This document shows positions 1 through 36,830 of a stretch of DNA of 36,830 nucleotides, piece by piece. Both the position numbers and the translations under genes were made by a program. Below the pieces are notes generated by a model. The model was not told the origin of the DNA and did no database searches. It saw nothing but the letters and a program-made list of their open reading frames with translations. Source of the DNA: Acholeplasmataceae bacterium (GTDB taxonomy: Bacteria; Bacillota_I; Bacilli_A; Acholeplasmatales; Acholeplasmataceae). How positions within the stretch are numbered: the first letter of the stretch is position 1; every line of letters starts with the position of its first letter. The DNA lies in NCBI GenBank assembly GCA_007692425.1, contig RECG01000012.1:1-36830 (forward strand). Direction: 5' to 3'.

Positions 1-347
1 TTGAAGACATAGCGGGAGACGGGAATCCATGATTCGGCCATCAACTGGACCAAATCGCTGAAGTTGTTCAAAGTCGGGTTACGGACAAACAGACGAGGTG
101 GAAAAATCAATATCTCACTGAGCGGTTTGAAGGCGTTGTTGATGATGAAAACCATCGGATAGGCCGTAAAGGTGCCGAAAAGCAACAATGTCAAAAGAAG
201 CACGACATCGCCACCGAGCGAACGGTTCAAGGCATTGCCTGGCTGAATCATTCGCATGATCCGTTTGACAATGCGATAAAGCAACGACTTCTTCGGTGCC
301 TTGTAGCCTCTGGGTCGAAGCGGTTTGGTCTGGACTTGCGTCGCCAT
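1..347 (-). CDS. Carbohydrate ABC transporter permease, MalG-like (partial, 3' end outside window)
   Basis: Only the first 115 codons are present; the gene runs off the left edge. The translation has a basic N-terminus, a first membrane segment at about residues 50-69, and then a periplasmic-loop sequence NNAFKPLSEI..FPP. That pattern is typical of MalG-type sugar permeases of the MalFG family (binding-protein-dependent transport inner membrane component). The diagnostic EAA loop would lie outside the window. Its ATG overlaps the stop of the MalF-like gene by one base (TGATG), so the two permeases are probably translationally coupled and form the heterodimeric membrane channel. No ATPase gene is visible here; a shared MsmK-type ATPase elsewhere is an inference. 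Confidence 0.85.
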   Translation of the reverse strand, partial: MATQVQTKPLRPRGYKAPKKSLLYRIVKRIMRMIQPGNALNRSLGGDVVLLLTLLLFGTFTAYPMVFIINNAFKPLSEILIFPPRLFVRNPTLNNFSDLVQLMAESWIPVSRYVF

Positions 348-1336
348 CACGTTCCCACCCTTCTAAGCATTTTCTGGACAATGAGGTTGCTGCCGAGCAT
401 CATCACGAACAAGATGGTCGCGATCGCGCTCGCATAGCCCATTTCAAAACGGAGGTTGCCGACATCGATCAAATGGGTCACGATCGTGTGGCCGGCATAT
501 TCGACACTCGGGAAACCGGCGATATTCATCGCCACTTCGGCAATCGCCAGTGATGCCGTGATCTGGATGACCGCGGAAAACATCAGTTGTGGCTTGATGG
601 AAGGCAGCGTGATATACCATAACTCCTGCCAACGATTCTTGATGCCGTCGACGGCACCGGCCTCATAGAGGGTGCGGTCGACGCTTTGCAGACCGGCGAT
701 GAACGCCAGGAAACTGACGCCGAGGCTCAACCACAACTGGACCAGGATGATGATGAACGGGATATAGGTCGGATTTTGCAACCACTGGATTGGTTCTAGG
801 ATGATACCGAGGCGGATGAGGATTGAATTGGCATAACCGTACATGTCACCGGAAAAAATGAGACTCCAAATGATATAGGCACCGCCGCTGATCGACGGGG
901 CATAGATAATGAGCGTCATGACCGAGCGCACTTTCGGTTTGAGCTCGTTGACAAGCCAGGCGAAGACAAAAGAACCCAGATATCCGAGCGGGCCGGTGAT
1001 GACGGCGAACATGATCGTGTTGCGGATGGCAATCAGGAAGACATCATCTTCAAAGAAGAGACGACGATAATTTTCCCATCCGGCAAAACGTGGAAATTCA
1101 AGCATGTTGAAATAGGTGAAGCTGAAAATGAGGGAAATGGCGACCGGCAGCATTGTAAAGAGAAAAAAGAGAAAGAAATACGGTGCCAGCAAAATATAAA
1201 GATCCCGTGAACGTTTGAACTCGCGTTTACGCGTCTCACGGTTCTTCTCTTTGCGTTCACGCCGACGACGCCGGTAGCTTGACAGTTTTCTGCGGAAGCG
1301 GTCGATCAAGTTGGGTTGCATGCGCTGCTCAGTCAT
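347..1336 (-). CDS. Carbohydrate ABC transporter permease, MalF-like
   Basis: 329 residues, close to the usual MalF/LacF-type permease length. About six hydrophobic segments begin near residue 48 (LYILLAPYFFLFFLF). The EAA loop is visible near residues 220-245 (YEAGAVDGIKNRWQELWYIT, followed by LPSIKP), which contacts the transport ATPase. The ATG is preceded by GGAGG that begins right at the stop codon of the solute-binding protein gene, so the two genes are tightly linked. It would pair with the next permease to import an oligosaccharide or sugar; the substrate cannot be read from sequence. Odd feature: residues 12-45 are extremely rich in Arg and Lys before the first membrane segment. Confidence 0.92.
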   Translation of the reverse strand: MTEQRMQPNLIDRFRRKLSSYRRRRRERKEKNRETRKREFKRSRDLYILLAPYFFLFFLFTMLPVAISLIFSFTYFNMLEFPRFAGWENYRRLFFEDDVFLIAIRNTIMFAVITGPLGYLGSFVFAWLVNELKPKVRSVMTLIIYAPSISGGAYIIWSLIFSGDMYGYANSILIRLGIILEPIQWLQNPTYIPFIIILVQLWLSLGVSFLAFIAGLQSVDRTLYEAGAVDGIKNRWQELWYITLPSIKPQLMFSAVIQITASLAIAEVAMNIAGFPSVEYAGHTIVTHLIDVGNLRFEMGYASAIATILFVMMLGSNLIVQKMLRRVGT

Positions 1337-1345
1337 CGAGGCCTC

Positions 1346-4237
1346 CTAGTCCAAATCAAACTCGCGCCGCTTGCTGGTGATCTCGTTGTTCATGATGACG
1401 GCATATTCATACAAGGTGTCTCTTGGATTCGCCGCGGTGTTGAGCACCGCGCGCAGGGCATTATCCAGATGTCGGCCTGTAAAGTAACCACCAGGCACTT
1501 CGGGAATGCCAACGGTTTTTTGCCATTGGGCCCGCAGGATGTCAAGGTCGCGGGCAGGCCATGGCAGTTTTTCAAGCGCACCGATATTGGCGGTCGGATA
1601 ACGGGCAGCCGCACCCAGGATGCCTTCCATTTCACGTCCGAAACGGACCTGGGTCTCTTCCTCGGTCCACCACTTCATGAATTCCCAGCCAAGATCTTTC
1701 TGGTCGGATTGCTCCATCAAGACGATGCCGGTCCCGGTTGTCGGCACGACATTGTTGATGGTGCCATCCTCTTGACGTACACCTGGAACGGTGGTAAAGG
1801 CCCAGTTGCCGGAAATCTCGGGTGCGAACACCACCAAGGTGTTGTACATGCTGTAATACGAGATACCAATCGGCATTTCACCCGAACGGAAGCGATTGAC
1901 GAAATTGGCCTGGATCTGGAAACGATAATTCGTATAGAAATCAGTCCATTGCTTGAACGCATCGAGCGCGACGCGCTCCTGCAAGCCGGTGGCACGTCCT
2001 TCATCCAGATAAAGCTGGCCGCCGTTTTGATACAAGAGCATCATGTAGATGAGGTTGGGCGGCAGGACACCCTGGACTTGTTCGACAATGTCGATTGGCA
2101 GGAAAAAGTCGAGATTTTTGCGTTGCAGTTCAGGAATGATGGCAATCACGTCTTCCCATGTCTCGGGAATGGCAATACCGAGTTCCGCCATGATATCCTC
2201 GCGATAAAACATGACGGGGAAAATCTGCGTCTCGGGTAAAGCATAAACGCCGTCAAGATATTGATAAGGGACGTTCGCACTTTCCTGGAATCGGCTTGCA
2301 ACGATGTCGTAGTCGTCAAAAAGGGCCAGATCATGAACGGCGTTGCGCATGGCGAAATTGACAGGAATCTGATTACCGACACCAATGGCGACATCCGGAC
2401 CACGCCTGGTGAGCGCGGCAGGAAGGAGCACATCCATCGACACCAATTGCAAGTTGACGCCGATGCCATACCGTTCGGTGAAGTCCTCGTCAATCATGCG
2501 ACGCATGATGTTGGCCTGGTCACGGCCGGAACCCAGCCAGACGGTGATGGTGCCTCTGATTTGGCCGGCGTCCGCCGATGAGGAAAGGCTGTTGTAATCA
2601 ATCAGGAACGATGCGATGAAATTAAGCACGCTGAAACTGATGCTTTCCCACCAGTTGGCATGGATCCGCTCAACAGCGGTATCGGTCGCATGAATGGCGA
2701 TATAGTCAATGGCAAGCGGTTGTTCCTTGATTTCCAAAATCCAGGCACCAAGTGCTGAAACATTATTTTGATACTCGGCCAGACGACGATGAATCGTCTC
2801 CGGCTTTTCTAAAAAGTTTTCAAGTTGCAGTGCCATCTTGTCAAGGATGACCGTGCGGGCGCTGCTTTCACCGGTCATCTTGAACAAATCACCGGAAATC
2901 CTGCGCAACGTTTGTGCGACCGACTCAAATGTCGGCAACATGTCAGGCAGACGTTGTGTCAACAGATAGTCGCGATAAAAATCCGGTTGGGCGGTGGTGA
3001 TCATGATGATTTCACGATACTGCCTGTTCAACGTGTTGATCAGATCACCAACTTCACGGATGGGTTCATTGAAATCTCCCAGCACGATTTCAAAACTCAC
3101 TTCGTGCACACCAGGCTCAAAATAAAACTTGAATGCGTCTGCTTCACCAAGCGTATAAACATGCCAGTTGCCGGAATAGACAAAAGGAATCTCATCGGCT
3201 TCATTAAACGGAACCTGACCGTTGATGCGCATTTGCCGGGTCACATAAGCACCCCTGATATACGACTGCTTGGCCCGCAGGCTGATGTGGTAGAAACCGG
3301 CTTCTTCAATTTCGAACTGATAAGAAATCCAGTCACCGACCACCCGCCAGTTGAAACCGCCACCGGCATTGGCACGCAAGGCGAAACTGCTTTGCGGGGT
3401 GTTGATGGCACTGGTGCGATCGGCAATCGGATAAAGTGTCGGTGATGATTTTTCATGCATGTCCTGACCTTGTACCTTGGTGATGAACCCTGACGGCACA
3501 TCATCATCAAGATGGCTGTGCGAGGCCAGATATGCCTCGTAGGAAGGCATGGCAGCATCTTGAAAAATGTGGATATGACCAATCAGTATCGGTTCCTTGA
3601 TGGCTTCAAGGCTGATGGTGTTCATACCTTCATCAAGATAAAAGAGCAGACTGCCTTTGACCAGGCCTTCCGAATCGGTGACCACACGATCGATCCAACG
3701 CGGTGCTTCGATTTGGCGGGGAATCACATCATTGCCGTTGACATCCTGTCGGAATCCCGCTGTCTCGCTGACCCAGATGCGTGAAAAAGCAATCCGTCCG
3801 GCGGCGCGGTACGGTTGTTCGCCATTGATCATGATGGCCCGTTCGATGCGGCTGCTTTTTCCTTCAATCGGAAAATAATGGAAGGCCAGATTATAATAAC
3901 CCGGCTGATCGATGTCGATGACGAAATCAATCTTGCCGATCTCTTCACTCAAGATCAGGTTGCCTGGTTTGCCATAAGGCGTACCGTCGATGATATCATA
4001 ACCGGTGCTGGTCGCCTCTTCCAAGTGTAAAAGACCGAGCGTATAAGTTTCCACCGGACGTTCCATCGGATGACGTTCAAGATACTGTTGGTACTCGTTG
4101 TCCAGAAACCCCTCGATCTCAATACCCATTTTAAAGGCATGGGTCAGGAGCGGCTCTTCTTGTCTCAAGGCGTTGACGGTGATGAAAACCACCAGGGTGA
4201 TGGTGAGTACCACCAGCAAGATTTTTTTGACGGACAC
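1346..4237 (-). CDS. Very large membrane-anchored extracellular solute-binding protein with N-terminal jelly-roll-like domains
   Basis: 963 residues, more than twice the usual 400-450 of a family 1 sugar-binding protein. An uncleaved-looking membrane segment lies at residues 5-22 and no lipobox cysteine follows, so anchoring by this helix is inferred. Two beta-rich regions at about 80-235 and 285-390 share a pattern (GYYNLAFHY..RAIMINGEQPY and GFYHISLRAK..RQMRINGQVPF) resembling CBM6/CBM35-type modules. A largely helical linker follows. From about residue 563 (GTITVWLGSG) to the end is a typical family 1 solute-binding domain. The start is GTG at 4237 behind GAGGTG. It sits directly upstream of two permeases and is the likely receptor for a carbohydrate. 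A sigma-A promoter and a palindrome lie upstream. Confidence 0.87.
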   Translation of the reverse strand: MSVKKILLVVLTITLVVFITVNALRQEEPLLTHAFKMGIEIEGFLDNEYQQYLERHPMERPVETYTLGLLHLEEATSTGYDIIDGTPYGKPGNLILSEEIGKIDFVIDIDQPGYYNLAFHYFPIEGKSSRIERAIMINGEQPYRAAGRIAFSRIWVSETAGFRQDVNGNDVIPRQIEAPRWIDRVVTDSEGLVKGSLLFYLDEGMNTISLEAIKEPILIGHIHIFQDAAMPSYEAYLASHSHLDDDVPSGFITKVQGQDMHEKSSPTLYPIADRTSAINTPQSSFALRANAGGGFNWRVVGDWISYQFEIEEAGFYHISLRAKQSYIRGAYVTRQMRINGQVPFNEADEIPFVYSGNWHVYTLGEADAFKFYFEPGVHEVSFEIVLGDFNEPIREVGDLINTLNRQYREIIMITTAQPDFYRDYLLTQRLPDMLPTFESVAQTLRRISGDLFKMTGESSARTVILDKMALQLENFLEKPETIHRRLAEYQNNVSALGAWILEIKEQPLAIDYIAIHATDTAVERIHANWWESISFSVLNFIASFLIDYNSLSSSADAGQIRGTITVWLGSGRDQANIMRRMIDEDFTERYGIGVNLQLVSMDVLLPAALTRRGPDVAIGVGNQIPVNFAMRNAVHDLALFDDYDIVASRFQESANVPYQYLDGVYALPETQIFPVMFYREDIMAELGIAIPETWEDVIAIIPELQRKNLDFFLPIDIVEQVQGVLPPNLIYMMLLYQNGGQLYLDEGRATGLQERVALDAFKQWTDFYTNYRFQIQANFVNRFRSGEMPIGISYYSMYNTLVVFAPEISGNWAFTTVPGVRQEDGTINNVVPTTGTGIVLMEQSDQKDLGWEFMKWWTEEETQVRFGREMEGILGAAARYPTANIGALEKLPWPARDLDILRAQWQKTVGIPEVPGGYFTGRHLDNALRAVLNTAANPRDTLYEYAVIMNNEITSKRREFDLD

Positions 4238-4290
4238 GGTTTCACCTCGTACTTCATGATCCCAGGTTTGACAAAGTTGTCTATATAAGT

Positions 4291-4319
4291 ATTATACACG
4301 CGTAAGCCTTGATTTTCAA
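4291..4319 (-). promoter_or_regulatory. Sigma-A promoter of the solute-binding protein/permease operon
   Basis: On the minus strand TTGAAA (4319-4314) is separated by exactly 17 bases from TATAAT (4296-4291). This is about 55 bases upstream of the GTG start of the solute-binding protein, in the only non-coding gap before it. Confidence 0.75.
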
Positions 4320-4324
4320 GGCTT
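4304..4324. promoter_or_regulatory. Perfect inverted repeat overlapping the -35 box (candidate operator)
   Basis: AAGCCTTGA, three T residues, then TCAAGGCTT form a perfect 9-base-arm palindrome whose right arm covers the -35 hexamer of the sugar-transport operon. A repressor bound here would block polymerase. No regulator gene is present in the window, so the regulator family is unknown. A short RNA hairpin is the alternative, but no T-run follows it. Confidence 0.55.
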
Positions 4325-4401
4325 GATAATCTTTTTCTTCCATTATAACCCATTGGACTAAAATGTTTCAAAGGAAGTCTTGTTTTTAACCGTTCAACAA
4401 G

Positions 4402-4431
4402 AAAAACGGCACTCCGAAGAATGCCGTTTTT
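4402..4431 (-). terminator. Rho-independent terminator of the Ig-domain lipoprotein gene
   Basis: AAAAACGGCA and TGCCGTTTTT form a 10-base-pair stem with a 10-base loop, about 20 bases after the stop codon of the gene ending at 4451. It is A/T-flanked on both sides. It separates that gene from the transport operon. Confidence 0.85.
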
Positions 4432-4450
4432 AAATGAGTTGAAACAAGGT

Positions 4451-6268
4451 TTAATCAACAAACTCCATGTCACCGACCACGTCAGGTGAGTCAATCTTGA
4501 TGTATCCGGCCGGATGGAGGACGCTGGTGCCGGTTGGTTTCCAGACCCAGTTTTCAGGGGCGAGGAAATAGTCTGCACCGATACGGCGGTTGTGGATGTC
4601 GTCGCCATAGCCCACACCGTTGTTGGACCAATAGGCAAGGAACCCATCACGCTCGAAATACATGTTGTGTCCTGATTCTGCGGCAACCATGGTCTGGTTG
4701 GCCATGCCCTTTTGTCTGAGCGCCGGGCTGATGCCGTCGAAGACGCGGGTGACTTCATATTCGTTCGAAAGAATGATTTCGCGTTCTTCTTGCATCCAGG
4801 TGATCATCTGGGTGGCTTCGGCTTCCGGTCTCATGACCGATGCAATGATCCAGCCTTGGCGGGTGTCGACTGCCGTGAATGCACTGTAGGTGTCGAACCA
4901 GGCGGCGTTGAAGAGCAGCGGGTAAGCGCCTGTGACATTGGAGCCGTCAGCAGCCGGTGCCTCTTCATCACTGGTCAGTGTCAAAGAGAAGATGAAATCA
5001 AGGTTGGTGGTCCAAACTTCATCATCAAAGTTGAGCATTCTGTAAGGAGCGACATTGATGTAGGTAAAAGGCACGGTGATTTCGACAAAGCCTCTCCAGA
5101 AGACACCACCGAGGAACTTGACACCGATATCATCGAGTTCAAGACCATGCAGGTGCATCGGCTTGCCGAGAGTGGCGGCGTTGACACCGACGACGTTACG
5201 GGCGAACTCGCGTCCGTTCAAGGTGTTGCCCATGGCAGCTCCACTGTTGTGGAAGATGATGACAAAGCCATCTTCGGGAATCGTGATGTTTTCAGCATAA
5301 GTCGGTTCAGGCAGAGATCCGCCTTCCGGATTTTCAGCATTGAACAGTTTCTTGCCGATGCCATCATAAATCTCGGTGATCAGACCTTCTTGCACCACAT
5401 AGGCGACTCCCCAGTCCTGACCGACGACAACACCAAGGTTATTGACAAATTGAGGCGTCGCATCGCCGTCGAATGCAGGCGTGTAGACATAGGGATACGG
5501 ACTTTGGACGACCATTTCATCCTGGTTGACATTGCCATAAGGAATATAAAGCTCATGGCCGTTTTCAACTGAAATGTTGAATGTCAAAGGTGCACCTTCA
5601 TTGCCGACCATCAAACCATATTGCTTGAATGGCATGGCTTCGACAGTCAAGGTCTTCTTGAAGATGCGGTATTGGGCACCTACACTCAGTTCGGCTGTCA
5701 GGATGACATGCGCGTCGCCATCATCGAAATGCGGACGAAGCACATGACCTGTTTCACTGAAATAAGTGTCATTGGTTGAAGACCATTCAACCGTGACTCC
5801 ATGAAGCTGGGTCGGAAGCGGAACATTTTCATTATAAAGATCGTCTTCCAACAATGCACCAAGTGAATCTACAGCTTGTGCAATTTTCTCAAGATCGGAC
5901 TCAGGAAGTTTGGGCACGTTCACGGTGAAGCTCTTGCTGGTGATCTGCCCATCCAAAAGCAGGAAGGCTGTCAAGGTGACTTGAACATCACCACGTGTGT
6001 AGCTGGGACGGAATACCTGTCCATTCGAATTGATGATGTCCGGATGGCTCGAATGCCAGACAACAGCGACGCCATCGACAACCGATGGCAAGACGATGTC
6101 AGTCGTGACCTCTGCTGCAGCAAGTGTCAAGCCGTCCGCAGCATCCTGAAGTTCAGGCAGCAAACCAACGGCTGGCTGGTCGACTTCGCAGGCGGCGAGT
6201 GTGACACTGAATACAGCGATTAACAACAAAGCAAAAAGTTTTTTCATTTTAACCACTTTCCCTTTCAT
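4451..6268 (-). CDS. Secreted lipoprotein with two Ig-like domains and a uncharacterised C-terminal region
   Basis: 605 residues. The N-terminus is a lipoprotein signal peptide (lipobox SVTLAAC, Cys at about residue 27), so the protein should be tethered to the outer face of the membrane. Two consecutive domains at about 35-115 and 120-210 have the pattern V.W.SS....I...G.V.RP.....D..V.LTA, typical of the bacterial Ig-like (atrophied Ig, aBig_2-type) domains found in surface glycosidases. Residues 215-605 match no family I recognise. Another in-frame ATG at 6247 would give a signal peptide beginning MKKLFALLL; neither ribosome site is decisive. Its position upstream of the sugar transporter suggests a role in carbohydrate capture, which is inference. 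It has its own promoter and terminator. Confidence 0.85.
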   Translation of the reverse strand: MKGKVVKMKKLFALLLIAVFSVTLAACEVDQPAVGLLPELQDAADGLTLAAAEVTTDIVLPSVVDGVAVVWHSSHPDIINSNGQVFRPSYTRGDVQVTLTAFLLLDGQITSKSFTVNVPKLPESDLEKIAQAVDSLGALLEDDLYNENVPLPTQLHGVTVEWSSTNDTYFSETGHVLRPHFDDGDAHVILTAELSVGAQYRIFKKTLTVEAMPFKQYGLMVGNEGAPLTFNISVENGHELYIPYGNVNQDEMVVQSPYPYVYTPAFDGDATPQFVNNLGVVVGQDWGVAYVVQEGLITEIYDGIGKKLFNAENPEGGSLPEPTYAENITIPEDGFVIIFHNSGAAMGNTLNGREFARNVVGVNAATLGKPMHLHGLELDDIGVKFLGGVFWRGFVEITVPFTYINVAPYRMLNFDDEVWTTNLDFIFSLTLTSDEEAPAADGSNVTGAYPLLFNAAWFDTYSAFTAVDTRQGWIIASVMRPEAEATQMITWMQEEREIILSNEYEVTRVFDGISPALRQKGMANQTMVAAESGHNMYFERDGFLAYWSNNGVGYGDDIHNRRIGADYFLAPENWVWKPTGTSVLHPAGYIKIDSPDVVGDMEFVD

Positions 6269-6299
6269 TGATTTAAGACCTTTAACTTGACTTTACAAG

Positions 6300-6317
6300 T
6301 ACTTGTCTCTACAAGTA
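6300..6317. promoter_or_regulatory. Inverted repeat at the transcription start (candidate GntR-type operator)
   Basis: TACTTGT-CTCT-ACAAGTA has perfect 7-base arms and sits immediately downstream of the -10 box of the Ig-domain lipoprotein gene. A third copy of the half-site makes a second palindrome, ACAAGTACTTGT, at 6295-6306. The form resembles operators of HutC/TreR-like GntR repressors that control sugar genes; this assignment is inference. Confidence 0.55.
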
Positions 6318-6345
6318 TCTTACCACAATGTAAAAGCGGTTTCAA
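6317..6345 (-). promoter_or_regulatory. Sigma-A promoter of the Ig-domain lipoprotein gene
   Basis: On the minus strand TTGAAA (6345-6340), a 17-base spacer, then TAAGAT (6322-6317). It uses the same -35 hexamer and spacing as the transporter operon promoter. Confidence 0.7.
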
Positions 6346-6483
6346 TACCTTAATGTTGTTTTTTTTTTCGGGCTCAATCGCCTTGTGAAAAAACGTTGAA
6401 AATTCTATTTTTTCATGTTTATCGCTTTGATTTGTTGCGGATTGGCTTGATTCACAAACGATTGATGACGTCGTTTAATCAAA

Positions 6484-6512
6484 TTGACTATACATTTGTC
6501 CCATGCTATAAT
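6484..6512 (+). promoter_or_regulatory. Sigma-A promoter of the small lipoprotein gene
   Basis: TTGACT (6484-6489), a 17-base spacer and TATAAT (6507-6512), located 24 bases before the chosen ATG at 6536. The resulting leader is very short. Confidence 0.8.
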
Positions 6513-6535
6513 GATGAATGGAAAGAGGTGTGGCC

Positions 6536-7138
6536 ATGAAGAAAGCCTTATGGGTTCTGCTTGTTTTGATGGGTCTCTTGTACATGGGCGGATGTCGTGA
6601 AAGAGAAAACGACCAACCGATTGAAGACCCCTTGCAGGCCGCCATCGACGAATTGAATGATGCTTCCAGTTATACCATGGAGATTCTCTTTGAGACTGAT
6701 GATGAGTCTTTTCCGATGAACGTGCGCGTCACCCGGACAGCAGTTCGTGTCGAAGCTTTGGATGAAATCGTGTTCTATAGTGTGGATGGCGATTTGTGTC
6801 ATGCCTATGAGCGCATCGCCGGTGTCTGGACCAGGTTTGAGACATCATGCAGTGAAAAGGGAACGGCTGAACTTGCTTTTTTGAATAACTTTTCAGCAGA
6901 CTATTTTGTCAAGAACACTGAAGACGACCAGACTGTCTACGTGCTCAAAATGGAGTTTTATACGCAATTGAGCCAATTTCTTGGTGGATCCAATACCCAA
7001 AATTTTCGCATGATCCTGCATGATGACAGTATTCATATGATTCATTTTCAAATGACACGCAACGACATTGTTTTTCAAGTGTCCATTGAAATCAAACAAA
7101 TCAATAGCACCACCGTATCCCTGCCTGTGATTGAATGA
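6536..7138 (+). CDS. Small lipoprotein of unknown function
   Basis: 200 residues. The ATG at 6536 is chosen because AGAGGTG lies seven bases upstream and it gives a clean lipoprotein signal peptide ending in the lipobox LYMGGC (Cys20). An ATG 18 bases earlier falls before the ribosome site. The mature part is a single domain of about 180 residues with alternating short strands (YTMEILFETDDESFPMNVRV, IHMIHFQMTRNDIVFQVSIE), suggesting a beta-sheet fold like LolA/LppX-type lipoproteins. I cannot assign a family. It stands alone, with its own promoter and a shared terminator, divergent from the Ig-domain lipoprotein gene. Confidence 0.8.
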   Translation: MKKALWVLLVLMGLLYMGGCRERENDQPIEDPLQAAIDELNDASSYTMEILFETDDESFPMNVRVTRTAVRVEALDEIVFYSVDGDLCHAYERIAGVWTRFETSCSEKGTAELAFLNNFSADYFVKNTEDDQTVYVLKMEFYTQLSQFLGGSNTQNFRMILHDDSIHMIHFQMTRNDIVFQVSIEIKQINSTTVSLPVIE

Positions 7139-7188
7139 TGGCCGGTCATTTTCCGCTATCTCATCCTGGTATCGACCCTTTCTCATTT

Positions 7189-7213
7189 AAAAAAGCGGCT
7201 GTCCGCTTTTTTT
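7189..7213. terminator. Bidirectional rho-independent terminator
   Basis: AAAAAAGCGG-CTGT-CCGCTTTTTT lies between two convergent genes. It serves the small lipoprotein gene on the plus strand and ends beside the stop codon of the DUF4127 gene on the minus strand. Confidence 0.88.
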
Positions 7214-8724
7214 CATGGTTTCAAATGGATGGTCAGACCAATTTCGAACAAGCGACGCCATGGCAACCAGACATCTTCAATGGTGCATGCGACGGCGATG
7301 GATGGCAGATATGTCTTCATGAAACGTTCAAGTCCGTCTTTGATGAATGCCGTGACACGTTCGTCATGCGGATCAATGTGACCATTGACGACACCCAGGC
7401 TTTTCAAGGCGAGGGTCGTCTCGGAGCGAACATGGCTCATATATGCATAATCTTCGACATATCGTGAACACAAACATGCTTGATGCATACGGTTAACCCC
7501 ACGTTTGAAATACGTGATGCCCATCGGTATGGCGGTCCCAAGCGTGTTGGATGAGGTGTTCCAACCGGCATAACCGGCCAGCTGCATCAACAAGCCGGCA
7601 TCTTGCATGCGGTCAATCAGTTCATGATCAGCACCGTTCAAGGTGGCGACATCGGCGACCACCACCGGCTTGTGATGATCCTCGATGACGGTTTTCATGC
7701 GTTTGATGAACGACGTCATGTCACGCAGGACAGTCAGCCCGGCATCACGCGGCAATCCGATGACACTGCTTTTGGCCATAAGGGTGGCACTGGCGTTGAC
7801 AAACAAGGCAATGTCGGCTTCTTCCAGACTCTCAACGGTCCTGCCACCGGCAGCGTTGATCTGGAGCCTGACGGTTTCGTCCAAAGGCCGGTCCTCAAGC
7901 AAAGGAATGGTTTGTGCGGATCCAGGAGCGGGATAATCGATGAAAAAAGAAGGATTCAGCCCGTGAAGGCGGCACAGATGGCGAGCCAGAAGCGTGTTGG
8001 CCACCTCATCGGCACCCGGATAAACCAGCACACGGTCTGACAAGCCGGCCCGATCGACGGCTGACTGGATCAGTGCCTGGTCCTTGGCGGTGTAACCATG
8101 ACGGGCGGCATCATCTTGCGGGACGACCAGAAAGTCAATGACGCCGGTGTCAACCAGATGCACGGTCTCAAGGTTGAGGGCGAGATTGACAGCACGTCGA
8201 TGCAAGTAATCAGCAAGATCAGGACGGGGCACCGACAATGTCGCGTATCGGGACCGTTCTTCGGGTGTGGCCAGTTCCAGTTCCATGCGATGTCCGAGAT
8301 AACCCGTTTCGAAAATGGCACGGCCATGGGTGTCGTAATAATCAGGTTCTTCATCGCTTGAGTTGTATTGTGGGCAACGCATCACCAGATCAAAGGCATA
8401 AATGGTAAGATTGGGATGGTTCAAACGCAGTTGACGCAAAACATCAAAACGGGTCTTGAGCACGTGTTCAGCCGTATGATGCAGACGTGAGGGGACGATA
8501 CCGCCATAGACAAGCATGTCGATTGAGACCACCACGCCATCGGCATCGGCAGCCTCACGAAGGAGAAAAGCCGCCAGGGCATCGAAGTCGGCAGGCTTCT
8601 TCTTGTCACCGAGCATGGCACGTCCAGGCAAGACGAGCTGTACATCGTCATCGTTAAACATCATCTGGGGATACATCACATTGCAAGGTCTTTCGTCAAG
8701 TGGGATCAATACCAGTTTTTTCAT
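7213..8724 (-). CDS. DUF4127 family protein
   Basis: 503 residues, the usual size for DUF4127. The N-terminal signature LIPLDERPCNVMYPQMM and the later MLVYGGIVPSRLHH are the hallmark motifs of this family, whose biochemical function is not established to my knowledge. No signal peptide or membrane segment is visible, so it is probably cytoplasmic. The start is ATG 8724, with GGAGGA four bases upstream; longer in-frame extensions lack a ribosome site and read through the promoter. It is divergent from nagA, separated by a 190-base region. The neighbourhood suggests amino-sugar or glycan metabolism, which is an inference only. Confidence 0.9.
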   Translation of the reverse strand: MKKLVLIPLDERPCNVMYPQMMFNDDDVQLVLPGRAMLGDKKKPADFDALAAFLLREAADADGVVVSIDMLVYGGIVPSRLHHTAEHVLKTRFDVLRQLRLNHPNLTIYAFDLVMRCPQYNSSDEEPDYYDTHGRAIFETGYLGHRMELELATPEERSRYATLSVPRPDLADYLHRRAVNLALNLETVHLVDTGVIDFLVVPQDDAARHGYTAKDQALIQSAVDRAGLSDRVLVYPGADEVANTLLARHLCRLHGLNPSFFIDYPAPGSAQTIPLLEDRPLDETVRLQINAAGGRTVESLEEADIALFVNASATLMAKSSVIGLPRDAGLTVLRDMTSFIKRMKTVIEDHHKPVVVADVATLNGADHELIDRMQDAGLLMQLAGYAGWNTSSNTLGTAIPMGITYFKRGVNRMHQACLCSRYVEDYAYMSHVRSETTLALKSLGVVNGHIDPHDERVTAFIKDGLERFMKTYLPSIAVACTIEDVWLPWRRLFEIGLTIHLKP

Positions 8725-8749
8725 GGGGCTCCTCCGGGATATCAAGGTC

Positions 8750-8778
8750 ATTATAGCAAGGCGGCAAACCATCGTCAA
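8750..8778 (-). promoter_or_regulatory. Promoter P1 of the DUF4127 gene
   Basis: TTGACG (8778-8773), a 17-base spacer, and TATAAT (8755-8750) preceded by the extended -10 TGC. Confidence 0.78.
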
Positions 8779-8810
8779 GACTCTTGTATGACAAAACCAC
8801 CGGCAACCTC

Positions 8811-8819
8811 ATTATAGCA
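8811..8819 (-). promoter_or_regulatory. Possible upstream promoter P2 of the DUF4127 gene (extended -10)
   Basis: The 12 bases TTGCTATAATGA around the P1 -10 box are repeated exactly, 61 bases further upstream on the minus strand. This gives a second TGCTATAAT extended -10. No good -35 hexamer accompanies it. Confidence 0.45.
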
Positions 8820-8892
8820 AAGAAAGCACCGTGATACGCCGGTCACCTTGTCAAGACCCATCATTTTCCGGTTGATTTCGTCATCTTCGGTG

Positions 8893-8898
8893 TATAAT
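8893..8898 (+). promoter_or_regulatory. Probable -10 box of nagA
   Basis: TATAAT lies 18 bases before the nagA ATG. The nearest -35-like hexamer, TTGATT, is only 15 bases upstream, so the promoter is weaker in appearance than its neighbours. Confidence 0.5.
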
Positions 8899-8916
8899 AA
8901 ACGTGGAGGTCCGGTC

Positions 8917-10047
8917 ATGAAAACATTGAAAAATCTCAATCTATATACAACCGATGGCATCATCAAAAATGGCCATATCACCTTTGCTGATCAGATTATA
9001 TCCATCGGCACCGGTGAGGTCGAAGGGATTGACATGAAAGGACGATTGCTCATTCCCGGTTTCATCGACCAGCACATTCATGGTGTCGCCGGTGCGGATG
9101 TGATGGACGCTTCAGCCAAGGCTTTGGCCATGTTGAAGCATGAACTTCCCAAGGAAGGCACGACCGCCTTTTTGGCGACAACCATGACCGAGGAAGATGA
9201 GGCGATCCTGGCAGCCTGCAACACTGTGGACCGTTTTTTGAATGATGGTGACCAACACGGTGCCGAACTGCTCGGCATCCACCTGGAAGGGCCGTTCATC
9301 AGTCCCGTCTACAAAGGCGCACAACGTGAAGATGCCATCATCAACCCTTCGGTTGAGCGCTTTAATGCCTATCAAGAAGCTGCTGGCGGACACATCCGGC
9401 ACGTGACCATGGCACCGGAAAGACCGGGTGCGGATCAACTGCTTGCGCATTTGGTCAAGACAAACGTGACCGTCTCGATCGGGCATAGTGACGCTGATGA
9501 CAAGACGGTTGAAAGCGCGCTTGCGCGCGGTGCCGGCTGTTTCACCCATGGTTATAACGCCATGAGCAGGATCCATCACCGCAATCTCGGCGTGGCCGGC
9601 ATGATGCTGCTTGATGATCTGGCTTATGCCGAAATCATCCCTGATTTGATCCATACCAATGCGCAAGCCATCCGTCTGCTTTACAAGACCAAGACGGCTG
9701 ACAAGATGATCATTGTCACCGATGCGATGCGTGCCAAAGGACTCGCAGACGGGCGTTATGCGTTAGGCGGACAGGATGTCACCGTCAGCCAAGGCGAGGC
9801 CAGGCTGGCAGACGGCACATTGGCCGGCAGCGTACTCAAGATGATTGACGGCGTCAAACATGTCAAAAACGTCACCGGTTGTGCGATCGAAGACCTGATC
9901 AAGATGGCGTCTCTCAATCCGGCCCGGTTACACGGCATCACAGACCGGAAGGGACAAATCAAGGTCGGACTTGATGCGGATTTCCTGATTGTCGATGAAG
10001 ACCTGAATTTATATGAGACCTGGTGCAAAGGCGTCCGCTGTGCTTGA
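8917..10047 (+). CDS. nagA: N-acetylglucosamine-6-phosphate deacetylase
   Basis: 376 residues, normal for NagA. It hydrolyses GlcNAc-6-phosphate to glucosamine-6-phosphate and acetate in the cytoplasm, the first committed step of amino-sugar catabolism and wall recycling. The amidohydrolase barrel shows the metal motif DQHIHG (near residue 52), the metal-bridging Glu in GIHLEGPF, the His in SIGHSD, FTHGYNAMS where most homologues have THLFNAM, and the catalytic Asp in IVTDAM. The ATG at 8917 is chosen because GGAGG lies seven bases upstream; an upstream in-frame start would read through the promoter. No nagB is adjacent. It is divergent from the DUF4127 gene. Confidence 0.95.
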   Translation: MKTLKNLNLYTTDGIIKNGHITFADQIISIGTGEVEGIDMKGRLLIPGFIDQHIHGVAGADVMDASAKALAMLKHELPKEGTTAFLATTMTEEDEAILAACNTVDRFLNDGDQHGAELLGIHLEGPFISPVYKGAQREDAIINPSVERFNAYQEAAGGHIRHVTMAPERPGADQLLAHLVKTNVTVSIGHSDADDKTVESALARGAGCFTHGYNAMSRIHHRNLGVAGMMLLDDLAYAEIIPDLIHTNAQAIRLLYKTKTADKMIIVTDAMRAKGLADGRYALGGQDVTVSQGEARLADGTLAGSVLKMIDGVKHVKNVTGCAIEDLIKMASLNPARLHGITDRKGQIKVGLDADFLIVDEDLNLYETWCKGVRCA

Positions 10048-10061
10048 CGGACGCTTTTTTT
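10031..10061 (+). terminator. Terminator of nagA
   Basis: GCGTCCG and CGGACGC form a 7-base-pair stem followed by eight T residues. The stem begins inside the last codons and encloses the stop codon. Confidence 0.85.
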
Positions 10062-10064
10062 TAT

Positions 10065-10088
10065 AAAAAAAGGATGCTTACGCATCCT
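10065..10088 (-). terminator. Terminator of the RNase J gene
   Basis: On the minus strand AGGATGC-GTAA-GCATCCT is followed by a run of T residues. It overlaps the TAG stop at 10089-10087 and lies back to back with the nagA terminator. Confidence 0.85.
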
Positions 10089-11760
10089 AGGTTTCGGTCG
10101 AAATGATGACCGGTATGGTGATCGGACTTCTTCTCGTTTCCTGGTAGATGAAACGGTTGATTTCGTTTCTGACATCGCGTTTGTACTCATTCCAGTTGAT
10201 GTAGCGTCCTTGCAGGTGACGTTTGCTGATTTCCACGAACAGGTCCTTGACCTGGTTTAAGAGCACTTCGGATTCCTGGACATAGACAAAACCCTTGGTG
10301 ACAATCTTGACATCACCAAGCAGTTGCTTGGTCTTGGGACTGACATGGGCGACCACCAAGAGCGCGCCGTCTTCAGCCAACAACTCGCGGTCACGCATGA
10401 CAAAGTCATTGACGTCACCGACGGCGGTGCCGTCAATCAGGATTTCACCGACATTGATGTCACCACGACCGACATAAGGTTGGTCGGCATCGAAATTGAG
10501 GACATCGCCGTTATCCATCAAGAACACCTCATCATTTTTGTAACCGATGTCCATGGCCAGTCTTTTCAGACCGTATTGGTGACGGTATTCACCGATGGTG
10601 GGAATGATGTAGGCCGGTTTGAGCAGGCTGATCATCATTTTGAGTTCATCGGCCGACGCATGGCCCGTCGCCAAGAGCCGTTTGTCGATGACCTTGACCT
10701 GGGTATCGCTGCGATAAAGGATATCGAGGGTGCGGGCTGCCATTTTTTCAGTCCCGGGGACCGGTGCCGTCATCAGGATGACGGTATCGTCTTCGGTGAT
10801 GTGGATCAGCCGGTCTTGTTTCTTGCACATGCGTTGGAGCATGAAAAACGGTTCATGGCGGCTGCCGGTGACCAGGGCGACCAGGTTCGGATCGTCGTTT
10901 TGGTTTTTCTCATCGATGTAACGAAGCATCGTGAGTGCATCATCGGGGATGTTGAGATATCCGCTTTCGATGGCAATGTTGACAATCCGCTGGGCGCGGC
11001 GGCCGATGATGGCGATCGTTTTCTTATGGGCGAGTGCGACATCGATGACGCGCTGGATCTTGCTTAAGTCGGAAGAAAAGAGCGAGACGATGATCCGACT
11101 GTCCGCGTGGGCGAAAATGCTGTTCAGCTGGTGCATCAAGGTTTGGTTGATGTTGCTGCTCATCATCATGTCCGAACCGAGTGATTCAATCAACAGCGCC
11201 AATACCTTCTTTTCAGAAAGTTCGTTGATCTTTTGAAAATCGGTCTGGTAACGGACGTCACTGCCTTGGTCGAAAATGAAATCACTCGTATAGACGATCA
11301 CGCCCATGACCGTATGAATGGCGATGCCGACCGATTCGGGAATCGAATGGGTCGTATTGAAAAACGTGACCCGGACATTGTTGAACTTGATGATTGAGTG
11401 CTGGTTGATGGTGTTGAGCGACAATGTCGTCAGATCATAGCCCTCGTCCTTGAGCATGTCTTCGATGATTTTCATCGTGAACTTGGTGGCATAAACGGGA
11501 ACGTTCAAATCCTTGAGGATATGCGACAGCGCACCGATGTGATCCTCGTGGGCATGCGAGATGAAAATACCACGGATGCGGTCCTTGGCACGGATCAAGA
11601 CACGATAATCAGGGATGATTTCATCAACCCCGAATAGTTCAGCACTGGGATATTTGATGCCAGCATCGAGAATGAAAAGTTGCTTGTCGACCTCGATGAC
11701 ATACATATTCTTGCCGTTCTCGCCAAGTCCCCCTAGCGCAAAAAAACGAATTTTGCTCAT
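10087..11760 (-). CDS. rnj: Ribonuclease J
   Basis: 557 residues, the standard RNase J length. It is a metallo-beta-lactamase/beta-CASP nuclease for 5'-end-dependent mRNA decay and rRNA processing. Visible motifs are GGLGENGKNMYVIE at the N-terminus, HAHEDHIGAL for the two-zinc site (about residues 70-80), the TSDFIFD segment, ATGHASADEL of the beta-CASP region and PTIGEYRHQY. The C-terminal RNase J dimerisation region follows. The start is ATG 11760, with AAGGAAG nine bases upstream. Only one RNase J gene is in the window, so J1 versus J2 cannot be decided. It is divergent from recU and transcribed alone. Confidence 0.95.
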   Translation of the reverse strand: MSKIRFFALGGLGENGKNMYVIEVDKQLFILDAGIKYPSAELFGVDEIIPDYRVLIRAKDRIRGIFISHAHEDHIGALSHILKDLNVPVYATKFTMKIIEDMLKDEGYDLTTLSLNTINQHSIIKFNNVRVTFFNTTHSIPESVGIAIHTVMGVIVYTSDFIFDQGSDVRYQTDFQKINELSEKKVLALLIESLGSDMMMSSNINQTLMHQLNSIFAHADSRIIVSLFSSDLSKIQRVIDVALAHKKTIAIIGRRAQRIVNIAIESGYLNIPDDALTMLRYIDEKNQNDDPNLVALVTGSRHEPFFMLQRMCKKQDRLIHITEDDTVILMTAPVPGTEKMAARTLDILYRSDTQVKVIDKRLLATGHASADELKMMISLLKPAYIIPTIGEYRHQYGLKRLAMDIGYKNDEVFLMDNGDVLNFDADQPYVGRGDINVGEILIDGTAVGDVNDFVMRDRELLAEDGALLVVAHVSPKTKQLLGDVKIVTKGFVYVQESEVLLNQVKDLFVEISKRHLQGRYINWNEYKRDVRNEINRFIYQETRRSPITIPVIISTET

Positions 11761-11798
11761 GTTAACACTTCCTTAAAGCAACGTTATAGGCTAAAATC

Positions 11799-11826
11799 AT
11801 TATAACACGTTTTGTCCGTTTGACAA
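11799..11826 (-). promoter_or_regulatory. Promoter of the RNase J gene
   Basis: TTGTCA (11826-11821), a 16-base spacer and TATAAT (11804-11799) on the minus strand. Confidence 0.72.
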
Positions 11827-11848
11827 TGATTTTGACTCCAAATATGTT
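11820..11848 (+). promoter_or_regulatory. Promoter of recU, sharing -35 DNA with the RNase J promoter
   Basis: TTGACA (11820-11825), a 17-base spacer and TATGTT (11843-11848). The -35 hexamer overlaps the -35 hexamer of the opposite promoter by five bases. Confidence 0.6.
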
Positions 11849-11869
11849 ATGATAACAGTAGGTGATACC

Positions 11870-12469
11870 ATGGTCCATTATCCCATCAAACGCAAGGCAC
11901 CTGCCAAGGCTGCCAACCATGCCAATCTCGGCATGACCCTGGAGACTGACATCGAGGCCTCCAATACCTACTACCGGCTTCACGACATCGCGGTGATCCA
12001 CAAGAAACCGACCCCTGTCCAGGTGGTCAATGTCAGTTATCCGGCCCGTAACAAGGCCAAGATCACCGAAGCTTACTACAAGACGCCTTCAACGACTGAT
12101 TTCAATGGCATCTACCGCAACCGCTATATCGATTTCGATGCCAAGGAAACCAATTTGAAGACGGCGATGCCGTTAAAAAACATTCATGTGCACCAGATCG
12201 AGCACCTGCACGCCATTCATCAACATGGCGGAATCGCCTTTTTGATCATTCATTTCAAACGACACGGTCAATATTTCTTGTTGCCGTTCCCGTTGCTTCA
12301 CCAATATTGGCGTCTGCAACATGACAAGGAAAACGGACGTAAGTCGATTCCTTACCAGGTCTTTCTCGAATCGGCGCATCCGATCAAGTTTGGTTATCAA
12401 CCCCGGTTGGATTACCTGAAGGTCGTCGACCGGATCTATTTCCAACAAAAAGAGCCCGAAGGCTCTTGA
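11870..12469 (+). CDS. recU: Holliday junction resolvase RecU
   Basis: 199 residues, the usual RecU size. It resolves four-way DNA junctions during recombination and replication repair in Bacillota. Family blocks are clear: NLGMTLETDI near the N-terminus, IAVIHKKPTPVQVVNV (about 40-55), PSTTDFNGIYRN (73-84), the nuclease segment IDFDAKET (87-94), PLKNIHVHQ (101-109) and IPYGYQPRLDYL-like FGYQPRLDYL near the end. The metal-site positions are D77, D90 and K92. D90 is Glu in the Bacillus protein (E101 as I recall it), a notable substitution. The ATG at 11870 is chosen because AGGTGAT lies just upstream. It is not next to a penicillin-binding protein gene, its usual partner in Bacillus. Confidence 0.93.
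   Translation: MVHYPIKRKAPAKAANHANLGMTLETDIEASNTYYRLHDIAVIHKKPTPVQVVNVSYPARNKAKITEAYYKTPSTTDFNGIYRNRYIDFDAKETNLKTAMPLKNIHVHQIEHLHAIHQHGGIAFLIIHFKRHGQYFLLPFPLLHQYWRLQHDKENGRKSIPYQVFLESAHPIKFGYQPRLDYLKVVDRIYFQQKEPEGS
12446..12467 (-). terminator. Terminator of thiT, formed inside the 3' end of recU
   Basis: AAGAGCC-TTCG-GGCTCTT on the minus strand is followed by a T-run (TTTTTG). The same bases encode the last residues of recU on the other strand. On the plus strand no T-run follows, so it mainly serves thiT. Confidence 0.75.
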
Positions 12470-12475
12470 TGCCGA

Positions 12476-13054
12476 TCAAACATAGGTTTCCTCAAGCAGC
12501 TGGAAATCAATCGCGATTCGCCGGATGCGGGGACGGATCACGAGACCAACCGCCAAGGTCAGTGCGGTCGTGCTGGCCATATAGGGCAGGTTGTACAAGA
12601 CAAACGAGTAAAACCAGGGATTGACGCCTTCGGGTGCGAATTCAGCAAATATGATTGCGCCTCCGATTGCATGTGACAAGTACCTGAGCATCATCACAAA
12701 CAGCACCGCATAGACAAATGATTTGACATCATGCATGCCGTTCTTGAACAATCCGCTCAGGCCGATCAGGCCGAATGCAATCAGATAATCGGAAAACAGT
12801 GATGCCCAGTGATAGAGCACACCGTCGAGCAATAGGCTCACCAGGCCGTAGAGCATGCCGCCGATGATGCCGTGGCGGACACCCATGAGCATGCCGATCA
12901 GGATGAGCGGCAGCATGGCGATGCCAAAGACGGTGCCCCCCTGGGGCATCTGCAGGTTCAGTCCCGGCACGAACTTCGTGACCAGGCTGAAGACAAACGC
13001 GGTGGCGACCAATACCGAAGTGAAAGTCAGTTTTTGAATATCCTTGTGTTGCAT
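12476..13054 (-). CDS. thiT: ThiT, thiamine-binding S component of an ECF transporter
   Basis: 192 residues, standard for ThiT. It is an integral membrane protein with about six helices that binds thiamine outside the cell and is energised by the shared ECF-T and ATPase subunits, which are not in this window. The signature P.GG follows the first helix (LNLQMPQGGTVFGIAMLPLI); GVRHGIIGGMLYGL and SDYLIAFGLIGL match the family, as does the C-terminal LYNLPYMASTTALT. The start is ATG 13054 with AGGAGG eight bases upstream; longer in-frame starts lie in the riboswitch leader. The TPP riboswitch immediately upstream gives strong independent support. Confidence 0.93.
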   Translation of the reverse strand: MQHKDIQKLTFTSVLVATAFVFSLVTKFVPGLNLQMPQGGTVFGIAMLPLILIGMLMGVRHGIIGGMLYGLVSLLLDGVLYHWASLFSDYLIAFGLIGLSGLFKNGMHDVKSFVYAVLFVMMLRYLSHAIGGAIIFAEFAPEGVNPWFYSFVLYNLPYMASTTALTLAVGLVIRPRIRRIAIDFQLLEETYV

Positions 13055-13066
13055 GATTCCTCCTTT

Positions 13067-13098
13067 GAAAAAGAAAAGTCTCCATGGATCCATGGAAA
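13067..13098 (-). promoter_or_regulatory. Probable expression-platform terminator hairpin of the TPP riboswitch
   Basis: On the minus strand an 8-base-pair stem (TTTCCATG with CATGGAGA, one G-U pair, GATC loop) is followed by CTTTTCTTTTTC just before the thiT ribosome site. It sits between the aptamer and the start codon, where a thiamine pyrophosphate-dependent terminator would be expected. The antiterminator pairing was not worked out. Confidence 0.55.
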
Positions 13099-13131
13099 CG
13101 AACAGTTGAAAATGATGGTGGTCATCATCAC

Positions 13132-13208
13132 ACTATCCCTCCGCTGGTATGATCCAGATCAGGTTCGCGGGTCGAATGCATCCTCTCAGCCGTTAGGCTC
13201 CCCGTAGT
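13132..13208 (-). promoter_or_regulatory. TPP riboswitch aptamer (THI element) upstream of thiT
   Basis: The minus strand carries the conserved core: ACTACGGGGAGCC, then GGCTGAGAGGATGC, ACCCGCGAACCTGATCTGG, ATACCAGCG and GAGGGATAGT. The closing stem pairs ACTA with TAGT. CTGAGA and GAACCTGATCTGG are the best-conserved THI-box segments. Thiamine pyrophosphate binding would shut off thiT. Confidence 0.96.
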
Positions 13209-13219
13209 TGATCACCCTT

Positions 13220-13248
13220 ATTCTATCATAGATGTTTTGGATATCCAA
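13220..13248 (-). promoter_or_regulatory. Probable promoter of the thiT leader
   Basis: TTGGAT (13248-13243), a 17-base spacer and TAGAAT (13225-13220) on the minus strand. It would start transcription just before the riboswitch. Confidence 0.6.
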
Positions 13249-13274
13249 ACAAAACAGATTCGAGGATGTGTCCC

Positions 13275-13778
13275 ATGTCAGATCTCGTCAGGGCATTGCT
13301 TGTCCTGGTCCCGCTCTTCTTGTTGTTTATCGGGCTTAATATCAAAATCATCAAGCAAGACCACCAGGCGGTGGTCGAACGGATCGGTGGCTTCTACAAG
13401 GTCATTGGCCCCGGTGTCTATGCCACGATTCCCTTCATTGAGCGCATCGCTTTCACCAGCAGCATGATCCCGCAAAACCGGGTTGTCATGATTGAGGTGA
13501 CAGCCGACGCTCAACCCGTCCGGATCACGTTGACATGGCAAGTCATGGTGACGGACATCAGACAGTTTTATTATGAGGCCGAAGGCAGCATGGCTGAACT
13601 GGAGTCTTCCATGGTCAAGATGGTGCATGACCGTTTGCATGATGCCAGACCGGTTCCGCTTGATAACACGCTTCAGGTGCTTGCCGAAAAGATGCTGGCA
13701 AGCATGTCCGAACGTTTTCAGGAAGATGGCTTGACTTGCATGTCCATCACGCTTGAGAAATCAATAATTCAAAAGTAA
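13275..13778 (+). CDS. Short SPFH/band-7 domain protein
   Basis: 167 residues. One membrane helix at about 6-24 is followed by an SPFH (stomatin/prohibitin) domain: VVERIGGFYKVIGPGVYATIPFIERI, then PVRITLTWQVMVTD. Unlike typical stomatins or flotillins of 260-500 residues, it ends soon after the SPFH core and has no Ala/Glu-rich coiled coil. Downstream frames show no continuation, so this looks like its natural length rather than a frameshift. The ATG at 13275 is chosen because GAGG lies nine bases upstream; the ATG at 13266 abuts it directly. It begins a membrane cluster with an NfeD-like protein and a full-length SPFH protein. A regulatory or decoy subunit of the larger assembly is conceivable (inference). 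Confidence 0.85.
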   Translation: MSDLVRALLVLVPLFLLFIGLNIKIIKQDHQAVVERIGGFYKVIGPGVYATIPFIERIAFTSSMIPQNRVVMIEVTADAQPVRITLTWQVMVTDIRQFYYEAEGSMAELESSMVKMVHDRLHDARPVPLDNTLQVLAEKMLASMSERFQEDGLTCMSITLEKSIIQK

Positions 13779-13796
13779 TAATTGAAATTAATTCTC

Positions 13797-13824
13797 TTGC
13801 ATTTTTAATAATTTAGTGTATAAT
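13797..13824 (+). promoter_or_regulatory. Promoter of the unknown/NfeD/SPFH operon
   Basis: TTGCAT (13797-13802), a 16-base spacer and TATAAT (13819-13824), in a conspicuously A/T-rich stretch right after the short SPFH gene. Confidence 0.72.
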
Positions 13825-13848
13825 GAATGTGTAAGGGAGTTGATGAGC

Positions 13849-14235
13849 ATGGAAATTGTCTGGTTCAATGAGCGACCGAAAGAGTTTGTTGTCACCTTGA
13901 CATCCGCCAATATCACATTGAACAAAGCTGCAACCACACGTTTTGAACACGCTTATAGCGTGATGCTTGGGACCGACCCTGTTCAAAAGCTGCTGATTAT
14001 CAAGCCGCTTTCGAAAGTGGAGGCCGTCAGCAAGGTCATACCTGAGAACCGCAAATACCGCATCACGGTCAGATCCAGCTACAGCCGGATCAGCAACAAG
14101 GGCTTCATGAAGGAAATCTCAGACATGACAGGGTTGGATCTTGAAAACCACACACACAAGTTTCCGGCCCGTTGGGATAAAAACCAAGATCTTCTCATTG
14201 TTGATCTGAAGGGGGAAGTGAAGTCAAATGACTGA
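13849..14235 (+). CDS. Unrecognised 128-residue protein linked to NfeD and SPFH genes
   Basis: The protein begins MEIVWFNERPKEFVVTL and contains ITLNKAATTRFEHAYSVMLG followed by LLIIKPL. The second block faintly resembles the LNKxA...LGxD...IxP layout of small AbrB-like or DNA-binding barrel domains, but I cannot place it in a family. No signal peptide, membrane helix or cysteine is visible; the C-terminal half is basic. The ATG at 13849 (AAGGGAG nine bases upstream) is preferred; the in-frame ATG at 13843 leaves only three bases. Its last codons overlap the NfeD start by eight bases, so the two are co-translated. The context suggests a soluble partner or regulator of the SPFH/NfeD assembly (inference). 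Confidence 0.8.
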   Translation: MEIVWFNERPKEFVVTLTSANITLNKAATTRFEHAYSVMLGTDPVQKLLIIKPLSKVEAVSKVIPENRKYRITVRSSYSRISNKGFMKEISDMTGLDLENHTHKFPARWDKNQDLLIVDLKGEVKSND

Positions 14236-14662
14236 ATACATGATTTGGATCTGGCTGGCGTTGTTTGTCATCGCAGCGGCGTTTGAATTCGCGACGCTTG
14301 ATTTTGTCAGCATCTGGTTCGCGATCGCGGCCATCCCGAGTTTCATCTTGTCGTTGGTCGGTGTCGATCCCCTGATCCAGGTGTTTGTCTTTGTCGGCAT
14401 CGCCCTGTTTCTCCTCTTGTTCACCCGTCCGGTCATGCTGAAACATCTCAAGACGAACGAAATCAAGACGAATGTCGACTCCATGGTAGGTACCACCGGT
14501 GTCGTCATCGCCCGTATCACCCCCGATACGATCGGCCGTGTGCGTGTTCGCAGCACAGAGTGGTCGGCCATTGCCAAGGAATCAATCGATGTCGACGAGC
14601 ATGTCCGCGTGCTCGACATCGAAGGTGTCAAGTTGATTGTTGAAAAAATAGAAAAAGTTTAA
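14228..14662 (+). CDS. NfeD-like membrane protein
   Basis: 144 residues, matching short NfeD proteins (about 140-160). Two to three membrane helices at about 5-70 are followed by a soluble C-terminal domain (SMVGTTGVVIARITPDTIGRVRV..EWSAIA....I....HVRVLDIEGVKLIVE) with the pattern of the NfeD OB fold: GxxGxV near the start, then G.V.V....W.A and V..G..V.V. These proteins partner with SPFH proteins in the membrane. Here it lies directly between an unknown gene it overlaps by eight bases and a full SPFH gene 18 bases downstream. GGGGGAAG precedes the ATG. Confidence 0.9.
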   Translation: MTEYMIWIWLALFVIAAAFEFATLDFVSIWFAIAAIPSFILSLVGVDPLIQVFVFVGIALFLLLFTRPVMLKHLKTNEIKTNVDSMVGTTGVVIARITPDTIGRVRVRSTEWSAIAKESIDVDEHVRVLDIEGVKLIVEKIEKV

Positions 14663-14680
14663 GAAAGAGAGGATCATCAC

Positions 14681-15610
14681 ATGCCTACGATTGTCATTGC
14701 ATTACTTATCATTGGCGGTATCTTCTTATTGATTGCCGCATTCAGTTTCAGACTCGTCACACAGACGAACAAGTTCGTTGTCGAGCGTCTTGGTGGGTTT
14801 CATACCACCTGGGGTGTCGGACTGCACTTTCTGGTTCCGTTCATCGACCGCGTTGAAAAGGTTGTCTCGTTGAAAGAACAGGTCAAGGATTTCGAACCGC
14901 AGCCGGTCATCACCAAAGACAACGTCACGATGCAGATCGATACGGTCGTTTTCTTCCAGGTGACCGATCCGAAGTTGTTCGCCTACGGTGTTGAGAATCC
15001 GTTGGCCGCGATTGAAAACCTGTCCGCGACCACGTTGCGTAACATCATCGGTGACCTCGACCTCGACCAGACATTGACCTCGCGTGATTTGATCAACACC
15101 CAGATGCGCTCCATTCTTGATGAAGCCACCGATGCTTGGGGCATCAAGGTCAATCGCGTCGAAGTCAAGAACATCGTGCCGCCGAAAGACATCCGCGAGT
15201 CAATGGAAAAGCAGATGCGTGCCGAACGTGAACGTCGTCAGACCATTTTGATCGCCGAAGGTGAAAAGCGTTCTGCCATTCTCCGTGCCGAAGGTGACGC
15301 GGAAGCCGTCGTCTTGCGTGCCGAAGCCTTCAAACAGCAAAAAATCCGTGAAGCTGAAGGTGATGGAGAAGCCATCGTACGCATTAAAGAAGCTGAAGCA
15401 CTCGGAATCAAGCTGATCAAGGATGCCGGTGCCGACCATCCAGTGCTGACCCTCAAGGGTCTTGAAGCGCTTGCCAAGGTCGCCGATGGTCAATCGACCA
15501 AGATCGTCGTCCCGAGCAATCTGATGGATCTCGCCTCATTTGTCTTGTCAGCGAAAGAAATCGCCACCATCAAAGAACCAAAAAAACCCGCCAAGAAAGC
15601 GGCGGAATGA
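14681..15610 (+). CDS. SPFH/band-7 (slipin/stomatin-like, QmcA-type) membrane protein
   Basis: 309 residues, typical of bacterial slipins. An N-terminal membrane helix (about 3-22) is followed by the SPFH domain (VVERLGGFHTTWGVGLHFLVPFIDRV, then TKDNVTMQIDTVVFFQVTDP). A long charged helix rich in Ala, Glu and Arg (about 175-245; KQMRAERERRQTILIAEGEK) matches the stomatin oligomerisation coiled coil. A Lys/Ala-rich tail (KEPKKPAKKAAE) ends it. It should form large membrane rings with NfeD and organise membrane domains or protease access. It is the last gene of the operon, before a strong terminator. AGAGAGG precedes the ATG. Confidence 0.94.
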   Translation: MPTIVIALLIIGGIFLLIAAFSFRLVTQTNKFVVERLGGFHTTWGVGLHFLVPFIDRVEKVVSLKEQVKDFEPQPVITKDNVTMQIDTVVFFQVTDPKLFAYGVENPLAAIENLSATTLRNIIGDLDLDQTLTSRDLINTQMRSILDEATDAWGIKVNRVEVKNIVPPKDIRESMEKQMRAERERRQTILIAEGEKRSAILRAEGDAEAVVLRAEAFKQQKIREAEGDGEAIVRIKEAEALGIKLIKDAGADHPVLTLKGLEALAKVADGQSTKIVVPSNLMDLASFVLSAKEIATIKEPKKPAKKAAE

Positions 15611-15621
15611 TGATTGATTGA

Positions 15622-15660
15622 AAAAGCGATGAGTGAGAAACCACTCATCGCTTTTTTTTA
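15622..15660. terminator. Strong bidirectional terminator between the SPFH operon and deoA
   Basis: AAGCGATGAGTG and CACTCATCGCTT form a perfect 12-base-pair stem with a 6-base loop (15636-15641), flanked by A and T runs on the two sides. It ends both convergent transcription units. Confidence 0.92.
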
Positions 15661-16953
15661 TTTGATTGTTTGCAGGATACGTGGCAGTCTCTTGGCTTCG
15701 TCACCAATGGTAATGGCGTTCAAGACGAGTGCCCGTGCTTCTTCGATGCCCTTGTCCCTGACATGGAGCGTGGCCAGGACGTCACCCTTTTTGACCGGAT
15801 CACCGATCTTATGATGCAGGTTGATGCCGACATCCATCCAGATGACGTCATCCTTGGTTTCCCTGCCGGCACCAAGCCGCATGGCGGCCTTGCCGATGTC
15901 AAGTGCGTTCATGGCGGACACGACTCCGCTACGCGTCGCGCGGACGGCGACGGTCTGCTTCGCAATCAAGCGGTCAAGATCATCAAAAACCGTGACATCG
16001 CCCCCTTGGGCTTTGACAAGTTCAAGCCATTTTTGATAGGCTGTGCCGTTTTGAAGTGCGTCATGCAAACGTTTTTTCGCTTGTTCGAAATCGCCTTCGA
16101 TATCGGCATCACCAAGCAGGTGCGCCCCGATGTCGATGGTCACTTCCACAAGATCTGACGGCCCTTGTCCCTGCAAGGTCTTGACGGCTTCATAGACTTC
16201 GAGACCATTGCCGATCATGTGTCCGAGCGGTTCATCCATATCGGTCAGGACGGCAGTCATCTTGCGTCCTGCCAAGCGGCCGATGTCAACCATTAAGCCG
16301 GCCAGTTTGACCGCTTCTTCTTCACTTTTCATGAACGCGCCCCTGCCGACCTTGACATCAAGCACGATGGCATCCGCACCGCTGGCCAGTTTTTTCGACA
16401 TGATCGAGGCGGCGATCAACGGGATCGCCTCGACCGTCGCGGTCACGTCCCTGAGCGCATACAATTTCTTGTCGGCCGGCGCGATGTCACCGCTTTGGCC
16501 GACAATCGCGATGCCCAGATGATTGACTTGTTGCTTGAAGACATCGACCGGAAGTTCGACCTGATAACCGGGAATGCTTTCAAGCTTGTCGATGGTGCCA
16601 CCGGTATGACCGAGGCCACGACCGCTCATTTTGGCGAACTTCGCACCGAGACTGGCCAACAAGGGTCCCAAGACAAGGGTGACCTTGTCGCCGACACCAC
16701 CGGTCGAGTGCTTGTCGACCTTGATGCCTTCGATGTCGGACAGGTCGATGACATCACCGGAATCACGCATGGCCAAAGCCAGCGCGGTCGACTCCTTGTC
16801 ATCCATGCCCTGGTGATAGACCGCCATCAAGAAAGCGCTCATTTGATAATCAGGGATGTCACCCCTGGTATAGCCTTCGACCAAATGACGGATTTCCGCC
16901 TCTTCAAGTGTCAGGCCGTCTCGTTTTTTGGTAATCAGATCGACGGTATGCAT
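15658..16953 (-). CDS. deoA: Pyrimidine-nucleoside (thymidine) phosphorylase
   Basis: 431 residues, the usual size. It cleaves thymidine, and possibly uridine and deoxyuridine, with phosphate to the free base and (deoxy)ribose-1-phosphate in the cytoplasm. Signatures include DKHSTGGVGDKVTLVL (phosphate binding), KMSGRGLGHTGGTIDKLESIPGY, and the C-terminal biotinyl-like barrel seen in KKGDVLATLH. Gram-positive enzymes of this type are often named Pdp because they also use uridine; the sequence alone does not settle specificity. The start is ATG 16953 with AAGGAG nine bases upstream. It is a single-gene unit, convergent with the SPFH operon. With deoC and deoD about 10 kb away it supplies deoxynucleoside salvage. 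Confidence 0.95.
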   Translation of the reverse strand: MHTVDLITKKRDGLTLEEAEIRHLVEGYTRGDIPDYQMSAFLMAVYHQGMDDKESTALALAMRDSGDVIDLSDIEGIKVDKHSTGGVGDKVTLVLGPLLASLGAKFAKMSGRGLGHTGGTIDKLESIPGYQVELPVDVFKQQVNHLGIAIVGQSGDIAPADKKLYALRDVTATVEAIPLIAASIMSKKLASGADAIVLDVKVGRGAFMKSEEEAVKLAGLMVDIGRLAGRKMTAVLTDMDEPLGHMIGNGLEVYEAVKTLQGQGPSDLVEVTIDIGAHLLGDADIEGDFEQAKKRLHDALQNGTAYQKWLELVKAQGGDVTVFDDLDRLIAKQTVAVRATRSGVVSAMNALDIGKAAMRLGAGRETKDDVIWMDVGINLHHKIGDPVKKGDVLATLHVRDKGIEEARALVLNAITIGDEAKRLPRILQTIK

Positions 16954-17000
16954 GCCTTCACACTCCTTGTTTATATTTTAACATGAAATGTGGCAAACCA

Positions 17001-17009
17001 TGTTATAAT
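17001..17009 (+). promoter_or_regulatory. Extended -10 promoter of the phosphoglycerate-mutase-like gene
   Basis: TGTTATAAT is an extended -10 element (TG-N-TATAAT), 29 bases before the ATG at 17038. No recognisable -35 hexamer is present, which is common for extended -10 promoters. Confidence 0.6.
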
Positions 17010-17037
17010 GAAACATGGTGAAAAGAGGGATGAAACC

Positions 17038-17607
17038 ATGATATTGGCCATCATGCGCCACGGACAAACCATTTATAATGCCAACATGAGGGTGCAGGGT
17101 CATGCCAATGTCCCGTTGACCGACAAAGGCAGACAACAGATCAAAGCGGTTGCGAAAAAGTTGTCGGAACACGGTGAGCAATTCGACGTGATTGCTTCAT
17201 CACCGTTATCCAGGGCACTCGAAAGCGCTTATTGGGTCGCCAAGAAACTGCGTCACCACAAACCGATCGTGGTGGAACAACGGTTCATCGAGCGCGACTT
17301 CAATCACCTTGACGGCGAACCGGTCGAATCTGCCATGCCCTTGGTCAGAGAACCCGGCTACAGCCACGAAGGGTATGAAGATGACGGCAAGTTGATCAAC
17401 CGGGTCGTCCGCGCGGCCTTGAAGATGGATGCTCGCTTCCATGGTCAAAAAGTGTTGATGGTCGCGCATTCACATGTCATCAAGTCGCTGTTGATCCATG
17501 CCGAGCCCGACCATTGGTCGTTTCGTGATTTCATCAATCACGGCGATCTCTTCTATTTTGACATCAGTCAAGGAACCATCAAGTTTCTTGAAAGGAAAAA
17601 GGCCTGA
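17038..17607 (+). CDS. Histidine phosphatase family protein (phosphoglycerate mutase-like)
   Basis: 189 residues. The catalytic RHGQT motif (His8) is at the N-terminus, followed by SSPLSRALESA, the acidic ERDF region and the second histidine in VAHSHVIKSLL. These features define the histidine phosphatase superfamily. Its short length and lack of the mutase insert argue for a CobC/PhoE-like broad-specificity phosphatase rather than glycolytic GpmA. The substrate is unknown. The ATG at 17038 is chosen for AGAGGG eight bases upstream; an earlier in-frame start would overlap the promoter. It is monocistronic between deoA and the plsC operon. Confidence 0.9.
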   Translation: MILAIMRHGQTIYNANMRVQGHANVPLTDKGRQQIKAVAKKLSEHGEQFDVIASSPLSRALESAYWVAKKLRHHKPIVVEQRFIERDFNHLDGEPVESAMPLVREPGYSHEGYEDDGKLINRVVRAALKMDARFHGQKVLMVAHSHVIKSLLIHAEPDHWSFRDFINHGDLFYFDISQGTIKFLERKKA

Positions 17608-17616
17608 CGGCCTTTT
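17597..17616. terminator. Bidirectional terminator between the phosphatase gene and plsC
   Basis: AAAAGGCC-TGAC-GGCCTTTT; the loop is the stop codon of the phosphatase gene, and the right arm abuts the stop codon of plsC on the other strand. Confidence 0.85.
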
Positions 17617-18401
17617 CATTTGGTCTTGTTGATCATCGTGAACATCAGATCCGCCACTTCATTGGTCGTCATGTGCTTGACTTTCTCATAACGGACCACC
17701 GGCATGATGACGACCCTGATCCTGGTGCGTCGGAACGGTGCACGACGTTTGATTTCAGTCGAACCGATGATGCGGACAGGCAACAGGTCCGCGCCTGCCT
17801 TCATGGCCAGTTTGTAAGCCCCGGCACGCATCGCGACCATTTGTTCTTCATCACGGTCCTTGATGCCGCCTTCAGGGAAAATCGCCATGGCCATGCCTTT
17901 CTTGACGATTTTGATGGCATCGACCAGGGCCCTGGCGGTGTTGCGGTCACTGGACCGGTCGATCGGAAATGCGCCCATGGTGGCAAGCCACTTGCCGATG
18001 AAGAAGGCCTTGTAGACGCTCATCTTCGGTGTGAAGGTGATCGGCCGTTTCATGAAACGCATGATGATGAAGGGATCGGCATAAGACTTGTGGTTGGCAT
18101 AAAGCGTGAGCATGCCGGTCTTGGGAATGTTTTTCATCCCTTCAATCTGGATTTTGAGACGCAAGGCGAAGACATTGACAAAGAGCGCCACGCTGCGGGT
18201 GACATAGTATTTGTAGGGGTGATCCGGCGCAATCATTTTCATGAATGGCAAATGGATGAAAAGGGTTAACACGATGACGAGCCAACCGACAGCATAACCG
18301 GAGACAAGCCAGACGGGCAACAGCCACAACAAGTCGCTGACAAAGAGATACATGCATGCGATATAGATGGCCCAGCTGAGGACAAAAATGATGCTGATCA
18401 T
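17616..18401 (-). CDS. plsC: 1-acyl-sn-glycerol-3-phosphate acyltransferase (PlsC family)
   Basis: 261 residues. Two N-terminal membrane segments (about 3-25 and 32-55) precede the acyltransferase domain, with the catalytic NHKSYADPF (NHx4D) near residue 107 and FPEGGIKDR (the glycerol-phosphate EGTR-type motif) near 175. It transfers a second acyl chain to lysophosphatidic acid to make phosphatidic acid at the membrane. The ATG overlaps the folA stop (ATGA), with GAAAGGA upstream inside folA. It is the last gene of pepV-thyA-folA-plsC; the metabolic link to folate genes is not obvious. Confidence 0.92.
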   Translation of the reverse strand: MISIIFVLSWAIYIACMYLFVSDLLWLLPVWLVSGYAVGWLVIVLTLFIHLPFMKMIAPDHPYKYYVTRSVALFVNVFALRLKIQIEGMKNIPKTGMLTLYANHKSYADPFIIMRFMKRPITFTPKMSVYKAFFIGKWLATMGAFPIDRSSDRNTARALVDAIKIVKKGMAMAIFPEGGIKDRDEEQMVAMRAGAYKLAMKAGADLLPVRIIGSTEIKRRAPFRRTRIRVVIMPVVRYEKVKHMTTNEVADLMFTMINKTK

Positions 18402-18871
18402 GGTTTAATCCTTTCATAAACCGCGAAGATGAGTTCCGGTTCGAGACGTTTTGAGACCAGTTTGAAGCGCGAAAGGTCGAAACGGGGAAAATGGGTGTCA
18501 CCCTCATAAGCCTTCAAGATGTAGGTGACATGAAGACGGTCGGCGTGTGGCAGGGCAAGGGCGTAGATGACGGCGCCGCCGATGACGAGGATGTCTTCCT
18601 TGGTGTTTTCAAGAAAGGTTTTGACAGACGGTACCGTCACGGCATCATCATAAGTGCCGGACCTGGTGGTCCCCACATACATTTTTTTGAAAGGGAGCGG
18701 TTTGTCCTTGAAGATGGTCTTAAGCGAAAGATAGGTCTGCCTTCCCATCAGCACCGTCTTGTCTTTGGCGACACGCCAAAAATAGGCGGTGTCACCAGGA
18801 TAATGCCAAGGCAGGGCGTTGTCTTTGCCGATCAGCCAGTTTTCATCCATGGCCCAGATCAGTTCAATCAT
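18398..18871 (-). CDS. folA: Dihydrofolate reductase
   Basis: 157 residues, typical length. It regenerates tetrahydrofolate from the dihydrofolate made by ThyA, using NADPH. Visible features: [24 protein letters not shown] at the N-terminus (the Met20-type loop, with Trp before the substrate-binding acidic residue), [11 protein letters not shown] (NADPH binding) and [25 protein letters not shown]. The acidic residue of the active site is Asp in YPGD (position about 27). It overlaps thyA by four bases (ATGA) upstream and plsC by four bases downstream, so all three are translationally coupled. Confidence 0.95.
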
Positions 18872-19734
18872 ACGGACACCTTCCCTTTGATGGCGGGATG
18901 GGGGTCATACCCCTCCAACCGGAAATCATCATACGTGAAATCAAACAGTGAGGTGATGGCGGGATTGAGGATCATCCTCGGTCTCGGCCTGGGTTCGCGA
19001 GTCAGTTGAAGCGCAACCTGGTCCATATGGTTCTTGTAAATATGCGCATCACCCAGGACATGGATGAACTCGCCAGGTTCGAATCCAGTCACCTGTGCGA
19101 CCATCAACAGCAGCAACGCATAAGAGGCGATGTTGAAAGGGACGCCCAGGAAAATGTCGGCACTGCGTTGATATAATTGCAGCGATAACCGGTTGTCCGC
19201 GACATAAAACTGAATCAATGTATGACATGGCGGCAACGCCATGTTTTTGATTTCAGCCGGGTTCCAGGCACTCAGGATGAGACGGCGTGAGTCACGGTCG
19301 GCTTTCAATCCGTCCAACAGGACCTGAAGCTGATCGACACCATTAAAATCGCGCCATTGTGCACCGTAGACCGGCCCAAGATTACCGTGTAGCCGGGCAA
19401 ACGCTTCATCAGCCTTGATGTGTTCAATGAAATCATCCATGGATTCATCTTGATAATCCGCGTGCTGTTTAAACGTCTCATAAGGCCATTCGTTCCAAAT
19501 ACGTACACCATGGTCGACCAGATATTTGATATTGGTGTCACCCTTGATGAACCATAACAACTCATGGATGATTGATTTGAGATGCACTTTCTTGGTCGTC
19601 AGCAAGGGAAAACCATCAGCCAGATCGAATCGCATCTGATGGCCAAAAACGCTTAACGTACCGGTACCGGTACGGTCTTGTTTGAGGGTGCCATGGGCAA
19701 GCACATGACGGCATAAGTCTAGATATGGCTTCAT
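18868..19734 (-). CDS. thyA: Thymidylate synthase ThyA
   Basis: 288 residues, between the 264-residue E. coli form and the 316-residue Lactobacillus form. It methylates dUMP to dTMP using methylenetetrahydrofolate. Key residues: [11 protein letters not shown] (Arg for phosphate), [19 protein letters not shown], the catalytic cysteine C170 in [30 protein letters not shown] and [10 protein letters not shown]. The ATG at 19734 is chosen for GGAGG six bases upstream; a longer reading would overlap the end of pepV. It sits 16 bases after pepV and overlaps folA. DHFR and ThyA together form the classic dTMP cycle. Confidence 0.96.
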
Positions 19735-19750
19735 ACAAGCCCTCCGTGGG

Positions 19751-21127
19751 TCATTTGGCCAATTCGTACAAGGCCTCGGTGTAAATGATGGTGGCAAGCA
19801 TCAGATCATCAAGATCAATGAACTCATTTTTCTGATGAATGAAAGTCGGCTTGTTCAAGAAATGTGGTCCGAAGGCCACGCAGTTCGGCATCGCCCGGGC
19901 GAACGTGCCGCCACCGATCGTGATCGGTCTGCTCTTGTCACCGGTGTGTTTCCGGTAGACGCCAAGCAAGGTCTTGACAAGCGGCGAATCGGGATCTTTA
20001 TATAGTAACTTTTGATGATGGTCGACTTTGACAGAAGCTTCATAAGCGTTCATGTTCGTCTGGATGGTCTTGACGGTGGCGTCAAAATCAACCCCGTTGG
20101 GATAACGCAGGTTCAGATGAATCTGGTAGCGTCCCTCCTCAAGACGGATGACACCGACATTATTGGTCAGTTCGCCCATCTCCTTGTCCGTGTGGTCGAC
20201 ACCGAGTTTCTGACCATGGTGATCACCCAGCAATAGTCCGTCATAAAGACGGATGAGGGTGTTGTCCATGCCGGCATATTGAAAGAAGGCGAAAAGACGG
20301 TCGATGGCGTTCTCACCGTGCTCCGGCGTCGAACCATGCGCGCTTTTCCCATTGATTTTGACGGTGATGACGTCCTCGTCGGCAACCGTGCTGCCCTGAA
20401 AATGGTTTTCATTGAGAAAGATGGCGAACAGCCCTTGGTAGTCTTTGGTCTTTTTGAGGGTCGCCTCGGCATAGTCAGGCACCATGTTGTCTCTGAACCC
20501 GCCTTTGATGTTGATGATGTCACCGGCCTCGACGGTGCCTTCGACCAACAAGCGGGAAATGCCTTTTTCCGCGTAGATAAGCGGAAAATCGGCATCGGGA
20601 ATGAATCCTGCCTCGGGGGCTTCGGGATAAATGCTGAAATAATGACGCATGCACCGCCAGGCGGTCTCCTCGTCATTGCCGATGATGAGTTTGATGCGCT
20701 TTGATAACGGGACGTCGAGTTCTTTAAGAATCTTCAATGCATAATAGGCGGCGATCGTCGGACCCTTGTCATCTTCGGTGCCGCGTCCATACATGCGGTT
20801 TTCATGAATCTCGGCACCATATGGGTCGTGGGTCCAGCCGTTGCCGGCAGGCACGACATCGAGATGGCCGATCATGCCGATGAAAGGCTTTTGATCGCCA
20901 TGTTCGATATGACCGGCATAACCGTCCAGGTCGACGGTCTCAAAACCGTCTCTCCGGCCGAGGCCGAGCATGAAATCATGTGCCTTTCTGATGCCTTCAC
21001 CGAAAGGCGCACCTTTGCGTTTGGGATCAAACGTTGTCAATTCTGAATTGATGCGGACCAGATTTTGCAGATCGTCGATCAGCTGGTCTTTCCGTTTCAA
21101 TACTTCTTGTTTAAACGATATGGTCAT
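19751..21127 (-). CDS. pepV: Dipeptidase PepV (M20 family)
   Basis: 458 residues, matching PepV of lactic acid bacteria and Bacillus. It is a zinc dipeptidase of the M20 family acting in the cytoplasm. Motifs: [19 protein letters not shown] (first zinc His and catalytic Asp), [21 protein letters not shown] (bridging Asp), [14 protein letters not shown] (catalytic Glu), and the C-terminal [20 protein letters not shown] 21127 is preferred because AAGGAG is nine bases upstream; the ATG at 21136 touches it. It leads the pepV-thyA-folA-plsC operon. Confidence 0.94.
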
Positions 21128-21147
21128 TGTGATCATCTCCTTGTTCT

Positions 21148-21177
21148 ATTTTAGCACATTCCATGAAAAGATGTCAT
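21148..21177 (-). promoter_or_regulatory. Promoter of the pepV-thyA-folA-plsC operon
   Basis: ATGACA (21177-21172), an 18-base spacer, and TAAAAT (21153-21148) preceded by an extended -10 TGC. Confidence 0.6.
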
Positions 21178-21207
21178 CATGAACCCTTGATGAAATCATG
21201 CGATGTC

Positions 21208-21235
21208 GAAAAAAAGTACAGGCCTAAGCCTGTAC
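21208..21235 (-). terminator. Terminator of the padR-DUF1700-DUF4097 operon
   Basis: GTACAGGC-TTAG-GCCTGTAC on the minus strand (8-base-pair stem) followed by a run of T residues. It overlaps the stop codon of the DUF4097 gene at 21226-21224. Confidence 0.88.
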
Positions 21236-22237
21236 AATGATGTGGATGCTGCCGGTGCTAACCGTGATTTTCAAGAGAACCGTACCGGTCGTGGTCGCAT
21301 GCCGGTTACCTTGGTTGACCCCGGCCACCGTAATGGAGCCGACCGATGTCCGTAAATCAAAACGGTAATCAGTGATGGCTGTGGTGGAAAAATCAACCGA
21401 GCCGGTGCTGGCGGTGATGTCAAACCCTGAAGCCCGTGTGTCTTCAACCACGATGTCGCCTGTCGATGTGCTTAATGTGACCTGACCGTCGATGTGTACC
21501 TTGTTTAACTTGATCCTGCCCGTGTCCGCACGGGCATCGAGTGCGTCTGCCGTGACATCCTCGAGTTCAATGCGGCCGGTACTGCTACGCAAATTGATAT
21601 CAGCGGCTTCAAGATCATTGAGGGTGATTCTTCCGGTTGACGTCAAGATGGACAAGTCGCCTGCGACCGTGATGTCCGCAAGCGTGATCGAACCGGTCGA
21701 CATCACCAGGTTTGCGCTGGCCATGGCCAGGTTTCCGAGCATGACAGACCCGGTTTTGAAATCAATCTCTAAGGTGTTGATCACAAAAGTGTCTTCAGCC
21801 TGCATGTCGAGTTTGCCGACGTTGCTGCGCAGATCGATGTCAATGACCCAGTCTTTCGGGATTGACAAGGATGTGTTCAGCACGGCTTCTGATGCGCGGC
21901 GAAGCTGGAACCAGGAAGAAAACGGACGTGTGGTCTGGCGAATCGTCAACGTGCCTTCCGTGTTGGTGAAGGTCCAGGTGTCATGCTCATGTTCGCGGTA
22001 AACAAAGTTGACCGTATCACCTTCGATAAAATCGACGATGATGTTCCGGTCACTGAGGTCGACCACCAATTTGGTAACCGCGACGTCATCCACATAGGTC
22101 AATGGTTCACTGTACTCATCATCGCGGCTGAACAAGTTGGGGAGGGCCGCCAGGTTCAAGCCCAGACCGAAACCCACCAATGTCATCGCTAGTCCGATTA
22201 TGAACATGACGATCAAAATCATTCTCAAGGTTTTCAT
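21224..22237 (-). CDS. DUF4097-type beta-repeat membrane-anchored protein
   Basis: 337 residues. One N-terminal membrane helix (about 5-30) anchors an external domain of repeated short strands. The motif STGxI/V (MSTGSITLADI, TSTGRITLNDL, SSTGRIELEDV, STSTGDIVVEDT) recurs at roughly 20-residue intervals from about residue 175 to the end, as in the DUF4097/LiaX-type right-handed beta helix. Such proteins sit downstream of PadR and DUF1700 genes in many Gram-positive bacteria and are linked to cell-envelope stress; the direct activity is unknown. Its ATG overlaps the DUF1700 stop (ATGA), with AAAGGAG upstream. Confidence 0.9.
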   Translation of the reverse strand: MKTLRMILIVMFIIGLAMTLVGFGLGLNLAALPNLFSRDDEYSEPLTYVDDVAVTKLVVDLSDRNIIVDFIEGDTVNFVYREHEHDTWTFTNTEGTLTIRQTTRPFSSWFQLRRASEAVLNTSLSIPKDWVIDIDLRSNVGKLDMQAEDTFVINTLEIDFKTGSVMLGNLAMASANLVMSTGSITLADITVAGDLSILTSTGRITLNDLEAADINLRSSTGRIELEDVTADALDARADTGRIKLNKVHIDGQVTLSTSTGDIVVEDTRASGFDITASTGSVDFSTTAITDYRFDLRTSVGSITVAGVNQGNRHATTTGTVLLKITVSTGSIHIIVQA

Positions 22238-22797
22238 GTGTTTGCTCCTTTACGGTTGGCCATCCGGCTGAAAAAGCTGATGGCTTGGCGGATGGCGTTC
22301 ATCAACATCCGATAAACGGCCAATGACACGAACAAGACCAATGCAGTCATCATCAAGGCAACACCGGTCAAGCCGACGACTTCGGCCACGCCTAACGTGC
22401 CCTGGACCAGTTCGACAAACAGGCCGATCATTCCCATGGCGCTGCTCACGATGACGGCAAAGACAACGACAATCAAGACAAAGATGACAATCAAAAAGAC
22501 CAGATACATGACCCCAATCGGAATCAAGAACGGAGTCGACAGTAAGAGCAACAACAACGTCAGCGTGCTTTTGCCAATGCTTCTGCGCGTCTTATGGTCG
22601 CGCTTGATCAAGACATTCGGTGTCATCGACCTGATGATGTCATCGATGTCGTAGTCCATCAAGATGTCGTCGATGAGTTCCCCTTGATCTTGTCTTTCGC
22701 TGATGATTTCTTCATAATACGACACGATGTTGTCAATCTCATCCTCATAAAAGTGTTTGGCAAGTGCCTTTTTCAAACTCAAGATCCAATGTTTCAT
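22234..22797 (-). CDS. DUF1700 family membrane protein
   Basis: 187 residues. The N-terminal cytoplasmic part (MKHWILSLKKALAKHFYEDEIDNIVSYYEEII) is the DUF1700 signature of a short helical domain with YYEE. Three or four membrane helices follow from about residue 80. ATG 22797 is chosen because the family begins at this Met. It lies four bases after the padR stop and no good ribosome site is visible, so translation probably depends on coupling to padR. It is usually co-encoded with PadR regulators and DUF4097 proteins, exactly as here. Confidence 0.88.
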   Translation of the reverse strand: MKHWILSLKKALAKHFYEDEIDNIVSYYEEIISERQDQGELIDDILMDYDIDDIIRSMTPNVLIKRDHKTRRSIGKSTLTLLLLLLSTPFLIPIGVMYLVFLIVIFVLIVVVFAVIVSSAMGMIGLFVELVQGTLGVAEVVGLTGVALMMTALVLFVSLAVYRMLMNAIRQAISFFSRMANRKGANT

Positions 22798-22801
22798 CGC
22801 T

Positions 22802-23104
22802 TTATTTGATGAGGATATCATAGATTTTGCGGATATCCTCCCACTCCTTTATAAATTCAGCCAGATGACGCTTACCCTTCAAGGTGATGCGGTAATACTT
22901 GCGGTTGCGTCCTTGATACAATTCATTGTAGGTCGACAGCTCACCCGCTTCTTCCAGACGCCTCAAAATCGGATAGAGCGTCGATTCGCTCATCTCGATA
23001 TGAATCAACAGGTCGCTCATGATCTTGTAGCCATAAGAATCACCCTTGCTCAACATGGCCAAGACGAAGATTTCAAGCACCCCTTTTTTGATTTGCGCCT
23101 TCAT
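22802..23104 (-). CDS. PadR family transcriptional regulator
   Basis: 100 residues, the short PadR-s2 type. A winged helix (KKGVLEIFVLAMLSKGDSYGYKI, SESTLYPILRRLEEAGEL, NRKYYRITLKGKRHL) fills residues 5-80, with a short C-terminal dimerisation helix. It binds DNA as a dimer and in this context probably represses its own operon with DUF1700 and DUF4097. GAGGTG precedes the ATG. The promoter is a perfect TTGACA-17-TATAAT match with an inverted repeat around its -10 region, which suggests autoregulation. Confidence 0.94.
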   Translation of the reverse strand: MKAQIKKGVLEIFVLAMLSKGDSYGYKIMSDLLIHIEMSESTLYPILRRLEEAGELSTYNELYQGRNRKYYRITLKGKRHLAEFIKEWEDIRKIYDILIK

Positions 23105-23115
23105 GGTTTCACCTC

Positions 23116-23154
23116 GATACTACCTTTCACCCAATATTATACATTGCGTAGTAT
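23116..23154. promoter_or_regulatory. Inverted repeat flanking the padR -10 region (candidate PadR operator)
   Basis: ATACTAC (23117-23123) and GTAGTAT (23148-23154) are perfect 7-base inverted arms separated by 24 bases, bracketing the -10 box and start of transcription. Confidence 0.5.
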
Positions 23155-23164
23155 TATTTGTCAA
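23136..23164 (-). promoter_or_regulatory. Consensus sigma-A promoter of padR
   Basis: TTGACA (23164-23159), a 17-base spacer and TATAAT (23141-23136): a perfect consensus match, implying tight repression when active. Confidence 0.88.
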
Positions 23165-23191
23165 TAAAAAAAGTTCATTTTTCAGAACTTT
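23165..23191 (-). terminator. Terminator of the ssb gene
   Basis: AAAGTTC-TGAAAAAT-GAACTTT on the minus strand followed by more T residues; it includes the stop codon at 23177-23175 and borders the padR -35 box. Confidence 0.7.
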
Positions 23192-23537
23192 CTTTATCGA
23201 CCTTAAGGTCGTTGCGGTGCGGCGAAGACAAATAGCTAATCCGTTCGGCCACGACTTCGAGCATCGACAGTCTTTTTTCATCCGGCAGTTCATACTTCCA
23301 ACATTGCAACCGTCCCTTGACGGCAATCATGACCCCTTTGTTGGCATACGATTCGATGGCCGTCGCCAACCCTTCCCAGACGGTGATGCGGATGAAGTCG
23401 GTATCATATTGGCCATCGACATTCTTGAAGGGGCGCTGGACCGCAAGCGCGATGTCTGCGACCTTGCGGCCGTCTTCGAGGATTTTGATTTCCGGATCAT
23501 GGGTCAACCGGCCGACCAGCACAACTTGATTAAGCAT
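23175..23537 (-). CDS. ssb: Short single-stranded DNA-binding protein
   Basis: 120 residues. The OB-fold pattern is clear: MLNQVVLVGRLTHDPEIKILEDGRKVADIALAVQRPF at the N-terminus, then DFIRITVWEGLATAIESYANKGVMIAVKGRLQ. The usual Gly/Gln-rich linker and acidic DDDIPF-like tip are absent; it ends KVDKESSEK. It therefore resembles the short SsbB/YwpH-type or an accessory SSB rather than a full replication SSB (about 160-170 residues). It is not in the rpsF-ssb-rpsR context. ATG 23537 with AAGGAG upstream is chosen; longer readings cross the promoter. Confidence 0.9.
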   Translation of the reverse strand: MLNQVVLVGRLTHDPEIKILEDGRKVADIALAVQRPFKNVDGQYDTDFIRITVWEGLATAIESYANKGVMIAVKGRLQCWKYELPDEKRLSMLEVVAERISYLSSPHRNDLKVDKESSEK

Positions 23538-23559
23538 GTGATTCTCCTTTTTGTTTTTC

Positions 23560-23565
23560 ATTATA
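23560..23565 (-). promoter_or_regulatory. Probable -10 box of ssb
   Basis: TATAAT on the minus strand, 23 bases upstream of the ATG. No convincing -35 hexamer is seen. Confidence 0.45.
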
Positions 23566-23583
23566 CGGACATATGCCCTGACA

Positions 23584-23618
23584 GAAAAACGACCAATTCT
23601 GATCAGAATGGTCGTTTT
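23584..23618 (-). terminator. Terminator after the ymfH-like gene
   Basis: AAAACGACC and GGTCGTTTT form a 9-base-pair stem extended by ATTCT/AGAAT around a GATC loop, with a T-run on the minus strand. It ends the long tgt/ftsZ-to-ymfH gene run. Confidence 0.88.
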
Positions 23619-23708
23619 CATGTGATGTTGATGAAGGTTGAAACAGCCGCCATGCATCAGCTGGACAGACAAACCTGAAACCACTGTTTTTTCACAAAAA
23701 CCGTTGCA

Positions 23709-24983
23709 TCAGGCTTTTTTGAACACCAGCGTCGCCATGCGACGTTTCTTGAACTCTGACAGGGTCGCTTCAATGTCTTCAAAGGTGATGTCCTGCAACA
23801 TGTCGACCACGTCGAAGAGCGAAAGGCCGAGATGGTGGTATTTGCCGTAAAGATGGGCTTTGGTCTCCAGATGATTGAGGGCGAAGATGAACTGCCCCAA
23901 ATAGACTTTCTTGTACCTTTCGAAGGCCTCTTTGCCAATGTCGACCTTGGCCTGTTCGGTCAGCAAGGTCACCAGCATGCCCTTGAGCGTGTTGATTTGC
24001 TTGGTCTCGGCATAGATGACAATGTTTTCAGCACGTTGCTCAAACGTGGTCATGAGATGAAAATTCTGATTGATCAATTCTTTTTCCAACAAGTAGGCGT
24101 ACATCTTTGAAGACGGGCCAAGCAACATGTTCAGCACCATCGAGACCGCCAGTTCACGTCTGACCTGCATCTTCTTGGGTCTGCGCTTGGCATCAAGTTT
24201 GATGCCGATCATCAGTTTATGGATACCGATGGGCATCTTGGCAATCTGGCGACGCACCGGCACCCGTTTGGTTTCCTTGCCGATGACCGGTTTCGGTCTG
24301 GCAAGCTTCTCGGGAAACTTGGCATCATAATCCTTGAAGAAGGTTTTGAGGGCTTTCAAGTCGACTTTGCCGGCAATCACGAGCAGACGGTTGGCAGGTT
24401 GATAAAAGCTTGTGTGCAGCTCCGCAAGCAACTCAGGCGTCATGGCCTCGATCGAATCGAGGGTGCCGCCGATGTCATGACGGATCGGATGGTCCTTGTA
24501 CATGTTGGTCATCAGCTGGTTTTGCATGACGACATCGGGATCATCAAGATACATCTTGAGTTCTTCGCTGATGATGCTTTTTTCCTGTGCCACGTTTTCC
24601 TTGGTGAAATAAGGCGTGTCGATCATGGCCAGCAAATGTTCAAGTGCGGCCATCACGTTGTCGCTCGCGGAAAAAAGATACGAGGTCTGGTTGTAGGCGG
24701 TCATGGCGTTGGCATCGACGCCGAGTTTGGAAAACTTGGCGAAAGCGTCACCGTCCGGCATGGCAAAAATCTTGTGTTCCAAGAAATGGGCCGAACCAGG
24801 CGGACTGGTATGTTGTTGACCCGCCACCTCATAATCAAGGTGGAGCGCACCATACGGCAACGACAGTTCGACATAGGTCGTGTAATAAGGGTCTTCCTTG
24901 GGCAGGATGTGGACCTTCATGCCGTTTTTGAGTTTGAGGATGTGGACGGTTTCATGGAAGCGTTCATACGTTTTCGTCGTCAT
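23709..24983 (-). CDS. ymfH: M16 family zinc metalloprotease, YmfH-like
   Basis: 424 residues, matching YmfH of Bacillus. The inverted zinc motif HFLEHKIF (HxxEH) is near residue 66, with the distal Glu in the EEL segment about 75 residues later (SIISEELKMYL). The C-terminal inactive half (R..MATLVFKKA) completes the two-domain M16B fold. With YmfF it would form a heterodimer of one catalytic and one non-catalytic chain acting on peptides. Its ATG overlaps the ymfF stop (ATGA), with AGGAGGGG upstream. Confidence 0.92.
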   Translation of the reverse strand: MTTKTYERFHETVHILKLKNGMKVHILPKEDPYYTTYVELSLPYGALHLDYEVAGQQHTSPPGSAHFLEHKIFAMPDGDAFAKFSKLGVDANAMTAYNQTSYLFSASDNVMAALEHLLAMIDTPYFTKENVAQEKSIISEELKMYLDDPDVVMQNQLMTNMYKDHPIRHDIGGTLDSIEAMTPELLAELHTSFYQPANRLLVIAGKVDLKALKTFFKDYDAKFPEKLARPKPVIGKETKRVPVRRQIAKMPIGIHKLMIGIKLDAKRRPKKMQVRRELAVSMVLNMLLGPSSKMYAYLLEKELINQNFHLMTTFEQRAENIVIYAETKQINTLKGMLVTLLTEQAKVDIGKEAFERYKKVYLGQFIFALNHLETKAHLYGKYHHLGLSLFDVVDMLQDITFEDIEATLSEFKKRRMATLVFKKA

Positions 24984-26197
24984 GCGTCATCCCCTCCTTT
25001 AAGCACATACACGGTGTCTAAGGCCAACTGACCGAGCAAGCGGTCAACGTCGGACTTGGTGACGGCATGGACCAAGGCAAGCCGTTCTTCGATGGTCTGC
25101 TTGTCTTTGAACAACATGCCTAAGAACGTCCGCTTGGTCAAGACCGACTGGTTGTCCAGGCTGGTCTTGAGCTGATGGGCGATGTATTGCTTGGCATGGG
25201 TGAGTTCTTCATTTGTCACGCCCTCGGTCTTGAGGGTTTCGACCAGTTTTTTGATGGCATCAAGGGCTTTTCGGTCGGCCTTGGCATCGACGCCGGCGCC
25301 GATTGTCATGACGCCCTTGTAGGGTTCATACGAGGAAAAAACATCATAGCACAGGCCTTGCTTTTCGCGGATGTCCTGGAAAAGTCGACTGTCGGGATAA
25401 CCGCCTAAAACGGCATCCAAAACCAAGGCGGCGGCATAATCCTCATCAACCCTGAACACCGGAAAATGGTAGCCGAGCCTGAGGATGGCTTGTTTCATGT
25501 CGATGGATTCAATCTTTTCAACGGGTTTGCGGCGAGCTTGCCGAAAGGACATGACCGGTTCGGGCAGGTCCTTGGATTCATCTGCCTCCAACCAGCCGCG
25601 GATGAGGCTCTCCTCCTCGGCGGTCAGCTGGCCGTTGACGACATAGGTCAGGTGGTCATCACGCAACACTTGTTGATAATACGCATCAAAATCTTCTGAT
25701 GTCAATGGTTTGATGTCCTTGACCGTACCCGACAAAGGCACCCCGTATGGGTCTTTCTCATACATGAGGGCCTGGAAACGGTGCTGGGCATAAAGTCTTT
25801 TCTTGTCCTTGATCGTCTGCCACTGTTCGATAAACATCCGCTTTTCTTCGAAAAAGACGTCGTTTTTGAACAGGGTGTGGTCGAAAAGGGCGTCCTTGAA
25901 CAGCTGGACAGCCGTTTTCAGAAGGGCCTTGTCTGCAATGATTTTCGGATCGACGATGGTCAGCATGATCGACATCACACTCACATCACCGATGCGTTCG
26001 ACACGGGACTTGAAATAAGCGCCATACAAATCTTCGAGTTTTTCACTCATCAAGGTCTTGCTGGCAAGATGATCGGTATGGGACGTCAGGAGCTTGGGCA
26101 ATAAAAAACGATACACACGCGATGAAACCTCATCACGTCCGGTCAGATAGGCGGCCAGCTGTATCGTTTTGAAATCGTGCTTCAGAATGGTGATCAC
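24980..26197 (-). CDS. ymfF: M16 family protein without zinc motif, YmfF-like
   Basis: 405 residues. It has the M16 fold (EDLYGAYFKSRVERIGDVSVMSI, YGVPLSGTVKDI, DSRLFQDIREKQGLCYDVFSSYEPYKGVMTIGAG) but no HxxEH near its N-terminus, so it should be the non-catalytic partner of the YmfH-like protease. The start is GTG 26197, which overlaps the deoD stop (GTGA). No strong ribosome site is seen, so coupling with deoD is likely. In Bacillus the ymfF-ymfH pair lies near ftsK/pgsA; here it follows the deo genes. Confidence 0.9.
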   Translation of the reverse strand: MITILKHDFKTIQLAAYLTGRDEVSSRVYRFLLPKLLTSHTDHLASKTLMSEKLEDLYGAYFKSRVERIGDVSVMSIMLTIVDPKIIADKALLKTAVQLFKDALFDHTLFKNDVFFEEKRMFIEQWQTIKDKKRLYAQHRFQALMYEKDPYGVPLSGTVKDIKPLTSEDFDAYYQQVLRDDHLTYVVNGQLTAEEESLIRGWLEADESKDLPEPVMSFRQARRKPVEKIESIDMKQAILRLGYHFPVFRVDEDYAAALVLDAVLGGYPDSRLFQDIREKQGLCYDVFSSYEPYKGVMTIGAGVDAKADRKALDAIKKLVETLKTEGVTNEELTHAKQYIAHQLKTSLDNQSVLTKRTFLGMLFKDKQTIEERLALVHAVTKSDVDRLLGQLALDTVYVLKGGDDA

Positions 26198-26904
26198 AAG
26201 CTGTGCAGGGCGATCTCCATCATTTTGGTGAAGGCTTCCTGGCGCTCCTGAGCCGAGGTCGCCTCATGGGTGACGAGTGAATCCGAGACGGTCAAAAGAC
26301 AGGCCGCCTTTTTTTTGAGCGCCTTGGCATTGGCGAACAACGCGAAGGACTCCATTTCGACCGCCCGGGTGCCATATTTCTCGGCAATGGTCTTGTATTC
26401 ATCCGGATTCAACCGGTAGAAGACATCCGAGGAATGGATGGTGGAAACATGGACCGGGATGCCCAGTTTGTCCGCCGCCTTGAGGATGCGGTTGTTGAGA
26501 CTCTTGTTGGCCGAGAGCGTCTTGCGTCCGGACAGGCCGAGCGTTTTGGCATAACTTGATTCCGACCAGGCCTGGTCAGCCAGGACGACATCATACAAGT
26601 TCAAGTCCGTCGTGTAGGCGCCACAAGAGCCGATGCGGATGATTTTCTCAACGTCATAAAATTTAAAAAGTTCATAGCTGTAGATGCCGATGCTCGGCAT
26701 CCCCATGCCGGATCCCATCACGGTGACTTTCTTCTTGCCGAAATAACCGGTATAACCAAACATGTTTCTGACCGTGTTGATGCAGACGACATTGGTCAAA
26801 AACGTTTCAGCGATGACTTTGGCCCTGAGGGGGTCGCCCGGCATCAAGACCGTTTTGGCGATCAGGTCCTTGTTTTCAACTTCAATATGCGGGGTTGGAA
26901 TCAT
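26194..26904 (-). CDS. deoD: Purine-nucleoside phosphorylase, DeoD type
   Basis: 236 residues, the standard size. It cleaves purine (deoxy)nucleosides with phosphate in the cytoplasm, working as a hexamer. Motifs: TPHIEVENKD at the start, TVLMPGDPLRAKVIAETFL (phosphate site), GSGMGMPSIGIYSYELF, IIRIGSCGAY, the ribose-binding VEMESFALF and the catalytic Asp in LTVSDSLVTHE. ATG 26904 is chosen for its AGGAGG; a longer reading would run back through deoC. It overlaps the end of deoC by 23 bases. Confidence 0.96.
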   Translation of the reverse strand: MIPTPHIEVENKDLIAKTVLMPGDPLRAKVIAETFLTNVVCINTVRNMFGYTGYFGKKKVTVMGSGMGMPSIGIYSYELFKFYDVEKIIRIGSCGAYTTDLNLYDVVLADQAWSESSYAKTLGLSGRKTLSANKSLNNRILKAADKLGIPVHVSTIHSSDVFYRLNPDEYKTIAEKYGTRAVEMESFALFANAKALKKKAACLLTVSDSLVTHEATSAQERQEAFTKMMEIALHSL

Positions 26905-27556
26905 CTTGTTTCCTCCTTTGTGTGACGATGTCGACGCCGTTCGACGTGCCGATCCTGGTCGCGCCGGCATCAATCATCTTGAGCGCGTCTTCATACGTGC
27001 GGACGCCGCCCGAGGCCTTGACCTCGGCCTTGTCGCCGACCGTCTCCTTCATTAATTTGACATCCTCGAGGCGCGCCCCGTGGGTGCCGAAGCCGGTTGA
27101 CGTCTTGACAAAGCGGGCACCGCCCTTGACGACCAGTTTCGAAGCAGCGATGATGTCTTCCTTGTTGAGATAGCACGTTTCGATGATGACCTTGACCGTC
27201 CGTTCGCCGGCGACCTTGACAACCGCCTTGATATCGTTTACGACATCTTGGTGACGGCCTGATTTCAAGGCATTGACATCAATGACCATGTCAAGTTCGT
27301 CAGCCCCGTCACGGACCGCGATAGCGGCTTCAAGCGCTTTGACCTCGGTCGTATGGGTGCCGTGCGGAAAGCCGATCACGGTACAGACCAACACGCCGCT
27401 CTTTTCCAAAGCCGCTTTCACATAGGTGACCCAGACAGGGGTCACACAGACGCTTTTGAACTCATATGTTTTGGCTTCTTCGATGAGCTTGTCGATGGCG
27501 GCCTGGTCGATGGCGGCACCGAGTTTGGTGTGGTCGATCATCTGATTAAGTTTCAT
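26882..27556 (-). CDS. deoC: Deoxyribose-phosphate aldolase
   Basis: 224 residues, standard DeoC length. It splits deoxyribose-5-phosphate into glyceraldehyde-3-phosphate and acetaldehyde. The Schiff-base lysine is K151 in RFVKTSTGFG; the proton-relay Lys is K180 in VKASGGVRT, and ELDMVIDVNAL supplies the Asp. A phosphopentomutase is not in the window but would be needed to connect it with deoA and deoD. The ATG at 27556 overlaps the end of the yczE-like gene by 11 bases; AGAGGT is upstream. Confidence 0.96.
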   Translation of the reverse strand: MKLNQMIDHTKLGAAIDQAAIDKLIEEAKTYEFKSVCVTPVWVTYVKAALEKSGVLVCTVIGFPHGTHTTEVKALEAAIAVRDGADELDMVIDVNALKSGRHQDVVNDIKAVVKVAGERTVKVIIETCYLNKEDIIAASKLVVKGGARFVKTSTGFGTHGARLEDVKLMKETVGDKAEVKASGGVRTYEDALKMIDAGATRIGTSNGVDIVTQRRKQDDSNPAY

Positions 27557-28190
27557 AAGGTTTCAACCTCTTTTCTTGGACATGTTCGATACGCCTGACA
27601 AAATAGGCGATCATGCGCCCGATGGTCAGGACAAGCACCAACGTGTAGACATTGACCTGCTCGAACAGACGTTGGCTGATCAGGCCGAGCAGGATGGCGA
27701 GCATGAAGAAGGTGCCTTCAATCATCATTTTGGAACGTTGCAGGTTTTTCACCTTGCGGTCGATGATCAACATCAGACATTCGAAAGGTGAGGGTGGCAA
27801 TCCGCTTGACAAGGTCAGGGCGGCGCCGAACGACACGATGACAAGACAGGCAAGCGCCCAGGGGATGCGCACCCAAAGTGAGACAAACCAGGTGGCCGGC
27901 AAGCCGTCATAGGCAACCTTCCAGACATCGATGAAGATGCCGATGACAAAGAGAAAGGCGATGCTGACGAGGATGCTTGGATTCCGGTCGATGAGATAGA
28001 CGACCAGGGAGACGACCAGCCCGGTGGCAACAGTGACCGTTCCGAGCGTGATGACATCCGGAGTCAGGACATAGACAAAGTAATTGAAGGCATCGATCGG
28101 TGTCGCCCCGACTTTTGAGACGATGATGCCGACGATGCCGAAGGCGATGATGGCAAAACCGGTGATGTGCATCAAGACACGTGTTGTCAA
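27546..28190 (-). CDS. YczE-like integral membrane protein
   Basis: 214 residues with about five membrane helices. The GLPPSPFECLMLIID and IGIFIDVWKVAYD segments, and ATPIDAFNYFVY near the N-terminus, match the YczE/YitT-like (COG2364) membrane protein family. Its molecular function is not known. The start is TTG 28190, with AGGAG seven bases upstream overlapping the TAG of the previous gene; there is no ATG with a comparable site. It is packed between an unknown gene and deoC. Confidence 0.85.
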   Translation of the reverse strand: MTTRVLMHITGFAIIAFGIVGIIVSKVGATPIDAFNYFVYVLTPDVITLGTVTVATGLVVSLVVYLIDRNPSILVSIAFLFVIGIFIDVWKVAYDGLPATWFVSLWVRIPWALACLVIVSFGAALTLSSGLPPSPFECLMLIIDRKVKNLQRSKMMIEGTFFMLAILLGLISQRLFEQVNVYTLVLVLTIGRMIAYFVRRIEHVQEKRLKPYET

Positions 28191-28199
28191 CAGTTGCTC

Positions 28200-29054
28200 C
28201 TAGTCGATCAGGTGACGGACCGATGCTTTTTGAAACGTATGTCCGACCTGGCTGAATTTGGTCTTTTTCATGATTCTGAACACTTTCTTGGCGGTCTTCT
28301 TCGGAACGACCTTGGTGCCCTTGATGAAACCGGGCACATCCAGAAGGTGCTTTTCAAGCAAAGGCATCGCTTCCTTGCAGGGCACGACTTTCAAGGTGTC
28401 GCCCAGACGGTAGAACACATAATCGAGATAAGGCGGAAAGACGGTCAACGTCTGTTCCTTCCATTCGATGCCGATGGCCAGGTCCTTGTTTTCATTGCTT
28501 AAGAAATGATATCTAGGGACATAGGTTTCCAGGTCCTTGTAGTAAGCCTGCAACTCGACCAGGTCGTCAAGATAACGCAGGACGGCTGAAAGTTTCTCGG
28601 TGCCAAGCAGATGGTAATCACCGAGCAAGACCGGATTTTTCTCGATATAGGCTTCCTTGACCATTGAAAATACCTTCAAAAGGACATCCATCTTGAAAGG
28701 CAGGACGTCCTCGAGCATTTCGTTGTAGACATGAAAGTTGAAGCGTTCGGTGATTCGCTTGACCATTTCCATGAGATGCCTGGTGACAAAATCAGGTGTC
28801 AGGATGGGCATGCTCAAATGGAAGTTCAAATCCAGGAATTTCGGATTCAAGCGGTAGATGTCTGGCACGGTCGATTTGGGCGTGATCAAAAACTGCGCCT
28901 GATAACCGAGCCTGGGATGCAGGTAATTGAAACGGACCGACTGTTCGTCCATGTCAATGGTGATGCCTTCGATGCTCTCGAAATAATTGATCAGCTCGTC
29001 CAGATCGATCTGTCGGCTTTTTTCCTTGAAAAAATAGATGTTGAACTGGGCCAT
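28200..29054 (-). CDS. Unrecognised 284-residue soluble protein
   Basis: I do not recognise a family. The protein begins MAQFNIYFFKEKSRQIDLDE, has a beta-rich first third (about 1-75: SVRFNYLHPRLGYQAQFLI), a helical middle (VTRHLMEMVKRITERFNF, DVLLKVFSMVKEAYIEKNP) and a basic C-terminus (KKTAKKVFRIMKKTK). No membrane segment or signal peptide is seen. The ATG has a GGGTGGG site. It has its own promoter just downstream of surE and leads a run with yczE, deoC and deoD. Codon use looks like its neighbours. Confidence 0.85.
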   Translation of the reverse strand: MAQFNIYFFKEKSRQIDLDELINYFESIEGITIDMDEQSVRFNYLHPRLGYQAQFLITPKSTVPDIYRLNPKFLDLNFHLSMPILTPDFVTRHLMEMVKRITERFNFHVYNEMLEDVLPFKMDVLLKVFSMVKEAYIEKNPVLLGDYHLLGTEKLSAVLRYLDDLVELQAYYKDLETYVPRYHFLSNENKDLAIGIEWKEQTLTVFPPYLDYVFYRLGDTLKVVPCKEAMPLLEKHLLDVPGFIKGTKVVPKKTAKKVFRIMKKTKFSQVGHTFQKASVRHLID

Positions 29055-29077
29055 GTTCCCACCCGCCTTATGCGCTT

Positions 29078-29107
29078 ATTGTAACACAACACGTGTGCAC
29101 TTGACAA
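29078..29107 (-). promoter_or_regulatory. Promoter upstream of the unknown 284-residue gene
   Basis: TTGTCA (29107-29102), an 18-base spacer and TACAAT (29083-29078). The -35 begins five bases past the surE stop codon and no terminator intervenes, so read-through from surE is also possible. Confidence 0.62.
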
Positions 29108-29111
29108 TGCA

Positions 29112-29843
29112 TCACGGCTTGAGAATCTTTTTGATCCAGGCATGATCGCTGCGGTCGAGCGTCAGCGGTGTGATCGAGACATAGCCTTCATTGTAGGCGG
29201 TCACGTCCGACTGTTCGTCTTCCTGGTATTCGATCACGCTGCTTTTGATGAAATAGATATCCGGCTTTTCACTTTTGACATATTCGGCATGTTGGTTGCG
29301 CAACCCCATCTTGGTGATGCGCACCCCTTTGGGACGGGTGAACGTCTCCTTGGGGAAATTGATGTTCAAGATGCCGGGTCCCTCGTAGAGTTTCGCTTCG
29401 ATGATTTCATCAAACAGTTTGATGGTCTCATCATAGAGATAGGGCAGGTTCGGATGGGGGGCCGAGATGGCAATCGCGTCGATGCCAAGCACTTTCGCTT
29501 CGACCGCGGCCGCGACGGTGCCGGAATAAAGAATGTCTTTCGCGATGTTCTGACCATAATTGATGCCGGAGACGACCAGGTCGAAGTCGATGTTGAAGCA
29601 TTTCAGTCCGAGCCGGACGGCGTCAGCGGGCGTGCCGTCGACGACCAATGTCCCGCTCGAGCCATAGAGCGGCTCGCCGGGGAAGGTCTCGATCTTGTTG
29701 CGGATGGTGATGGCATGGCTTTTGGCACTCTGATGATGCAGGGGAGCGGAAATATAGACGGTGCCGAAAGGGTTGAGTGCCTTGACCAGGAGCTCGAGTC
29801 CCTTGGCTTGATAGCCGTCGTCATTGACAACCAGGATGTTCAT
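29112..29843 (-). CDS. surE: 5'-nucleotidase SurE
   Basis: 243 residues, normal for SurE. It is a metal-dependent phosphatase that releases phosphate from nucleoside monophosphates in the cytoplasm. The N-terminal VNDDGYQAKGL carries the metal-binding DD pair (about residues 8-9); SAPLHHQSAKSHAIT, VDGTPADAVRLGL and VSGINYGQNIAKDILYSGTVAAAVEA (metal-binding Asn) are family blocks. The ATG is one base beyond the ileS stop, with AAGGAGG inside ileS. Its product nucleosides could feed the nearby deoD/deoA salvage enzymes (inference). Confidence 0.95.
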   Translation of the reverse strand: MNILVVNDDGYQAKGLELLVKALNPFGTVYISAPLHHQSAKSHAITIRNKIETFPGEPLYGSSGTLVVDGTPADAVRLGLKCFNIDFDLVVSGINYGQNIAKDILYSGTVAAAVEAKVLGIDAIAISAPHPNLPYLYDETIKLFDEIIEAKLYEGPGILNINFPKETFTRPKGVRITKMGLRNQHAEYVKSEKPDIYFIKSSVIEYQEDEQSDVTAYNEGYVSITPLTLDRSDHAWIKKILKP

Positions 29844-29844
29844 G

Positions 29845-32544
29845 TCAATCCTCCTTGATAATGGCGTGGCAGCGGTCGCAAAGACCGTTGTCATGCTTGT
29901 GTTCAACCACGTTCCAGCAGCGGTCGCAGGGCGTGCCCGCGGCCGGTTCGACATGTGCCTCGAGACGGTCGCCGGTCGAGAGGTCGACCTTTGAGACGAT
30001 CAGCACCTGGTGCAGTGTCATCTCCAGGTCCTTGATCGCGTCCATCTGGGCTGGCGTGACCACGAGTGTCACCTTGGCGGCCAGTGATTTGCCGATGACT
30101 TTCTGCTCGCGTGCCTCTTCCAGTTTCTTGAGCACCAGGTCACGGACTTCCGCGAAACGTTCGAATGATCGCATCAACCCGTCATCCTCGCGTGACATGA
30201 GCACAGGCATCTGTTCAAGATAGACGTCCTCCTGGTGTTCGAAAGGCAACATCTCATACGCTTCGGACGTGGTGTGCGGGATGATCGGCGTCAGCAGTTT
30301 CAACAAGCCCATGAGGATGTCATAAAGGGTGGACTGGACGCTTCTGCGTTCAAAATCGTCTTCTTTTTCGATATAGAGGATGTCCTTGGTGTAATCGAGA
30401 TAGAAGGCGGACAAATCATTGATCATGAAGGTGGCGACCTGACGATAGACACGGTCGAACTGATAGTGCTCATAAGCGTGCAGGACGTTTTTAACGAGCT
30501 TGTCGAATGTCAAGGTCATCACCCGGTTCAACCGGCCCCGCATCGAAAAACTGATGTAATCGGTGTCCGGTGTGAAACCATCGAGGTTGCCGAGCATGAA
30601 ACGGAAGGTGTTGCGGATTTTGCGGTAGCCTTCGGCGATCTGGTTGATCATCTCGTTGCTGATGCGGACATCGGCCTGGTAGTCGACCGTGGCGACCCAG
30701 AGCCTGAGTACATCGGCACCATGTTGTTTCATCACGACCAAGGGGTCGATCGTGTTGCCGAGCGACTTGCTCATCTTGCGGCCGTGGCCGTCGAGTACGA
30801 ACCCGTGGCTGACAATCTGCCTGTAAGGTGCGCCGCCCTTGGCGGCCACACCGGTGATCAAGGATGAGTTGAACCAGCCCCGGTATTGATCGGATCCTTC
30901 AAGATAGAGGTCGGCCGGATAGGGCTGTCCACGGTTCTCGAGGACCGAATGGGAGGTGCCTGAATCAAACCAGACGTCCATGATGTCCGTTTCTTTCCGG
31001 AACAGGCCGTTCGGGCTGCCGGGATGTGTGAACCCTTCAGGCAGAAGGTCGTTGGCGTCTCGCTCATACCAGACATCGGACCCGTGCATGGCAAACAGGC
31101 CGGCCACGTGTTCAAGCACGGCCGAATCCAAGATGGGTTCGTCATTTTCGGCGTAAAAGATCGGTAACGGCACGCCCCAGGCACGCTGGCGGCTGATACA
31201 CCAGTCCTCGCGGCCGGCGATCATGTTGCTGATACGGACCTCGCCCCAGACGGGCAGCCATTTGACTTGCTTGACCTCGTCAAGCAGTGCTTCTTTAAGT
31301 TGTTCGATGCTGGCGAACCACTGTGGTGTGGCCCTGAAGATGACCGGCTTGTTGGTGCGCCAGTCATGGGGATAGGCATGGGTAAACTTTTCGGAAAACA
31401 AGAGGGTGCCGCGTGTCTGCAGTTCCGCCACGATCGCGTCGTTGGCGTCTTCATAGTACATGCCGGCAAACTGCCCGGCACTATCCATCATGAATCCCCT
31501 GTCATCAACCGGGCAGAACACGTCGAGGTCATAGACGCGACCGATGCGGTAATCGTCTTCACCATGGCCGGGCGCGGTATGGACCAGTCCGGTGCCGTCG
31601 GTGTCGGTGACATGGTCACCAACGATGATGGGACAGACCTTGTCGTAAAGCGGATGACGATACGTCATGCCTTCGAGCTTATGGCCTTTGAGTCTTAAGA
31701 GGATGTCATGGCTTTCCCATTTGAAAATGCCGGCAAGCGTGCTTAAAAGCGTCTCGGCGACGACATAAGTCTTTTGATCGGCGAGCACGACGACATAATC
31801 GAAATCAGGATGGACGGAAACCGCCAGGTTGGCCGGCAAGGTCCATGGCGTGGTCGTCCAAATCAAAAAAGCGGCATCCTTGAAGACATCCTGGCCGTCA
31901 ACAGTTTGAAAGGCGACATAGATCGAGGTCGATTGCTTGTCGACATATTCGATCTCGGCCTCGGCCAGGGCCGATTCCGAGGAGGGCGACCAATAGACCG
32001 GTTTCAATCCCTTGTAGATCAGACCGCGTTCGACCATCTTGGCGAACATGCGGATCTGGGCCGCCTCGTATGAGGGATCAAACGTTGCGTATGGATGTGT
32101 CCATTCACCCAGGATGCCAAGCCGCTTGAACTGCTCGCGTTGCCGGTCGATCTGCTTGATCGCGAATTCACGACAAAGCTTGCGATAGTCCGTGAGCGGC
32201 ATCGTCTTGCGGTTGACGCCTTTCTTGGTCAAGGCGGTTTCGATCGGTAGACCGTGTGTGTCCCAGCCCGGGACATAAGGGACATGACGTCCCTTCATGG
32301 TCTGGTAACGCAATACGAAATCCTTGAGCACCTTGTTAAGCGTGTGCCCGATATGGATGTCGCCATTGGCGTATGGGGGGCCGTCATGCAAAATGAACGA
32401 CGGGTTGTCCTTGTTTTTTGCAAGCACCTTGTTGTAGAGGTCTAGTGCTTCCCAGCGGGCCTGGAACCCGGGCTCGCGGACACCGAGGTTACCCCGCATC
32501 GGGAAGGCGGTTTTCGGCATCAATAATGTGTCTTTGTAATCCAT
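29845..32544 (-). CDS. ileS: Isoleucine--tRNA ligase
   Basis: 899 residues, matching the Gram-positive zinc-containing type. It charges tRNA-Ile. Class I signatures: HIGH (64-67, in GDIHIGHTLNKVLKD) and KMSKS (about 590). The editing domain lies between (WTTTPWTLPANLAV; GTGLVHTAPGHGEDD). The C-terminal zinc ribbon CDRCWNVVEHKHDNGLCDRC has both CxxC pairs intact. ATG 32544 gives the family-standard start MDYKDTLLMP; another ATG six bases upstream is in frame. It is controlled by the T-box leader immediately upstream and follows sepF, as in the Gram-positive division locus. Confidence 0.97.
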   Translation of the reverse strand: MDYKDTLLMPKTAFPMRGNLGVREPGFQARWEALDLYNKVLAKNKDNPSFILHDGPPYANGDIHIGHTLNKVLKDFVLRYQTMKGRHVPYVPGWDTHGLPIETALTKKGVNRKTMPLTDYRKLCREFAIKQIDRQREQFKRLGILGEWTHPYATFDPSYEAAQIRMFAKMVERGLIYKGLKPVYWSPSSESALAEAEIEYVDKQSTSIYVAFQTVDGQDVFKDAAFLIWTTTPWTLPANLAVSVHPDFDYVVVLADQKTYVVAETLLSTLAGIFKWESHDILLRLKGHKLEGMTYRHPLYDKVCPIIVGDHVTDTDGTGLVHTAPGHGEDDYRIGRVYDLDVFCPVDDRGFMMDSAGQFAGMYYEDANDAIVAELQTRGTLLFSEKFTHAYPHDWRTNKPVIFRATPQWFASIEQLKEALLDEVKQVKWLPVWGEVRISNMIAGREDWCISRQRAWGVPLPIFYAENDEPILDSAVLEHVAGLFAMHGSDVWYERDANDLLPEGFTHPGSPNGLFRKETDIMDVWFDSGTSHSVLENRGQPYPADLYLEGSDQYRGWFNSSLITGVAAKGGAPYRQIVSHGFVLDGHGRKMSKSLGNTIDPLVVMKQHGADVLRLWVATVDYQADVRISNEMINQIAEGYRKIRNTFRFMLGNLDGFTPDTDYISFSMRGRLNRVMTLTFDKLVKNVLHAYEHYQFDRVYRQVATFMINDLSAFYLDYTKDILYIEKEDDFERRSVQSTLYDILMGLLKLLTPIIPHTTSEAYEMLPFEHQEDVYLEQMPVLMSREDDGLMRSFERFAEVRDLVLKKLEEAREQKVIGKSLAAKVTLVVTPAQMDAIKDLEMTLHQVLIVSKVDLSTGDRLEAHVEPAAGTPCDRCWNVVEHKHDNGLCDRCHAIIKED

Positions 32545-32564
32545 GATCATCTCTCTCCTTGTCA

Positions 32565-32596
32565 ATAACAATAAATCGCCCTTATCGCTAAGGACG
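32565..32596 (-). terminator. T-box terminator hairpin
   Basis: CGTCCTTA-GCGA-TAAGGGCG forms an 8-base-pair stem just upstream of the ileS ribosome site. The following tract (ATTTATTGTTATT) is U-rich but interrupted, weaker than the other terminators in the window. Confidence 0.6.
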
Positions 32597-32760
32597 AAAA
32601 CAGGTTTCCGCGGTACCACCTTAGTTCCGGGATGTCTCCCGGCCCTTCGTGTTGGATTTGCTCAAAGGTGATGCGAATGACTGTGTGTCCACCGGGCTTC
32701 CACCACCTCCGGTTCGCTTTGGGACCTGAAACAGGTTCGCGCGTCCTTCTCAACGCAAGA
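32565..32760 (-). promoter_or_regulatory. T-box leader (tRNA-Ile sensing) of ileS
   Basis: The minus strand carries the T-box AAGGTGGTACCGCG (32622-32609), whose bulge binds the uncharged tRNA acceptor end. A Stem I region with GGTGGTGGAAGCCCGG and the specifier context CATCACCTTTGAGC precedes it; ATC at 32672-32670 is the likely Ile specifier codon. The leader starts within a few bases of the sepF stop. Uncharged tRNA-Ile should permit ileS expression. Confidence 0.94.
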
Positions 32761-32765
32761 TTCTA
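32760..32765 (-). promoter_or_regulatory. Possible -10 box of the ileS leader
   Basis: TAGAAT on the minus strand overlaps the sepF stop codon and is the only -10-like sequence before the T-box. No good -35 is seen, so the leader may instead be transcribed from the ftsZ-sepF direction. Confidence 0.3.
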
Positions 32766-33101
32766 TTCGACAATCTCCTTGAGGAACTCCTCCATCGACC
32801 CGTCATCGAAGACATCGGCACGGGCGAACATGAACACCTTCTCCTTGATGTGGACAATCTCGCCCTTGATGGCGTAGACGACACCGGAGAGGAAGGCGAC
32901 CACCTTGTTGGCCTGGTCGATGTTGAGCGGTTCGAAGTTGAGAATGAGCGGATGTCCGTCCATCATCTGGTCAGCCAGCCCGGTCAGGGTGGCATCGTCG
33001 TCGGAGACGAGCTTGTCATAGACAATTTGATCCGACATCGTGGCCTGTTCGGGTGAAACTTTGCCTTTTTTCTTCTGTTTACCTTTGTTGAAAAGCCCCA
33101 T
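32763..33101 (-). CDS. sepF: Cell division protein SepF
   Basis: 112 residues, short beside Bacillus SepF (about 150) because the N-terminal linker is reduced. It begins MGLFNKGKQKKKGK, a short amphipathic/basic membrane-targeting start, and continues with the conserved SepF core (LADQMMDGHPLILNFEPLNIDQANKVVAFLSGVVYAIKGEIVHIKEKVFMFA). It polymerises and links FtsZ to the membrane. ATG 33101 has AGGAGG six bases upstream; a longer reading would run into yggS. It overlaps the end of yggS by 23 bases and sits three genes from ftsZ. Confidence 0.95.
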   Translation of the reverse strand: MGLFNKGKQKKKGKVSPEQATMSDQIVYDKLVSDDDATLTGLADQMMDGHPLILNFEPLNIDQANKVVAFLSGVVYAIKGEIVHIKEKVFMFARADVFDDGSMEEFLKEIVE

Positions 33102-33705
33102 GTGGTTCCTCCTGGTCAAGCATCTCAAGGAATTTACGGCCGATCCTGAGATGGGTCGCCCCATGGCGGATGGCCAGTTCGTAATCATCGGTCATGCCCA
33201 TCGATAAAACGTCAAGTTGATGGCGGGCCGCATGGGCGGCCAGACCCTTGAACGCGGTTTCGGTCACGACATCGTCGTGTTCCTTGCCCATGGTCATCAG
33301 ACCGATTATCTTTATTTTATCATATTTTTGCATGTCAACGATAAAATCAGCCAAATTGGCCGGAAAAACACCACTTTTTTGCGGTTCATCGGTCATGTTG
33401 ACCTGGATGAGGCAGTTGACGGGGCGTTCGGCGTGTTTTTGAATCTCTTTGGCGAGCTTGGCGCGGTCCAGGGTATGCAAAAGATCGATGCGGTTGATGA
33501 TGTCCTTGACCTTGTTGGACTGCAGATGACCGATGAAATGCCAGGTGATGTCCAGACCGGCCAGACTTTCCTGCTTGGCGATCAGTTCCTGGGCCCGGTT
33601 CTCACCGAAATGGCGGACGCCTTGTTGATGAAGTTGTCGGATCTGGTCAACCGTGAAATATTTGGAGGCACAGATCGTGACGGGAGGTTGTTTGATCATG
33701 TTCAT
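33079..33705 (-). CDS. yggS: YggS/YlmE-family pyridoxal phosphate-binding protein
   Basis: 208 residues, about 20 shorter than most members at the N-terminus: the usual first helix before the PLP lysine is missing. The PLP lysine is in TICASKYF (about K14). FGENRAQELIAKQ, WHFIGHLQSNKVKDI, LIQVNMTDEPQKSG, GLMTMG and the phosphate-binding LSMGMTDDYELAIRHGATHLRIGRKF are all present. It buffers PLP and affects vitamin B6 and amino acid balance. The ATG overlaps the ychF stop (ATGA) without a visible ribosome site. Its place beside sepF corresponds to ylmE of the Gram-positive division locus. Confidence 0.93.
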   Translation of the reverse strand: MNMIKQPPVTICASKYFTVDQIRQLHQQGVRHFGENRAQELIAKQESLAGLDITWHFIGHLQSNKVKDIINRIDLLHTLDRAKLAKEIQKHAERPVNCLIQVNMTDEPQKSGVFPANLADFIVDMQKYDKIKIIGLMTMGKEHDDVVTETAFKGLAAHAARHQLDVLSMGMTDDYELAIRHGATHLRIGRKFLEMLDQEEPHGAFQQR

Positions 33706-34799
33706 ACGTTAAATTTGAAAAAGATGATGTCGCCGTCTTTGACCGGGTAATCCCGGCCTTCGAGACGGACGCGGCCGTTTTCCTTGGCGACTTGGGCCGA
33801 GCCGTAATGGACAAGGTCGTCAAACGCGAGCACTTCCGCCTTGATGAAACCCTTTTCGAAATCGGAATGGATCAGTCCGGCGCAGGCTTGCGCCCGCATG
33901 CCGTCCTTGAACGTCCAAGCCCGCACCTCCGGCGCCTTGGTCGTGAAAAAGGTCTTCAGGCCGAGCAAGGCGTAACTTAGCTCAATCAAGCGGTCAAGAC
34001 CGGACTGTTCAAGACCATAGGCTTCAAGATACTGTTGTTGTTCGTCCAGATCAAGCTGGGCGATTTCGTGTTCGACCTTGGCCGAGATGAAGAGCAGGTC
34101 CGTCTGGACCTCTTCCGCCTTTTTGAGCAAGGTTTGGCAATGCGGATTTTGGCATGGATCATCAAGCACTTCCTCGCCGATGTTGGCGACCCAGATCATC
34201 GGTTTGATGGAAAGCAGGTTGAAACTTTTCAGTTGCCTGTCTTCGTTTTCATCCAGGTCAAGTGTCCGTAAGTCCCCCCCGGCATTGATTTCCGCCCTGA
34301 GGCGTTCAAGTAACGCTTTTTCGGCCAACGCCTCCTTGTCATGCACCTTAAGCTTTCGATACAGTTTTTCCTGTCGTCGGTCCAAGACATCGAGATCGGC
34401 CAGCAGCAGTTCGATCCGGACGGTTTCCAGATCGCGCAAGGGATCGATATGCTGGTCGACATGGGAAACCTCTTCGTCTTCGAAACAACGGACGACATGG
34501 CAGATGGCATCCACCTCGCGGATGTGCGCGAGAAACTGGTTGCCGAGGCCTTCGCCTTTGGAAGCACCGCGGACCAGTCCGGCGATATCGATGAACTGGA
34601 AGGCCGTCGGTGTCAGCCGGTCGCGTTGATAAATCCGGTCGAGGACCACCAGTCTCGGATCCTTGACCAGGACGGTGCCGACGTTCGGATCGATGGTCGA
34701 AAAGGGATAATTGGTGGCGACCACCGAAGCCTTGGTCAAGGCGTTGAAGAGCGTCGACTTGCCGACATTGGGCAAACCGATGATACCGGCTTTGAGCAT
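33702..34799 (-). CDS. ychF: Redox-regulated ATPase YchF (Obg-like)
   Basis: 365 residues, standard. P-loop GLPNVGKST (8-16), switch II FIDIAGLVRGASKGEGLGNQFL and a C-terminal TGS domain (RAWTFKDGMRAQACAGLIHSDFEKGFIKAEV) define the Ola1/YchF family, which binds ATP and ribosomes and is linked to translation and oxidative stress. ATG 34799 is chosen because AAGGAA is nine bases upstream; a GTG at 34808 touches it. It lies between ftsZ and yggS, which is not its usual place. A hairpin terminator sits only about 20 bases upstream. Confidence 0.96.
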   Translation of the reverse strand: MLKAGIIGLPNVGKSTLFNALTKASVVATNYPFSTIDPNVGTVLVKDPRLVVLDRIYQRDRLTPTAFQFIDIAGLVRGASKGEGLGNQFLAHIREVDAICHVVRCFEDEEVSHVDQHIDPLRDLETVRIELLLADLDVLDRRQEKLYRKLKVHDKEALAEKALLERLRAEINAGGDLRTLDLDENEDRQLKSFNLLSIKPMIWVANIGEEVLDDPCQNPHCQTLLKKAEEVQTDLLFISAKVEHEIAQLDLDEQQQYLEAYGLEQSGLDRLIELSYALLGLKTFFTTKAPEVRAWTFKDGMRAQACAGLIHSDFEKGFIKAEVLAFDDLVHYGSAQVAKENGRVRLEGRDYPVKDGDIIFFKFNV

Positions 34800-34819
34800 G
34801 GGACGCACTTCCTTTCATG

Positions 34820-34841
34820 AAAAAAGGCTTTCGCCTTTTTA
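34820..34841 (-). terminator. Terminator or attenuator after ftsZ
   Basis: AAAAAGGC-GAAA-GCCTTTTT on the minus strand overlaps the TAA of ftsZ. Only about 20 bases separate it from ychF, leaving no room for a promoter after it. Confidence 0.82.
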
Positions 34842-35978
34842 TAATTTGCCTTTTTTGACAAGCCAGGAGGGCAGATTACGCTTATTGCCTTCCCTGGGGC
34901 CTTCTTCTTCATCGTCTGCGGGCAGTTTGGTTTCAAGACCGTGCTTGGTCATGCGCAGTTGTTCTTCGCTGGTCTTGTTGAAAATCTCGGTGGCCAGGTT
35001 TTCAATCGTGGTATCCTTGGCTTTGAGTTCGTAACCGGTGGCGATGACGGTCACGATCATCTCATCATCGAGATCCTGATTGACGGTCGTGCCATAGATG
35101 ATGTTGAGATCACGGTCGGTCGCGTTGCGGATTTCCGAAAGCGCCTGCTCGGTTTCGAACAAGGTGATGTTGGTGCCGGATGTGATGTTGACAATCGCAT
35201 CCGTCGCACCGTCGATGGAGACTTCCAACAACTTCGAGTGGATGGCCTTGCGGGCCGCATCGATGGCCCGGTCTTCGCCTGCGGCGATGCCGATGCCCAT
35301 CAGGGCGGTACCTTTGTTTTCCATGACGGTCTTGACGTCGGCGAAATCGACGTTGATCAGACCGGGGATGGCGATGATTTCAGCGATGCCTTGGACACCT
35401 TGGCGAAGCACGTTGTCCGATTCACGGAACGCATCGAGTAGCTGGGTGGTCGGTCCGGAGATGGCCAAAAGGCGTTCATTCGGGATGACGATGAGCGTAT
35501 CGACGTGCGGTTTGAGTTCTTCAAGTCCGTAGACGGCGGCCTGCATGCGGGCCGGTCCTTCGAAGGCGAACGGTTTGGTGACGATCCCAATCGTCAGACA
35601 ACCAAGTTCCTTGGCTTTCCTGGCGATGATCGGGGCGGCCCCGCTACCGGTGCCTCCGCCCATGCCGGCGGTGATGAAGACCATGTCCGCGTCCTGAAGG
35701 ACTTCGGCGATTTCTTCAATTGATTCTTCAGCGGCTTTTTGGCCGATGTCGGCCTTGGCGCCTGCGCCCAAGCCACGGGTCAGGTACTTGCCGAGCTGGA
35801 CCCTGGTGTCGGCCTTGGAAACCTTGAGAACTTGCGCATCGGTGTTCATGGCGACAAAAGAGACGCCCTTGACGTCGTTTTCAATCATGCGGTTGATGGC
35901 GTTGCCGCCTCCTCCGCCGACACCGATGACCTTGATGACAGGTTTCTGGTTGAAATGTTCGGATTCGCCGAATACCAT
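34839..35978 (-). CDS. ftsZ: Cell division protein FtsZ
   Basis: 379 residues, typical. The tubulin-like GTPase forms the Z ring. [11 protein letters not shown] (about 21-31), the tubulin signature GGGTGSG (107-113), the T7 loop with [11 protein letters not shown] and the conserved C-terminal peptide NLPSWLVKK, which binds SepF/FtsA, are all intact. The linker between core and tail is short. ATG 35978 has GAGGAGGAG upstream; a longer reading crosses the promoter. The nearby sepF supplies the membrane anchor; ftsA is not in the window. Confidence 0.97.
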
Positions 35979-36006
35979 GGTATCTCCTCCTCGGGCTGCT
36001 ATCTCT

Positions 36007-36035
36007 ATTTTACACGATAACGCCATGAATGCCAA
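36007..36035 (-). promoter_or_regulatory. Promoter of ftsZ
   Basis: TTGGCA (36035-36030), a 17-base spacer and TAAAAT (36012-36007) on the minus strand. It lies within the 60-base gap between tgt and ftsZ. Confidence 0.7.
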
Positions 36036-36040
36036 TATCT

Positions 36041-36830
36041 TTATTTGGATTTGAAATAATTCGTTGTTTTCATCAATTCATCACGATAATCAAGAAGCCT
36101 GTTTTCCTTGATGGCCTGCCGGATGTTTCTCATCAAATGTTTGAGATAAGCCAGATTCTGATAAGTGACAATGCGCATGCCATAAAGTTCATCTGCCTTG
36201 AACAAATGGCGGACGTATGAACGGGTGTAGCGTGAGGCGAAGGTGTCGAGTCCGACGTCCAACGGCTGCATGTCATCTTCATACTGCCGGTTTTTGATGA
36301 CAACCTTGCCGGTGGTTGTCAGTGCGGTGCCATGACGGGCGATACGGGTCGGCAACACACAGTCGAACATGTCCATGCCGTTGATGACGTTTTCGATGAG
36401 ATCATCAGGTGCACCGACACCCATCAGGTAACGGGGCTGGTCTTTGGGTAATAACGGATTTAGGAAACGGGTGATGCGATACATCTCTTGTTTGGTTTCG
36501 CCGACCGACAGACCGCCGATGGCATAACCGGGAAAACCGATTTCGATGGTCTTTTCGGCGGAATAGGCTCGCAGATCTTCGTTGATGCCGCCCTGGATGA
36601 TGCCGAACAAGGCTTGGTCGGTCGAAAGCGTGTCTTTTCCGCGTCTGGCCCAGCGCAAGGTTCGTTCGACGCTGGCTTTCATGTAAGCATCGTCTTCATA
36701 CGGCGGCGGACATTCATCAAAACTCATGATGATGTCGGCGCCGAGCTGTTCCTGGATGTTAATGGCGTCCTCCGGTGATAAAAACAAGGGAGCGCCGTTC
36801 TTGTGATGACGGAAATGAACCCCTTCCTCG
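36041..36830 (-). CDS. tgt: tRNA-guanine transglycosylase (partial, 5' end outside window) lacking the zinc-binding cysteines
   Basis: About 263 C-terminal codons are present. The enzyme exchanges G34 for preQ1 in tRNAs with GUN anticodons. The catalytic-site Asp in MSFDECPPP, the substrate-binding GGLSVGE, MGVG and the nucleophile Asp in [15 protein letters not shown] are present. The usual zinc site CxCxxC followed by YTR.Y.RHL is replaced: here the corresponding stretch is [20 protein letters not shown], with no cysteine. The frame is open and the flanks match, so this is not a frameshift. Zinc binding is probably lost; activity is uncertain. Confidence 0.93.

Follow-up and report, generated by a model that had tools for sequence, protein, structure and literature searches.

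The window, by which we mean the whole stretch of 36,830 nucleotides analysed here, ends where contig C4 of the genome ends, and at this end lies a minus-strand reading frame encoding the larger part of a bacterial tRNA-guanine transglycosylase (Tgt). The features of this gene are collected in Table 1. The frame matches PF01702 with an E value of 3e-100 and covers positions 104-364 of the 368 positions of the Tgt profile. From the C-terminal 70% of the gene alone it scores 323.5 bits against TIGR00430, the bacterial Tgt equivalog (cut-off 306.75), and against TIGR00432, the archaeosine enzyme TgtA, it scores 75.9 bits at a cut-off of 350. Since the frame is open at the end of the contig, the gene continues past it. 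Its N-terminal part is found on the minus strand of contig C26 (L003), from a start codon at 481 down to about position 123. Both contigs overlap by 33 bases (window 36797-36829; region 1-155 of C26) and, when joined, give a Tgt of 371 residues. The tip of C26 consists of 122 unrelated single-copy bases, whose plus strand could encode the end of another protein; no match to it was found in the rest of the genome, in plasmids or in Pfam. It may be an assembly tip or a strain-level insertion.

Table 1. Positions of the tgt gene and of its diagnostic sites in the window
Feature	Position	Strand	Basis
tgt, C-terminal 262 of 371 residues	36041..36829	-	PF01702 and TIGR00430 matches, joined reading with contig C26
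DMFD motif with nucleophilic Asp, kept	36362..36373	-	columns invariant in alignments A1 and A2
Former CxCxxC	36233..36250	-	Leu 36248-36250, Thr 36242-36244, Ser 36233-36235; alignment to solved TGTs
Arg codon beside one-codon deletion relative to zinc-type Tgt	36230..36232	-	gap common to 40 zinc-less rows
Y...Y..H dimer-contact residues	36206..36229	-	Tyr, Tyr, His at columns 714, 718, 721
Former His zinc ligand, now Gln	36158..36160	-	Q in 39/40 zinc-less rows, H in 25/25 zinc-type rows

Loss of the four zinc ligands

The zinc of TGT is structural and its domain forms, together with the barrel, a scaffold for tRNA binding (PMC6165067). Human QTRT1 and mouse QTRT2 (PDB 6h42, 6fv5), which share the TGT fold with the window protein, differ from it in carrying the zinc domain in both subunits, a domain considered a hallmark of TGTs by the authors of these structures (PMC6165067). 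Alignment of the window protein with the zinc-type segment PLDPECDCYTCRNYSRAY of solved TGTs bears out what a preliminary description of this DNA had claimed, namely that Leu, Thr and Ser stand in place of the three Cys in a segment about one residue shorter. That description was incomplete with regard to the fourth ligand: just outside the interval it considered, the TIHNL of zinc-type enzymes reads TYQNL, and all four zinc ligands are gone. Because all four are replaced and the structural site of CxCxxC plus His is absent, the window protein is classed as a Tgt variant and not as a canonical zinc Tgt. A second Tgt with CxCxxC, which the preliminary description had set against a zinc-independent enzyme, is absent from the assembly, where the only other match is the N-terminal portion of this gene; in the order at large, genomes with tgt have one copy of it, save for split or duplicated fragments.

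The segment was read in 40 Tgts of the order, 32 from the same family (f1) and eight from family f5. In all 40 the three Cys are missing and the segment is one residue shorter; a single one (L039) retains the His. The first Cys column holds Leu (35), Ile (4) or Phe (1) in 40 of 40 rows, the second Thr (27) or Ser (8) in 35 of 40 and the third Ser (34) or Asn (4) in 38 of 40, as compared to Cys in 25 of 25 zinc-type rows. Column entropies at the four replaced positions, the Gln included, are 0.63, 1.41, 0.80 and 0.17 bits, the mean of the window columns being 0.82. The replacement residues are constrained and non-random.

The same counts bear on the idea that zinc, or a different metal, is still held at the former site by Asp, Asn, Gln or the backbone. 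The Asp of the PLD motif and the polar Thr, Ser and Gln nearby would fit such a site, but its first position is hydrophobic in every one of the 40 sequences, and Thr, Ser and Gln coordinate zinc poorly; we regard retention there as quite unlikely. A metal may be bound elsewhere in the protein. A general avoidance of structural zinc was considered separately and rejected, as the IleRS encoded in the window has a C-terminal CxxC...CxxC finger.

A sequencing or assembly error could be suspected, given the position of tgt at a contig end and the unrelated tip of the adjoining contig, and the split of the gene also counts against the zinc-free reading in general. However, the same replacements recur in 40 sequences, which stem from separate assemblies and in part from single-contig genomes, and this leaves an error next to no likelihood.

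A single loss in two related families

Tgt matches were obtained in 56 of the 61 genomes of the order. Within the order, the sister families f2, f3 and f4 retain CxCxxC and His, and CxCxxC is always present in the 19 further families of Bacilli that were read at the site (L185 of f6, being truncated, was left out of this tally). Among 80 public loci the Cys are missing in one only, the Tgt of Fructobacillus ficulneus (L086:3001-4182, plus strand). It resembles the window protein in having lost the three Cys, but it keeps the His and carries a long low-confidence insertion at the site (residues 307-328 with pLDDT below 50); this is an independent loss of Cys by another route. A search of 392 genomes with a model of the segment in its zinc-less form (61 positions) gave 118.6-134.2 bits for f1 and f5 and at most 98.8 bits for all others, the best six of which have CxCxxC.

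In a tree of 87 Tgts built by maximum likelihood, f1 and f5 form one clade (support 100/99). Over the entire tree the zinc-less label requires two changes, of which the other one is Fructobacillus. Mapping the presence of Cys on a tree, as the preliminary description had proposed, thus places the loss in one clade, with the addition of the Fructobacillus case that it had not foreseen. An enclosing group with 100/100 support contains f1/f5 together with the zinc-type families f2, f3, f4, f7, f16, f23 and f24 and Izimaplasma, its internal branching order not being fixed by the tree. As the f1/f5 clade is nested in a group that is otherwise all zinc-type, the loss of zinc is derived.

Some further Tgts were seen in passing. 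Four relatives on viral contigs that are readable at the segment are ordinary zinc-type Tgts, and a fifth is cut short before it. Some genomes of f14 and f22 (L186-L194) have a distant Tgt with 33-36% identity to f1, in which additional residues lengthen the stretch from the Cys knot to the His; two of these stand in the tree on a very long branch (2.41), and they look like a separately acquired type. In one genome (L144, G077:C38) an in-frame TAG lies directly before the zinc knot (IRNQQY*RDFYPLD). It probably reflects error or decay; in-frame TAG in tgt genes of f7 was considered and rejected, the TAG found there being the genes' own stop codon.

Active site, selection and predicted fold

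The catalytic Asp pair, Asp102 and Asp280 of Z. mobilis, is present as LTDSGGYQ on C26 and DMFDC in the window and is invariant in A1, in agreement with the preliminary description; the nucleophile of the DMFD motif is the equivalent of Asp280. The preQ1-pocket motifs DEC, GGLSVGE and LMGVG are retained. Queuine-type Tgts have Gly for Val233 and a changed Cys158 (Z. mobilis numbering), whereas the window protein keeps Val in GGLSVGE and Cys in DEC. The dimer-contact residues are kept as well, at sites which we take to be Trp326, Tyr330 and His333 of the Z. mobilis enzyme.

The zinc-less Tgt is under purifying selection. For the part of the gene that lies in the window, dN/dS (NG86) is 0.03-0.15 within the f1/f5 clade, and two zinc-type pairs gave 0.016 and 0.049; for the zinc segment of 47 codons the range within the clade is 0.03-0.22. 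These values weigh against a decaying gene on its way to loss. An end point of this kind is seen in g8, a phytoplasma-like genus of the family, whose genomes of 0.5-0.9 Mb are without tgt, queA and queT, as expected for phytoplasmas, and the long branches of the f1 rows L037 and L039 in the tree could point the same way. According to PMC4014445, A. laidlawii retains Tgt, QueA and QueG and the phytoplasmas have lost them. On these grounds f1 probably corresponds to the Acholeplasmataceae. However, not only the low dN/dS but also the conserved replacement residues and the full-length genes of a single clade spanning two families are at odds with decay, which we hold to be very unlikely.

Modelling of the protein part encoded in the window with AlphaFold gave a mean pLDDT of 93 (about 92 for residues 191-200, about 97 over the helices of 201-240 and about 92-98 at the former site), values to be read with the input alignment in mind, which consisted almost wholly of zinc-type rows and may have drawn the model towards the zinc fold; this dominance of zinc-type rows counts against the zinc-free reading. 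The model has the TIM-barrel TGT fold and superimposes on the TGT of Z. mobilis (6ygr) with a Z score of 29.2 and an rmsd of 1.5 A over 257 residues, and with Z 28.8 on 1pud, so that the structure prediction called for in the preliminary description recovers the Tgt fold. Compared to the bacterial Tgt of Z. mobilis (PDB 1pud), the enzyme of the window lineage is alike in fold, active site, dimer-contact residues and length, and it too is encoded by one gene copy in a genome with queA; it is unlike the bacterial Tgt family (TIGR00430) in that all four ligands are replaced and one residue of the knot is deleted.

Queuosine genes and a putative zinc-free route

The other queuosine genes that the preliminary description had suggested looking for are present in this lineage. 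queA is found on contig C11 of the genome itself and in nearly all tgt-bearing relatives, and queT, the gene of a queuosine-precursor transporter, is divergent from tgt in all 38 f1/f5 genomes in which the two share a contig, the profile matches lying 90-244 bases apart (two genomes have the genes on different contigs). In the zinc-type families f2 and f3, tgt follows queA on the same strand (13 of 13). Beyond the order, L173 (f11) was the one locus where queT was found near tgt, and because L173 is zinc-type, synteny and zinc loss are associated but separable.

This switch of neighbourhood from queA-tgt to tgt-queT, together with the loss of a site called essential, would be in keeping with an enzyme that had drifted to another function and acted on another base or RNA or served as a non-catalytic partner, which was the second option of the preliminary description. 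We consider drift unlikely: the enzyme retains both catalytic Asp, the preQ1-pocket motifs with the Val of GGLSVGE and its dimer-contact residues, it scores above the Tgt equivalog cut-off, and queA and queT occur along with it. Its first option, a zinc-independent Tgt in this lineage, is strongly supported on sequence grounds by a loss of single origin, conserved replacements and an intact active site, and further by purifying selection, the preserved predicted fold and the company of queA and queT.

A strong QueC match occurs in one f1/f5 genome only (G017); matches of about 20-37 bits, found in all genomes, were not counted as QueC. QueC is nearly always absent, and the precursor is therefore probably mostly salvaged in f1/f5. 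Many f1/f5 genomes have QueH or QueG, as a rule not both. In the genome under study, which is 97.8% complete, both were looked for and not found, a point against the zinc-free reading.

We hold it to be likely that the window encodes part of a working bacterial tRNA-guanine(34) transglycosylase which no longer uses structural zinc and in which the former knot is now a conserved non-metal core. In the common ancestor of the f1 and f5 Tgts the CxCxxC...H knot of the C-terminal subdomain would have been replaced, with one residue deleted, by changes of Cys to Leu/Ile, Cys to Thr/Ser, Cys to Ser/Asn and His to Gln. A small hydrophobic and hydrogen-bonding core would hold the subdomain in the metal's stead, with Leu packing at the place of the first Cys, Thr, Ser and Gln forming hydrogen bonds and the shorter loop closing the gap of the ion. 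The TIM-barrel active site and the dimer contact would be unchanged, and salvaged preQ1, the presumed substrate, would be inserted into GUN tRNAs. QueA would act after Tgt, followed by QueG or QueH in many of these genomes.

We propose such a core by analogy with the glutamyl-tRNA synthetases (GluRS) of bacteria, for which zinc is dispensable: versions without it can work as well, and long-range hydrogen bonds are thought to take its place in them (PMC4381286). As in the Tgt described here, a zinc subdomain of a tRNA enzyme works without zinc there or is even absent (PMC4381286); unlike Tgt, GluRS is an unrelated enzyme whose motif is missing in more than half of the bacteria, the Tgt loss being restricted to one clade and one isolated case in our sample.

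With more reservation, but still as the probable reading, we suggest that the f1/f5 enzymes are a natural zinc-independent Tgt family, in which the knot was swapped once for a Leu/Thr/Ser/Gln core, and that together with salvage this gives a queuosine route needing no zinc. The latter is inferred from the loss of the Tgt zinc and from the listing of FolE1, QueD, QueC and TGT as the zinc-requiring steps of queuosine synthesis (PMC9508795). A passage of the same source, citing Chong et al. 1995, speaks against the zinc-free reading by stating that TGT needs zinc for activity. In the literature searched, which included few subscription journals, no specific paper on a zinc-less TGT or on Acholeplasma queuosine was found beyond PMC4014445.

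Tgt, widely conserved elsewhere with its structural zinc, thus probably exists in one lineage as a natural zinc-free version, the loss of the site being clade-wide, of single origin and, judging from the sequences, apparently functional. For an enzyme described as needing zinc, a clade which lost all four ligands once and in which selection on the enzyme stayed strong is a natural experiment. Such a clade suggests that zinc serves only to hold a subdomain and is not involved in the chemistry. The zinc-less clade shows which residues can stand in for zinc and offers an enzyme for a direct test of the role of the metal.

Two minor observations concern the neighbouring genes. QueG and QueH replace each other across the order (G001-G060), and the QueH matches of G016 and G027 contain an in-frame TAA in genomes that have QueG. 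Furthermore, a conserved leader lies before queT in both f1 and f5, at about 541-580 on the plus strand of L003 (C26), at about 2566-2606 on the reverse strand of L048 (reverse numbering) and at L016:1373-1416 on the minus strand. It consists of a hairpin with a variable GCNG/CNGC stem and a CUAG-type loop, and of a tail AAAACAAAACARGGAG with a likely ribosome site. It looks similar to a preQ1-I riboswitch; Rfam RF00522 gave 14.3 bits on L016 (gathering cut-off 39) and no match on the genome under study or on L048. In the stem 75 of 75 cells pair, 17 of them changed on both sides, with a covariation score of 0.552 as compared to 0.10 when shuffled.
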